Below the pieces are notes generated by a model that was not told the DNA's origin, ran no database searches, and saw nothing but the letters and a program-made list of their open reading frames with translations. The translations under genes and the position numbers were made by a program. This document shows positions 1-64,000 of a DNA stretch of 64,000 nucleotides, one piece after another. The DNA is from Acuticoccus sp. MNP-M23. Its GTDB lineage: Bacteria; Pseudomonadota; Alphaproteobacteria; Rhizobiales; Amorphaceae. Position 1 is the first letter of the stretch, and each line of letters begins with the position of its first letter. The DNA is taken from contig NZ_CP133480.1 in the NCBI RefSeq assembly GCF_031195445.1, positions 3,650,501 to 3,714,500 on the forward strand. Reading direction: 5' to 3'.

Positions 1-3632
<3,632 letters not shown>

Positions 3633-3664
3633 ACCGCCGCCAGGCAGAAGATGCCAGACAGATC

Positions 3665-3701
3665 AAATGGCCGACCGTTTCTGACGGTCGGCCATTTTTT
3701 T
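3665..3701 (+). terminator. Intrinsic terminator after rpoC
   Basis: A perfect 14-bp stem (3665-3678 with 3684-3697) encloses a 5-nt loop. The last stem Ts run on into a tract of eight Ts ending at 3701. It sits 33 nt after the rpoC stop codon and should end the rpoBC transcript. Confidence 0.93.
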
Positions 3702-4156
3702 GCCCGCTGACCGAGTTGCGCTTTGCCCTCGATGATTGTTGTCAGGGGCTTGGGGCAGGACAGTCTGTCAATGTGGTTGGATTATTCAATAAAGGGCATG
3801 TGTTCGGACGGCGACGTCGATATTGCCAACTTCGGCGGGCCGCTGTTCCAACACCGACGATGCCAGGTTTCAGAATGGTCGGTTCGCTGCGGTGGCCGCC
3901 AGTCCGGTTCGGTGAGCTGACGATAGTGCTCATGCCTCAGGGCAAACTGACGGGTGAGGGGGCCGGCGCGCAGATTGGTCGCTCCGGGTGGGTGATGTGC
4001 TGGAACATGATCAGCAAGTGTTTGCCCCAGGGGCTGATTCCGCCTATTTTTTTACCGATGAAGGGGAGCTCGTCCGTTTTCCGGCCACGGCCTGACGGAA
4101 ACTGACGGCGGTGTCGTGCCTTCCCCGCAGTCCACTACGCAGCGGTATCGAGTGTC
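3702..4156. other. Intergenic region, no supported gene
   Basis: This 455-bp stretch lies between the rpoC terminator and the first dioxygenase gene. Open frames here lack recognisable protein features or good ribosome-binding sites. A short AT-richer patch (about 3775-3800) stands out against the GC-rich background. It probably contains the promoter of the gene at 4157, but no convincing -35/-10 pair could be assigned. Confidence 0.5.
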
Positions 4157-5191
4157 ATGAAAGTTCAAGAGATTGTCCAACTGCCGATTGCGGCCGCGTC
4201 GGTCCTTTCCGCTGACAAGAATTTCGGCAGGAACCCGGTTCTTGGCTCTGCGAGGCTGAACAGGGCGGGCCTCCACCGCTGGCGCGTCGCAGCGGCGCAC
4301 CGGGCCTCCGAACGGCGGCGCGCCGCTCTGGCGCCGATGCTCCGTCCCGAAGAACGCGCGCAGTTCGAGGAATGCGGGTTCGTGGTGCGCGAGAACGCGC
4401 TGCCCGAGGATCTGTTCGCCCGGCTTACCGCAGAACTCCAAACCGTGAAGCGTGCGGCCTGGGAGATGCGGCAGGGCCATGCGATCACGCGGATCATGCC
4501 GCTGCCGGCTCGCGGGGGCGATACGAGCGCTGCGGCAGAGGCACGCCGCTTCCTGCGCTCGCCGGAAATCAGGGCGCTGATCGGCTACGTGGCCGGCCGG
4601 ACCGGGGGCTACAACCCTGTGATCCAGACGATCGCCAACAACCCGGACCCCGATTCGCCCGACCCGCAGAACACCCTGCACGCCGACACTTTCCACCCCA
4701 CGGCGAAATTCTGGCTGTTCATGCACGATGTCGCCCTGGACGAGGGTCCGTTCTCCTACGTGCCCGGCTCCCATCGCCTGACGCCGGAGCGGCTGGAATG
4801 GGAGCACGAGCAGTCGGTCGTCGCGACCGCTGCCGGTGACGGCCACCATTCCGCGGGGTCCTTCCGGATGCGCGAGGATCTCCTGGCAAGCCTTGGCTAC
4901 GGTAAGCTGATGTCGCTCCCGGTGAAGGGGAACACGCTGGTTGTGGCGGACACCTACGGGTTCCACGCCCGCACACCGACCAGCAAACCGACGGTCCGCA
5001 CCGAATTGCACGCGATGCTCCGCCGCAACCCGTTCACGCCGTGGAATGGGGGTGACGTGTCGGAACTGCCGTTCGTCCACCCGCGCGCCCTCGAATGGCG
5101 TCTTGCCTACCGCAAATGGCAGTGGAACCGCGGTAGGCCGCACAAGTACGCGGATGCCGGGCTCCGGTTCGCTGCCGACCCGTCAGACTGA
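4157..5191 (+). CDS. Phytanoyl-CoA dioxygenase (PhyH)-like Fe(II)/2-oxoglutarate oxygenase, paralogue A
   Basis: A 344-residue protein with the features of non-haem Fe(II)/2-oxoglutarate dioxygenases of the PhyH family. The iron-binding triad can be read as H175-x-D177 in LHADTFHPT and distal H270 in TYGFHART. R272 may act as the 2-oxoglutarate-binding arginine. Other landmarks are DEGPFSYVPGSH and RRNPFTPWNG. It shares these blocks and its N-terminal layout with the gene at 5197-6240, so the two are paralogues facing each other with 5 bp between stops. There is no signal peptide, so it is probably cytosolic. The substrate cannot be told from sequence; the family hydroxylates lipids, amino acids and many small metabolites. 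Confidence 0.82.
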   Translation: MKVQEIVQLPIAAASVLSADKNFGRNPVLGSARLNRAGLHRWRVAAAHRASERRRAALAPMLRPEERAQFEECGFVVRENALPEDLFARLTAELQTVKRAAWEMRQGHAITRIMPLPARGGDTSAAAEARRFLRSPEIRALIGYVAGRTGGYNPVIQTIANNPDPDSPDPQNTLHADTFHPTAKFWLFMHDVALDEGPFSYVPGSHRLTPERLEWEHEQSVVATAAGDGHHSAGSFRMREDLLASLGYGKLMSLPVKGNTLVVADTYGFHARTPTSKPTVRTELHAMLRRNPFTPWNGGDVSELPFVHPRALEWRLAYRKWQWNRGRPHKYADAGLRFAADPSD

Positions 5192-5196
5192 CAGGG

Positions 5197-6240
5197 TCAG
5201 ATCCCCGGCGGCTTCGGCGGCGTTTCGGCCAGAATAACGCCGGCGTTCTCGTAGACGATGGGTTTGCCGGTCTTGGCACGGCGGTCTTCCATCGCAAGGT
5301 GCGTGCGCATGGTGCGATGGCGCAAGACAGGCAGGTCGAGCGCGTCGAGGCCGTTCCAGGGCACGAAGGGGTTGCGCCGCAAGACGCCGTAAAGGGAAGT
5401 TCGAATCGTCGACACCTGTGATGGCGTGCGCTTGTGAAACCCGTAGGTGTCCGCCACGACCAGAGTGTTGCCCTCGACCGGGAACATCTGAAGCGGTCCG
5501 TACCCCAGCGCCGACAATTCTGATTCGGGGAGGCGGAAGGAGCCGGCCGCGTGGTGCCTGTTGCCTTTGGTTGCCGCGTTCCGAGCCTCTTCATGCTCCC
5601 AGGCGAGACGCTCCGGCGTCAATATGTGCGATCCCGGAACATACGAGAACGGGCCGTCTTCCGGGCCGACCTTGTTGAGGAACAGCCAGAATTTTGCCGT
5701 CGGGTGGAACGTGTCGGCGTGGAGATCGGCCTGCGGGTCGGCGTCACCCGCGGCGGGGTCGACGGCCACGGTCTGCAAGCTCGTAACGATGTGGCCCGAA
5801 CGCCCGGCGGCGTAGCCCACGAGATCGCGCACCGACGGTGACCGCGCCCAGCGGGCAAGTGCCGCGATGGCGCTCCCGTCGTTGCGGGGCGGCAGGGGGA
5901 TCACCCTGTTGACCGTCTGCCCCTGACGCATCTGCCAGACCGGGCGCGGCACAGTCGCAATTTCGTTGCGAACGGCGTCCAAAAGCTCCGGCGGCAGCGC
6001 GTTGCGGCGAATCACGTAGCCGTCGCGATCGAACGCCGCGCGCTCCGCCGGATCAATACGGGGTGCCAACGCAGCCCGCCGCCGCGCCGACATTGCGTGC
6101 GCAAACGCGACACGGCGCCTGTGCAGCCCGAGGGCGTTCAACCGTTCAGACCCGATCACGGCATTTTTTCTGAATGATTTTTCAGACGTCAGAATCGCCG
6201 GGGCGGCCATCGCAATCTTGAAAATATCGCTGAGAGGCAT
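5197..6240 (-). CDS. Phytanoyl-CoA dioxygenase (PhyH)-like Fe(II)/2-oxoglutarate oxygenase, paralogue B
   Basis: A 347-residue paralogue of the convergent neighbour. It keeps the iron triad H174-x-D176 (LHADTFHPT) and H269 (TYGFHKRTPS), with R271 as a likely 2-oxoglutarate ligand. Shared blocks include DGPFSYVPGSH, LTPERLAWEHE, NTLVVADTYGFH and RRNPFVPWNG, and both proteins carry an RRRAALAP segment near residue 53. Both active sites look intact, so neither copy appears degenerate. The pair sits where rpoC and rpsL normally adjoin. The substrate is unknown. Confidence 0.82.
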   Translation of the reverse strand: MPLSDIFKIAMAAPAILTSEKSFRKNAVIGSERLNALGLHRRRVAFAHAMSARRRAALAPRIDPAERAAFDRDGYVIRRNALPPELLDAVRNEIATVPRPVWQMRQGQTVNRVIPLPPRNDGSAIAALARWARSPSVRDLVGYAAGRSGHIVTSLQTVAVDPAAGDADPQADLHADTFHPTAKFWLFLNKVGPEDGPFSYVPGSHILTPERLAWEHEEARNAATKGNRHHAAGSFRLPESELSALGYGPLQMFPVEGNTLVVADTYGFHKRTPSQVSTIRTSLYGVLRRNPFVPWNGLDALDLPVLRHRTMRTHLAMEDRRAKTGKPIVYENAGVILAETPPKPPGI

Positions 6241-6700
6241 AGGGGTTCGACTGACGGTTGTTCAGGATGGACTGATGCCGTCAATACGCCCTGGAAAGCC
6301 GTTCTCCAACATGCGGCCGCCGGTCTTTGGTTCTTCGGCGCCAAGAAGCCGCATTCAGAGACGGGACAATTGCGCGGAAGGGTTGACGCTAGCAGGGGAG
6401 ATCGCTATGTCAGCGCAACCGAAGCGAAGGCTGCCGCGTGCGGCGCTTGTGGCGCGCCCAGCATCCCGCATCGGTACTCCGGTTCGAGTTTCGTTCGGCG
6501 CTTTGCCGCGCTAACTCTGTCGTCCGCACCGGCTCCTCGTCCCTCAAATGGGCGGGCCGAAGCGGCGCTTTTACTTGTTGGCCCCATGGGTCAGCCCGCG
6601 GGATGACCCGCTTTTGTCCGGGCAGCAATGCCCGAAAATGAGATCAGCGGGCTTGCCCGCGACTGAGATGGGCGGCGACGCCCGCGTATGGGAAGGTTTA
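6241..6700. other. Upstream region of the str operon
   Basis: This 460-bp stretch separates the divergent dioxygenase gene from rpsL. It contains a good candidate promoter (6383-6410) and a short inverted repeat (6588-6593 with 6604-6609). I see no protein-coding gene. The frame running into rpsL from upstream is simply open and lacks a conserved extension. Confidence 0.5.
6383..6410 (+). promoter_or_regulatory. Candidate housekeeping promoter of the str operon
   Basis: TTGACG (6383-6388) is followed after 16 nt by CTATGT (6405-6410). This fits the alphaproteobacterial vegetative sigma pattern TTGAC-N16/17-CTATAT. It would give an untranslated leader of about 285 nt before rpsL. Confidence 0.5.
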
Positions 6701-7072
6701 ATGCCAACGATCAACCAGTTGATCCGTAAGCCTCGGGTCGCGCCGGTTAAGCGCAACAAGGTGCCGGCGATGGAGGCGAACCCGCAGAAGCGCGGCGTTT
6801 GCACCCGCGTCTACACGACGACGCCGAAGAAGCCGAACTCGGCACTTCGTAAGGTGGCCAAGGTTCGGCTTACGAACGGCTTCGAGGTCATTGGCTACAT
6901 TCCGGGTGAGGGGCACAACCTCCAGGAGCACTCCGTGGTGATGATCCGCGGCGGCCGCGTGAAGGACCTTCCGGGCGTTCGCTATCACATCCTTCGCGGT
7001 GTGCTCGATACGCAGGGCGTCAAGAACCGCAAGCAGCGCCGCTCCAAGTACGGCGCCAAGCGTCCGAAGTAA
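6701..7072 (+). CDS. rpsL: 30S ribosomal protein S12
   Basis: 123 residues, the normal length for uS12, which sits in the decoding centre. The start [10 protein letters not shown] is the canonical N-terminus, so the longer upstream-open frame was rejected. Both positions classically linked to streptomycin resistance carry the wild-type lysine: K43 (in TTTPKKPNS) and K88 (in GGRVKDLPG). It is the first gene of the str operon. The 201-nt spacer to rpsG is long and strongly folded. Confidence 0.98.
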
Positions 7073-7078
7073 GTTCAG

Positions 7079-7103
7079 ATCGCCGCGGCATGTCCGCGGC
7101 GAT
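7079..7103 (+). repeat. Hairpin 1 in the rpsL-rpsG spacer
   Basis: A perfect 10-bp inverted repeat (7079-7088 with 7094-7103, arm ATCGCCGCGG) has a 5-nt loop and starts 7 nt after the rpsL stop codon. No T-tract follows, so it is not a standard terminator. Confidence 0.8.
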
Positions 7104-7140
7104 TGCGGCCTTCCGGCACTCTTGCGCGGACGGTCGGGAG

Positions 7141-7174
7141 ACCGCCATGACAGCACCGGTTGTCCCATGGCGGT
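7141..7174 (+). repeat. Hairpin 2 in the rpsL-rpsG spacer
   Basis: A 9-bp perfect inverted repeat: ACCGCCATG at 7141-7149 with CATGGCGGT at 7166-7174. The loop may be shortened further by ACA/TGT pairing (7150-7152 with 7161-7163). Confidence 0.7.
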
Positions 7175-7189
7175 TATCAAATGTTGAAG

Positions 7190-7208
7190 GTGATCGCCCG
7201 GCGATCAC
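7190..7208 (+). repeat. Hairpin 3 in the rpsL-rpsG spacer
   Basis: An 8-bp perfect inverted repeat, GTGATCGC (7190-7197) with GCGATCAC (7201-7208), closed by a 3-nt loop. It lies 65 nt upstream of the rpsG start. Confidence 0.7.
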
Positions 7209-7273
7209 TGATGGTGGAAAGCGCGGCGCCTCTGATGTAGGGGCGACCACAAAATCAGTATTGGGAACGTTAG

Positions 7274-7744
<471 letters not shown>

Positions 7745-7792
7745 TTCTGCGGCCACACGTAAATTTAGTCACGAACGCTCGGACGCACGCTC

Positions 7793-9868
<2,076 letters not shown>

Positions 9869-9910
9869 TAGTCATCGCCAACTGCTACCGGCAATGATAA
9901 ACGAACGCCG

Positions 9911-9924
9911 CCCGGACGTCCGGG
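9911..9924. repeat. Palindrome in the fusA-tuf spacer
   Basis: The perfect 14-bp palindrome CCCGGACGTCCGGG can be extended outward by further G-C/G-T pairs. No T-tract follows. It may act as an RNA hairpin that adjusts fusA versus tuf mRNA levels; this is inference. Confidence 0.6.
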
Positions 9925-9982
9925 TGGCCCGATCAATGATCTAGCGTCAGCGCCAGACCAAGACGAATGTGGAGAATCGCCA

Positions 9983-11173
<1,191 letters not shown>

Positions 11174-11200
11174 GCTGACAGACGCTCTTTGGAGCCAGGA

Positions 11201-11231
11201 GGGGCGCGGCAGCAATGCCGCGCCCCTTTTT
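11201..11231 (+). terminator. Intrinsic terminator after tuf
   Basis: A perfect 11-bp GC-rich stem (11201-11211 with 11216-11226) with a GCAA tetraloop is followed directly by five Ts. It ends the str operon and separates it from the S10 operon. Confidence 0.92.
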
Positions 11232-11743
11232 GCGTTTATGGGCCGATGCCCAGGGAGAGGGCGCTGGGGTCGCCTGTTGTTTGGCGGAGGAGGCGGGTGG
11301 CCTGGCGTCACGCGGCGTTCATCTGCGCGTGGTCAAACTGGTTTCGATCAGAAGACGGGCGATTCGAATCATGCCGTGGGCAAGGCCATGCAAACAGAAT
11401 CATCTGCAAGGGTGGTGCTGGGCAAGGCGCCAAGGCTGTCGATAAGACCGGAGACCGGGTTGCGAACGGTCTGAACTTTGCGATGATGGTTCCCGGGCGC
11501 CCCGCCTGGCGCCCCGGTACTGTTGGCAGAGCAGCCATCCGTTATCTTTTCGTCATTTTCGGGCGAAGGGGGGTGGCATTCGCGCCGATTTTCGATTACG
11601 TACCGCCCACGCCCTGGAGATCAGGGCACTCCATAATGAGTACTCACGCGCCTTGTCGGCCAGCCATCTTCGGGGGCCGGGTAGGCGTCTTTGTCCGTTG
11701 CGAGCGAAGTTGCGGCGGCTGCGGGTCAGAACGAAGAAGCGGA
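11232..11743. other. Leader/upstream region of the S10 operon
   Basis: A 512-bp non-coding stretch before rpsJ. It holds one imperfect hairpin (about 11493-11517, core GGGCGCC/GGCGCCC) without a T-tract. The segment around 11340-11370 contains a TTCGAATC string like a tRNA T-loop, but no acceptor or anticodon stem can be built around it. No clear -35/-10 pair was found. The region must hold the S10-operon promoter if the tuf terminator is efficient. Confidence 0.45.
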
Positions 11744-12049
11744 ATGAACCAGAATATTCGCATACGCCTCAAAGCGTTCGATCACCGCGTGCTGGATTCC
11801 TCCACGCGCGAGATCGTCCAAACCGCGCGACGAACCGGCGCACAGGTGCGCGGCCCCGTGCCGCTGCCCACGCGCATCGAGCGCTACACAGTCAACCGTT
11901 CGCCGCATATCGACAAGAAGAGCCGCGAACAGTTCGAGATTCGCACGCACAAGCGCCTCCTCGATATCGTCGACCCGACGCCCCAGACCGTGGACGCGCT
12001 GATGAAGCTCGACCTGGCTGCCGGCGTCGACGTCGAGATCAAGCTTTAA
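11744..12049 (+). CDS. rpsJ: 30S ribosomal protein S10
   Basis: 101 residues. uS10 belongs to the 30S head and also binds NusB during antitermination. [18 protein letters not shown] is the canonical start; the open frame upstream of it is non-coding. The conserved segment [20 protein letters not shown] is present. It is the first gene of the S10 cluster, 12 nt before rplC. Confidence 0.97.
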
Positions 12050-12061
12050 GGGGTCTGCGTC

Positions 12062-12865
12062 ATGCGTTCCGGAATTATCGCCAAAAAGGTCGGCATGACT
12101 CGCATCTATACGGATGCGGGCGAGCATGTGCCGGTCACCGTCCTGGCGCTCGAAAACTGCCAGGTCATCTCCCAGCGCGAGAAGGCGCGTGACGGTTACG
12201 TCGCGCTGCAGCTCGGCTCGGGCAAGGCCAAGGCCAAGAACACCTCCCGAGCCATGCGCGGCCACTTCGCCAAGGCGAACGTCGAGCCGAAGCGTGCTGT
12301 TGCCGAATTCCGCGTCACCGACGACGCGCTGATCGATGTGGGCGCGGAGCTGACCGCCGACCACTTCGTTCCCGGCCAGTACGTGGACGTCTCCGGCACG
12401 TCCATCGGCAAGGGCTTTGCGGGTGCCATGAAGCGGCACAACTTCGGTGGTCTGCGCGCGTCTCACGGCGTGTCGGTGTCTCACCGCAGCCACGGGTCGA
12501 CCGGCCAGTGCCAGGACCCCGGCAAGGTGTTCAAGGGCAAGAAGATGGCGGGCCACATGGGCTCCGTCCGCGTCACCACCCAGAACCTCACCATCGCCAA
12601 GGTCGACGTCGACCGCGGTCTGGTTCTGGTCAAGGGTGCCGTCCCCGGCTCCAAGAACTCGTGGATCATGGTTCGCGACGCTGTGAAGCGCGCGCTGCCG
12701 GCCGAGGCACTGACCCCCGGTGCGTTCCGCATGCCCAACACCGATTCTGCTCCGGCAGACGACGTAAAGGCGACCGAAGCCGACATGCCCGCAAACGAAG
12801 CGGCACCGGCTGAAACCCCGGCGACCGATGTGTCGGCGGATGACTCCAACAAAGGTGATGCGTGA
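12062..12865 (+). CDS. rplC: 50S ribosomal protein L3 with acidic C-terminal extension
   Basis: 267 residues. The L3 core, starting [16 protein letters not shown] and including [19 protein letters not shown], occupies about the first 215 residues. The remaining ~50 residues form an Ala/Asp/Glu/Pro-rich low-complexity tail ([17 protein letters not shown]). uL3 lies near the peptidyl-transferase centre and initiates 50S assembly. The stop overlaps the rplD start as TGATG. The tail is probably disordered on the ribosome surface. Confidence 0.97.
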
Positions 12866-13521
12866 TGGATATTTCTGTCAAAACGCTCGCCGGTGATGAC
12901 GCAGGTACGGTAACGCTTCCGGACGAAACGTTCGGTCTTGAGCCGCGTGCGGACATTCTCCACCGCGTTGTGCGTTGGCAGCTCGCCCGCCGTCAGGCAG
13001 GCACGCACCACACCAACACGCGCGGCGAGATCAACGCCACCGGCAAGAAGATGTACCGCCAGAAGGGGACGGGCCGCGCCCGTCACTCCGACAAGAAGGC
13101 GCCGCAGTTCCGCGGCGGCTCCAAGGCGCACGGCCCCAAGGTTCGCGATCACAGCCACGACCTTCCCAAGAAGGTCCGCATGCTGGGTCTGAAGCTGGCC
13201 CTGTCGGCGAAGATGCAAGGGTCCGACCTCATCGTCCTCGACCAGGCCGCAATCGACGAGATCAAGACGAAGACGCTGCGCACGCAGTTCACGGCGCTTG
13301 GCCTCGACAACGCGCTGATCATCGACAATACGGTCGACGAGAAGTTCGCACGTGCCGCACGCAACATTCCGATGGTTGATGTGCTGCCGGTGGCTGGTCT
13401 CAACGTTTACGACATCCTGCGCCGCAACAAGCTGGTTCTGACCAAGTCTGCGCTCGACGGCATTGCCGCGCGCTTCGACGGGTCGGCCAAGGCTGCGGCC
13501 GAGACTGCGGAGGCGAACTGA
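12865..13521 (+). CDS. rplD: 50S ribosomal protein L4
   Basis: 218 residues starting [12 protein letters not shown] at the ATG overlapping the rplC stop codon. The GTG one codon upstream is less likely. The rRNA-contacting loop [20 protein letters not shown] is conserved; this loop reaches the exit tunnel and affects macrolide binding. In enterobacteria L4 represses the S10 operon, but no equivalent leader was recognised here. The stop overlaps the rplW start by 1 nt. Confidence 0.97.
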
Positions 13522-13817
13522 TGGCTATCGCAATCAACCACTACGACGTTGTTCTCTCTCCGGTGATCACCGAGAAGTCGACCGAGGCTTCCGAGAACAA
13601 CCAGATGGTTTTCCGCGTCGCCAAGTCCGCGACCAAGCCTGAGATCAAGGCCGCCATCGAGGCGCTCTTTCAGGTGAAGGTGACCGGCGTGAACACGCTC
13701 GTTCGCAAGGGCAAGGTCAAGAAGTTCCGCGGGATCAAGGGGCGCCAGTCTGACGTGAAGCACGCAATCGTGACGCTTCAGGATGGTCAGTCCATCGACG
13801 TGACGACGGGGCTTTAA
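13521..13817 (+). CDS. rplW: 50S ribosomal protein L23
   Basis: 98 residues. uL23 lies at the tunnel exit and forms the docking site for trigger factor and SRP. The typical segments are [16 protein letters not shown] and [15 protein letters not shown]. It is translationally coupled to rplD through a TGATG overlap, with 4 nt to rplB. Confidence 0.97.
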
Positions 13818-13821
13818 GACT

Positions 13822-14655
13822 ATGGCATTGAAAACATTCAACCCGACGTCGCCTGGCCAGCGCCAGCTCGTCATCGTCAAGCGGGATGGCCTCTGGAAGG
13901 GCAAGCCCGTCAAGACGCTGACGGAAGGTCTGACCAAGTCCGGCGGCCGCAACAATGTCGGCCGCAAGACGGCCCGGCATCGTGGTGGCGGTCACAAGCG
14001 GACCTACCGGATCATCGACTTCAAGCGTCGCAAGTTCGACGTCTCCGGTACCATCGAACGGATCGAATATGATCCGAACCGTTCGGCGTTCATCGCGCTG
14101 ATCAAGTATTCCGATGGCGAGCTGGCCTACATCCTGGCACCGCAGCGCGTCAGCGCGGGCGATCAGGTCATTGCCGGCGAGCGCGTTGACGTGAAGCCCG
14201 GCAATGCGATGTTGCTCTCGTCGATCCCCGTCGGCACCATCATCCACAATGTGGAGATGAAGCCGATGAAGGGTGGGCAGATTGCACGCTCTGCCGGGAC
14301 CTATGCCCAGCTCGTCGGTCGTGATGGCGGTTATGCCGTCCTGCGCCTTCAGTCGGGCGAACAGCGCCGGGTTCCGTCGGCATGCATGGCCACCATCGGT
14401 GCCGTGTCGAACCCTGACAATTCGAACACCAATATGGGTAAGGCCGGCCGCGCGCGCTGGCTGGGCATCCGTCCGCAGACTCGCGGTGTCGCGATGAACC
14501 CGTTCGACCACCCCCATGGTGGTGGTGAGGGCCGTACCTCGGGTGGTCGTCACCCGGTGACTCCGTGGGGCCAGCCGACCAAGGGCAAGCGCACCCGCTC
14601 CAACAAGTCGACGGACAAGTACATCGTCCGCTCGCGTCACGCACGGAAGAAGTAA
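13822..14655 (+). CDS. rplB: 50S ribosomal protein L2
   Basis: 277 residues. uL2 binds near the peptidyl-transferase centre and is needed for subunit association. The conserved C-terminal loop [17 protein letters not shown] contains the functionally important histidine (HPHGGG). The start [16 protein letters not shown] is canonical. rpsS begins immediately after its stop codon. Confidence 0.98.
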
Positions 14656-14934
14656 ATGACCCGCTCAGTTTGGAAAGGTCCGTTCATTGATGGATACCTT
14701 CTGAAGAAAGCCGAGAAGGCACGAGAGGGTGGCCGTAACGAGGTCATCAAGATCTGGTCGCGTCGCTCCACGATCCTGCCCCACTTCGTGGGCCTGACGT
14801 TTGGTGTCTACAACGGCCAGAAGCACATCCCGGTCAACGTGTCGGAAGACATGGTGGGTCACAAGTTCGGCGAGTTCTCGCCGACGCGGACCTATTACGG
14901 CCACGGCGCGGACAAGAAAGCACGGAGGAAGTAA
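14656..14934 (+). CDS. rpsS: 30S ribosomal protein S19
   Basis: 92 residues. uS19 in the 30S head forms intersubunit bridges and binds with S13. It starts [16 protein letters not shown] and includes the motifs [13 protein letters not shown] and [13 protein letters not shown]. It abuts rplB with no gap and overlaps the rplV start by 1 nt (TAATG). Confidence 0.97.
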
Positions 14935-15314
14935 TGGGTAAGCCGAAACACCCCCGTGTGCTCGCTGACACCGAAGTTCGTGCGGTCAACCGCATGATCA
15001 AGGTGAGCCCGCAGAAGCTCAACCTGGTGGCCTCGATGATCCGCGGCAAGAAGGTCGACAAGGCGCTCGCCGAGCTGACCTTCAGCCACAAGCGCATTGC
15101 ACTCGACGTCAAGAAGACGCTCGAGAGCGCAATCGCGAACGCCGAGAACAACCATGATCTCGACGTCGATGCGCTTGTCGTCAAGGAAGCCTATGTGGGC
15201 AAGGCGATGGCCATGCGCCGGTTCCGCCCGCGTGGCCGCGGCAAGGTCGGTTCGGTGACGAAGCTGTTTTCGCACCTGACGATCGTTGTCCGCGAAGTTG
15301 AGGAGGCCGCCTGA
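14934..15314 (+). CDS. rplV: 50S ribosomal protein L22
   Basis: 126 residues. uL22 lines the exit-tunnel constriction with L4 through its beta-hairpin, seen here as [19 protein letters not shown]. The N-terminal core [19 protein letters not shown] is typical. It overlaps rpsS and rpsC by 1 nt at each end. Confidence 0.97.
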
Positions 15315-16027
15315 TGGGTCAGAAAGTATCGCCGATCGGGCTTCGCCTCGGCATCAACCGTACGTGGGATTCCCGCTGGTACGCTGAAGGCGCCGAGTAT
15401 GGCCGCCTTCTTCATGAGGACCTTGCGATCCGCAAGATGCTCATGAAGCTTCTGAAGCAGGCTGCGGTGTCCAAGATCGTCATCGAGCGCCCGCACAAGA
15501 AGTGCCGCGTCACGATCCACTCGGCACGTCCGGGTGTGGTCATCGGCAAGAAGGGTGCGGACATCGACCGCCTTCGCAAGAAGGTCGCGGAGATGACCGA
15601 CTCCGAGGTGCACATCAACATCGTTGAAGTGCGCAAGCCGGAAGTCGACGCCACGCTGGTCGCAGCTTCGATCGCGCAGCAGCTGGAGCGCCGCATCGCG
15701 TTCCGCCGCGCCATGAAGCGTGCCGTTCAGACGGCCATGCGTATGGGTGCCGGCGGTATCCGCATCAATTGCGGCGGCCGTCTTGGCGGCGCTGAAATTG
15801 CGCGGACCGAATGGTATCGCGAGGGCCGGGTGCCGCTGCACACGCTTCGCGCCGATATCGACTATGGCACCGCCGAAGCCGTGACTGCCTATGGCATCTG
15901 CGGCGTCAAGGTGTGGATCTTCAAGGGCGAGATCCTTGAGCACGACCCGACAGCACACGAGCGTCGTGCGCTTGAGGCGTCGAACCAGGGTTCGTCCGGC
16001 CGTCGCAACCGCGACGATCGCGGCTGA
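15314..16027 (+). CDS. rpsC: 30S ribosomal protein S3
   Basis: 237 residues. uS3 is part of the mRNA entry site. It has a KH RNA-binding domain ([18 protein letters not shown] near residues 75-92) and the C-terminal [16 protein letters not shown] motif. It starts [16 protein letters not shown] and ends in a short Arg/Asp-rich tail. It lies 13 nt before rplP. Confidence 0.97.
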
Positions 16028-16040
16028 GGAGGGCTGAGCA

Positions 16041-16454
16041 ATGCTGCAACCGAAGCGGACGAAATTCCGCAAACAGCACAAGGGCCGGATCCATGGCCTC
16101 GCCAAGGGCGGGACTGACCTGAACTTCGGCGCTTTCGGCATGAAGGCAATGGAGCCGGAGCGGGTCACCGCACGGCAGATCGAGGCGGCTCGCCGGGCCA
16201 TGACGCGCTACATGAAGCGTCAGGGCCGTGTCTGGATCCGGATTTTCCCGGATGTGCCGGTCACGAAGAAGCCGACCGAAGTTCGTATGGGTAAGGGCAA
16301 GGGCTCCGTCGAGTTCTGGGCCGCCCGGGTGCATCCCGGCCGGATCATGTTCGAGATCGACGGTGTGCCGGAAGATGTGGCACGCGAAGCGTTCCGGCTT
16401 GCCGGCGCAAAGCTGCCCATCAAGACGCGCTTCGTTCAGCGCATCGCGGAGTAG
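16041..16454 (+). CDS. rplP: 50S ribosomal protein L16
   Basis: 137 residues. uL16 is a late-assembling protein near the A site and central protuberance. It starts [16 protein letters not shown] and contains [22 protein letters not shown]. The arginine of the RMGKGKG block corresponds to the hydroxylated Arg81 of E. coli L16. rpmC follows after 5 nt. Confidence 0.97.
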
Positions 16455-16459
16455 GGCAC

Positions 16460-16672
16460 ATGAAGGGTGAAGATGTACGCGCAAAGACGTCCGACGAACT
16501 CGTCGACGATCTGCGCGATCTGAAGAAAGAGCAGTTCAACCTGCGTTTCCAGCAGGCGACCGGGCAGCTCGAGAACACGGCGCGTTATCGCGTCATCCGC
16601 CGCGACATCGCGCGGATCAAGACTGTGCTCGGCTCTCGCCGCGCGAAAGAGGGGCAGAATGCCGAAGCGTAA
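16460..16672 (+). CDS. rpmC: 50S ribosomal protein L29
   Basis: 70 residues. uL29 is a two-helix protein beside L23 at the tunnel exit. Conserved segments are [19 protein letters not shown] and [13 protein letters not shown]. Its 3' end overlaps the rpsQ start by 14 nt in another frame, implying translational coupling. Confidence 0.96.
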
Positions 16673-16991
16673 CCTTGAGGGGCTTGTAACCTCCAACAAG
16701 GGCAAAAAGTCGATCACGGTGCTCGTCGAGCGTCGCTTCTCGCATCCGCTTCTGAAGAAGACGGTGCGGCGCACGAAGAAGTACCATGCCCACGATGAGA
16801 CCAATCGCTACGAAGTCGGCGATCGGGTCCGCATCGAGGAATGCCGGCCGATGTCCAAGCTGAAGAACTGGACCGTCGTCGGCAAGCTCACCCCTGCGGG
16901 CGAGCTGATCGAGAGCGATGCCGAAGCGCAGGCCGCCGCAGCAGCGGCGTCGACCAGCGGCAGCGAGCCGGCGGAGAGCGGCGCGGCTTGA
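16659..16991 (+). CDS. rpsQ: 30S ribosomal protein S17 with Ala/Ser-rich C-terminal extension
   Basis: 110 residues, longer than the usual ~80-90 of uS17. The OB-fold core runs from [17 protein letters not shown] to [10 protein letters not shown] (about residue 80). It is followed by a low-complexity tail of Ala, Ser, Gly and Glu ([20 protein letters not shown]). uS17 is a primary binder of the 16S 5' domain. A 92-nt spacer with small inverted repeats follows. Confidence 0.96.
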
Positions 16992-17083
16992 CGCTGCGCC
17001 TCACCATATTTCAGCCGGTGACGGCTAACGTGGAGCTCTAGCGGGAACGGCCCGCAAGGGTCTCCCAACGAAGAGAAAAACTG

Positions 17084-17452
17084 ATGATTCAGATGCAAAC
17101 TAACCTCGCCGTCGCCGATAATAGCGGTGCACGCCGGGTCATGTGCATCAAGGTCCTGGGCGGGTCGAAGCGGAAATACGCTTCTGTGGGTGACATCATT
17201 GTGGTGTCGGTCAAGGAAGCCACTCCGCGCGGCCGCGTCAAAAAAGGCGACGTTGCCAGGGCTGTTGTGGTGCGCACGGCGAAGGCGATCAAGCGGGCTG
17301 ACGGTTCGGTCATCCGCTTCGACGGCAATGCGGCTGTTCTTGTTAACAACAACAAGGAGCCCATCGGCACGCGTATCTTCGGCCCAGTGCCGCGTGAGCT
17401 GCGTGCCTCGAACCACATGAAGATTATTTCGCTCGCGCCGGAGGTGTTGTAA
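17084..17452 (+). CDS. rplN: 50S ribosomal protein L14
   Basis: 122 residues. uL14 forms intersubunit bridges with 16S rRNA and is the docking site of the silencing factor RsfS. It starts [20 protein letters not shown], the family signature. The 92-nt spacer upstream includes a small GCGGG/CCCGC hairpin (17041-17055). rplX starts directly after its stop codon. Confidence 0.97.
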
Positions 17453-17767
17453 GTGGCTGCGAAAATCAAGAAGGGCGACCGCGTCGTCGTTCTCGCCGGC
17501 CGCGACAAGGGCAAGACCGGTGAAGTTCAGCGCGTGATCCCCAAGGACAACCGCGCAATGGTTGCTGGCATCAACACGGTGCAGCGCCATCAGAAGCAGA
17601 CTGCGAGCCAGGAAGGCGGGATCATTTCGAAATCTGCGCCGATCGACCTGTCGAACGTCGCTCTGGCAGACCCGAAGGACGGCAAGCCGACCCGCGTCGG
17701 TTTCGACGTTCGTGACGGCAAGAAGGTGCGCGTGGCCAAGCGCTCCGGGGAGGTCATCGATGGCTGA
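17453..17767 (+). CDS. rplX: 50S ribosomal protein L24
   Basis: 104 residues with a GTG start. uL24 is an early 50S assembly initiator with a KOW motif, here [19 protein letters not shown] near residues 7-25. It overlaps rplE by 8 nt, and the Shine-Dalgarno GGAGG of rplE lies within its 3' end. Confidence 0.97.
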
Positions 17768-18377
17768 TGTAATGGACGCTCCCGAGACCGCCGCTGCCGG
17801 CAACGGCATGCCGGAAGGCTACGAGCCGCGCTACGCCAAGATGTACCGTGACGTCGTCGTCCCGGGCATGATGGAAAAGTTCAAGTACACCAACCCGATG
17901 ATGGTGCCCGGCCTCGACAAGGTCGTCATCAACATGGGCGTCGGCGAAGCCGTCAATGACACCCGCAAGGTCCAGTCCGCCGTCAAGGATCTGACCCTGA
18001 TCGCCGGCCAGCAGCCGGTGGTGACGCGGGCCAAGAACTCGATCGCAGGCTTCAAGGTCCGCGAAAACATGCCGATCGGCGCGAAGGTCACCCTCCGCCG
18101 CCAACGCATGTTCGAGTTTCTGGACCGCTTCGTGACGATCGCGCTGCCGCGTGTGAAGGATTTCCGGGGCCTGAACCCCAAATCGTTCGACGGCCGCGGG
18201 AACTTCGCGACGGGCATCAAGGAGCACCTCGTGTTCCCTGAGATCATCTATGACCGTGTCGACCAGGTCTGGGGCATGGATATCATTGTGGCGACCAACG
18301 CCAAGACCGACGAAGAGGCGCGAGAGATGTTGAAGCTGTTCAACTTCCCCTTCCGCGACTCTTCGGCGAAGAACTAA
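17760..18377 (+). CDS. rplE: 50S ribosomal protein L5
   Basis: 205 residues. uL5 binds 5S rRNA in the central protuberance. I chose the ATG at 17760 because GGAGG lies about 7 nt upstream; the ATG at 17772 is possible. An N-terminal extension ([16 protein letters not shown]) precedes the conserved [19 protein letters not shown]-like core. Motifs include [15 protein letters not shown] and [11 protein letters not shown]-like [12 protein letters not shown]. Confidence 0.97.
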
Positions 18378-18394
18378 GGGGCTCGGGCAAAACA

Positions 18395-18700
18395 ATGGCC
18401 AAAAAGGGCAAGATCGAAAACAACAACAAGCGCAAGGAGCTTGTTGAGCAGTACGCGGCGAAGCGTGAGGCACTGCGTGCCATCACGAAGGACCGCGAGC
18501 TTCCGATGGAAGAGCGTTTTGCAGCCCAGCTCGAGCTGGCTGCCATGCCGCGCAATTCCGCGCCGAACCGGGTGAAGAACCGTTGCCAGGTGACGGGTCG
18601 TCCGAAGGCGTACTACCGGAAGATGCAGATGAGCCGTATCGCGCTGCGCGAGCTTGGGTCCGAAGGTAAGGTCCCCGGTCTCGTGAAGTCGAGCTGGTAA
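18395..18700 (+). CDS. rpsN: 30S ribosomal protein S14 (zinc-free type)
   Basis: 101 residues, the long form of uS14 that lacks zinc-binding CxxC motifs. It starts [20 protein letters not shown] and carries [16 protein letters not shown]-like residues with a single cysteine, ending GLVKSSW. It assembles late into the 30S head. It lies 17 nt after rplE. Confidence 0.97.
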
Positions 18701-18711
18701 GGGGAACAACG

Positions 18712-19110
18712 ATGAACCTTTCAGATCCTCTCGGCGACATGCTGACCCGCATCCGCAACGCGCAGATGCGCAAGCGGTCCACCGTTCTCACGCCCGGCTC
18801 CAAGCTGCGTGCGAACGTCCTCGATGTTCTCAAGACGGAAGGCTACATCCGCGGTTATGAAATGACCGATGGTGAAGGCGGCCGCACCGAGATCAAGATC
18901 GAGTTGAAATACTACGACAACGCGCCCGTGATCCGTGAGATCAAGCGCGTGTCCAAGCCCGGACGCCGGGTCTATTCATCGGTGACGACGCTGCCGCGGG
19001 TTCGCGACGGTCTCGGCATCTCGATCCTGTCGACGTCCAAGGGCGTCATGAGCGAGCACCAGGCGCGCGACGAAAACGTCGGCGGCGAAGTGCTTTGCCA
19101 GATCTTCTAA
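18712..19110 (+). CDS. rpsH: 30S ribosomal protein S8
   Basis: 132 residues. uS8 is a primary 16S binder and, in enterobacteria, the repressor of the spc operon. It starts [19 protein letters not shown] and has the family C-terminus [26 protein letters not shown]-like in shorter pieces. No S8-type operator was recognised near rplE in this genome. Confidence 0.97.
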
Positions 19111-19120
19111 GGGGGGAGCT

Positions 19121-19654
19121 ATGAGCCGAATTGGCAAACTGGCCGTACCGATCCCCAAAGGGGTCACGGCAACCGTTGAAGGGCAGACCGTCAAGGTCAA
19201 GGGTCCGAAGGGTGAGCTAGAGTTCACCGTTCCTGAGCGTGTGGCGATCAGCCAGACGGACGACGGGATCAAGGTCGATCCCATCAACGACGAGCAAGAG
19301 AGCCGCGCCATGTGGGGCCTCTCGCGCACGATGATCGCGAACCTCGTCACCGGCACGACTGACGGGTTCACCAAGGCACTGCAGATCAACGGCGTCGGTT
19401 ATCGCGCCGCGGTGCAGGGCAAGGACCTGGTGCTGGCACTCGGTTATTCGCATGACGTGAAGTATGCGATCCCCGAGGGCATCGACATCAAGTGTCCGAA
19501 GCCGACCGAGATCCTGGTGTCCGGCATCGACAAGCAGCGGGTTGGCCAGGTGGCCGCAGAGATCCGTAAATGGCGGCCGCCGGAGCCGTACAAGGGCAAG
19601 GGCGTGAAGTATGCGGACGAGACGATCGTTCGCAAGGAAGGCAAGAAGAAATGA
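19121..19654 (+). CDS. rplF: 50S ribosomal protein L6
   Basis: 177 residues. uL6 has two repeated alpha/beta domains and lies near the GTPase-associated site. It starts [15 protein letters not shown]; the signature [14 protein letters not shown] is near the C-terminus. It overlaps rplR by 4 nt (ATGA). Confidence 0.97.
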
Positions 19655-20013
19655 GCCGGGAACGTATTCGCTCAGACCGTCGCCGCGCACGTGTGCGGCG
19701 CGCTCTCAAGGCGGCTGCCAACGGCCGTCCGCGCCTTTCGGTGTTTCGCTCGTCGAAGCACATCTACGCACAGCTCATCGACGACGAGGCAGGCCGCACG
19801 GTTGCGTCCGCCTCCACCGTCGAGAAGGCGCTCCGCTCCGATCTCAAGACCGGTGCGGACACCGACGCTGCGGCGCAGATCGGCAAGCTGATTGCCGAGC
19901 GCGCCAAGGAAGCCGGCGTGTCGAAGGTGATCTTCGACCGTGGTGGCCGCCTTTATCACGGCCGTCTCAAGGCGCTGGCGGATGCCGCGCGTGAAGGTGG
20001 TCTGGAGTTCTAG
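19651..20013 (+). CDS. rplR: 50S ribosomal protein L18
   Basis: 120 residues. uL18 binds 5S rRNA together with L5. The start at the ATGA overlap with rplF gives [19 protein letters not shown]; the longer upstream frame was rejected. Conserved segments are [20 protein letters not shown] and [19 protein letters not shown] 200-nt spacer with a perfect palindrome follows before rpsE. Confidence 0.97.
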
Positions 20014-20070
20014 GCAACTCGCCATTGCACCGGGCGTCCGGGGCTGGCAGACACTGCAAGACGAATTAAG

Positions 20071-20092
20071 GGTCCGCGGCATGCCGCGGACC
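20071..20092. repeat. Perfect 22-bp palindrome in the rplR-rpsE spacer
   Basis: Bases 20071-20092 are a fully self-complementary palindrome with arms GGTCCGCGGCA/TGCCGCGGACC. No T-tract follows. As RNA it can form a strong stem-loop between rplR and rpsE. It shares the string CCGCGGCATG with the first rpsL-rpsG hairpin. Confidence 0.85.
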
Positions 20093-20213
20093 TTCCTCCG
20101 TGTGGAATGAGCCACCGGGGCGACGCTTCTCCCATGCGGGGAGGGCGCATCGAAGAAGCAATCTCATGCTGGAACGCGGGTTTTCCCGAACGGCCGGCGT
20201 CAAAGGAAGCAAG

Positions 20214-20831
20214 ATGGCTGACGATAGAAGAGGCGGCGGTCGCAGGCGCGATCATCGCGATGACGAAGACAACGAATTTACCGACAAGCTGGTCGCGATC
20301 AACCGCGTCGCCAAGGTCGTCAAGGGCGGCCGGCGTTTCGGCTTTGCAGCCCTGGTCGTCGTCGGTGACCAGAAGGGCCGTGTGGGCTTTGGCCACGGCA
20401 AGGCGCGCGAAGTGCCGGAAGCTATCCGCAAGGCAACCGAGTCCGCCAAGCGCACGCTGATCCGTGTGCCGCTGCGCGAAGGCCGGACCCTCCACCACGA
20501 CGTGGCCGGCCGTCACGGCGCGGGCAAGGTGTTCCTGCGTGCAGCGCCCGCTGGTACCGGCATCATCGCCGGCGGCCCGATGCGCGCCGTGTTCGAGACC
20601 CTCGGCATCCACGACATCGTGGCAAAGTCGCTGGGCTCGTCCAACCCCTACAACATGATCCGCGCGACGTTCGATGCGCTGAAGGATCAGGACTCTCCGC
20701 GCTCCGTGGCTGCACGCCGCGGCCTTAAGGTGTCCGAGCTTCAGTCCCGCCGCCGCGATGCCGACATCACGTCCGAAACCGTTCTGACCTCGGCAGAGGG
20801 CGAAGAGCAGGTGGAGATGGCAAATGCCTGA
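20214..20831 (+). CDS. rpsE: 30S ribosomal protein S5
   Basis: 205 residues. uS5 helps form the mRNA entry site and affects decoding fidelity. I chose the ATG at 20214 ([17 protein letters not shown]) because GGAAG lies just upstream. Core motifs are [20 protein letters not shown] and [15 protein letters not shown]. It overlaps rpmD by 8 nt. Confidence 0.97.
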
Positions 20832-21060
20832 CATTCGCGTGACTGAAGGTGCCAAGCGCGCCCAGGACGCCGGCAAGCCGGTCGTCACCATCGAACAGAC
20901 CGGATCGGCGCTTCGCCGCCCGGACGAGCAGCGCCAGACCCTCAAGGGTCTCGGCCTGAACAAGATGCACCGCCGCCGGACGCTGGAAGATACCCCGGCC
21001 GTGCGCGGGATGATCAACAAGGTTCACCACCTTGTGCGGATCGTGGAGGACGACAAATGA
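20824..21060 (+). CDS. rpmD: 50S ribosomal protein L30
   Basis: 78 residues. The uL30 core ([20 protein letters not shown] to HHLVRIVED) is about 60 residues, preceded by an N-terminal extension of ~18 residues. The ATG has a GGAG 7 nt upstream, inside the rpsE 3' end. It overlaps rplO by 4 nt. Confidence 0.95.
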
Positions 21061-21539
21061 AGCTGTCTGAACTTCGGGACAATCCGGGCGCGGTCAAGTC
21101 GCGCAAGCGCGTTGCACGCGGCATCGGTTCCGGCTCCGGCAAGACCGCTGGCCGTGGTGTCAAGGGTCAGAAGTCGCGCTCCGGCGTGGCGATCAAGGGG
21201 TATGAGGGCGGCCAGATGCCGATCCACATGCGCCTGCCCAAGCGCGGGTTCAGCAACAAGGCGTTCGCCAAGAAGCTGAACATCGTGTCGCTGAGCCGCC
21301 TGCAGGAAGCCGTCGACGCTGGACGTCTTTCGGCTGATGGCACGATCACCGCCGCAGAGATGGTGCAGGCCGGCATTCTGCGCCGTGCCAAGGATGGCGT
21401 TCGCGTCCTGTCCGACGGTGAGATGAAGACGCCGCTGAAGCTCTCCGTCTGGGGTGCTTCCAAGGCCGCCATCGACGCTGTCGAGAAGGCCGGCGGGTCC
21501 ATCGAGATCCTGGCCCCGGCGCCGGCTCCGGCCGAATAG
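21057..21539 (+). CDS. rplO: 50S ribosomal protein L15
   Basis: 160 residues. uL15 is a late assembly protein of the 50S subunit. It starts [20 protein letters not shown] and has the Gly-rich segment [20 protein letters not shown]. It ends in an Ala/Pro tail. It is followed by a terminator-like hairpin before secY. Confidence 0.97.
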
Positions 21540-21565
21540 ACGCAGGGGTTTTCCTGCACAGGTTT

Positions 21566-21597
21566 ACGGGCGCCCGAGAGGGTGCCCGTTTTCGTTT
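21566..21597 (+). terminator. Terminator-like hairpin in the rplO-secY spacer
   Basis: A 10-bp stem (21566-21575 with 21580-21589, one G-T pair) with a GAGA tetraloop runs into TTTTCGTTT. It resembles an intrinsic terminator or partial attenuator. If active it would lower secY-adk expression relative to the ribosomal genes, or require a separate secY promoter. Confidence 0.65.
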
Positions 21598-21813
21598 CTG
21601 GCCCCGGGTTTATGGGCTTGGCCGCGCGGGCAGGGGCTCCGCGCCCACCGGTGCGGCCTTCTCTCGCCGGCGCGCCGTTACCAGATAACGACAATCGGTC
21701 CGTGACAGCGGGGAGTTGACGCGTTAAGGACAGCCGTTGACGTTCGCTGTTGCCCAGTCGGCAGCGGAACGGCCTTGCCGCTCAGTCAGTCCCGAACATT
21801 TTCGGAGTTTTCC

Positions 21814-23148
21814 ATGGCGTCAGCCGCCGAACAACTTGCCGCCAATCTGAACTTCAAGGCTTTCGGCAAAGCCACCGAGCTAAAGCACCGCATCTGGTTC
21901 ACGCTCGCCGCCCTCGTGGTCTACCGGCTCGGAACGTACGTTCCCCTGCCGGGCATCGACCCCGTTGCGCTGGCCGCCGCGTTTGATCAGGCGCAGTCCG
22001 GCTTGCTCGGCCTCTTCAACGTGTTTGCCGGTGGTGCCGTCGGGCGCATGGCGATCTTCGCGTTGGGGATCATGCCGTACATTTCGGCCTCGATCATCAT
22101 CCAGCTTCTGACCACGGTGATCCCGCGGCTGGAGCAGTTGAAGAAAGAGGGCGATCAGGGCCGCAAGCAGATCAACCAATATACCCGCTACGGCACCGTT
22201 CTGCTGGCAACGGTCCAGGCCTACGGGATTTCCGTCGGGCTGGAGAGTGCCGGCACGATCGTGACCGAGCCCGGCATGTTCTTCCGCTTCACCACCGTGG
22301 TCACGCTGGTCGGCGGCACCATGTTCCTGATGTGGCTGGGCGAGCAGATCACCAGCCGCGGTGTCGGCAACGGCATCTCGCTCATCATCTTCGCCGGCAT
22401 CATTGCCGAGCTGCCGTCGGCAGTGGCCGGGATGCTCGAGCTTGGCCGTCAGGGCGCGCTGTCGACCCCCATCATCCTCCTGGTCATCATCATGGCCGTG
22501 GTGGTGATTGCGTTCATCGTCTTTGTCGAACGGGCGCAGCGGCGGTTGCTGATCCAGTACCCGCGCCGCCAGGTGGGCAACAAGATGTTCCAGGGCGACA
22601 GCTCGCATCTGCCGCTGAAGCTGAACACCGCCGGCGTCATCCCTCCGATCTTCGCCTCATCGCTTCTGCTGGTCCCGGCGACACTGACCAGCTTTGGCGC
22701 AGGTTCCGAAGGTGGCGGCGTCCTCGGAACGGTGCAGGCGCTGTTCGGCCACGGGCAGCCTCTGTATATGCTGTCCTATACGGCGATGATCATCTTCTTT
22801 GCCTTCTTCTATACGGCAATTGTGTTCAACCCGGCCGATACCGCCGACAACCTGAAAAAGCATGGCGGCTATATTCCCGGCATCAGGCCCGGAGAGCGGA
22901 CCGCCCAGTACATCGACTATGTGCTGACGCGAATCACCGTGGTGGGCGCTATCTATCTGGTGATCATCTGTCTGCTGCCCGAGTTCCTCATCGCGTCGAC
23001 GGCCGTGCCGTTCTATTTCGGCGGGACATCGCTGCTCATCGTCGTTAGTGTGACCATGGATACGGTCGCTCAGGTTCAGGGACACCTGCTGGCGCACCAG
23101 TATGAAGGGCTTGTCAAAAAGTCCAAGTTGAAGGGGAAACGCAGATGA
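21814..23148 (+). CDS. secY: Preprotein translocase subunit SecY
   Basis: 444 residues. SecY is the channel of the SecYEG translocon in the inner membrane. Ten hydrophobic segments are expected; the plug/TM2 region [23 protein letters not shown]-like, [15 protein letters not shown], and [14 protein letters not shown] are recognisable. I chose the ATG at 21814 because CGGAG lies 7 nt upstream; a TTG at 21775 is less likely. It overlaps adk by 4 nt. Confidence 0.97.
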
Positions 23149-23744
23149 GGTTGATTCTGCTTGGGCCGCCAGGAGCGGGCAAGGGAACGCAGGCCAAGAA
23201 GCTGATGGAGGCGCATGCGATCCAGCAGCTTTCCACCGGCGACATGCTGCGCGCTGCCGTCAAGGCCGAGACCCCCATCGGCCTCAAGGCGAAAGACATC
23301 ATGGTCCGTGGTGACCTGGTGCCCGACGACGTCGTGAACCAGATCGTGGCAGAGCGGATCGGCGATCCGGATTGCAGCAATGGCTTCATCCTCGACGGTT
23401 TTCCGCGCACCGTTGCGCAGGCCGAAGCGCTTGAAGCAATCCTGGCGGAAAAGCAGCTTGAGCTTGATGCGGTGATCGAGCTTCAGGTGGACGAGGAGGC
23501 ACTTGCCTCCCGCGTGGAAAAACGGCGTCAGGAGAGCGGGGACGCGGTCCGGGAAGACGATACGGTGGAGGCTCTGCGCCACCGCCTGAAGGTCTACCGC
23601 GACCAGACGGCACCCCTGATCGAACACTACCGCGGGACCGGCAAGCTGCGTTCGGTGGACGGGATGCAGGACATCGAAACGGTGACTGCGAACATCGCAG
23701 CGATTCTTGGCGAAGCGCGCCCGCAGCTTTACGCGACCGGGTGA
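23145..23744 (+). CDS. adk: Adenylate kinase (short-LID form)
   Basis: 199 residues. It catalyses AMP + ATP = 2 ADP in the cytosol. Motifs are the P-loop [14 protein letters not shown] at residue 7, the AMP-binding [11 protein letters not shown], and [16 protein letters not shown]. The LID segment ([14 protein letters not shown]) is short and lacks the zinc cysteines of long forms. It is translationally coupled to secY. Confidence 0.97.
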
Positions 23745-23752
23745 GGATGCAC

Positions 23753-23771
23753 CGGAAAGCCGCGCTTTCCG
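23753..23771 (+). repeat. Small hairpin after adk
   Basis: An 8-bp inverted repeat (CGGAAAGC with GCTTTCCG) closes a 3-nt loop just after adk. It lacks a T-run, so it is at best a weak terminator or an mRNA-end stabiliser. Confidence 0.4.
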
Positions 23772-23789
23772 TGTATTGGTGAATAAAAG

Positions 23790-23818
23790 TTGACGCGGGC
23801 CTTGCACTGCGCTAGAGC
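23790..23818 (+). promoter_or_regulatory. Candidate promoter of the alpha operon (rpsM-rpsK-rpoA-rplQ)
   Basis: TTGACG (23790-23795) is followed after 17 nt by TAGAGC within GCTAGAG (23811-23817). This is a plausible alphaproteobacterial vegetative promoter. It would give a leader of roughly 190 nt before rpsM. Confidence 0.5.
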
Positions 23819-24014
23819 CCGGTCCTATCTGGAGAAGTCGCAGTACGCCTGTCTGGGCGGCGACTTCGGGTCGGGCCCACATCTATGATGCGTACTGGTT
23901 GGCGGCTGCCGCATTCCGCGCGGCGGCTCCAACCTTTTGGCGGTTATTCGCCGCGCCCGTGTGTGGTCCGATATTTTGAATTCAGCCGGCGGCGGGGCCG
24001 GTAACGGAGGCAGT

Positions 24015-24383
24015 GTGGCTCGTATCGCAGGTGTTAACATTCCGACCGGGAAGCGCGTTGTCATCGCGCTCCAGTACATTCACGGCATTGGCTCGGGCAT
24101 GGCCAAGGAAATCACCGAGAAGGTGAGCATTCCCGCCGAGCGCCGCGTGAATGAACTCAGCGACGCCGAAGTGCTTCAGCTGCGTGAGACCATCGATCGC
24201 GACTATATCGTCGAGGGCGACCTGCGCCGCGAGACCGCGATGAACATCAAACGGCTTATGGATCTTGGTTGCTACCGCGGCCTGCGTCACCGGCGCAGCC
24301 TGCCGGTTCGCGGCCAGCGCACGCATACCAACGCGCGCACCCGCAAGGGTCCCGCGAAGGCCATCGCCGGCAAGAAGAAGTAA
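24015..24383 (+). CDS. rpsM: 30S ribosomal protein S13
   Basis: 122 residues with a GTG start preceded by GGAGG at 24006-24010. uS13 contacts tRNAs and bridges to the 50S subunit. It starts [16 protein letters not shown] and has the C-terminal [19 protein letters not shown] motif. The upstream-open frame was rejected because conserved homology begins at this start. Confidence 0.97.
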
Positions 24384-24395
24384 CAAGGAACAATC

Positions 24396-24785
24396 ATGGC
24401 GAAGGAAGCTGCGCGCGTACGGCGCAAAGAGCGAAAGAACATCACGTCGGGCATTGCCCACGTGAACGCCTCTTTCAACAACACCAAGATCACCATCACC
24501 GACGCGCAGGGGAATGCGATCTCCTGGTCCTCGTCCGGTGCCATGGGCTTCAAGGGCTCCCGCAAATCCACGCCCTATGCGGCGCAGGTTGCCGCTGAAG
24601 ATGCCGCCAAGAAGGCATCCGAGCATGGCATGCGCACCCTCGAGGTCGAGGTCACCGGTCCGGGTTCGGGCCGCGAATCGGCACTCCGCGCTCTCCAGGC
24701 GGCCGGTTTCACGATCACCTCGATCCGTGACGTGACCCCGATCCCGCACAACGGCTGCCGCCCGCCCAAGCGCCGCCGCGTCTAG
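24396..24785 (+). CDS. rpsK: 30S ribosomal protein S11
   Basis: 129 residues. uS11 lies in the 30S platform near the Shine-Dalgarno/anti-Shine-Dalgarno helix. Typical segments are [21 protein letters not shown] and [17 protein letters not shown] at the C-terminus. It lies 12 nt after rpsM and 65 nt before rpoA. Confidence 0.98.
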
Positions 24786-24850
24786 TCTTTTTACGCAATG
24801 ATTGCGACCGCCACGCCATACGGGCGTCGGCAAACCATGAGGCATTGCCT

Positions 24851-25876
24851 GTGACGACCAACCAGAAGAACTGGCAAGAGCTGATTCGGCCCAACAAGCT
24901 GGATGTGACGCCGGGTTACGACCCCAAGCGCATCGGTAGCGTTGTTGCGGAGCCGCTGGAGCGGGGCTTCGGCCTCACTCTCGGCAATGCACTTCGCCGC
25001 GTGCTCCTGTCTTCGCTCCAGGGCGCGGCCGTCACGTCCGTGCAGATCGACGGCGTCCTGCACGAGTTCTCGTCCATGACCGGCGTCCGCGAGGACGTGA
25101 CCGACATCATCCTGAACATCAAGGAAGTTGCGGTCCGCATGGCCGGCGAGGGGCCCAAGCGGATGGTTCTGCGCAAGCAGGGTCCTGGCAAGGTCACTGC
25201 AGGCGACATCCAGACTGTCGGCGACGTGTCGATCCTCAACCCCGACCACGTGCTGTGCACGCTGGACGAGGGCGCGGACGTTCGCATGGAGTTCTCGGTC
25301 AACACCGGCAAGGGTTATGTCCCGGCAGACCGGAACCGGCCGGAAGATGCTGCCATCGGCCTCATCCCGATCGACAGCCTCTATTCGCCGGTCAAGAAGG
25401 TGTCCTACAAGGTCGAGAACACCCGCGAAGGTCAGGTTCTGGACTATGACAAGCTGACCCTTCAAGTGGAGACCGACGGCTCGATCTCGCCGGAAGACTC
25501 AGTGGCCTACGCAGCGCGGATCCTCCAGGATCAGCTGTCGATCTTCGTGAACTTCGAGGAGCCCACCAAGCCGGAGGTTTCCGAGGACGTTCCCGAGCTT
25601 GCGTTCAACCCGGCGCTGCTCAAGAAGGTCGACGAGCTGGAGCTTTCGGTCCGTTCTGCCAACTGCCTGAAGAACGACAACATCGTTTATATCGGTGACC
25701 TGATCCAGAAGTCCGAGGCGGAAATGCTCCGCACGCCGAACTTCGGCCGCAAGTCGCTGAACGAGATCAAGGAAGTTCTCGCGCAGATGGGCCTGCACCT
25801 CGGCATGGAAGTGCCGAACTGGCCGCCCGAGAACATCGAAGAGCTCGCCAAGCGGTACGAAGACCACCACTATTGA
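24851..25876 (+). CDS. rpoA: DNA-directed RNA polymerase subunit alpha
   Basis: 341 residues from a GTG start. GAGG (24839-24842) is 8 nt upstream of this GTG, a better spacing than for the TTG at 24845. Alpha dimerises to start polymerase assembly. The N-terminal domain includes [21 protein letters not shown]. The C-terminal domain, which contacts UP elements and activators, includes [20 protein letters not shown] and [11 protein letters not shown]. It sits in the usual alpha-operon position. Confidence 0.97.
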
Positions 25877-25885
25877 GATTAGCGG

Positions 25886-25930
25886 CCGGGCCTTGCGCCC
25901 GGCTGTTTCTCACCCGGCCGTTCTGGCCGG
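25886..25930 (+). repeat. Two adjacent hairpins in the rpoA-rplQ spacer
   Basis: The first pairs CCGGGC (25886-25891) with GCCCGG (25897-25902). The second pairs CCGGCC (25914-25919) with GGCCGG (25925-25930). Neither has a proper T-tract. Confidence 0.55.
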
Positions 25931-26011
25931 AAGCCCGCCCTTCCGCGTCGGGGGGCAGGGTAGCGCGAACGCCGGAGCGCCCGGCATTTCAAACACAGAG
26001 GAGTTGGCGCG

Positions 26012-26431
26012 ATGCGTCACAAGAAACAAGGCCGCAAGCTTAATCGGACCTCCAGCCATCGCCTCGCGATGTTTGCGAACATGTCCGCGTCGCTGATCCA
26101 GCACGAGCAGATCGTCACCACGGTGCCGAAGGCGAAAGAGCTGCGCCCGTTCATCGAGAAGATCATCACGCTGGCAAAGCGCGGCGATCTCCACGCCCGT
26201 CGCCAGGCCATCTCCAAGGTCCGTGACCAGGAAGCCGTCGCGAAGCTGTTCAAGGTGCTCGGGCCCCGCTATCAGGAGCGCAATGGCGGTTACACCCGCA
26301 TCATGCGCGCCGGCTATCGCTACGGCGACAATGCGGCAGTTGCCGTGATCGAGTTTGTCGACCGTGACGAAGATGCCCGCGGCGCTGCCGACCGCGAGCG
26401 GATCGCCGCCGAAGAGCAGGCCGAGAGCTGA
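26012..26431 (+). CDS. rplQ: 50S ribosomal protein L17
   Basis: 139 residues. bL17 lies at the tunnel-exit face of the 50S subunit. It starts [20 protein letters not shown] and has [21 protein letters not shown]. It is the last gene of the ribosomal cluster and a strong terminator follows. Confidence 0.98.
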
Positions 26432-26471
26432 GCGTTTCGCGCAAGGCACGATGCCACCGCTAGAGATTGAT

Positions 26472-26509
26472 AAAGCCGCGCCAACATGAAGTTGGCGCGG
26501 CTTTTTTTT
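26472..26509 (+). terminator. Intrinsic terminator after rplQ
   Basis: A perfect 14-bp stem (26472-26485 with 26491-26504) with a 5-nt loop runs into eight Ts (26502-26509). An A-run on the other side is too short to suggest efficient termination of the convergent gene. Confidence 0.94.
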
Positions 26510-26559
26510 GCTAGGTCCAGCCAGGTGAGGGCGCGAGCCCGGTCCCTGCGGCTCGAAAC

Positions 26560-27066
26560 TTACGCAGCGGCAGCCTGGTTGACGTGGCCCTTGGCAAGTT
26601 TCGACAGCTTCTTGTCGGTCGCTTCTTCCTCTGCCAGCGTCTGCTTCAGGAGGGTGGCGACGTCGGGGCGGCCCATTTCGGTGGCCCACGTGCTGAGAGT
26701 GCCGTAGCGGGTGATCTCGTAGTGCTCCACGGCCTGAGCGGCCGCCACCATGGCGGCGTCCAACACATGCTCGTCGGAAACTTCGGCCATCACGCTCTCG
26801 GCTTCCTTAAGAATACCGTCGATCGCGTCGCAGGTGACCCCCTTGGGTTTCACGCCCATCAGCGTAAAAACTTGGTCAAGGCGCTCGATATGGCCCTTGG
26901 TTTCTTCAAGGTGCGTCTCGAAGCCGGCTTTGAGCGCGGGATCGACAGCCTTCTTGGCCATCTTCGGCAGCGCCTTTTTGACCTGCTTTTCCGCGTAGTA
27001 GATGTCGCGGAGGGTGTGCATGAAGAGGTCGTCCATCGTCTGGATGTCTTTGCTGAAAAGACCCAT
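26560..27066 (-). CDS. DUF892/YciF-like ferritin-fold protein
   Basis: 168 residues, start MGLFSKDIQTMDDLFMHTL chosen because GAGGACGAG lies just upstream. The sequence is almost entirely helical and carries the DUF892 pattern: DIYYAEKQVKKALPKM, FETHLEETKGHIERLDQVF, EHYEITRYGTL and LLKQTLAEEEATDKKL. Glu/His residues spaced as in di-iron four-helix bundles (E in YYAEKQ, HLEETKGHIERL, AVEHYEI, EEEATD) fit a metal-binding ferritin-like fold. The family is stress-associated in enterobacteria, but its biochemical role is not established. It is probably cytosolic and single-gene, convergent with rplQ. Confidence 0.85.
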   Translation of the reverse strand: MGLFSKDIQTMDDLFMHTLRDIYYAEKQVKKALPKMAKKAVDPALKAGFETHLEETKGHIERLDQVFTLMGVKPKGVTCDAIDGILKEAESVMAEVSDEHVLDAAMVAAAQAVEHYEITRYGTLSTWATEMGRPDVATLLKQTLAEEEATDKKLSKLAKGHVNQAAAA

Positions 27067-27162
27067 CGTTCTCGTCCTCGTGTTGCTGATGGGCATTCTG
27101 TCCATCATCGCACAACGGAACGAAAAAATTTGATGGTTGTTCCAGCGCTGCCAGCTATCGCA

Positions 27163-27202
27163 ACAAAAAAAGCCGCGCCCCGATGAACAGGGGACGCGGC
27201 TT
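27163..27202 (-). terminator. Intrinsic terminator of the F0 ATP synthase operon
   Basis: Read on the minus strand, a stem of 12 bp with one bulged base (27170-27181 with 27190-27202) is followed by a run of Ts (As at 27164-27171 on the plus strand). It lies 27 nt past the atpF stop codon. Confidence 0.9.
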
Positions 27203-27228
27203 GTCTTTCTTGAAGCGGACGCAGCTGT

Positions 27229-27714
27229 TTAATTCAGGCGCTGCTGGACCGTTTCGATGGATTCGTCGAGCATCTTTGCGCCGGCGTTTCCGTCGAGCTT
27301 GCGCGTGAGGAGGTCAGCCGCAGCGGCGACTGCGAGGTCGCTGGCACGGGCACGCACTTCGCCGAGAGCCTGGGCTTCCGCCTGGGCAATCTTGTTTTCG
27401 GCCGACTTGGTGCGCCGGTCGACCATGTCGCGAAGCTTCTCGTTGGCTTCCTCGGTCAGCCGCTTGGCTTCCTTGCGGGCCTCTTCGATGATGGCGTCCG
27501 CATCGCGTTCGGCATCACGGCGCTTGCGCTGGTATTCCGCCAGAAGCGCCTGCGCTTCCTCACGGGCCTTGCGTGCCTCATCAAGATCGTCGCGGATCCT
27601 GTCGGTCCGCTTGTCCAGAAGGGCAACGATCTTTTTCGGCGCGCCAACAGCAACCACGATGACAGCGAAGATGATGAGGCCGATCAGCGCCCAGAAGGTA
27701 TCACTCTCAAGCAT
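27229..27714 (-). CDS. atpF: ATP synthase F0 subunit b
   Basis: 161 residues. The peripheral-stalk subunit b has one N-terminal membrane helix (FWALIGLIIFAVIVVAVGA, about residues 7-25) and a long charged coiled coil to the C-terminus. It is the last gene of the F0 operon and overlaps the b' gene by 8 nt. Two different b-type subunits in tandem are typical of phototrophs and many alphaproteobacteria, where b and b' form a heterodimeric stalk. Confidence 0.95.
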   Translation of the reverse strand: MLESDTFWALIGLIIFAVIVVAVGAPKKIVALLDKRTDRIRDDLDEARKAREEAQALLAEYQRKRRDAERDADAIIEEARKEAKRLTEEANEKLRDMVDRRTKSAENKIAQAEAQALGEVRARASDLAVAAAADLLTRKLDGNAGAKMLDESIETVQQRLN

Positions 27715-28363
27715 GGGAAACCTCCTGTCGTTTGACGGCCTCGGTCACCTCGGTCTCGCTGACCGTGAGGCCGGAGAGCTGCTCTACAATGGCGCGGGCT
27801 GCGTCCGTTGCGATGGCATCCACATCGGCCAGAGCCGCATCACGGCGCTTGGCGATCTGGGCCTCGGCGTCGGCAATGCGCTTGTTGAGGGCGTCTTCGG
27901 TCTCGGCCTGCTGGCGTTCCTGCTCGGTCTTGATCTCGTCACGGCGCTGCTGCGCAATGGCGTAGGCCTTTTGTCGCGCCTCGGCGAGTTCCTGCTCGTA
28001 GATCGCGATGACCTCGTCCGTCTCCCGGGTGAGGCGCGAAGCCTCACCAAGATCTGACGCGACACGGTCGCGCCGATCCTCGATCGTGCCGCCCACCTGG
28101 GGGACGATCAGCCGGTTCACAAAGAAGTAGAGGAGACCGAAGCTGATCGCGATCCAGAAGAGATGCGAGGGGAAATCGCTGAAGTCGAACGGCGGAAAGA
28201 GGCTTTGTTCGCCTCCTGCGCCGTGGAGCGGTACGTCGACCTGTGATGCGTCTGTCGGCATGGGCACCTCGATCACACCGTGCTCAGGCGCAGCCTGAGC
28301 AGGTGTGGCGGTAAGATGCCCGGCGTCGGACGCTCCCGTGTCGGCTTGGGCAAGTTCGAACAT
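27707..28363 (-). CDS. atpF': ATP synthase F0 subunit b'
   Basis: 218 residues. A ~65-residue hydrophilic N-terminal extension rich in Ala, Pro and Asp precedes the single membrane helix (HLFWIAISFGLLYFFVNRL). A long coiled coil with many Glu/Arg/Ala residues follows. The order atpE-b'-b and the 8-nt overlap with atpF identify it. The length of the extension varies in the family; an internal start cannot be excluded. Confidence 0.93.
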   Translation of the reverse strand: MFELAQADTGASDAGHLTATPAQAAPEHGVIEVPMPTDASQVDVPLHGAGGEQSLFPPFDFSDFPSHLFWIAISFGLLYFFVNRLIVPQVGGTIEDRRDRVASDLGEASRLTRETDEVIAIYEQELAEARQKAYAIAQQRRDEIKTEQERQQAETEDALNKRIADAEAQIAKRRDAALADVDAIATDAARAIVEQLSGLTVSETEVTEAVKRQEVSHA

Positions 28364-28376
28364 CAGCGAGACTGAC

Positions 28377-28604
28377 TTAGACCGCGAAGAGGAGAAGGAG
28401 TGCGATCAGGAGCGAGAAGATCCCGAGTGCTTCCGTCACCGCGAAGCCGAAGATGAGACGGGCGAACTGGCCGTCAGCAGCCGACGGGTTGCGCAGGGCA
28501 CCCGAAAGGAATGCACCGAACAGGTTGCCAACGCCGATACCGGCGCCCGCAAGGCCGATCGTCGCAAGGCCGGCACCGATGAACTTGGCAGCTTCTGCTT
28601 CCAT
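28377..28604 (-). CDS. atpE: ATP synthase F0 subunit c
   Basis: 75 residues forming the two-helix hairpin of the rotor ring. The polar loop is RNPSAADGQ. The ion-binding carboxylate is E58 in [12 protein letters not shown]. The glycine-rich first helix ([17 protein letters not shown]) is typical. No Na+-ring signature is apparent, so a proton-driven enzyme is expected. AGGAG precedes the start. Confidence 0.97.
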
Positions 28605-28653
28605 GGGGGGAGGCTCCTTAGATGCGCTTGATTGGTAAAATGCGCTTACAGGG

Positions 28654-29421
28654 TCAGTGGTGAGGGTGGATCGCGTCGTTGAGGTAGATGCAGGTCAGGA
28701 TCGCGAAGACATAGGCCTGCAGGGCCGCAACGAGGAATTCAAGCGCGGTGATCGCTACCGTCATGCCGAGGGGCAGGATCGCGCCGATGATGCCGACGGT
28801 GCCCAGCGCAGACAGCGACACCACGAAGGCTGCGAAGACCTTCAGCGTGATGTGCCCGGCGAGCATGTTGGCGAAAAGACGAACAGAGTGGCTGACCGGC
28901 CGCGACAGGAACGAGATGACCTCGATCAGCGAAACCAGCGGCAGAATGTAGATCGGGATGCCGGAGGGCACGAACAGCTTGAAGAAAGACAGGCCGTGCA
29001 TGCGAAGGCCGGCGATGATCACCGTCAGGAACACGACCATCGCCAGAACGACGGTCACGATCAGCTGGCTGGTCACCGTGTAGAAGTAGGGGAACATGCC
29101 GATCATGTTGGCAATCAGGATGAACATGAACAGCGAGAACACCAGCGGGAAGAAGCGCATGCCGGCTGCGCCCGCAGAGTCTCGCAGCATGTTGCCGGAA
29201 AACTCGTAGCACATTTCGGCCACGTTCTGCCAACGGCCGGGCACGAGCGCGCGGCGGCTGGTCGGCAACGCCATCAGCAGGATCACACCAAGCGTGGTGG
29301 CCAGCATGAAGAGCGAAACGTTGGTGAATGACAGATCCATCCCACCGACGTTGATGTCGATGAGAGACTTCACCTCGAACTGGTGAATGGGATCCAGGCC
29401 GCCGCCTTCTTTCGTCGCCAT
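28654..29421 (-). CDS. atpB: ATP synthase F0 subunit a
   Basis: 255 residues, a multi-pass membrane protein forming the proton half-channels. The essential arginine is in the [12 protein letters not shown] motif (near residue 180). The C-terminal [21 protein letters not shown] is also conserved. Other segments include [19 protein letters not shown]. It lies between atpI and atpE in the F0 operon. The F1 genes are not in this window. Confidence 0.97.
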
Positions 29422-29485
29422 AGTATCCTGCGGTTCGTCCTGCGGAGTTCAATGCGCCGTTGAGCGCACACGATGAATGCGAGCG

Positions 29486-29830
29486 CTACCTGTCGGTGCC
29501 CTCATGCGGTCTCTTGCCGACTTGCGGCGGCTGAATCAAGCCCGCAGAGCGCAAAACGTTGAGGATGCCCGCAACAAACCCCAGCAGGACGAACAGAATA
29601 AAGAGCCAGGGGAGCGTTCCAAGCAGCCAATCCAGCCCGTAACCGATGAGACCGCCGACAATTATTGCCGCGATGAGTTCGGTCGAGAGGCGGAATGCCA
29701 CAGCGAAACCGGCGGCCGAACCGCGGGTGGCGGCCGCAGCCTTCTCCGCTTCCGCCGTTTCGTGCTGGTCGATTCGGGTGCGCAGCGCGTCGCGGCGCTT
29801 GTCGAGGTCGTCCTTGCTCAATTCATCCAT
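29486..29830 (-). CDS. atpI: AtpI-family protein (F0 assembly factor)
   Basis: 114 residues from the chosen start MDELSKDDLDKRRDALRTR. A start at 29848 would add 6 residues; neither has a strong Shine-Dalgarno sequence. A charged N-terminal half precedes two membrane helices (LIAAIIVGGLIGYGLDWLLG and LFILFVLLGFVAGILNVLR). AtpI proteins help assemble the c-ring or aid Mg/ion handling. It is the first gene of the F0 operon. Confidence 0.88.
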   Translation of the reverse strand: MDELSKDDLDKRRDALRTRIDQHETAEAEKAAAATRGSAAGFAVAFRLSTELIAAIIVGGLIGYGLDWLLGTLPWLFILFVLLGFVAGILNVLRSAGLIQPPQVGKRPHEGTDR

Positions 29831-29935
29831 CCGTATTTTCAGCAACATTAGCAGGTAGCGCGCGCCTGTGGGGGGACCATATGGGGCCTCTGGGCGATTG
29901 CACCGGTCCATCTGCGGTCGGCATGGGAGAATCTG

Positions 29936-30874
29936 ATGACGAAGAGGGGCTTTGGCGCGCGGGGCATTGGCGTCCGGGGGCTCGTTGCGTCAGCCGCCGC
30001 AATATTGGTGGCGGTGTCGCTCCTGGTCCCGGTGGGACCGGCCGTCGCGACGGAGGCGGACCGACCTGTGCAGCTTGCTTTCCTGGGCAAGCTGTTTGGC
30101 GGCGGTCGGGGCGGGTGCAGCCCGGCAGGCGCCGTGACGGACCCTGACGTCAGCCGGAACGCTGCGGCAATTCGCGCAGGCGGATTGTGCGTTTCAACCG
30201 AGACCGTGAGCGAGAACGGCATCACCTGGACCTTCATCGCCATCGAGAACCCGCGATCGCAGAACGGCCCCGTCTGGTATCTGCCCCACGACAACGAGAG
30301 CGCAGCGTTCGATGCCGCGGTCTATGCTGTTGCGCGTTATGGCGGCGCCATGATCGCGCTCGAGACCGGCGAGCGCCGCGAATATCGCAGCATCGACCCG
30401 AACCGCCATTTTGCGCGGGACAGGGGAGACGCCGGCCCATGCCGGATGCGCGCCGCCACGCCGCGCTACACCAAGACCGTGATGGGGTTTTTCGATGGCA
30501 AGCGGCATATTCTGGCGATGCACAACAACACACGGGGCGGGGCGGTTTCCGCATCCATGCGCACTGCCAAGTCCACCGGCTTTCGGGCGAAGGGTCCGCT
30601 CGCCGATGCGGACAACATGGTCTTCATTGCCGGCACCCGGCCCATCCAGTCGGACCGGCGGGGGCAGAACCTTCGCGACATGCTCCTGCGCGCCGGCCTC
30701 AACGTCGTCTACGAGCACGTCACCCCGCAAAACAGCGACTGTTCGTTTTCCAACTACGTGGCGCTGAACGATCGGCGGGATTATTTCAACATCGAGGCTG
30801 TCCACGGCTCGCGTGAACAGACGGCGATGGTGGACCGCCTCATGCAGGTGCTCGGCTATCGCCCCGTCCGCTGA
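29936..30874 (+). CDS. Secreted protein with M14 zinc-carboxypeptidase-like residue pattern
   Basis: 312 residues with an N-terminal signal-like helix (GLVASAAAILVAVSLLVPV) ending around A38. GGGAGA precedes the ATG. No family was recognised by overall sequence. The order of motifs resembles an M14 metallopeptidase: HxxE at H118-E121 (PHDNESAAF), an Asn-Arg pair at N156-R157 in DPNRHF, a further histidine at H196 (LAMHNN), and a candidate catalytic glutamate E287 (FNIEAVHG). This would fit a periplasmic carboxypeptidase or amidase. The assignment rests on motif order only. It is divergent from the F0 operon. Confidence 0.6.
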   Translation: MTKRGFGARGIGVRGLVASAAAILVAVSLLVPVGPAVATEADRPVQLAFLGKLFGGGRGGCSPAGAVTDPDVSRNAAAIRAGGLCVSTETVSENGITWTFIAIENPRSQNGPVWYLPHDNESAAFDAAVYAVARYGGAMIALETGERREYRSIDPNRHFARDRGDAGPCRMRAATPRYTKTVMGFFDGKRHILAMHNNTRGGAVSASMRTAKSTGFRAKGPLADADNMVFIAGTRPIQSDRRGQNLRDMLLRAGLNVVYEHVTPQNSDCSFSNYVALNDRRDYFNIEAVHGSREQTAMVDRLMQVLGYRPVR

Positions 30875-30887
30875 CGCAAGAGCGGTG

Positions 30888-32783
30888 TCAGGCGTCTTCC
30901 GCACTTGAGGCGCTGGCGGCCTCGTATTCTTCGGAAGCGGCGAGCCAGGCTTCTTCGGCCGCCTCGTGCTTGGCGGCCCACTTGGCGCGCTCGGTGGAAA
31001 GCCGGGTCGCCTTGTCCGGGTCTCCGGTGTAAAGGGCCGGGTCCTCCAGAGCCTTGTCGCGTTTCTTCATCTCCTTGGCGGCGTTTGCCATCTCCCGCTC
31101 GGCGGCCTGAATGCGCTTGCGCAGCGGCGACAGTGCCGCGCGCGCCTCGGCGGCCTCGCGGCGCCTGTCCTGCGCGCTGGCCTTCCCCTTTGCGCCACCT
31201 GATTCGGACTTCGATTTTCGCGCCCCGGCGAGGATGAGGCTCTTGTAGGCTTCCATGTCGTCGTCGAAGGGGCCGACGCTGCCATCCGCCACCAGCCAGA
31301 GCTGGTCCACGCACGCCTCCACCAGATGCCGATCATGGCTGATGAGAATCACTGCGCCCTCGTAGCCGTTGATGGCTTCGATGAGGGCAGCGCGGCTGTC
31401 GATGTCGAGGTGGTTTGTGGGCTCGTCGAGGATGAGGAGGTTGGCGCCGTTCATGGTGGCAAGGCCGAGAAGCAGCTTGGCCCGCTCGCCGCCCGACAGA
31501 TCCTTGGCGGCGGTGTCCATCCGCTCGGTGCCAAGGCCCATCTGTGCCACGCGGCCGCGCACCTGCGCCTCGCCGTCGAATTTCACGCGGGCGCGCACAT
31601 GGTCGACCGCGGTTTCCTTGGGGTTCAGCTCGTCCAGCTGATGCTGCGCGAAGTACGCGATCTGCATCCGCTCGGCGCGTACCATGGAGCCTTCCATGGG
31701 CTCGAGCTTGCCCGCCAGCATCTTCGCCAGCGTCGACTTGCCGTTGCCGTTGGCGCCCAGAAGCGCGATCCGGTCGTCCTCGTCGACGCGGATGTTGACG
31801 CGGCGCAAGACCTCGGTCTCCCCGTAGCCGAGCACCACGCGCTCGGTCTGGATGATTGGCGGGGCGAGGGCGCGCTTGGGCGACGGAATGCGGATCGGGA
31901 CCGTGCGCTCGTCCAGGATCGGCTCGGGCGAGGGCATCTTCTCCAGCATCTTCATGCGGCTTTGCGCCTGCTTGGCCTTGGACGCCTTGGCTTTGAAGCG
32001 CGCGACAAACGCTTCCATGTGCGAGCGCTCGTCCGCCAGCTTTTCCGCCCGCCGTGCCACGGCCTCGGCACGCGCCCGCCGCTGCCGCTCGAAATTGGAA
32101 TAGTTGCCGCGGTAGGGGACGAGCTTGCCGTTGTCGACGTGGACGATCTCCTTGGCCACCACATCCAGCATGTCGCGGTCGTGGCTGATGACGATGACGG
32201 TGTGGGGATAGCGCGTCAGGTAGTTTTCCAGCCAGACGGTGCCTTCGAGGTCGAGATAGTTGGTCGGCTCGTCCAGCAGCAGGAGGTCCGGCTCCAGAAA
32301 CAGGACGGCCGCCAGCGCAACGCGCATCCGCCAGCCGCCGGAGAACGACTTGCACGGCCGCCGCTGCGCCGCATCGTCAAAGCCGAGGCCGGCGAGAATC
32401 GAGGCGGCGCGCGCTTCGGCCGAATAGGCGTCGATGTCGGCAAGGCGGGTGTGGATTTCGCCGATGCGGTTCGGGTCGGTCGCGGTGTCGGCCTCGGCCA
32501 GCAGCGCGGCCCGCTCGGTGTCGGCGGCAAGGACGGTGTCGATCAGGCTTGCGTCCGAGCCCGGCGCCTCCTGCGTGACGCGGCCGATGCGCTGGCCTTC
32601 GCTGAGGTTGATGTCGCCAGATTCGGCGGAAAGGTCGCCGCATATGAGGTTGAACAGCGTCGTCTTGCCGCAGCCGTTGCGGCCGACAAGGCCCACTTTC
32701 GCGCCGTCCGGCACGGTGGCGTCGGCGCCCTCGATCAGAGTGCGTCCTTCGATGCGATAGACTAGGTTGCGAATTGTGAGCAT
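30888..32783 (-). CDS. ABC-F family ATPase (Uup/EttA-like)
   Basis: 631 residues starting MLTIRNLVYRIEG; the longer upstream frame was rejected. Two ABC domains are visible: Walker A GRNGCGKTTL with signature SFSGGWRMR and Walker B LLLLDEPTNYLD, then GANGNGKSTL, LSGGERAKL and LLILDEPTNHLD. The linker between them is basic and helical. The C-terminal ~90 residues form an Arg/Glu/Ala-rich coiled coil, as in Uup. There are no membrane segments, so it is a ribosome- or nucleic-acid-associated ATPase rather than a transporter. It is divergent from prfC. Confidence 0.92.
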   Translation of the reverse strand: MLTIRNLVYRIEGRTLIEGADATVPDGAKVGLVGRNGCGKTTLFNLICGDLSAESGDINLSEGQRIGRVTQEAPGSDASLIDTVLAADTERAALLAEADTATDPNRIGEIHTRLADIDAYSAEARAASILAGLGFDDAAQRRPCKSFSGGWRMRVALAAVLFLEPDLLLLDEPTNYLDLEGTVWLENYLTRYPHTVIVISHDRDMLDVVAKEIVHVDNGKLVPYRGNYSNFERQRRARAEAVARRAEKLADERSHMEAFVARFKAKASKAKQAQSRMKMLEKMPSPEPILDERTVPIRIPSPKRALAPPIIQTERVVLGYGETEVLRRVNIRVDEDDRIALLGANGNGKSTLAKMLAGKLEPMEGSMVRAERMQIAYFAQHQLDELNPKETAVDHVRARVKFDGEAQVRGRVAQMGLGTERMDTAAKDLSGGERAKLLLGLATMNGANLLILDEPTNHLDIDSRAALIEAINGYEGAVILISHDRHLVEACVDQLWLVADGSVGPFDDDMEAYKSLILAGARKSKSESGGAKGKASAQDRRREAAEARAALSPLRKRIQAAEREMANAAKEMKKRDKALEDPALYTGDPDKATRLSTERAKWAAKHEAAEEAWLAASEEYEAASASSAEDA

Positions 32784-32929
32784 GGGGGCGCTTTTGCCCG
32801 CTCCTTTGCCCCCCCGCAAGGGAAAGCCGCCGTGCTTTTTCCGCAGCGGTTGCCCCAACGCCGCCCGAGGCACGAGAAGGCTGCGCAAAGCCCCTTCCGC
32901 GCGGACAGCGGGACCGCTACATCAGTTCC

Positions 32930-34543
<1,614 letters not shown>

Positions 34544-34580
34544 CCGCCCCGGCAGCTGCGGCGCGGGCCGGGGGCCTGCG

Positions 34581-35057
34581 TCACTTTTCGTGCAGCGGCA
34601 GCGCGGTGGTGTCCTTCACCGTGGCCACCACAATGCGGGACTGGACGTCGCTCACAAGGTCGCTGGCCAGAAGCTTGTGGCGCAGGAATTCGTCATATTC
34701 CTTGATATCGGTGGAAATCACCTTGATCAGATAATCCACCGCGCCGGTAATCCGCTCGCACATCACCACCTCGGGGCAGCGCGAAACGAACGCATCGAAT
34801 CGCTCCATGTTCTGCGTGGACGGCATCGACAACTTCACCAGCGCATAGGCCTTGAAGCCGAGCCCCAGCGCTTCGCTGTCCAGAATCGCCACAACCGACC
34901 GGATGATGCCTGAATCGCGCAGGCGCTTGATCCGCCGCCAGCAGGGCGTCTGACTGAGGCCGACCTCGGCGCCGATTTCGGCGACTGAGCGCGAAGCATC
35001 GACCTGCATCGCGCGGAGAATCCGAACGTCGATGGCGTCGACAGAAGATTTTTCCAT
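34581..35057 (-). CDS. Lrp/AsnC-family transcriptional regulator
   Basis: 158 residues from MEKSSVDAIDVRILRAMQ. The N-terminal winged helix-turn-helix (SVAEIGAEVGLSQTPCWRRIKRL, in part) is followed by a RAM ligand-binding domain (LVKLSMPS, CERITGAVDYLIKV). It is divergent from the indolepyruvate ferredoxin oxidoreductase gene, with 122 bp between the starts. A ligand such as an aromatic or branched-chain amino acid would fit, and it probably controls that gene and itself. This is inferred from position. Confidence 0.93.
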   Translation of the reverse strand: MEKSSVDAIDVRILRAMQVDASRSVAEIGAEVGLSQTPCWRRIKRLRDSGIIRSVVAILDSEALGLGFKAYALVKLSMPSTQNMERFDAFVSRCPEVVMCERITGAVDYLIKVISTDIKEYDEFLRHKLLASDLVSDVQSRIVVATVKDTTALPLHEK

Positions 35058-35078
35058 CAGATGGCCTGACCGCAAAAG

Positions 35079-35104
35079 AATATGCCCGCGTGATGCGGGA
35101 TATT
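35079..35104. promoter_or_regulatory. Inverted repeat between the Lrp-type regulator and the oxidoreductase
   Basis: AATAT-G-CCCGC (35079-35089) pairs with GCGGGATATT (35095-35104), with a single bulged G. An AT-rich stretch follows at 35110-35127. Its place in the divergent promoter region makes it a candidate operator for the neighbouring regulator. Confidence 0.4.
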
Positions 35105-35179
35105 GGGCCAAATAAAATAGAAAATGCGACGCATTGGGAACATCTTTAGCATCAGTGGGGACAGAGTGGGGAGGCTACG

Positions 35180-38100
35180 GTGACGCGGCCCATTACACTT
35201 GATGACAGATACGAGAACGATCGGGAAAAGGTTTATCTAACTGGTATTCAAACTATCATTCGAATTGCGATTGACCGTCGCCGCCTCGATATCGCAGCGG
35301 GTTTGAAGACAGGCGCCTTTGTTTCGGGCTATCGCGGCTCACCCCTGGGCGGGGTCGATCAGGAGTTCGTGCGCAACGCCAGCCGGCTCGATCCGCTGGG
35401 GATCCGCTTTCAACCGGGGGTGAACGAAGAGCTGGGGGCCACAGCCGTCTGGGGCACGCAGAAGGTGGGACTTCACGGCAAGGGCAGCGACTATGATGGC
35501 GTCTTCGGCCTCTGGTATGGCAAGGCGCCCGGCGTGGACCGTGCGGGCGATGTCCTGAAGCAGGCCAATGCCTCGGGCACGGCCCGCCACGGCGGTGTTC
35601 TCGCGCTTTGCGGTGACGATCTCCTCGCCAAATCCTCCGTCATTGCCGCCCAATCCGAATTTGCGCTGCAACACTTCGAGATTCCGTTCTTCAACCCTGC
35701 CGACCTCCAGGATTTTCTGGACTATGGGCTGCACGGGCTCGCTTTGTCCCGCTTTGCCGGCAACTGGACCGGTCTCATCTGCGTGGCGGACACCATGGAC
35801 GCGTCGGGCCTCGTCAACGTGGACTTGCAGCGCCTGTCGCTGACCCTGCCGGAGGGCGCCGATCCGCGCCGCGAAAACGATCTCAACCGTCCGCTTCTTC
35901 TCGCCACGAGGCTGGAAACCGAGCATCTCCTGCGCGAAATTCGCCTGCCTGCGGTTGGCGCCTACGTGCGTGCCAACGGGCTGGACCGCGTTGTCTTCGG
36001 CACCGAGCGCGCGCGCATCGGCTTCGTTGCCACCGGCAAGGCTTACCGGGACCTGCGCCAGGCGTTCGACCTTCTGGGCATCGACGAGGTGCGCGCCCGC
36101 GCCCTTGGCATTGCCGTCTACAAGGTGGCCATGCCCTGGCCGCTGGAAACGCAGAACCTGCGCGCCTTCGCCCGTGGCAAGGAGCGCCTTCTGGTGGTCG
36201 AGCACAAGCGCGCCTTCATGGAGCCGCAGATCCGGGACGCGCTCTACAGCCTGCCGGACGGTCAGCGGCCGGCGGTCTACGGCAAGCGCACGCCGGCGGG
36301 CGAGCCTTGCCTGTCCGACGTGCTGGAGTTGAAGCCGCAGGACCTCGTTCATGCGATCCTGCGTGTGGTGCCGGGCCTTGAGGACGATCCGGCCATGGCC
36401 GCCGTGTCCCGCAACCTGATGGAGCGGGCCGCATGGGCCGCCGGCCATGCCGAGGGCGGCCAGCGCACCGCGTATTTTTGCGCCGGCTGTCCCCATTCTG
36501 CGTCAACCAGGACGCCCGAGGGGGCCCGCGCACTTCCCGGAATCGGCTGCCATGCGATGACGGAGATCAACGGCAACACCACCGACGGGCAGATTGCGAT
36601 GGGCGGCGAGGGGGCCACCTGGGTCGGGCAGGCGCCGTTCAGCCGGGACACCCACGTTTTCGTTAACATGGGGGACGGCACCTACTACCACTCCGGTATT
36701 CTGGCGATCCGGCAGGCGGTGGCCGCAGACGTTTCCATCACCTACCGCATTCTCTTCAACGATGCGGTGGCGATGACCGGCGGGCAGGCGCACGACGGGC
36801 CGCTCGACGTGGGCGACATCGTGCGCCAGGTCGCGGCCGAGGGCGTCCCGCGGATCGCCGTCCTCTCCGAGGAGCCGGACCGGTTCGGCCATGGGGACAT
36901 TCCGCGCGGCGTGCCGGTGCACCACCGCGATGCGCTGAAGGCGGTGCAGGCGGAATTTGCGACCGAGAGCGGCGTCTCGGTGATCGTGTTCGACCAGACG
37001 TGTGCTGCCGAAAAGCGCCGCCGCCGCAAGAAGGGCGAGGCGCCGGACCCGCCGCGCCGCGTCTTCATCAACGAGCGGATCTGCGAGGATTGCGGCGACT
37101 GTTCGGTGCAGTCCAACTGCATCGCGGTGGAGCCGCTGGACACGCAATTCGGCACCAAGCGGACCATCAACCAGTCCAGCTGCAACAAGGACACCTCCTG
37201 CGTGAAGGGCTTCTGCCCGTCCTTCGCGCTCATCGAGGGGGCTGACCCGAGGCGCGCGGCCGGCGCCAGGGTGGACATCGACGCGCTTGCCGCAGCGTTG
37301 CCGGCGCCGCAGGTGCCGACGCTCACCGCAATGTACAATGTTCTCATCACCGGAATTGGCGGCTTCGGCGTCACCACGGTGGGCGCCGTCCTCGCCATGG
37401 CAGGGCATATTGACGGCATTACCGCCTCCACGCTCGACATGACCGGCCTTGCCCAGAAAAACGGCCCGGTGACGAGCCACGTCCGATTTGCGCCCGCCGG
37501 CATGGACATCGAGGGGCCGCGCGTCCCCATCGGCACCCTCGACACGCTGATTGCGTCCGACATGCTGGTGGCCTGCAATGCCGATTCGCTGTCGATGACG
37601 GCGCCCGGCCGCACGCTCACGGTGGTCAACACCAAGGTGCAGCCCACCGCCGAATTCGTGATGAAACGCGTTCTCTCCTTCGATGAGACGCGCATGACCC
37701 GCACCTTGCGCGAAGCATCGCGCCACACCGAAGCGGTGGATGCAGCCCATTTGGCAGCGCAGCTGTTCGGCGATCAGATCTTCATGAACATGCTCCTGGT
37801 GGGGGCCGCCTTCCAGCATGGCGGGCTGCCGCTGTCCGAGGACGCGATCCTTCAGGCAATCCGGCTCAACGGTGCGGCCGTGACAACCAACATCGCCGCC
37901 TTCCGGGCCGGGCGCATTCTGGCGGCCGATCCGCAGGCAATTCTCCAGGCGGCGGGAGAGCGCCCCGGTGTGGCGCCGATGGATCTGGACGCCCGCATCG
38001 CTTTTCTGGCCGATGAGCTGGTGGCCTACCAGAATGCCGCCTACGCCGACCGTTTCAGGAAAGCGCTGGCACCGCTGATCGCAGCCGACAAGGCGGCGGG

Positions 38101-38668
38101 GCAGGGTGAACGGCGCCTCACACGCACCGCCGCGGATGCGCTCTACAAGGCCATGGCCTACAAGGACGAGTATGAGGTTGCCCGGCTTTATGGCGACCCG
38201 GCCTACTGGGCGCGCCTCAAGGCGGAGTTCGAAACGCCGTCGCGCATCCGGATTCTGCTTGCCCCGCCGGGGCTCTTTGGGGTGGACGCGGCGACGGGCC
38301 GGCCCGCCAAGCGCACCTTCGGGCCATGGATCTTCCCCGTGCTGCGCGTGCTGGCGCGGTTGAAGGGGCTTCGCGGCACGCCGTTCGACCCCTTCGGCAA
38401 AAGCGCCGAGCGCCGGGCCGAACGGGCGCTGATCGATCTTGTCTGCGGCGATGTCGCGCTTGTGGCCCGCAGCGTCGGCACGGCGCCTTACGGGCTCCTG
38501 TGCGAGCTTGTGAAGGTGGCGGCCGCCATCAAGGGCTTCGGGCCGGTGAAGGATGAAAACCGTGCCGCTGCCATGAAACGGCGCGATGCGTTGCTGGCTC
38601 AGCTGGACCGCGCAAGGCACCCGGCGCCGGACGGCGCCGAGCAGGCGGCGCTGATCGCGGCTGAATGA
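35180..38668 (+). CDS. Indolepyruvate ferredoxin oxidoreductase (fused IorA/IorB type)
   Basis: 1162 residues, GTG start preceded by GGGGAGG. It oxidatively decarboxylates aryl- or other 2-oxo acids to acyl-CoA, passing electrons to ferredoxin. Recognisable parts are the N-terminal pyrimidine-binding region (GYRGSPLGGVDQEF), the TPP site (MGDGTYYHSG), and an Fe-S cluster region (ICEDCGDCSVQSNC and CNKDTSCVKGFC). The C-terminal gamma-type domain includes GIGGFGVTTVGAVLAMAG and MTGLAQKNGPVTSHVRF. All domains are in one chain, as is usual in proteobacteria. It ends 4 bp from the convergent P1-family hydrolase gene. Aromatic amino acid breakdown is its likely role. Confidence 0.93.
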   Translation: MTRPITLDDRYENDREKVYLTGIQTIIRIAIDRRRLDIAAGLKTGAFVSGYRGSPLGGVDQEFVRNASRLDPLGIRFQPGVNEELGATAVWGTQKVGLHGKGSDYDGVFGLWYGKAPGVDRAGDVLKQANASGTARHGGVLALCGDDLLAKSSVIAAQSEFALQHFEIPFFNPADLQDFLDYGLHGLALSRFAGNWTGLICVADTMDASGLVNVDLQRLSLTLPEGADPRRENDLNRPLLLATRLETEHLLREIRLPAVGAYVRANGLDRVVFGTERARIGFVATGKAYRDLRQAFDLLGIDEVRARALGIAVYKVAMPWPLETQNLRAFARGKERLLVVEHKRAFMEPQIRDALYSLPDGQRPAVYGKRTPAGEPCLSDVLELKPQDLVHAILRVVPGLEDDPAMAAVSRNLMERAAWAAGHAEGGQRTAYFCAGCPHSASTRTPEGARALPGIGCHAMTEINGNTTDGQIAMGGEGATWVGQAPFSRDTHVFVNMGDGTYYHSGILAIRQAVAADVSITYRILFNDAVAMTGGQAHDGPLDVGDIVRQVAAEGVPRIAVLSEEPDRFGHGDIPRGVPVHHRDALKAVQAEFATESGVSVIVFDQTCAAEKRRRRKKGEAPDPPRRVFINERICEDCGDCSVQSNCIAVEPLDTQFGTKRTINQSSCNKDTSCVKGFCPSFALIEGADPRRAAGARVDIDALAAALPAPQVPTLTAMYNVLITGIGGFGVTTVGAVLAMAGHIDGITASTLDMTGLAQKNGPVTSHVRFAPAGMDIEGPRVPIGTLDTLIASDMLVACNADSLSMTAPGRTLTVVNTKVQPTAEFVMKRVLSFDETRMTRTLREASRHTEAVDAAHLAAQLFGDQIFMNMLLVGAAFQHGGLPLSEDAILQAIRLNGAAVTTNIAAFRAGRILAADPQAILQAAGERPGVAPMDLDARIAFLADELVAYQNAAYADRFRKALAPLIAADKAAGQGERRLTRTAADALYKAMAYKDEYEVARLYGDPAYWARLKAEFETPSRIRILLAPPGLFGVDAATGRPAKRTFGPWIFPVLRVLARLKGLRGTPFDPFGKSAERRAERALIDLVCGDVALVARSVGTAPYGLLCELVKVAAAIKGFGPVKDENRAAAMKRRDALLAQLDRARHPAPDGAEQAALIAAE

Positions 38669-38672
38669 AATT

Positions 38673-39638
38673 TCAGCCGTAGCGCTCGCGCCAGGTGGGG
38701 AAACGGTCGCCGGGCACGGCGCTGGCTTCATAGACGCCGCGGGCCATGGCGCGGGCCAGCGCCCGCGTTGCCGCGGCGTGCAGTGCAATGAAATCTGCGG
38801 GGGAGGCGGGCGCTGGCGCGCGGCCCGTGCTCGCGGCAAACACAGTATCGCCGTCCAGCAGCGTGTGCGCCGGATAAGCGGCAAGGGCGATGCCGTCGTG
38901 GGCAACGCCTGCCAGCCGGTGTGCCTCTGCCACGCTCAGCGCGGCATCGGTGGCGACAATTGCAATCACCGTGTTTTCGCGGGCACTGGCGGTGTGTTTG
39001 GTAACGACGCTGGCAAAGTCCGCCTCCGCCGGGGCATGCAGGCCGCCAAATTCGCCCTGCTGCTCAAAGGGCGCTGCCCGGAACCATGGCCCGTTTGCCG
39101 CCGTCACCGAGCCGACGGCATTGACCGCCACAATGGCGCCCACGGTCGCGCCGCCCACGGTTTCGCTCGCCGAGCCGAGGCCGCCCTTGAGGCCCGCCGT
39201 GTTGGCATTGGTTCCGGCCCCGAGCGTGCCAACACCCCGGTCCGACCCTTCAAGGGCAGCGCGCACCGCAGCGCCGCCCAGCGCTGCGTAGTCCGCAAGG
39301 CCTTCCGACAGGTCGAAGATGATGGCGGCGGGCACGATGGGAATGCGAAACGTACGCACCTGAAACCCGCGGCCTGCCTCGGCGAGGGCGCGCTGTGCCC
39401 CGTCAGCCGCGGCAAGCCCGAAGGCCGAGCCGCCGGACAGGACGATGGCGTCCACGCCCGGATTGAGGTTGCCGGGCTGGAGAAGGTCGGTCTCGCGGGT
39501 GCCGGGGGCGCCGCCGCGGACCGCAACGGAGGCGGTGGCGGGCTGGTCGAACACGACCGCCGTCGTGCCGGTGCGCCGGACCTCGTCGGCAGCGTTCCCG
39601 ACCGAGAGGCCGGGAACGGCGGCAATGTGGTTCGCCAT
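38673..39638 (-). CDS. P1-family (S58/DmpA-NylC-like) self-processing hydrolase
   Basis: 321 residues. The Gly-rich LSGGSAFGLAAADGAQRAL and GAGTNANTAGLKGGLGSAS segments are typical of the P1 family of N-terminal-nucleophile hydrolases (aminopeptidase DmpA, nylon oligomer hydrolase NylC). The expected autocleavage site is N222-T223 in ARENTVIAIVATDA, freeing Thr223 as nucleophile. There is no signal peptide, so it is probably cytosolic. Its start is 5 nt after the stop of the upstream periplasmic-protein gene, so they form an operon. The natural substrate is unknown. Confidence 0.88.
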   Translation of the reverse strand: MANHIAAVPGLSVGNAADEVRRTGTTAVVFDQPATASVAVRGGAPGTRETDLLQPGNLNPGVDAIVLSGGSAFGLAAADGAQRALAEAGRGFQVRTFRIPIVPAAIIFDLSEGLADYAALGGAAVRAALEGSDRGVGTLGAGTNANTAGLKGGLGSASETVGGATVGAIVAVNAVGSVTAANGPWFRAAPFEQQGEFGGLHAPAEADFASVVTKHTASARENTVIAIVATDAALSVAEAHRLAGVAHDGIALAAYPAHTLLDGDTVFAASTGRAPAPASPADFIALHAAATRALARAMARGVYEASAVPGDRFPTWRERYG

Positions 39639-39643
39639 GGTGT

Positions 39644-40777
39644 CTAGTCGGCCGAAACCGTGAGGGAGAGGAGGCCGGGGATCATCTCCGGATTGAGCAT
39701 CGCCGCGCTGATCACCTGAAGAGCGGAAACCTCCTGCGCTGGCGCGGACGTCACCGTCAGCGTGCCAGGTTCGGTGAGAAAGCGGCTGAGAGCCCCGGTC
39801 ACCTCGGTGGTAAAGCCCTGGTCGCCGAGGGCGGCGACGGGCGCTTCAAGCGCTGCGGTCACCTGCGCGATGAGGGTTGCCCGGTCGGCGCCGGAGGTTT
39901 CGCCCACGGCGTTCAGCAGCCGGTCGGTGAGCCCGTTGTCGGTGAAGGAGATCGTCAGCCCGTCGACGGTGATGCTGCCCATCTGCTCCAGAAGCCGCGC
40001 GAAGTCGCCGGTGGCGCTCTCCATCGCATTGAACGCCTGTTCGGTGAGGCCGTTGGCCGATCCCTCCAGCGTCAGCGTGCCCATGTCCGCCACACTGATG
40101 GCGGAGGGCTCGATCACCATGCGGCCGGTTTCGGCAGACCATGCGCCGGCGGCCTTGATGTAGAGGGTCAGCGCCTCGTAGCCGAGGCCCCGGATCTGGC
40201 TTTCGGTGGGCTCGCCGAACAGCGAAAGGTCGAATTTGAGGCCGTCCATCACCAGCGTGACAGCCGCAAGGCCGGGCTTGTCGCGGCCGGTGCGGGCAAC
40301 GTCGACCCGCTCGATGGTCAGCGTTTCGTCTTTCGCCGAGGTGGCCGTGATGTCCCGCACGGACAAGGTGCCGTAGTCGCCCAGAAGGTCGGTCACGGCA
40401 GCGTCGTCCCGTTCGGGCGCCAATGTCACGTCGCCAAGGGCGACGGAACCGACGCTTCCCGTCTGCTTGCCGTCAGCATTGAAAATGGCAAGGCCGTTGT
40501 AGGTGATGGCGCTGGCGGCCAGCGCATTGTCGGCATTCACCGTGCCGCCTTCGATGGTCACCCGGTCGATCTTTAGTGCCTTGGTTTCACTGCCGCCGGA
40601 GACGTTGTCCAGAACGGTGGCCGTGCCCTGCCGCTCGACCGTGCCAGCGGCCGCGTTGTCGAACGCCAATCCGTCGAGCGTGCGCAGGAATGCGTCGGCA
40701 ACAACGTTGCCGGTGGGCTCGAACGCGGCTGCCGGCAAGGCCAGCAGCGTGAAGGCGGCAACAATCAGGGAACGCAT
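39644..40777 (-). CDS. Periplasmic protein of unknown function
   Basis: 377 residues, start MRSLIVAAFTLLALPAAAFEP chosen because it gives a clean signal peptide and AAGGA lies upstream. The mature part is rich in Gly, Ala, Thr and Val, with repeated beta-strand-like segments such as KALKIDRVTIEGG, ETLTIERVDVARTG and GSITVDGLTISF. This suggests an elongated beta-rich fold built of similar units. I do not recognise the family. It is the first gene of a two-gene operon with the P1-family hydrolase and is divergent from glmU. Confidence 0.7.
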   Translation of the reverse strand: MRSLIVAAFTLLALPAAAFEPTGNVVADAFLRTLDGLAFDNAAAGTVERQGTATVLDNVSGGSETKALKIDRVTIEGGTVNADNALAASAITYNGLAIFNADGKQTGSVGSVALGDVTLAPERDDAAVTDLLGDYGTLSVRDITATSAKDETLTIERVDVARTGRDKPGLAAVTLVMDGLKFDLSLFGEPTESQIRGLGYEALTLYIKAAGAWSAETGRMVIEPSAISVADMGTLTLEGSANGLTEQAFNAMESATGDFARLLEQMGSITVDGLTISFTDNGLTDRLLNAVGETSGADRATLIAQVTAALEAPVAALGDQGFTTEVTGALSRFLTEPGTLTVTSAPAQEVSALQVISAAMLNPEMIPGLLSLTVSAD

Positions 40778-40914
40778 GGGAAGGTGTCCTTGCTCAGTTT
40801 CGAGGCGGCGCGCCGGGAATTGCGGAGGGCTTCTCCGCGTCCCGCAGCTTGCAGCCCGGCACACAATAGTGAAGAGACGGAGCCTTGGACAGGCTGCGCG
40901 ATCAGAGGCTGAAA

Positions 40915-42240
40915 TTGACCGGACAAGCATTGGCAATCGTACTGGCGGCGGGCAAGGGCACACGGATGCGGTCTGCCTTGCCCAAGGTGATGCACAAGGT
41001 CGCCGGCCTCCCCATGGTCGGCCACGTTCTTGCCGCGGTGCGCAAGGCCGGCATCGCGGACACCGCGCTCGTCGTCTCCCCCGGCAGTGACTGGGCGGCA
41101 ACCCTCCAAGGCGCGCCGGCCACCTTTGTCCAGACCGAGCAGCGCGGCACGGCCCACGCGGTGCTCGCCGCCCGTGCCGCGGTCACGCCTTCACACACCG
41201 GCGTCGTTGTCCTGTTTGCCGACAATCCGTTGGTCCGTCCCGAAACGATAGCGCTCATGCTGGACCGCGTGGAGGGTGGGGCCGACGTCGCCGTGCTCGC
41301 CTTCCGCGCCGAAGATCCCACCGGCTACGGCCGCATCCTGATGGATGACGGCCGCATTAGCGCAATCCGCGAGGAAAAGGACGCCAGCGCCGAAGAGAAG
41401 GCCGTGACGCTCTGCAACTCCGGCATCATGGCAATCCGCGTCGGCCCTGCGCTGGATGCACTCGGCGACATCGGGTCCGACAATGCCAAGGGCGAGTTTT
41501 ACCTCACCGATCTCATCGCACTCGGCCGTGAGCGCGATTTCGTGATGGTGGTGGAGGAAGCCCCGTTCGACGAGGTGCTCGGCGTCAACGACCGGACGCA
41601 GCTTGCCGCGGCCGAAGCCGTTTTCCAGGACCGGGCGCGCGCAGCTTCAATGGCGGCCAACACGCTGGATGCCCCGCACACAGTGTTCTTCAGCCACGAC
41701 ACGGTGCTGGACGAGGACGTGCATGTGGAGCCGAACGTGGTGTTCGGCCCCGGCGTTTCGGTGGGGGCAGGCGCCACGATCCGGGCGTTCAGCCATCTGG
41801 AGGGCGCCGTCGTGTCGCCGGGGGCAACCGTCGGCCCGTTCGCGCGGCTGCGGCCGGGCGCCATGATCGGTCCTGACGCGCACATCGGCAATTTCGTCGA
41901 GATCAAGAATGCGGCCATCGCCACCGGCGCCAAGGTCAACCACCTTGCCTATATCGGCGATGCGTCGGTGGGGGGCGGGGCCAATATCGGCGCCGGTACC
42001 ATCACGTGCAATTATGATGGCGTGAACAAACATCGCACCGAAATCGGCGCTCATGCGTTCATAGGGTCAAACAGTGCGTTGGTGGCGCCCGTTTCGATTG
42101 GTGAGGGGGCCTATGTGGGCTCCGGCAGTGTCGTCACCGAAGACGTGCCGCCGGGTTCGCTCGCCATCGCAAGAGGCCGTCAGGTCAACAAGGCGGACCG
42201 GGCGCCGGTGCAAAAGCGGACGCCGGACCGCAAGCCGTAG
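40915..42240 (+). CDS. glmU: Bifunctional N-acetylglucosamine-1-P uridyltransferase/glucosamine-1-P acetyltransferase
   Basis: 441 residues from a TTG start. I chose the TTG at 40915 because AGAGG lies 6 nt upstream and the protein then begins near the conserved [20 protein letters not shown]; a TTG at 40885 would add 10 residues. The N-terminal uridyltransferase has [11 protein letters not shown] and [10 protein letters not shown]. The C-terminal left-handed beta-helix has hexapeptide repeats and the acetyltransferase segment [20 protein letters not shown]. It supplies UDP-GlcNAc for peptidoglycan and lipid A. It lies upstream of glmS, with one unknown gene between. Confidence 0.94.
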
Positions 42241-42260
42241 AGCGGCAAGAAGGAGGGGCC

Positions 42261-42728
42261 ATGATCCGACAGTTCATCGAAGACAACCTGCGCAAGCTTC
42301 TGGGTGCCAAGGCGCACGACCCGGACCCGGACCAGATGACCGAAACCGAAAGGCGCGAGGCCGCCAACGCCTCTCACCGCTCCGGCGCGGTTGAGCGCAG
42401 CGAAACCGTCAGCGACAACGCCTACGCGGTGCTGGACGCCGAGGCTGCCTCCGAAATTTCGCCGGACGAGATGGAATCGGAGTTTGTCGACGACAGCGAC
42501 GATGCAAGGCAGATGGCGACCGCCGCCAACGAAAAGGACGGCAGCCACCTGTCTTCCGATGTGGTGGATGACAATCTGGCCGCGGAGGAGGACGCCCGCG
42601 AGGCCAGTCACCATTCGCCCGAGTACACAGAGCTTGTGGATGACAGCGAAGAGGCCGTTGAGAATGCCCGCCGCGCGAGCGAACCCGCACCGGGACGGAC
42701 CGAGGACGACGGCGACCGCCGCGGCTGA
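42261..42728 (+). CDS. Acidic protein of unknown function between glmU and glmS
   Basis: 155 residues with a strong ribosome-binding site (GGAGGGG). About 30% of residues are Asp or Glu, and there is no membrane segment or signal peptide. A motif of the form [FLV]VDD[SN] recurs three times (FVDDSDDA, VVDDNLAA, LVDDSEEA), each followed by an Ala/Arg/Asn-rich stretch. The N-terminus (MIRQFIEDNLRKLLGAK) looks like an amphipathic helix. It is probably disordered or helical and could bind a basic partner, but no family is recognised. It starts 20 nt after glmU. Confidence 0.75.
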   Translation: MIRQFIEDNLRKLLGAKAHDPDPDQMTETERREAANASHRSGAVERSETVSDNAYAVLDAEAASEISPDEMESEFVDDSDDARQMATAANEKDGSHLSSDVVDDNLAAEEDAREASHHSPEYTELVDDSEEAVENARRASEPAPGRTEDDGDRRG

Positions 42729-42855
42729 AAAAGCGACGCTGGCAAACGGCAACGCGGTGTTCATACAGCCGCGGCAAATGTAACGCGGTGTGACGTGCGC
42801 CAGCGCGGCCAGAGCGTTAGATGCGCACACTGTTTCGGGTTGAGTGGAGGCGAGT

Positions 42856-44682
<1,827 letters not shown>

Positions 44683-44728
44683 GCGCGCTGCAATCTCGCA
44701 CGGACTTTGCTTAACTGAGATACGGCTG

Positions 44729-44749
44729 CGGGATGGGCAACCCGTCCCG
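44729..44749 (+). repeat. Hairpin between glmS and the DUF502 gene
   Basis: CGGGATGGG (44729-44737) pairs with CCCGTCCCG (44741-44749) with one G-T pair and a 3-nt loop. No T-tract follows, so it may mark the mRNA leader of the DUF502 gene. Confidence 0.4.
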
Positions 44750-44780
44750 GCCGAACTGCCTCGCGCGGGATCTGAGACCA

Positions 44781-45551
44781 ATGGACGACGAGACGAACCC
44801 AAAGATCGGCCGCCGCCGCAGGCTCTTCAACCGGCTCCGCAATTATTTCCTGACCGGCATTGTGGTGGCGGCGCCGCTGACGATCACGGTGCTTCTGACC
44901 GCCTCGTTCATCAACTGGGTGGACAGCTGGGTGAAGCCGTGGATCCCGGCACGCTGGAACCCGGAAAGCTACGTGCCGTTTCCGCTGCCAGGCACCGGTG
45001 TTGTGGTGGCGCTTGTGGCACTCACCGCGCTCGGCTTCCTCACCGCCAACGTGCTCGGCCGTACCATCATCCGCCTTGGCGAAGCGCTCCTCAACCGGAT
45101 GCCGCTCGTTCGCAACGTGTACGCCGCGCTGAAGCAGATCTTCGAGACGGCGCTGTCGGAGCGCAGCCGTACCTTCCGTCAGGCAGGGCTGGTGGAGTAT
45201 CCGAGACAGGGGCTGTGGGCGGTGGTCTTCATCGCCACCGATGCCAAGGGCGAGGTCAGCCACCGGCTGGACGATGAGGTGGACGCCATCTCGGTCTTCC
45301 TGCCGACGACGCCCAACCCCACCTCCGGTTTCCTGCTGTTCGTCCCCCGCAAGGACGTGATCATGCTCGACATGACGGTGGAGGATGCAGCAAAGCTGGT
45401 CATTTCCGCCGGCCTGATCACGCCGGAGTGGCCGGTGGCGCGCGGGCGCGCGCCGGCTGCGCCGCGTGTGCGCGAGGACGGTTCTGTCGCGGTTCCGGTG
45501 CGCGGCGCGCCGGCACCGGGCGAACTGCCGCCCGTGCCGGTGAAGCGTTAG
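44781..45551 (+). CDS. DUF502 family inner-membrane protein
   Basis: 256 residues from [19 protein letters not shown]. Two membrane helices are predicted ([20 protein letters not shown] and [20 protein letters not shown]). The conserved cytosolic part includes [32 protein letters not shown] and [18 protein letters not shown], which are DUF502 signatures. A Pro/Ala/Arg-rich tail ends the protein. The family function is unestablished. The gene is 80 nt upstream of glyQ. Confidence 0.9.
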
Positions 45552-45631
45552 GGCAGTGTACAGCGCCCCAACGCTTCTCTAGGAAGACGGCGCCGGCACC
45601 GACACGCCGCCTGCCACCGCACGAGGACCCC

Positions 45632-46567
45632 ATGCCCGCCTACGACGCCCACGATCCGCGTTCATCGTTCCAGGCGATGATTCTGGCCTTGCAGTCGTTC
45701 TGGGCGGGGCAGGGCTGTGCGATTCTCCAGCCCTACGACATGGAAGTGGGCGCGGGGACGTTCCACCCCGCCACCACGCTGCGTGCTTTGGGGCCGCGCC
45801 CCTGGCGCGCTGCCTATGTGCAGCCGTCCCGCCGCCCGTCCGACGGGCGCTACGGCGAGAACCCCAACCGCCTCCAGCATTATTACCAGTTTCAGGTGAT
45901 CCTGAAGCCGAACCCGCCCGCGCTTCAGACGCTTTATCTGAAAAGCCTCGAAGCCATCGGCATCGACCTTGCGCTGCACGACGTGCGATTTGTAGAGGAC
46001 GACTGGGAGAGCCCGACGCTCGGCGCCTGGGGTCTTGGCTGGGAGTGCTGGTGCGACGGCATGGAAGTCTCGCAATTCACCTACTTTCAGCAGGTGTGCG
46101 GGATCGACTGCCGCCCCGTGTCCGGCGAGCTCACCTACGGGCTGGAGCGGCTTGCCATGTATGTGCAGGGTGTCGAGAACGTCTACGATCTCACCTACGT
46201 TGCCGAAAGCGACGCCGGGCCGCGCGTGCCCTATGGCGAGATTTTCCTCCAGGCCGAGCAGGAATATTCGCGCCACAATTTCGAGCACGCCAACACCGAG
46301 ATGCTGTTTCAGCACTTCAAGGATGCGGAGGCCGAGTGCGCCGCTCTGCTGGCGGCGGGCGACAACGGGCCCGAGGCGCGGCACCTTCAGGTGCTGCCGG
46401 CCTACGACCAGTGCATCAAGGCCTCGCACATCTTCAACCTGCTCGATGCGCGCGGCGTCATCTCCGTCACGGAACGGCAGGGCTATATTGGCCGCGTGCG
46501 CACGCTGTCCAAGGCATGCGGCGAGGCTTTCATGCGCACCGAGGCGGGCGGTTTCGTCCCCGCCTGA
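45632..46567 (+). CDS. glyQ: Glycyl-tRNA synthetase alpha subunit
   Basis: 311 residues, start [20 protein letters not shown] with GAGGA upstream; a longer upstream-open frame is not conserved. GlyQ forms the alpha2beta2 bacterial enzyme with GlyS. Motifs are [38 protein letters not shown] (a motif-2-like region) and [13 protein letters not shown]. The beta-subunit gene glyS, which often follows, is not here; ftsB follows instead. Confidence 0.96.
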
Positions 46568-46667
46568 GTGCGGCAAGGGGGCAAGCGGGCAAAGCTTTTT
46601 GCAAAGCGAAACGTCCCGTTAACGACGTGGGTGTCTGGTGGGGCGTCTGCTTTTCGGGGACCGATCT

Positions 46668-47015
46668 ATGCCCACCCGCCAACGCCGCCGCTCACGCGTT
46701 CGCTTCCTGCTTCTGCCGCTTCTCCTCACGCTGCTCGCCACTTATTTCGGCTGGCAGTCCACGCGCGGCGCGTTCAGCCATGAGGCGCGTGAAATCCTCA
46801 GCGATGAACGCGTGAACCGCGAGACGGAGCTGGCCAGCCTGATTGCGGAGCGGGAGCACCTTGAGGCCCGCGTCGTCCGGCTGCGGACCGATGCGCTCGA
46901 TGCCGATCTTCTGGACGAACGCGCCCGCGCCAAGCTGAACCTTGCCTTCGAGAACGAGGTGGTGATCTTCCATAATCTGCGTGATTCGGGGCCGGTGCTG
47001 GCGGCGCACAACTAG
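46668..47015 (+). CDS. ftsB: FtsB/DivIC-family septum formation protein
   Basis: 115 residues, start MPTRQRRRSRVRFLLLPLL with GGGGA upstream. A short basic cytosolic N-terminus is followed by one membrane helix (FLLLPLLLTLLATYFGW) and a periplasmic coiled coil (ELASLIAEREHLEARVVRLR). The end, DLLDERARAKLNLAFENEVV, is the typical FtsB motif. FtsB joins FtsL and FtsQ in the divisome. A septum gene just upstream of pdhA is common in alphaproteobacteria. Confidence 0.9.
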   Translation: MPTRQRRRSRVRFLLLPLLLTLLATYFGWQSTRGAFSHEAREILSDERVNRETELASLIAEREHLEARVVRLRTDALDADLLDERARAKLNLAFENEVVIFHNLRDSGPVLAAHN

Positions 47016-47062
47016 CGGCCTGCGCCAAGGTGGCCGCCGCGCCTGCCGCGGCCACCAGTCAG

Positions 47063-47293
47063 TCAGAACAGGTCCGGCAGTTCGTCCGCGCCCTTGTAGG
47101 TCCACTCGACCATGGCCGCGTCCTTGTCGCCGGGGTTGTAAGTCCACTCGACCATGGCCGCGTCCTTGCCGCCGGGGTTGTAGGTCCACTCGACCATGGC
47201 TGCGTCCTTGCCACCGGGACTGTAAGTCCACTCGACGAAATCGATCGAGTTATCTTCGTTGATCGGCGCAAAGGATTTTGAGAAATTCTTCAT
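47063..47293 (-). CDS. Tandem-repeat peptide of unknown function
   Basis: 76 residues from MKNFSKSFAPINEDNSIDF. This leader-like segment is followed by three 14-residue units VEWTYxPGxKDAAM and a final partial unit VEWTYKGADELPDLF. GGAG lies about 10 nt before the ATG. A start farther upstream (to 47488) is possible, but its extra residues look non-coding. The repeat is conserved at protein level with few substitutions (S/N at one position, G/D at another). The layout, an acidic leader plus repeated aromatic/Gly/Pro units, resembles precursor peptides of ribosomally made natural products, but no modifying enzyme or exporter is adjacent. It is convergent with ftsB and divergent from pdhA. Function unknown. 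Confidence 0.6.
   Translation of the reverse strand: MKNFSKSFAPINEDNSIDFVEWTYSPGGKDAAMVEWTYNPGGKDAAMVEWTYNPGDKDAAMVEWTYKGADELPDLF
47095..47238. repeat. 42-bp direct repeat, about 3.4 copies
   Basis: Units begin at 47095, 47137 and 47179, with a partial fourth at 47221. The period of 42 bp corresponds to the 14-residue protein repeat. Differences between units are mainly single bases. Confidence 0.95.
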
Positions 47294-47573
47294 TGTAGGT
47301 GCACTCCAACTGAAAATGCCGACGTTCGCCGGTACGGACGAAATTGTGACGACAAGCGGACTTTTGAAGTGATCCACCGCGGCATACCCGCAAACCGTGA
47401 CCGGCATCACGCTGGCGACAGGGCCGTGTGCAACGCATCGCGCTGCCCGTCTGCGATCTCGCTGTGACCGCTGCGGCGGCATGTGCACACGATTGACGCG
47501 AGAGATGACCTTTTACCGAGCGGTCCGGTGAGCTAGTGTCCAGAATCTATAGAGACGACTGAGTGCGGGGAAA

Positions 47574-48602
47574 ATGATGCAAGCCGAAGCCAAGGCCAAC
47601 GCGGACGGGAAAGCCGCTGCGGCCGAGCCGTCTGCCAAAAAGAGTTTTTCGGCAGACGATTACCGCCGTGCGTATGAGGACATGCTCCTCATCCGGCGGT
47701 TTGAAGAGAAGGCCGGCCAGCTTTACGGCATGGGCCTGATCGGCGGGTTCTGCCACCTGTACATCGGCCAGGAAGCCGTTGTCGTCGGCGCGCAGATGGC
47801 GATGCAGGAGGGTGACCAGGTCATCACCGGCTACCGCGACCATGGTCACATGCTGGCCACCGGCATGGACCCCAAGGGTGTCATGGCCGAGCTGACGGGG
47901 CGGTCGTCCGGCTACTCCAAGGGCAAGGGCGGCTCGATGCACATGTTCTCCGTCGAGAAGAATTTCTTCGGCGGACACGGCATCGTCGGCGCGCAGGTCT
48001 CTCTCGGCACGGGCATCGGCTTTGCCAACCGCTACCGCGAGAATGGCGCCGTGGCGCTGACCTATTTCGGGGACGGGGCCTCCAACCAGGGCCAGGTCTA
48101 CGAGAGCTTCAACATGGCCAAGCTCTGGTCGATCCCGGTCGTCTACATGATCGAGAACAACAAGTACGGCATGGGCACCTCGGTCGAGCGCGCCTCCGCC
48201 AACACCGACCTGTCGCAGCGCGGCGCCAGCTTCGGCATTCCGGGCGCGCAGGTGGACGGCATGTCCGTCGAGGTCGTGCGCGAGGAAGTGGGCAAGGCGC
48301 TTGAGCATGCCCGCACTGGCAAGGGCCCCTACATTCTGGAGCTGCTCACCTACCGCTACCGCGGTCACTCCATGTCCGACCCGGCAAAGTACCGCACCCG
48401 CGACGAGGTGAACGAGTTCCGTCAGAAGCGCGACCCCATCGAGCATGTGCGCGAAATCCTCCTCTCCAAGCACAAGGTGGCGGAGGACGAGATCAAGGCT
48501 ATCGACAAGCGTGTGCGCGAGGAAGTGAACACCGCTGCCGAATTCGCACAGAGCGAGCCCGAGCCCGATCCGTCGGAGCTCTGGACGGATATCGTACGGT
48601 GA
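47574..48602 (+). CDS. pdhA: Pyruvate dehydrogenase E1 component, alpha subunit
   Basis: 342 residues. With PdhB it forms the TPP-dependent E1 that decarboxylates pyruvate and acetylates the lipoyl group of E2. The TPP motif is GDGASNQGQVYESFNMAKLW ending in ENN. The phosphorylation-loop region YRYRGHSMSDPAKYR is present. The N-terminus is Ala/Lys-rich. GGGGA precedes the start. Confidence 0.97.
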   Translation: MMQAEAKANADGKAAAAEPSAKKSFSADDYRRAYEDMLLIRRFEEKAGQLYGMGLIGGFCHLYIGQEAVVVGAQMAMQEGDQVITGYRDHGHMLATGMDPKGVMAELTGRSSGYSKGKGGSMHMFSVEKNFFGGHGIVGAQVSLGTGIGFANRYRENGAVALTYFGDGASNQGQVYESFNMAKLWSIPVVYMIENNKYGMGTSVERASANTDLSQRGASFGIPGAQVDGMSVEVVREEVGKALEHARTGKGPYILELLTYRYRGHSMSDPAKYRTRDEVNEFRQKRDPIEHVREILLSKHKVAEDEIKAIDKRVREEVNTAAEFAQSEPEPDPSELWTDIVR

Positions 48603-48668
48603 TGGTCCGCAAAGGCCACGCCGCCATCCTCGACGACGCGCTCTGCGGACACTGAAGAAGACAACAAT

Positions 48669-50135
48669 ATGCCCACCGAAATTCTGATGCCCGCGCTCTC
48701 TCCGACCATGGAGGAGGGCAAACTCGCAAAATGGCTTAAAGCCGTGGGCGACGACGTGGCAGCCGGCGACATCATCGCCGAAATCGAGACCGACAAGGCG
48801 ACCATGGAGGTCGAGGCGGTCGACGAAGGCAAGCTCGGCAAGATCCTCATCGAGGAAGGCACCGAGGGCGTCCCTGTCAACACTCCCATCGCGGTGCTGC
48901 TCGCCGAAGGCGAGAGCGAAAGCGACATCGGCGAAAGCAGTGGCCCCGCCAAGGGTGCCGCGACCGATGCTGAGGACACCGGCGCCAAGGCCGATGCGCC
49001 CGGCGGAGTCTCCGGCACCAGCCTCGTGAAGGACGGGCCCGGACCGCAGGGCAGCCTGTCGGCCGATGCGCCGCGTCCGCCGGCCGCGCCTGCCGGCATC
49101 AGGCTGCCGGACGACCAGCCCGATGAGCCCGACTTCCCCGAAGGCACCGAGATGACGCAGATCACGGTGCGCGAGGCGCTCCGCGACGCGATGCTGGAAG
49201 AAATGCACCGCGACGAGGACGTCTTCCTGATGGGCGAAGAAGTCGCCGAGTACCAGGGCGCCTACAAGGTCAGCCAGGGTCTGCTGGACGAGTTCGGCGC
49301 GCGCCGCGTGGTCGACACGCCCATCACCGAGCACGGCTTTACCGGCCTTGGCGTCGGCGCGGCCTTCGCGGGCCTCAAGCCCATCGTCGAGTTCATGACC
49401 TTCAACTTCGCCATGCAGGCGATCGACCAGATCATCAACTCGGCTGCCAAGACGCACTACATGTCCGGCGGCTTCATCAAGTGCCAGATCGTGTTCCGTG
49501 GCCCCAACGGTGCCGCTGCCCGCGTTGCCGCCCAGCACAGCCAGGATTATGCGTCCTGGTACGCCCACGTCCCCGGCCACCGCGTGATCATGCCGTATTC
49601 GGCAACCGACGCGAAGGGCCTGCTCAAGGCCGCGATCCGCGATCCCAACCCGGTGATCTTCCTCGAAAACGAGATCCTCTACGGCCAGACCTTCGACGTG
49701 CCGAAGGTGGACGATCTGGTTCTGCCCATCGGCAAGGCCAAGGTGGAGCGCAAGGGCCGCGACGTGACCATCGTCTCGTTCGGCATCGGCATGACCTACG
49801 CCATGAAGGCTGCCGCCGAACTGGCGGCGATGGGCATCGACGCCGAGGTCATCAACATGCGCTCGCTGCGGCCGCTCGACATGGAAACGGTGATCAAGTC
49901 GGTCCGCAAGACCAACCGCTGCGTTGTGGTGGAAGAGGCGTTCCCGGTCTGCTCGATCTCGTCGGAAATCGGCTTCCAGCTGATGCACCACGCGTTCGAC
50001 TTCCTGGACGCGCCGGTCATGCGTGTCACCGGCAAGGATGTGCCGATGCCGTACGCCGCCAACCTCGAGAAGCTCGCCCTGCCCAACGTTGGCGAAGTGA
50101 TCGACGCGGTGAAAGCCGTCACGTACACGGCCTGA
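48669..50135 (+). CDS. pdhB: Pyruvate dehydrogenase E1 beta subunit with N-terminal lipoyl domain
   Basis: 488 residues. A lipoyl domain occupies about residues 1-78, with the lipoylation lysine K43 in [12 protein letters not shown] Pro/Ala/Asp-rich linker follows, then the E1-beta domain from about residue 160 ([36 protein letters not shown]). This fusion is usual in alphaproteobacteria. The next gene is on the opposite strand, so no E2 or E3 gene follows. Confidence 0.97.
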
Positions 50136-50580
50136 TCCGGCTGTTGCGTCTGCTGCGCGGCCGGCACTGTTTCCGCGGTGCCGGTCTTCGCAATCTTACC
50201 GCCTCTTGCTCACCTCGTTCGCCTCACAGGTGAGCCGCGCGTCGTCCCGGAAGTCCCGGCGGCACGCCGGATGTCCGTGGCGCTCCTGCCCGCTTCGGCG
50301 CGCTGGTATTGCGCCCTGCATGCTGCCGTTCGCAAAACCACGAGTGGACCGCAGCCACGCTGGCTGAAACGCACCGCCATCTTTTTCATGACGACCGATA
50401 AACGGTTTCAGCCGCGCTTGCTCTGCGCGGTAACTCGCAATTTGATCGGTTTTTCTGAGAGATGAACCACGGCGCAAGGCGCTGTTTTCTCGGATAGGGT
50501 GATCACCGTCCGAGAGCTTCAGCCCCTTTGCTTTGCTAAGTCGAAGCTGGTTGCGTGGCCTTTTGCGCAGGCCACGTCTT
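50136..50580. other. Intergenic region between pdhB and cheZ, no gene seen
   Basis: This 445-bp stretch contains a hairpin, CCGGCAC (50161-50167) with GTGCCGG (50178-50184), followed by a pyrimidine-rich run. It may be a weak terminator for pdhB. The open frames inside have no recognisable features. Confidence 0.5.
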
Positions 50581-51288
50581 TCAGGGGAACATGGCGTCCA
50601 CGTCGTCCTGGTTGACCACGCCGGGGTCATCCTTGAAAGAAGGCCCGTTGAGCAGCCCTTCCGGATCGTGCGCCTTGGGTTCGGGCGCAGCGACGGCAGT
50701 GGGCGTGCCTTTCTCGCGGGCGAGTTTGATGGTCTCCCAGACGTCCACCATCGACGCGATGCGCTCCTCGATGAAGCCCATGGATTCGACGACCTTGCTG
50801 ATGCGCTGGCCGCTAATATCCTGAAAGTTGCACGCCTCGAAGATCTGGATCACCGCTTCGCTGATCTTCTCACCGTCCGCCTTTATGGCGGCGTCGGAAT
50901 TGGAGGCGAGGCGCTGCGCTGCATCGTCGATCGCTTCGGCTGCGGCAAGGATCGTGTCCGTAGCCTCTTCCGTTCCGGTGACAACCGCACGCAACTCATC
51001 GGTTGTGCGGCTGGTCGCCTCGTTGGATGCGACACCCTTGGCCTGCAGAGCAGAGATTTCGGATTTCGTGACCTCCAGGCGAGTCTGAATATCCTCGACG
51101 CCGCTCCAGACCGCGATGGCACTTTCGATTGATTGGCTGACCACATTGGTCTTGGCCTCGGCATTCTGCGCGCGCAGCGCATTGAGCTCCGCCAAAATGC
51201 CGTCGACGTGGGACGACATCGGCGGAGGCGGCGGCTTGCTGCCATGGCTCCTGGGTCCTTCGAAGAGTTCCGCGCGAAACCGTCTCAT
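50581..51288 (-). CDS. cheZ: Chemotaxis phosphatase CheZ
   Basis: 235 residues; start at 51288 (MRRFRAELFEG) chosen because GGAG lies 6 nt upstream; 51300 is possible. CheZ dephosphorylates CheY-P. The catalytic helix has CNFQDISGQRISKV, with D157 and Q161 matching E. coli CheZ D143 and Q147. The C-terminal tail (NQDDVDAMF) resembles the CheY-binding peptide. The middle is a long helical bundle. It is divergent from cheY. CheZ is not universal among alphaproteobacteria, which often use phosphate-sink CheYs. Confidence 0.92.
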   Translation of the reverse strand: MRRFRAELFEGPRSHGSKPPPPPMSSHVDGILAELNALRAQNAEAKTNVVSQSIESAIAVWSGVEDIQTRLEVTKSEISALQAKGVASNEATSRTTDELRAVVTGTEEATDTILAAAEAIDDAAQRLASNSDAAIKADGEKISEAVIQIFEACNFQDISGQRISKVVESMGFIEERIASMVDVWETIKLAREKGTPTAVAAPEPKAHDPEGLLNGPSFKDDPGVVNQDDVDAMFP

Positions 51289-51501
51289 CGCAATCTCCAT
51301 CTCAGCCGACAGACGCGTGCGTCCGATTGAACCGGCGACACAATCCAACAATACACGCGAGATGACGCCTTACAACCTATAAGTTGCGAATTGCAGCGAG
51401 AGCGATAGTGGCGACACAGTTTCGCGCAAGTTGGACCGACTAAAGATTGGCTACGCGAGATTTGTCGTCTTTCGAGGCGGTGGAAACAACGGAGATGAGT
51501 A

Positions 51502-51888
51502 ATGTCCCTCGATCTGAATATGTCGGTTCTGGTAATCGACGACTACAAGACGATGGTTCGTATTATCAAAAATCTGCTGAAGCAAATCGGCTTTACTGAT
51601 GTTGATGATGCATCTGACGGATCCGAAGCGTTGGTCAAGCTGGGCCAGAAGGATTATGGGCTGATCATTTCCGACTGGAACATGGAGCCGATGACCGGTT
51701 ACGAGCTGCTCCAGAAGGTGCGCGCCGACGATGCGCTCAAGCACATCCCCTTCATCATGGTGACGGCGGAAGCGAAGTCCGAAAACGTGGTGGCCGCCAA
51801 GGAAGCCGGCGTGAACAACTACATTGTGAAACCGTTCAACGCGCAGACGTTGAAAGGGAAAATCGAGTCTGTCTTCCAGCCTGCCTGA
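51502..51888 (+). CDS. cheY: Chemotaxis response regulator CheY
   Basis: 128 residues, a stand-alone receiver domain. The acid pocket is D13-D14, the phospho-acceptor D58 (IISDWNMEPM), and the switch residues T88, Y107 and K110 are in place. GGAGATGAG precedes the ATG. It is divergent from cheZ; both would act at the flagellar motor. Confidence 0.95.
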   Translation: MSLDLNMSVLVIDDYKTMVRIIKNLLKQIGFTDVDDASDGSEALVKLGQKDYGLIISDWNMEPMTGYELLQKVRADDALKHIPFIMVTAEAKSENVVAAKEAGVNNYIVKPFNAQTLKGKIESVFQPA

Positions 51889-51930
51889 TTGGAAGGCCTC
51901 GTCGAACCGGGTCGGGACGCAGCCGCGAAT

Positions 51931-51998
51931 CAGTGTGAGTGAAATGCACTAATAAAGTGTAAATATGGTTGTGTTCACTTTCCACTGGTCTATAGTGG
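51931..51998. promoter_or_regulatory. Cluster of AGTG/CACT repeats upstream of ftcR
   Basis: In this 68-bp AT-richer stretch AGTG or CACT occurs at least seven times in both orientations. One pair, CCACT/AGTGG (51982-51998), encloses a CTATAG that may be a -10 element. The arrangement resembles an operator region. Confidence 0.4.
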
Positions 51999-52092
51999 CG
52001 ATGTCCCGAGCCGGTCGGGGCAGACAAGTCCGTCATTCCCTCAAGGTTAAACCACTAAAGCTGGGCGCGTGCGCTCGGCGGAAAGTAGGCCG

Positions 52093-52911
52093 ATGTACAT
52101 CGTCATCGACTCCCGCGACGTCGTCGCGACAGGTTACAAGGCTGGTTTTGAGCGCGAGGGTCTCGCGTGCACGACCTTTGCAGGCCGCGATTTCGCAGAC
52201 TGGCTGACAACCCTGTCCGACGAGGATGTCAGCGCAATCCAGGCCGTTATCCTCGGCGAGACCGAGGAGCGAATGACCATCCCGATGCTTATCCGCGCGC
52301 GGGGGAAAACCCCGCTGATCGCACTGAAAGAAGAACGTGGCCTCGATGAAACGTTGACGCTCTTCAATACCGGCGTTGACGACGTTGTGAAGAAGCCAGC
52401 GCCCGTCAAGGAACTGATCGCGCGCTCCAATGCCATCTGGCGCCGGTCGACCGAAAGCCGCCAGGAGGCCAATTTTGGCCGTCTCGTCGTCTATTTCGAC
52501 CTGCGGGACCCCACGATTGATGGCGAGCCCATCGAGTTGCCCCGCCGGGAACGCCAGATCCTCGAATATCTTGCACGCAACCGGCGGCGGCGGATCACCA
52601 AGTCCCAGCTGTTCAACGCCATCTATGGTCTCTTCAACGAAAGCGTCGACGAAACCGTCATCGAGGGCCACATCTCGAAATTGCGGAAGAAGCTGCGCCA
52701 GCAGTTGGGGTATGACGTGATCGATGCCAAGCGCTTTGCCGGTTATTCGTTCATCGGTGACCGCGCGCCTTGCGAAATCCTGCCGGATCAGAGCCCGCGA
52801 GCCAAACGTCCCAGTCTGTCCATCGTCACCACGGACGACGGGGACGTCATCCCGTCGCTTCCCACCGCCCGGCATCTTCAGTCGCACAACAACTTCGACC
52901 GTCGCCCCTGA
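52093..52911 (+). CDS. ftcR: Flagellar transcriptional regulator FtcR/Rem-like
   Basis: 272 residues from MYIVIDSRDVVATGYKAGF. An atypical receiver domain (to about residue 120) lacks a clear phospho-acceptor aspartate; the expected position reads AVILGE. A winged helix of the OmpR type follows (LPRRERQILEYLARNRRRRI and VIEGHISKLRKKLRQQLG). This layout matches FtcR of Brucella and Rem of Sinorhizobium, which activate flagellar genes. A C-terminal ~30-residue tail is unusual. It lies 204 nt after cheY. Confidence 0.85.
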   Translation: MYIVIDSRDVVATGYKAGFEREGLACTTFAGRDFADWLTTLSDEDVSAIQAVILGETEERMTIPMLIRARGKTPLIALKEERGLDETLTLFNTGVDDVVKKPAPVKELIARSNAIWRRSTESRQEANFGRLVVYFDLRDPTIDGEPIELPRRERQILEYLARNRRRRITKSQLFNAIYGLFNESVDETVIEGHISKLRKKLRQQLGYDVIDAKRFAGYSFIGDRAPCEILPDQSPRAKRPSLSIVTTDDGDVIPSLPTARHLQSHNNFDRRP

Positions 52912-53143
52912 AATGACCAGGTCTGCGAGCGCCCGGCCGGGCTCTTCTCGTCCGGCCCCGGCGCCGCGGGCGCAACATTCGCGAAACTCTGCGTGAACGC
53001 GCTGCAGGTCCAGCAGGCGATCAAACGTCCGACACGCTCCCGCCTGTGAGTTCGGATGCGTCAAGATACAGATCAGCCCGGACCAGACATTGCATCGAGG
53101 CCTGAGAACGACGTAACCTCCCGGTTACAAGAACAACATCGGG

Positions 53144-53980
53144 ATGGAACGTCGCTTGAAGATTGCACTGTGCAATGAGGTTCTCCGCGAACTGCCGTTT
53201 GACCGCCAATGCGCGTTCGCGGCCGCGGTGGGGTTTGACGGGCTTGAACTTGCCCCTTTTACCCTGGCCGAGAACCCCGAACACCTGACCGATTCCGATG
53301 CAGCCAGGCTCCGGAGCACGCTGGCGGCGAACGGGCTGAGCTGCTGCGCCCTGCACTGGCTGCTGGCTGCGCCCTCAGGCCTGTCGATCACCACAAGCGA
53401 TGAGGCGGTTCTGCATCGAACCCATGAACTGATGCGCCGGCTTGTGGATTTTGCCGCCGCTGTCGGCGCTGGCGTTCTGGTTCACGGATCACCGGCACAG
53501 CGGGTCATCGCCGGGAAAGAGGATGAGGCGAGCCGGCAAAGGGCGCGCGACGCGTTCGCCATCGCAGGCGAAGCTGCAGCGGCTGCCGGCGTCGTTTATT
53601 GCATCGAGCCGTTGTCGACGGATGAGACAGCCTACATCAACACCGTTGCAGAGGCTGTTTCGGTCGTCAGCGAGGTCGCAAGCCCCGGCCTCAAAACCAT
53701 GATCGATACCGCCGCCACTGCGCGCGATGGTGGCGATTGTGCCCGGATCATCCGCGAGTTCATGCCCATGGGAGTCCTCCAGCACGTCCACGTCAACGAT
53801 CCGAACAGGCGGGGGCCGGGAGAGGGCGCGCTCCGATTTGCGCCGATCTTCGATAGCCTGCGGGAAACAAACTACAACGGCTGGGTGTCGGCCGAGCCGT
53901 TTGTGTATGAGCCGGACGGAATGGCGGCTGCGGCCCGCGCCGCAGGTGTCCTCACAACGCTGCGGGATGATCGACCATGA
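53144..53980 (+). CDS. Xylose-isomerase-like TIM-barrel sugar isomerase/epimerase
   Basis: 278 residues. The pattern fits the sugar phosphate isomerase/epimerase (AP endonuclease 2) superfamily. Probable metal ligands in order are Glu in YCIEPLSTDETAY, Asp in MIDTAA, His in HVHVNDPNR and Glu in SAEPFVYEP. The start MERRLKIALCNEVLREL is an ATG. It overlaps the next gene by 4 nt (ATGA). The substrate is unknown; a sugar acid or polyol is likely from the neighbour. Confidence 0.85.
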   Translation: MERRLKIALCNEVLRELPFDRQCAFAAAVGFDGLELAPFTLAENPEHLTDSDAARLRSTLAANGLSCCALHWLLAAPSGLSITTSDEAVLHRTHELMRRLVDFAAAVGAGVLVHGSPAQRVIAGKEDEASRQRARDAFAIAGEAAAAAGVVYCIEPLSTDETAYINTVAEAVSVVSEVASPGLKTMIDTAATARDGGDCARIIREFMPMGVLQHVHVNDPNRRGPGEGALRFAPIFDSLRETNYNGWVSAEPFVYEPDGMAAAARAAGVLTTLRDDRP

Positions 53981-55389
53981 CTGACATTCAACTTATTGAT
54001 GTTTCCTTTGGCGAGCGGCCGGTGCGATTGCGGTTGCCGTTCCGCTTCGGCGTCATCACGCTGCGGGAAGCGCGCCAGGTTTTTGTGAAGGCGCATGTCC
54101 GCTGCGCCGACGGTCGCGAGGGGGAGGGGATCTCCGCCGAACTCCTGATCCCCAAATGGTTCGACAAGTCTGCCGATCGCACCAACGAAGACAATGTCAA
54201 CCAGCTGCGCCAGGCGCTGCGCAACGCCAGCGCTGCCTACATGAACGAGGCGCCGGCCCGCGCCTTTGCCCTCCATGCCGCGAAGGCTGCTGACATCGAG
54301 GCCGCCGCGGCGACGCACGACCTGCCGCCGCTCGTGGCATCCTACGGGCCTGCACTGCTGGACCGGGCGCTGATCGACGCGCTCTGCCGGATCGAGGGCG
54401 TCAGCGTCTTCGATGCGGTGCGCCAGAACCGGCTCGGGATTTCCGCGGCAACTGCGCCGGACCTCGAAGGCTTCCGGTTCGACGATTTTCTCAAAACCCT
54501 TGTGCCGGCGCGGACAATTTCACTGCGCCACACGGTGGGGATGGTTGACCCGCTGGTTGCGGCCGATCAGAGCGATGCAGACCGGCTGAACGACGGCCTC
54601 CCCGAAACGCTGGAGGAGGTGATTGCCCAGACGGGCGTCACGCACTTCAAGCTGAAGGTTGGCGGCGACGTGGACGCCGACGTGGCGCGGCTGAAGGCCA
54701 TCGCCGCGGTGATCGATCGATGTCCGCATTATGCCGTGTCGCTGGATGGCAACGAGCAGTTCAAGGATGCCGCCGGTGTTGTCGCGCTCTGGGACAGGAT
54801 CGCGGCCGAGCCGGACCTTGCGCGCCTGCGGGACAATATTCTTTTCATCGAGCAGCCCATTGCGCGGGCCAGCGCACTTTCCACCGACATTGCGGCGCTG
54901 GCCGCCATCAAGCCCGTGGAAATTGACGAGTCGGACGGATTTGTAGGAGCGTTCCCGGCGGCCAAGGCCCTTGGCTACCAGGGGATCTCGTCAAAATCCT
55001 GCAAGGGTTTTTATCGCGCCATCATCAACCGCGCGCGCTGCGATATGTGGAACGAGATGGCGGGCGAGAAGCGCTATTTCATGTCCGCAGAGGATCTCAC
55101 CACGCAGGCCGGCATCGCCCTGCAGCAGGATCTGGCGCTCGCGTCGCTCATCGGCTGCACCCATGTGGAGCGCAACGGCCACCATTATGTCAGCGGCATG
55201 GCCGGGGTGCCGGATGCGGAAGCCGATGCGTTTGTGGACGCTCACGGCGACCTTTACCGGAAAGACGGCGATGCCGTTCGGCTGCGTGTGGAGAACGGGC
55301 AGCTGGCGCTGGGGTCGCTCCACACGCCAGGGCTTGGCAGCGCGGTCATACCGGACTTCGGCGCGATGACGCCGATGCCGGAGGCGTGA
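53977..55389 (+). CDS. Enolase-superfamily (mandelate racemase-like) protein
   Basis: 470 residues, longer than most of the superfamily (350-400). The barrel motifs are visible: KxK at K225 and K227 (FKLKVGG), metal ligands D257 (LDGNEQF), E292 (IEQPI) and D317/E318 (EIDESDGF), and K340 (SSKSCKG). They fit acid-sugar dehydratases, racemases or cycloisomerases. It is translationally coupled to the isomerase gene, so the two should act in one catabolic route. The exact reaction is not known. Confidence 0.82.
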   Translation: MTDIQLIDVSFGERPVRLRLPFRFGVITLREARQVFVKAHVRCADGREGEGISAELLIPKWFDKSADRTNEDNVNQLRQALRNASAAYMNEAPARAFALHAAKAADIEAAAATHDLPPLVASYGPALLDRALIDALCRIEGVSVFDAVRQNRLGISAATAPDLEGFRFDDFLKTLVPARTISLRHTVGMVDPLVAADQSDADRLNDGLPETLEEVIAQTGVTHFKLKVGGDVDADVARLKAIAAVIDRCPHYAVSLDGNEQFKDAAGVVALWDRIAAEPDLARLRDNILFIEQPIARASALSTDIAALAAIKPVEIDESDGFVGAFPAAKALGYQGISSKSCKGFYRAIINRARCDMWNEMAGEKRYFMSAEDLTTQAGIALQQDLALASLIGCTHVERNGHHYVSGMAGVPDAEADAFVDAHGDLYRKDGDAVRLRVENGQLALGSLHTPGLGSAVIPDFGAMTPMPEA

Positions 55390-55414
55390 TCGCCGTCCGG
55401 CGCCGGTGGCGCGA

Positions 55415-56782
55415 CTAGCGGCCGTCCGGTGTGCGGAAGCCGAACCACTTGTCGCGCACCTGGTCGGTGTGCTCGGCCGGGCGGTAGTAGCTCACCCGCA
55501 GCCCGAGACGCTCGGCGCTGAGCGATCCGATGGAGGACATGAGCGTGAACGCCGCCACAAAGCTGTCGCGCTCGGACAGGACCAGCGTCAATTGGGCGGA
55601 AATGAGATCGCGCTGTGCATCCAGCACGTCGAGCGTGGTGCGCTGGCCGACCTTCTGCTCCTCGATCACGCCCTGAAGGGCAAGGTTTGCCGCGAACACA
55701 CCGGTGCGTGAATTCTGGATCGAGCGCAGGGCGCCGGTGTAGTTGGCCCAGGACGATACGGTGAACTGGCGAACGTCGTCGCGGGTGAGATCCACCTGGA
55801 TGCGCTGGGTGCCCAGATTCTCCTTCGCCTGCCGCACCTCGGCAGACACGCGGCCGCCCTGATAGATCGGCACGGTCAGGTCGAGGCTCAGCGTCGCGTC
55901 GTCCGACTGGCTCACGCGGTTGGTGGAATTGAACGTGGTCCCGGCGCTGCCGTTCAACGTCAGCGAGGGCAGGAATTGCCCTTCCAGCGCCGACACGTTG
56001 TAGAGCTGCTGATCGACGGCAAAAAGCGCTGCCAGAATGGCCGGATGCCTGTTCTGGCCAAGGGTGACGGCGGCGTTCAGTGTCGGCGGCAGCAGTCTTG
56101 CTTCGTTGATGTTGTCGACCAGATTGCCCGCAGTAAGGCCGGTGAGCTGGCGGTAGGTGGCCTCAGTCGTGCTGAGGTTGGCAATGGCTTCGTCCAGCAG
56201 AGATTGAGCCTCGGCGCGACGGGCTTCGGCCTGGCTGACATCGGTCCGGGTGCCTTCGCCAACCTCGAAACGATCGCGGGCAGCGGTGGTCTGCCGGGAC
56301 AGGAACGCCACGTCGCTCTGGCGCAGACGCACCACTTCGCGGTTTAGTAGAACGTCGTAAAAGGCAGTTGCACTGTCCAGAAGCACGTTCTGTTCGGTGT
56401 TTTCCAGCGACTTGCGCTCGGCCTTAACAGCCGCTTCCGCTGCACGGATGGAGTTGCGGACCTGGAAGCCGGCGAACAGAGGCTGAGCGATGCGCACCTG
56501 CACTGCCGTCGGCCCGCTACGGGAACCGGAGTTGATGGAGCCGATCGTGCGTGTGGTCCGCAGGCTCTGGCTGAGATTCGCGGTCACCGTGGGCCGGTTG
56601 CGGGACCGGGCGATCGCAATGTTCTCGTCAATCGAGCGGAGCGAGGAGCGTGCGACGTTCAGAGTTGGGTTGGTGGAGTAGGCTGCGCTCAGCGTTTCAC
56701 GCAGCGTCTGCGCGTTGACAGGGCCGGCAAGGAGCAACCCGGCCGCGGCAGCGCACACCAGCGCACCTTTTCTGACTGTCAT
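55415..56782 (-). CDS. tolC: TolC-family outer-membrane efflux/secretion channel
   Basis: 455 residues, ATG at 56782 chosen because GAGG lies 7 nt upstream; a GTG 6 nt earlier has poor spacing. A signal peptide (KGALVCAAAAGLLLAGPVNA) precedes QTLRETLSAAYSTNPTL. Two repeated coiled-coil halves are seen (RVRIAQPLFAGFQVR-like VRIAQPLFAGFQVRNS, and LDLTVPIYQGGRVSAEVRQA), as in TolC. It forms the outer-membrane duct for type I secretion and efflux pumps. It lies 190 nt downstream of pcm; this pairing is conserved in the order. Confidence 0.93.
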   Translation of the reverse strand: MTVRKGALVCAAAAGLLLAGPVNAQTLRETLSAAYSTNPTLNVARSSLRSIDENIAIARSRNRPTVTANLSQSLRTTRTIGSINSGSRSGPTAVQVRIAQPLFAGFQVRNSIRAAEAAVKAERKSLENTEQNVLLDSATAFYDVLLNREVVRLRQSDVAFLSRQTTAARDRFEVGEGTRTDVSQAEARRAEAQSLLDEAIANLSTTEATYRQLTGLTAGNLVDNINEARLLPPTLNAAVTLGQNRHPAILAALFAVDQQLYNVSALEGQFLPSLTLNGSAGTTFNSTNRVSQSDDATLSLDLTVPIYQGGRVSAEVRQAKENLGTQRIQVDLTRDDVRQFTVSSWANYTGALRSIQNSRTGVFAANLALQGVIEEQKVGQRTTLDVLDAQRDLISAQLTLVLSERDSFVAAFTLMSSIGSLSAERLGLRVSYYRPAEHTDQVRDKWFGFRTPDGR

Positions 56783-56972
56783 TGCCACACCTCAAAACCC
56801 GATGGAACCATCCGTCCTACTAGGCGTTTCGCGCCAGGATTTGGAAGGTCCTTATCGAGAATTCGGGGTGTGTCGGGAGCGCGAGATCGCCGATGCGGTA
56901 TTTGCGCAACGGCCGCGTGCGTGACGCTGCCACGTTGTCGCAGCCCAGAGAAAAGCGCGGACCAAAATCCTG

Positions 56973-57647
56973 TCAGAAGACGAATTCGGGCGCCGGCGCG
57001 AAGCCGGGCAGAGGACCTGCAGCGGCATTGAAAGCGTAGCGCATGGACACGCCGGATGCGGCCTTCGTGTAGAGCTTGGCGCGGCCGGAAAGGCCTTCCC
57101 CCTCGATGGCGATCAGCCGTCCGCCGTCCTTCAGCTGGCCGAGCAGGGTGGTGGGCTCGGTCATGATCGCGCCATCGCAGAAAATCACGTCAAACGGTGC
57201 CTCGGTCGCATATCCCTCGGTCAGCGGGCCGACGACGACGGCAACGTTGGTGACCTCTTCGTATTCGAGCGTTGTGCTGGCTGCCTCGGCAAGATCGGAA
57301 TCCGATTCCAGCGCGATGACGGAGCCTGCAAGGCATCCGATCAACGCGGCCGTGTAACCGCGACCTGCGCCCACCAGAAGCACCACATCGTCCTCGGTGA
57401 TCTGCGCCTGCTGGAGAAGGCGGCCGAGAACGGCCGGCCGTGTCATAGTGCGGGTCGGGCGGCCAATCTCGTCTCGCGCAATGGTGATCGCATCGTCCGA
57501 ATAGGCGATCATCCGCTGGTCGGCCGGCACATAGTCTTCGCGCTTCACGTCCAGCACGGCATCCTGCACGCGGTGGTCCGTCACATCGAATGTACGAAGC
57601 TGGTTGTTGACCATGCGTGTGCGCAGCACTGCTGACTCGTCGCCCAT
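56973..57647 (-). CDS. pcm: Protein-L-isoaspartate O-methyltransferase family protein
   Basis: 224 residues, start MGDESAVLRTRMVNNQLRTF chosen with GGGAG upstream; the frame runs farther back through the tRNA-Cys gene and was rejected. The motif MVNNQLRTFDVTD and VLLVGAGRGYTAAL (the AdoMet-binding Gly loop) are typical of the alphaproteobacterial branch. Members of this branch often lack proven isoaspartate repair activity. The conserved position upstream of tolC suggests a linked envelope role, but none is established. Confidence 0.88.
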   Translation of the reverse strand: MGDESAVLRTRMVNNQLRTFDVTDHRVQDAVLDVKREDYVPADQRMIAYSDDAITIARDEIGRPTRTMTRPAVLGRLLQQAQITEDDVVLLVGAGRGYTAALIGCLAGSVIALESDSDLAEAASTTLEYEEVTNVAVVVGPLTEGYATEAPFDVIFCDGAIMTEPTTLLGQLKDGGRLIAIEGEGLSGRAKLYTKAASGVSMRYAFNAAAGPLPGFAPAPEFVF

Positions 57648-57697
57648 GCCGATCTCCCGCACGATTGCGCCGCGGGAAGACCCCCTACGGCAAGGGT

Positions 57698-57771
57698 TGG
57701 AGGCGACGGCCGGAATCGAACCGGCGTACACGGATTTGCAATCCGCTGCGTAACCACTCCGCCACGTCGCC
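57698..57771 (-). tRNA. tRNA-Cys (anticodon GCA)
   Basis: A 74-nt cloverleaf on the minus strand with CCA encoded at its 3' end (57698-57700). The 7-bp acceptor pairs GGCGACG with CGTCGCC. The anticodon loop reads TTGCAAA with GCA at 57737-57739. The T-arm contains GGTTCGATTCC. It is 51 nt upstream of pcm on the same strand. Confidence 0.96.
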
Positions 57772-57930
57772 AACTGGGCGCATGCCATAAGCCATCGGGC
57801 TTGCGCCGGCAAGGAGCAGATCTGTTCAAGATGCACTCTTTGCGGGGATCAGTTGATGTAAGGGCGATGGAACCCTTTATGGTGGTGCGCAAAGGGCAGC
57901 CACACGTATGTGCCGAAGGATGATTTTGCC

Positions 57931-60594
57931 ATGACCGACCTGACCAGCGCCCAGGCTGACCTCAGTGGCACGATCCGCCAGGACTGGGGCCGGGGCGGCA
58001 TCGTCGACATGGCGCTCGATGCGCACCAGCCGCTCAGCGCCTGGCAAGTGACGGTGGACCTCGGCGGCGAGATCACGAACATCTGGAACGCGCGGGTGCT
58101 TGGCCGCGAGGGGACGCGCTACACGCTGGGTCCGCTCGACTACAACAGCGCTGTCGCGGCTGGCGAGAGCATCAATTTCGGTGTTCAGGTCAATGGCGGG
58201 ATCGCGTTTGATCCGCTTGCGCTGCGTGTTGCCGAAGGCGCTGCAGACCTTGCCAATGACGCGGCGCCGGCACCCGTGCCGGCTGCACCCGCGCCGCCGC
58301 CTGCCGATTCGCTTCAGGCGGTGCCGGTGCCGCCGACGCCGGGCCCGCCGCCACTGCCGCAAACGGCCGCAGGCACGGCGCCGGCAATCCCCGTCAGCCC
58401 GTCCGGCGGGGGGCTTGGTCCCGATGCGGAGCGGCTGTCCCAACAATCGCTGACCTATGCCGACCAGCCGGAGGACCCCTTCGGCGGCATCTTCGTGGAA
58501 GGCGATACGGTGCTCGAACCGTCCGGCACGCGCGCCGGTCTGCCGGCGGATGATTTTGCGCCGGGGCCGTTTTCGGTCCGGGGCGCTGCCATTGTCGATT
58601 CGGCAGGGGCCGCGGCGCAGATCCACGGCATCAACTGGTTCGGCCTGGAGAGTGACATCTTCACCCCCCACGGCCTGTGGGCGCGCAACTGGCGCGAGCT
58701 GATGGACGAGGCGAAGTCGCTGGGGTTCAACACGTTGCGGGTTCCGTTTTCCGGCGAACTGGTGGCGCGCAACGGCGGCACCCCCAGCGGCATCGACTAC
58801 GCCCTCAATCCCGACCTTGAGGGCCTGAACGGACTACAGATCCTGGATGCAGTGGTGGGCTATGCGGACCGGATCGGCCTGCGCGTCCTCCTCGACTATC
58901 ACCGCGGCAACACGGGAGACGGCCCCAACGACAACGGCCTGTGGTACGGCGATGGCCGCAGCGAGGCTGATGTGATTGCCGAATGGCGCGCGATGGCCGA
59001 ACGCTACAAGGACGCGCCTGCCGTGATTGGTGCGGACCTGATGAACGAGCCGCATGCCGCCACCTGGGGTGATGGCAGTGACACCGACTGGGCGGCCGCC
59101 GCCGAGCGCATCGGCAATGCCGTCCTCAGCATTGCGCCGGACTGGCTGATCGTGGTGGAGGGCATCTCGACCTACGACGAGAACACCTATTGGTGGGGCG
59201 GCAATCTTGAAGGTGTCCGCGACCATCCCGTGGTGCTCGATGTGCCGGGCCGCGTCGTCTACTCGCCGCACGACTATCCGGCATCGGTCCATCCGCAGGA
59301 CTGGTTCACCGACGGGTCGAACCTCACCGCTGTGTTCCGCCAGCACTGGGGCTATCTGGTGGAGGAGGGGATTGCACCTGTGCTTCTGGGCGAGTGGGGG
59401 TCAAGGCTGATAGGCGAGCTGGACCTCGACTGGGCCGATGCGCTGTCCGCCTACCTAAAGACCCATGACATCCCCTGGTTCTGGTGGTCGCTGAACCCCA
59501 ATTCTGGCGATACTGGCGGCGTTCTGGAAGATGACTGGACGACGGTGCGCACCGCCGTCACGTCGCTGCTCGACCCTTTCTTGAGCGAGACCCGGCCGGA
59601 GATCTCCTTCGGCGAGATGGCGAATTTCGATGACAACGCTGTCTTCACGGTCCGCCTTGCAGCGCCCGCGCCCGAAGGCGTCGAGTTGAAATTTGCCACC
59701 ACTGACGGGACCGCCGTTGCCGGAAGCGATTATGTGGCGACCGCCGGTTCGCTTCTGTTTGCGCCGGGCGAACTGGAAAAAACCGTATCGGTCCCCGTGC
59801 TGCCGGACCCGGATGCGGAGGGGGACGAATTCTTCTACCTCTTCGTCGACGGGCCGGGCGCCCTCAGCGGGTCCGGCACTTCCATCATCACCGATGATGA
59901 GCAGCGTACGCAAAACAGCGTTCCCTTTGTGGATGTGGCAGGCAGCGTTGCCGGGGCTGCCGCAGGGGTTGCGCAGTTTCGGGTCATCCTGTCCGAAGCG
60001 GCGGCAAAGGATGTGCGGCTTGGTTTCATCACCGGGCCGGAGGGGAGCGGGCCGGCAGGGATGGCACGCGCCGACCTGATCATTCCGGCAGGGGCGCGGG
60101 AGGCCACCGTGGAGGTGGCCATGGCCCCCGGCGCAACCGCGCTCGGCCCCGCCCGCTATACGCTGGAATTGACCTCGGCGGAGAATGCCGTCGTGCGCAG
60201 CGCGAGCGCTGTGGGGCTGATTGCGGCGGAAAGACCATCGGCGGCGCAGGTGATGGTGGCCGGCCATAGCGCCGACAGCGCCGCGCTGACGGTGGATCTC
60301 GTGCTAGAGAACGACTGGGGCAGCGGGGCGCTTTTCAACGTCGTGATCAAGAACGTGTCCGACGCACCGGTGGAGGGCTGGCAGCTTTCCATGGATTTGC
60401 CGTTTGACCTTTCGGAGCTGTGGAGCGCCGTACTGGTGTCGGACGAGGGGGACAGGGTCACGGTGAAAAGCGCCGTCTGGAATGCGGCCATCGCCCCCGG
60501 CCAAGCGGTCGATTTCGGTTTCATCACGGACGATGGCGGGATCGCGCTGAGCGAAATGTTGTCCCGGGCGGATGTCGAACTGGCTATTCAGTAG
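57931..60594 (+). CDS. Glycoside hydrolase family 5 enzyme with CBM2-like ends and Calx-beta-like modules
   Basis: 887 residues from MTDLTSAQADLSGTIRQ (AAGGA upstream; a GTG 7 codons earlier is possible). There is no signal peptide. Modules in order: a CBM2-like domain (about 5-100, DWGRGGIVDM, LSAWQVTVDL, IWNARVL); a Pro/Ala-rich linker (about 105-190); a GH5 catalytic domain (about 190-550) with acid/base E373 in LMNEPHAATWG and nucleophile E488 in LLGEWGSR; two Calx-beta-like modules (about 550-655 and 660-765); and a second CBM2-like domain (about 770-887, ENDWGSGALFNVVIKN, VEGWQLSMDLPF). It is probably a secreted beta-glucanase/cellulase. Missing signal and Calx-beta modules suggest type I secretion. 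This is inference. Confidence 0.88.
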   Translation: MTDLTSAQADLSGTIRQDWGRGGIVDMALDAHQPLSAWQVTVDLGGEITNIWNARVLGREGTRYTLGPLDYNSAVAAGESINFGVQVNGGIAFDPLALRVAEGAADLANDAAPAPVPAAPAPPPADSLQAVPVPPTPGPPPLPQTAAGTAPAIPVSPSGGGLGPDAERLSQQSLTYADQPEDPFGGIFVEGDTVLEPSGTRAGLPADDFAPGPFSVRGAAIVDSAGAAAQIHGINWFGLESDIFTPHGLWARNWRELMDEAKSLGFNTLRVPFSGELVARNGGTPSGIDYALNPDLEGLNGLQILDAVVGYADRIGLRVLLDYHRGNTGDGPNDNGLWYGDGRSEADVIAEWRAMAERYKDAPAVIGADLMNEPHAATWGDGSDTDWAAAAERIGNAVLSIAPDWLIVVEGISTYDENTYWWGGNLEGVRDHPVVLDVPGRVVYSPHDYPASVHPQDWFTDGSNLTAVFRQHWGYLVEEGIAPVLLGEWGSRLIGELDLDWADALSAYLKTHDIPWFWWSLNPNSGDTGGVLEDDWTTVRTAVTSLLDPFLSETRPEISFGEMANFDDNAVFTVRLAAPAPEGVELKFATTDGTAVAGSDYVATAGSLLFAPGELEKTVSVPVLPDPDAEGDEFFYLFVDGPGALSGSGTSIITDDEQRTQNSVPFVDVAGSVAGAAAGVAQFRVILSEAAAKDVRLGFITGPEGSGPAGMARADLIIPAGAREATVEVAMAPGATALGPARYTLELTSAENAVVRSASAVGLIAAERPSAAQVMVAGHSADSAALTVDLVLENDWGSGALFNVVIKNVSDAPVEGWQLSMDLPFDLSELWSAVLVSDEGDRVTVKSAVWNAAIAPGQAVDFGFITDDGGIALSEMLSRADVELAIQ

Positions 60595-60732
60595 GCAGAT
60601 TGCCGAAAGTTTGTTGAACTTGGCGTCAGTTCATGCGTTTGGGTGATGCGCGCCACAACGGCGCCGTGTTCGACCGCCAATGTGGCGATCGACCAATGAG
60701 CCTGCCGTTACCGCGCGGGCATAGGAGCAGAC

Positions 60733-60885
60733 ATGAGCGCCACGAATATCGTCATCACCATTGTGATCGTTCTCGCCATTGCCGCCGGTGCCGCCTATTT
60801 CACCGGATATTTCGACGATGATGCCCAGCTCATCATCAACGATGCGGAGACCCCGGCAGCACCCGCAACGCCCGCCGCAAACTAG
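60733..60885 (+). CDS. Small single-pass membrane protein (50 residues)
   Basis: ATG with AGGAG at 60723-60727. It encodes one hydrophobic helix (NIVITIVIVLAIAAGAAYF) and an acidic/Ala-Pro tail (YFDDDAQLIINDAETPAAPA). A terminator follows directly. No family is recognised. The ribosome site, helix and terminator support it as a real gene, though short. Confidence 0.65.
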   Translation: MSATNIVITIVIVLAIAAGAAYFTGYFDDDAQLIINDAETPAAPATPAAN

Positions 60886-60922
60886 GCTCAATCCTCTTCG
60901 GCGCATCATTGTGTCGTTGTCA

Positions 60923-60959
60923 GAGCCGTCCCGGTCCACCGGGGCGGCTCGTTTTTTTT
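60923..60959 (+). terminator. Intrinsic terminator after the small membrane protein gene
   Basis: A 12-bp stem (60923-60934 with 60939-60950, one G-T pair) with a TCCA loop is followed by eight Ts (60952-60959). Confidence 0.92.
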
Positions 60960-61068
60960 AAGGTGGTTCGGCGGGTTGTGGCGTGTACAGGGACGCAATC
61001 CGGCGCGGGTCTTGCTGTGCGCCAATTGGGAGCTTCCGTCCGGTGGCGACAAGCGGTAGTTTTGAGCG

Positions 61069-61671
61069 ATGAATGAGATTGATAGCGTTTGCGTTTATTG
61101 TGGCTCGGCGGACGGGAATGACCCTCGCTTCGCCGCGGCTGCCGATGAGCTGGGCCGCACCCTGGCTGAGGCCGGTGTAGACCTCGTCTATGGCGGGGGT
61201 TCGCTGGGATTGATGGGCCGTGTTGCCCGCGCCGCAATGGGCGCAGGCGGCAAGGTGCTCGGCATCATTCCGCAGTTCCTGCATGACCGGGAGGTGATGC
61301 TGCGCGAGGTGACGGAGCTTGTCGTCACCGACGACATGCACGCCCGCAAGCGGCTGATGTTCGACCGGTCGGACGGCTTCGTCGCGCTGCCCGGCGGCAT
61401 CGGCACATTGGAAGAGCTGGTGGAGATGATGACCTGGTCCCAGCTCGGCCAGCACGAGAAGCCCATCGTCGTCGCCAACATCGAAGGGTTCTGGGACCCG
61501 CTTGCCGAGCTGATCGGCCACATGAAGGCTGCCGGCTTCATCCGCCCCGAATGGGACGTGGCGTACGATGTGGTGGATAGCGTCCCCGCCATCTTGCCGA
61601 GACTCATCGAACGCCACGCCGCCCTCAAGGCCGTGCGCGACCCCGATGAAACGGCGCTCCGCCGCCTCTGA
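61069..61671 (+). CDS. LOG-family nucleoside 5'-monophosphate phosphoribohydrolase
   Basis: 200 residues. The family motif PGGIGTLEE is at 108-116, with MHARKRLM near 90-97 and YGGGSLGLMG near 41-50. These are the LOG signatures of cytokinin riboside 5'-monophosphate phosphoribohydrolases; in bacteria the enzymes also act on AMP. It is likely cytosolic. A two-part hairpin spans its stop codon. Confidence 0.93.
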   Translation: MNEIDSVCVYCGSADGNDPRFAAAADELGRTLAEAGVDLVYGGGSLGLMGRVARAAMGAGGKVLGIIPQFLHDREVMLREVTELVVTDDMHARKRLMFDRSDGFVALPGGIGTLEELVEMMTWSQLGQHEKPIVVANIEGFWDPLAELIGHMKAAGFIRPEWDVAYDVVDSVPAILPRLIERHAALKAVRDPDETALRRL

Positions 61672-61713
61672 GCTGCGGCTCCTGTTTGGAAGAGCCGCAC
61701 AGCCTCAGAGGCG
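61663..61713. terminator. Two-part hairpin between the LOG gene and fliK
   Basis: An outer 10-bp stem (61663-61672 with 61704-61713) encloses an 8-bp inner stem (61674-61681 with 61692-61699). It lies between the convergent LOG-family and fliK genes and includes the LOG stop codon. It lacks a T-tract but may reduce read-through in both directions. Confidence 0.55.
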
Positions 61714-61724
61714 CGCGGCCCTCC

Positions 61725-63206
61725 TCAGCTGACCTGCGTCCTCACCGACGGGCCACCAAACACCACCTCGACCGCATCGGGATCGAACCCTGCTTCGCGC
61801 ACCAGCGCGGTCAGCTTGTCGAGGTCTTCTTCCAGCGCCATTGCCGTCTCGCGCTGTGACGCCGATATGCTCACGCGCAGGCCCGTCCCGGTGATGCGCA
61901 TGGTGACAGCGAGGGCACCCAGCGATGCGGGCTGCAGCGATATCTCCATCACCCGAACCGGTGCGATGAGCTTGCCACCGGCAGTGGCCTGCTGGGCCTG
62001 GAGCAATTGCGGTGCACGGGTTTCAAGGTCGGCGCGGGCCTGTTCCATGGCAGGCTTGACCTGATCTGCCACCACCGAGAACGATGGTTTGGGCGTTTCG
62101 CGCGGTGGCGCCGTGTCTGCGACAGGGTTTCGCGTCCACAAATGGGCGTCGACGCTGGCCGGGCGGCGCACCGGCGCAAAATGGGTCTCGCGCCGCGTTA
62201 TTGTCAACGCGTCCGTTGACGGGCCGATCACCGGTTTTTCCGCAGTGCCAGCGTGACTGGCGACGCCGCGGCGGAGAGGCTGCACAGGCTCGCGCAACCC
62301 ATCGCGCCGGGTCGGCGCCACCCCATCGTCCGTACGGTCGCCTTCCGTCGGTAATGTGCTCTGACGGTCTGCCTGCACCTCCCGCATCGCGGCACGGGGC
62401 AGGGGCTGCGGTTTCGGCGCTACTGCGGCAGGCGCCGCCGGTGCGGCCGGTGCGGGCTGTGAAAAGGCTCCAAGAGGTGCCGCAACGGCGGTCGCGGGAG
62501 CTTGCCCTGGGGCGTTGCTGGCCGGGGCGGCAGCGACTTGCCCGTCTGATGCCTCAGGCCGGGACGTGCCCGGCGCGTCCGGCGTTGCCGTGAGATAGCG
62601 GGCAAGGCGCTGGAGGAGGGCATCTCCCGGTTCATCCCGGGGTGCGGTCGATGGCGTTGCCAGAGGCAGGGGCTCTGCCGACACCGCCTGCGCCAACCGT
62701 GCCGGGGCAGCCGCGCGCCGCGGCGCAGCCTCTTCACCGGGTGCGTCCTCAATGGCAGCACCCCGAACCGGGCTGACAACGGGTTCACCCAAGCCGTCGC
62801 TGGGGGGCGAAACGGTGAGCGGTTTGGCCTCCGCCGCGCTTGCCGGCGGGATCGTTCCGTAGAGCGGCCGTGCGGCATCGGCCACGGAGGAAGCGCCCGC
62901 ACGTGCGTGCTGTTCTGCTGGCAACTGGCGGCTGAGAATGACCTTACGCTCTGGCGCATCGGAGGCTGCGGACTCGGGGTCCGCCCCAGGTTCGGCCGCC
63001 GTCGTTCCGAGGTCCGGCGCAGCAACGGCTGTCGACGCCATCAACAGGCGGGGCTGGCGCGGTGGTGCTTGCTCGCTGTTCGCCTCGCCGGCGGTTGCGG
63101 CGAGCACGGCCGCAAACTCCGGCGAAACCGGCGGGACCGCACCTCGCGGCGTGCCCGGCAGCCTCCCGAGCAGAAACTGGAGCGTTGCGTTTGGCGTCAT
63201 GCTCAT
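61725..63206 (-). CDS. fliK: Flagellar hook-length control protein FliK
   Basis: 493 residues. A long Ala/Pro-rich, low-complexity N-terminal and middle region (about 1-400) is followed by a C-terminal Flg_hook domain (MEISLQPASLGALAVTMRIT, then SISASQRETAMALEEDLDKL). FliK measures hook length and switches export from hook to filament. The start at 63206 overlaps the motC stop as ATGA. In rhizobia this gene is also called motD. It is divergent in sequence, as is usual for FliK. Confidence 0.85.
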   Translation of the reverse strand: MSMTPNATLQFLLGRLPGTPRGAVPPVSPEFAAVLAATAGEANSEQAPPRQPRLLMASTAVAAPDLGTTAAEPGADPESAASDAPERKVILSRQLPAEQHARAGASSVADAARPLYGTIPPASAAEAKPLTVSPPSDGLGEPVVSPVRGAAIEDAPGEEAAPRRAAAPARLAQAVSAEPLPLATPSTAPRDEPGDALLQRLARYLTATPDAPGTSRPEASDGQVAAAPASNAPGQAPATAVAAPLGAFSQPAPAAPAAPAAVAPKPQPLPRAAMREVQADRQSTLPTEGDRTDDGVAPTRRDGLREPVQPLRRGVASHAGTAEKPVIGPSTDALTITRRETHFAPVRRPASVDAHLWTRNPVADTAPPRETPKPSFSVVADQVKPAMEQARADLETRAPQLLQAQQATAGGKLIAPVRVMEISLQPASLGALAVTMRITGTGLRVSISASQRETAMALEEDLDKLTALVREAGFDPDAVEVVFGGPSVRTQVS

Positions 63207-64000
63207 TCGCTTGTCCTCAGAAGTTCGTCAATATTTGCAAGCATGTCTCTGGCGCGGCCTTCCAGAGCGGTGGGCTCGTCGGCCTCGGCTGGTTCGCTGC
63301 CCGCGCCAGCCAGCTCTTGGTTCTGGCTCGCGCTGGCAAAGGGTGCGGTGAGGGCACCGGCCGGTATGATCGAGTCGGGAACCGGCAACGTCTCTGCGGC
63401 CACGGCCGGAACAACGGATGCAACATCAACCGTGGCCGAATCGCCCGGAGCGCTCGGATCAGGGGCTGACGCGTCCGCTGCGCGCGGGATATTGATCACC
63501 GAACGGCCAAGGCTGATTGCGGCACGCCGCAGCGCCACGTCCGCATCTTCAAGATTATCGACCGGAATGGCTTCCAGAACGTCGAGTGCATCCTGTGTCT
63601 TTTCGTGGTTCACGACGTCGGCGGCAGCTGCATAAAGTCGGCCCCGGGTGAGCGCCAGCGAACCGTCCGGAGCGCCCTGCATTGCGATCCGTGCAGCAGC
63701 CGTTCCGGCGGTGCTCTTGCCGTGCTCGACCGCCGTGCGGGACAGTTCCAGGAACACTTCGCGCCGGCCCGACTCGGTCATCGGTTCGAGGATTATCTGA
63801 AGCTCGTCGAATGCGCCCGGTTGGTCGAGCATTGTCATTCTGGTGAGCGCAGACGTGAAACGTTTGCGGAAGTTGCCGGCGTAAATGGACCCCCGAAACT
63901 TGCGCATGTAGCGGTCGGTGCTGTCTGCGAACCGTTTGTGGTCGTCCTGCTCGGCTGCAATCAGGATGGTGCGGCGGAGCGCTGCCTCTTCCACCAGCGT
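63203..64000 (-). CDS. motC: Motility protein MotC (5' truncated by window edge)
   Basis: The C-terminal ~265 residues are present; the frame is open to the edge. The segments KFRGSIYAGNFRKRFTSAL and ALDVLEAIPVDNLEDADVALR resemble MotC of rhizobia, a periplasmic protein needed for torque. An Ala/Pro-rich disordered stretch precedes the C-terminal helix (ALEGRARDMLANIDELLRT). The order motC-fliK is conserved in Hyphomicrobiales and motB would be expected beyond the edge. Confidence 0.75.
   Translation of the reverse strand, partial: TLVEEAALRRTILIAAEQDDHKRFADSTDRYMRKFRGSIYAGNFRKRFTSALTRMTMLDQPGAFDELQIILEPMTESGRREVFLELSRTAVEHGKSTAGTAAARIAMQGAPDGSLALTRGRLYAAAADVVNHEKTQDALDVLEAIPVDNLEDADVALRRAAISLGRSVINIPRAADASAPDPSAPGDSATVDVASVVPAVAAETLPVPDSIIPAGALTAPFASASQNQELAGAGSEPAEADEPTALEGRARDMLANIDELLRTSE

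Follow-up and report, generated by a model that had tools for sequence, protein, structure and literature searches.

A small gene at positions 47063 to 47293 of the window, a 64,000-nucleotide stretch of the Acuticoccus sp. MNP-M23 genome, encodes a 76-aa peptide with four copies of the pentapeptide VEWTY. It is one of four related genes in the genus Acuticoccus, all of which carry the motif and lie behind two palindromic sites whose starts are 31 bp apart. We tentatively favor, at somewhat below even confidence, that the ORF is a genuine small gene under its own control, driven by an activator and encoding a lineage-restricted peptide that would show VEWTY to one partner in trans. As a sequence-based case, the gene is now better supported than could be known to the sequence-only reading that had pointed it out, because relatives were found and a tandem operator is shared among them. 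The features of the locus, listed in the direction of the gene, are the following.

47428-47441, minus strand: outer operator-like site GCGATGCGTTGCAC, with 2 mismatches of 8 to GTGA-N6-TCAC
47397-47410, minus strand: inner operator-like site GTGATGCCGGTCAC, an exact match that starts 31 bp from the start of the outer site
47343-47348, minus strand: possible -10 element CACAAT, placed by the position of its AAT relative to the inner site and not called by the sigma-70 scan
47304-47307, minus strand: GGAG, likely ribosome-binding site, read from the sequence 10 bases before the ATG
47063-47293, minus strand: small gene for an acidic VEWTY-repeat peptide of 76 aa, with ATG at 47293 and stop codon TGA at 47063-47065 (translation and relatives)
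47237-47293, minus strand: N-terminal segment of 19 residues ahead of the first VEWTY, with a loose likeness to the relatives by eye (aromatic, K/T, S/A, P)
47195-47236, minus strand: unit 1, VEWTYSPGGKDAAM (repeat finding and translation)
47153-47194, minus strand: unit 2, VEWTYNPGGKDAAM (repeat finding and translation)
47111-47152, minus strand: unit 3, VEWTYNPGDKDAAM (repeat finding and translation)
47096-47110, minus strand: fourth VEWTY, a partial unit (repeat finding and translation)
47066-47095, minus strand: C-terminal tail KGADELPDLF; the relatives end in DFDLF, GDEFF and PIAFM

Translation of the ORF yields 76 residues followed by a stop codon, in the layout MKNFSKSFAPINEDNSIDF-(VEWTYSPGGKDAAM)(VEWTYNPGGKDAAM)(VEWTYNPGDKDAAM)-VEWTY-KGADELPDLF, i.e., 19 residues at the start, then three units of 14 residues, the fourth VEWTY and 10 residues as the tail. 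The in-frame 42-bp repeat, with its three complete units and one partial unit as described from the letters, was confirmed with Tandem Repeats Finder, which reported an array at 47094-47236 (period 42, 3.4 copies, 92% matches, 0 indels, score 237); of the three arrays that it reported for the window, the other two have scores of 65 and 80. The units differ mostly at third codon positions, with four differences at position 3 and one at position 2 between units 1 and 2, one and one between units 2 and 3, and three and two between units 1 and 3. The N-terminal segment, which had been called acidic and leader-like, is present but is only mildly acidic (K, K vs. E, D, D); over its full length, the protein is clearly acidic, with 6 K + R and 14 D + E. 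The ORF could be extended in frame up to a GTG at 47488. The ATG at 47293 was taken as the start codon, since the operator pair lies inside this extension and the GGAG precedes the ATG.

The peptide had been described as unknown, with a repeated aromatic unit, and both points held: the proteins with the motif have no match above cut-off in Pfam or NCBIfam, and the VEWTY copies recur. The nearest NCBIfam model was acyl carrier protein, which has a cut-off of 65 and scored 23.9 bits on the 253-aa relative from Acuticoccus yangtzensis JL1095. In PHROGs, a database without cut-off, the best value was 0.025 for the window peptide, and the repeats of the 253-aa protein reached 0.00043 and 0.0013, in each case to proteins of unknown function. 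The best matches in the PDB had E-values of merely 3.2 and 3.6, and the one Rfam match around the gene (E 0.89) lies outside it and far under the gathering score. Searched against its own genome, the window peptide matched only itself. The string VEWTY was not found in a literature search, and it is on such searches alone that the family is called undescribed here.

The sequence-only reading had made a homologue in related genomes a test of its proposal, and relatives were found in three further genomes of the genus. A protein search of 101 genomes matched the alphaproteobacterial MAG JAUIJH010000158 (E 1.3e-7) and A. yangtzensis JL1095 (E 2.9e-7), with the next best match, outside the genus, at 0.011; 33 of the 101 genomes were matched at E <= 10, and those beyond the relatives were treated as chance and were not singly inspected. 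The relative in a further Acuticoccus genome (G004) was recovered via the DNA word for VEWTY, which had its sole match in this 5.5-Mb genome at the gene; VEWTY words in four other genomes (G003, G005, G012, and G015) fall in unrelated frames. A profile built from the four relatives and run against 397 genomes of the order gave E-values of 1.5e-23 to 1.8e-30 for the carriers, and nothing below 0.041 elsewhere; 16 non-carrier genomes appeared at 0.04-0.44, which were likewise treated as chance and not singly inspected. The gene is thus carried by four of the eight genomes of this marine genus that were searched, namely those of the window (G000), A. yangtzensis (G002), G004, and the MAG (G007), where one of the four negative genomes (G001) is 89% complete and in 550 contigs. 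Neither of the two sister-genus genomes searched has a relative. A named genome scan, from which the window's own record is possibly absent, resulted in 15 stretches, of which two are the relatives in A. yangtzensis and MAG JAUIJH010000158, and the remaining 13 were rejected (nine out of frame, one in a 30-aa frame and three in long proteins). No match was obtained among plasmids with the window peptide and the 253-aa protein as queries, nor among phages with the window peptide as sole query, and none of seven pattern stretches in viral contigs was confirmed. As far as the searches show, the relatives would form a fast-evolving family limited to Acuticoccus. One of the three long proteins from the named genome scan, in a Saprospirales MAG (L087, 364-414, minus strand), contains VEWTY twice, nine residues apart, in an unrelated 847-aa frame, which was taken as chance.

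The 14-residue unit that had been proposed as the repeated element is not what the family keeps. [VL]EWTY occurs four times in the window peptide, once in G004, twice in the MAG and five times in A. yangtzensis, where two copies read LEWTY, and the copies are separated by linkers of 5 to 19 residues; none of the other relatives has the 14-residue spacing seen in the window. Several VEWTY copies are preceded by D/N-A/G-A-M/L. All four proteins are acidic (net charges of -8, -9, -11, and -38) and none contains cysteine. Among the 12 motif copies, the 49 between-genome pairs differ within EWTY at 0, 0, and 61 sites of codon positions 1, 2, and 3, respectively, a split that is partly circular because the copies were picked by the motif. 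The syntenic gene of G004 provides the stronger point, as compared with the window gene it has kept a single VEWTY, the DLF end and some short likeness at the N terminus, and little else. Judged from these comparisons, the conserved unit is VEWTY and not the 14-mer.

The A. yangtzensis relative (L032, 10042-10866, minus strand) has 253 residues, with five EWTY copies behind a YLKLDG repeat block. In all, six YLKLDG repeats and one YFKFDG are present in it. A stretch of the same protein, LSDLDFLIGGG, is reminiscent of the double-glycine leader consensus.

In the window, the plus strand carries a glmS-like gene (with glutamine amidotransferase and SIS domains), a DUF502 gene, glyQ (PF02091), a DivIC/ftsB-type gene (PF04977), pdhA (PF00676), and pdhB, and the peptide gene lies alone and in the opposite direction within the gap between ftsB and pdhA. 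The G004 relative occupies the same gap, whereas that of the MAG is flanked by a TPP-enzyme gene and a semialdehyde dehydrogenase gene and that of A. yangtzensis lies at yet another place; together the four relatives are found in three gene neighborhoods. With the peptide gene, the gap measures 558 and 544 bp; without such an ORF it measures 219 bp in A. yangtzensis, 206 bp in G003, 416 bp in G005, and 526 bp in G006, a comparison that leaves out the MAG, whose gap lies outside the view, and G001, in which ftsB was not found. In these four gaps without the gene, no exact GTGA-N6-TCAC is present.

These loci bear on two readings in which the peptide would have no role. According to the first, the gene is a young orphan ORF that has no function, its 42-bp repeat being prone to slippage and kept by chance behind a real regulatory site. 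Its occurrence in a single genus, the lack of a match in four of the eight genomes and the low overall similarity of the relatives would suit this idea, but the motif and the operator geometry are constant over the three neighborhoods, and VEWTY was kept in the syntenic G004 gene though most else changed; we regard it as improbable. According to the second, the operator would act on the divergent pdhA, with the peptide gene as a bystander. At three of the loci (the window, G004, and the MAG), the operator does separate the peptide gene from a metabolic gene that runs divergently. However, the neighbors vary (pdhA, the TPP-enzyme gene, and, in A. yangtzensis, a gene upstream in the same orientation), whereas the distance between the inner site and the peptide ATG remains within 100-136 bp, and the four pdhA gaps without the gene have no exact site. 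We give this reading hardly any credence.

The operator itself consists of two GTGAY-N4-RTCAC palindromes upstream of each of the four EWTY genes. The outer and inner sites start at -148/-117 in the window, -167/-136 in G004, -150/-119 in the MAG, where the outer site has 1 mismatch, and -131/-100 in A. yangtzensis. At spacing 31, the best pairs of the four genes have 2, 0, 1, and 0 mismatches of 16. When six upstream regions were considered, i.e., those of the four EWTY genes, which had not been chosen by operator, and two from the sister genus, which had been found by it, and with two pairs of related loci among the six, the summed mismatches amounted to 5 at spacing 31 and to 25-35 at each of the 40 other spacings between 20 and 60. 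With at most one mismatch, the pair was found in 8 of the 397 genomes of the order, and a reversed-pattern control in 1 of 397. These eight comprise A. yangtzensis, G004, and the MAG with their EWTY genes, the two sister-genus genomes (G008 and G009), and G078, G183, and G364; in five of them the pair stands at short genes of this bacterial family. The window pair, the weakest among the EWTY genes, was missed at this threshold, because it has 3 mismatches by the full pattern. Allowing up to three mismatches, 25 places were obtained in ten genomes of the family (the four EWTY genes, the two sister-genus sites and 19 others), eight of the matches being in the window's genome, and the reversed pattern gave 2 places, both in G001. 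Seven of the 19 other loci were viewed for ORFs, and no repeat peptide was noticed among them.

In five of the six upstream regions, the exception being A. yangtzensis, an AAT is located 65-67 bases from the start of the inner site, which was reached in 0 of 5,000 shuffles, for an element that was spotted after inspection. A simple sigma-70 scan called no minus-strand promoter in the region upstream of the peptide gene. If the AAT is part of a -10 element, the operator would lie upstream of the promoter, as expected for an activator. Taken as sequence features, the operator pair and the promoter-like element at a fixed distance argue for transcription of the gene. One terminator-like site is located between operator and ATG (47332-47319), where 0.8 are expected by chance. 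Hairpins after the stop codon were set aside as evidence for terminators, with shuffle z-scores of -1.33 in the window and -1.09 in the MAG.

From the half-sites of GTGA-N6-TCAC, the regulator is presumably of the CRP/FNR class. CRP class III promoters carry tandem sites, and the loci described here resemble them: both GTGA-N6-TCAC sites fall on the same face of the helix and apparently ahead of the promoter, the outer site of the window having 2 mismatches of 8. They differ in that the 31-bp pair was found in 8 of 397 genomes of the order at <=1 mismatch and that the regulator is putative. A literature search resulted in no on-topic work on tandem CRP sites at 31 bp and in none on GTGAC with CRP-like regulators in Alphaproteobacteria.

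In the sister genus, this pair stands ahead of a short ORF of another kind. In G008 and G009 (L065 and L066, about 1190-1550), it is found at -145/-114 and -147/-116 before ORFs of 60 and 71 aa, which are 41% identical to each other and unlike the EWTY peptides. After the short ORF (xLPxLGxxGKGRRAA...) comes a Gly-rich protein that contains CTGCADPN and is encoded divergently from glyQ; by its sequence, it probably has a signal peptide and is exported. Neither of the two has a Pfam match. Besides G008 and G009, 20 of 297 genomes were matched in a search with the short ORF, the best being G162 (2.6e-6) and G150 (9.9e-5), and we think that these matches are chance, less surely so for G162. Five of the loci were viewed, and no tandem operator within 3 mismatches was present.

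Under the favored reading, a CRP/FNR-type activator would bind the two palindromes upstream of the promoter, and 31 bp, about three helical turns, would bring both onto one face of the DNA. This dedicated activator would switch on a short, acidic, cysteine-free and probably disordered peptide. AlphaFold2, supplied with the four-sequence alignment, gave a mean pLDDT of 43.4 with strands only at low confidence, a value that fits a disordered peptide and is no proof of disorder. The working part would be the pentapeptide VEWTY on spacers of free length, recognized in trans by one predicted partner protein, which would bind rather than modify it, and the copy number (1 to 5) would set dose or avidity. 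A known class of proteins displays repeated short linear motifs on disordered spacers. The VEWTY peptides are alike in their invariant short motif, in linkers that are free in length and sequence and in their acidic background; [VL]EWTY is present in all four proteins, an agreement that is partly circular, because the G004 relative was found by the motif.

The leader-like start and the repeated unit also suggest a multi-core RiPP precursor, in which the N-terminal segment guides a distant enzyme acting in trans, W-T-Y is crosslinked or modified in each copy and the linkers are cleaved. The leader-plus-core anatomy with its changing copy number speaks for this, and the microviridin precursor AMdnA offers a precedent in which several cores in one precursor are processed by a single enzyme, AMdnC (PMC5934393). 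Like such precursors, the VEWTY peptides are short and ribosomal, with an N-terminal segment and several copies of a short unit in variable number; unlike them, the four VEWTY loci have another core, no biosynthetic cluster and no recognizable processing sites.

The search for an enzyme of this kind covered the surroundings of the genes, SPASM proteins and MvdD-type ATP-grasp enzymes. The earlier statement that no modifying enzyme is nearby was correct for the window, where the neighbors are glyQ, the DivIC/ftsB-type gene, pdhA, and pdhB; at the MAG locus, the neighbors are the TPP enzyme and the semialdehyde dehydrogenase, and no enzyme gene is common to the four loci. The only candidate was a 429-aa gene about 26 bp behind the peptide gene of A. 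yangtzensis (L032, minus strand, within 8726-10138), which speaks for the RiPP reading by position. It looks SET-like, although Pfam does not show SET and no Pfam family reaches its cut-off. As a common modifying enzyme it was rejected, since no match exists in the other seven genomes of the genus, and a search of 198 other genomes gave a single distant match (G150, 27% identity). No SPASM protein was found in the window's genome or in the MAG (the control rang in 8 of 14), and the matches in A. yangtzensis and G004 (L117, L118) are PqqE (TIGR02109, above cut-off). MvdD-type ATP-grasp was found in none of ten genomes, but no control genome rang either. Since all four relatives are without cysteine, lanthionine and sactionine chemistry is disfavored, as for lanthipeptides and sactipeptides, and a recurring cleavage site in the linkers was not seen. 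PqqA, the precursor peptide of the pyrroloquinoline quinone system to which PqqE belongs, has E-x3-Y. VEWTY likewise offers E and Y in a short peptide, with PqqE present in A. yangtzensis and G004; the differences are that E and Y stand three apart and that SPASM was not found in the window's genome. The RiPP reading has thus lost ground, as the four loci have no enzyme gene in common and the window's genome yielded no SPASM protein; it is weakly supported, and we consider it unlikely. The interpretation of the sequence-only reading as a whole is partly supported.

A combined version, which we also judge to be improbable, would make the peptides a new multi-core class in which an enzyme in trans joins or alters W and Y of each VEWTY, with the tandem-site regulator controlling a different peptide in the sister genus, so that a family-wide regulon of fast-changing peptides would be run by one fixed switch.

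The alternation of hydrophobic and polar residues in V-E-W-T-Y, like that of a short strand, brings up a secreted or surface-exposed, beta-rich repeat peptide, released by type I secretion, with an acidic-hydrophobic tail at the C terminus, or forming a functional amyloid. The tails DLF, DLF, EFF, and AFM and the repeated IDLYLKLDG/VDFYLKLDG stretches of the A. yangtzensis protein are in line with it. On the other hand, the G004 relative has only one motif, a regular solenoid is poorly compatible with linkers of 5-19 residues, the predicted strands are of low confidence only, and no Sec-like signal peptide was seen by eye; for secretion genes, the view was limited to the immediate neighbors. 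This seems rather improbable to us.

Returning to the favored reading of a motif-displaying peptide under a dedicated activator, a fixed switch over rapidly changing small peptides would be a clean case for how new small genes gain control and function. Should VEWTY be bound or modified by a specific partner, the copy series 1, 2, 4, and 5 in sister species would be a natural experiment, and the operator offers an easy experimental handle, which the peptide alone does not.

Furthermore, five dispersed elements were observed in the window's genome, in which a GTGAY-N4-RTCAC palindrome is immediately followed by a hairpin-like stretch (GTGAAGATGACGAAGCCGTCATCATCTTCAA and variants), at G000:C1:1319667, 1986629, 2031095, and 2723735 and at G000:C3:37234. 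By their sequence, they are possibly a repetitive extragenic element.
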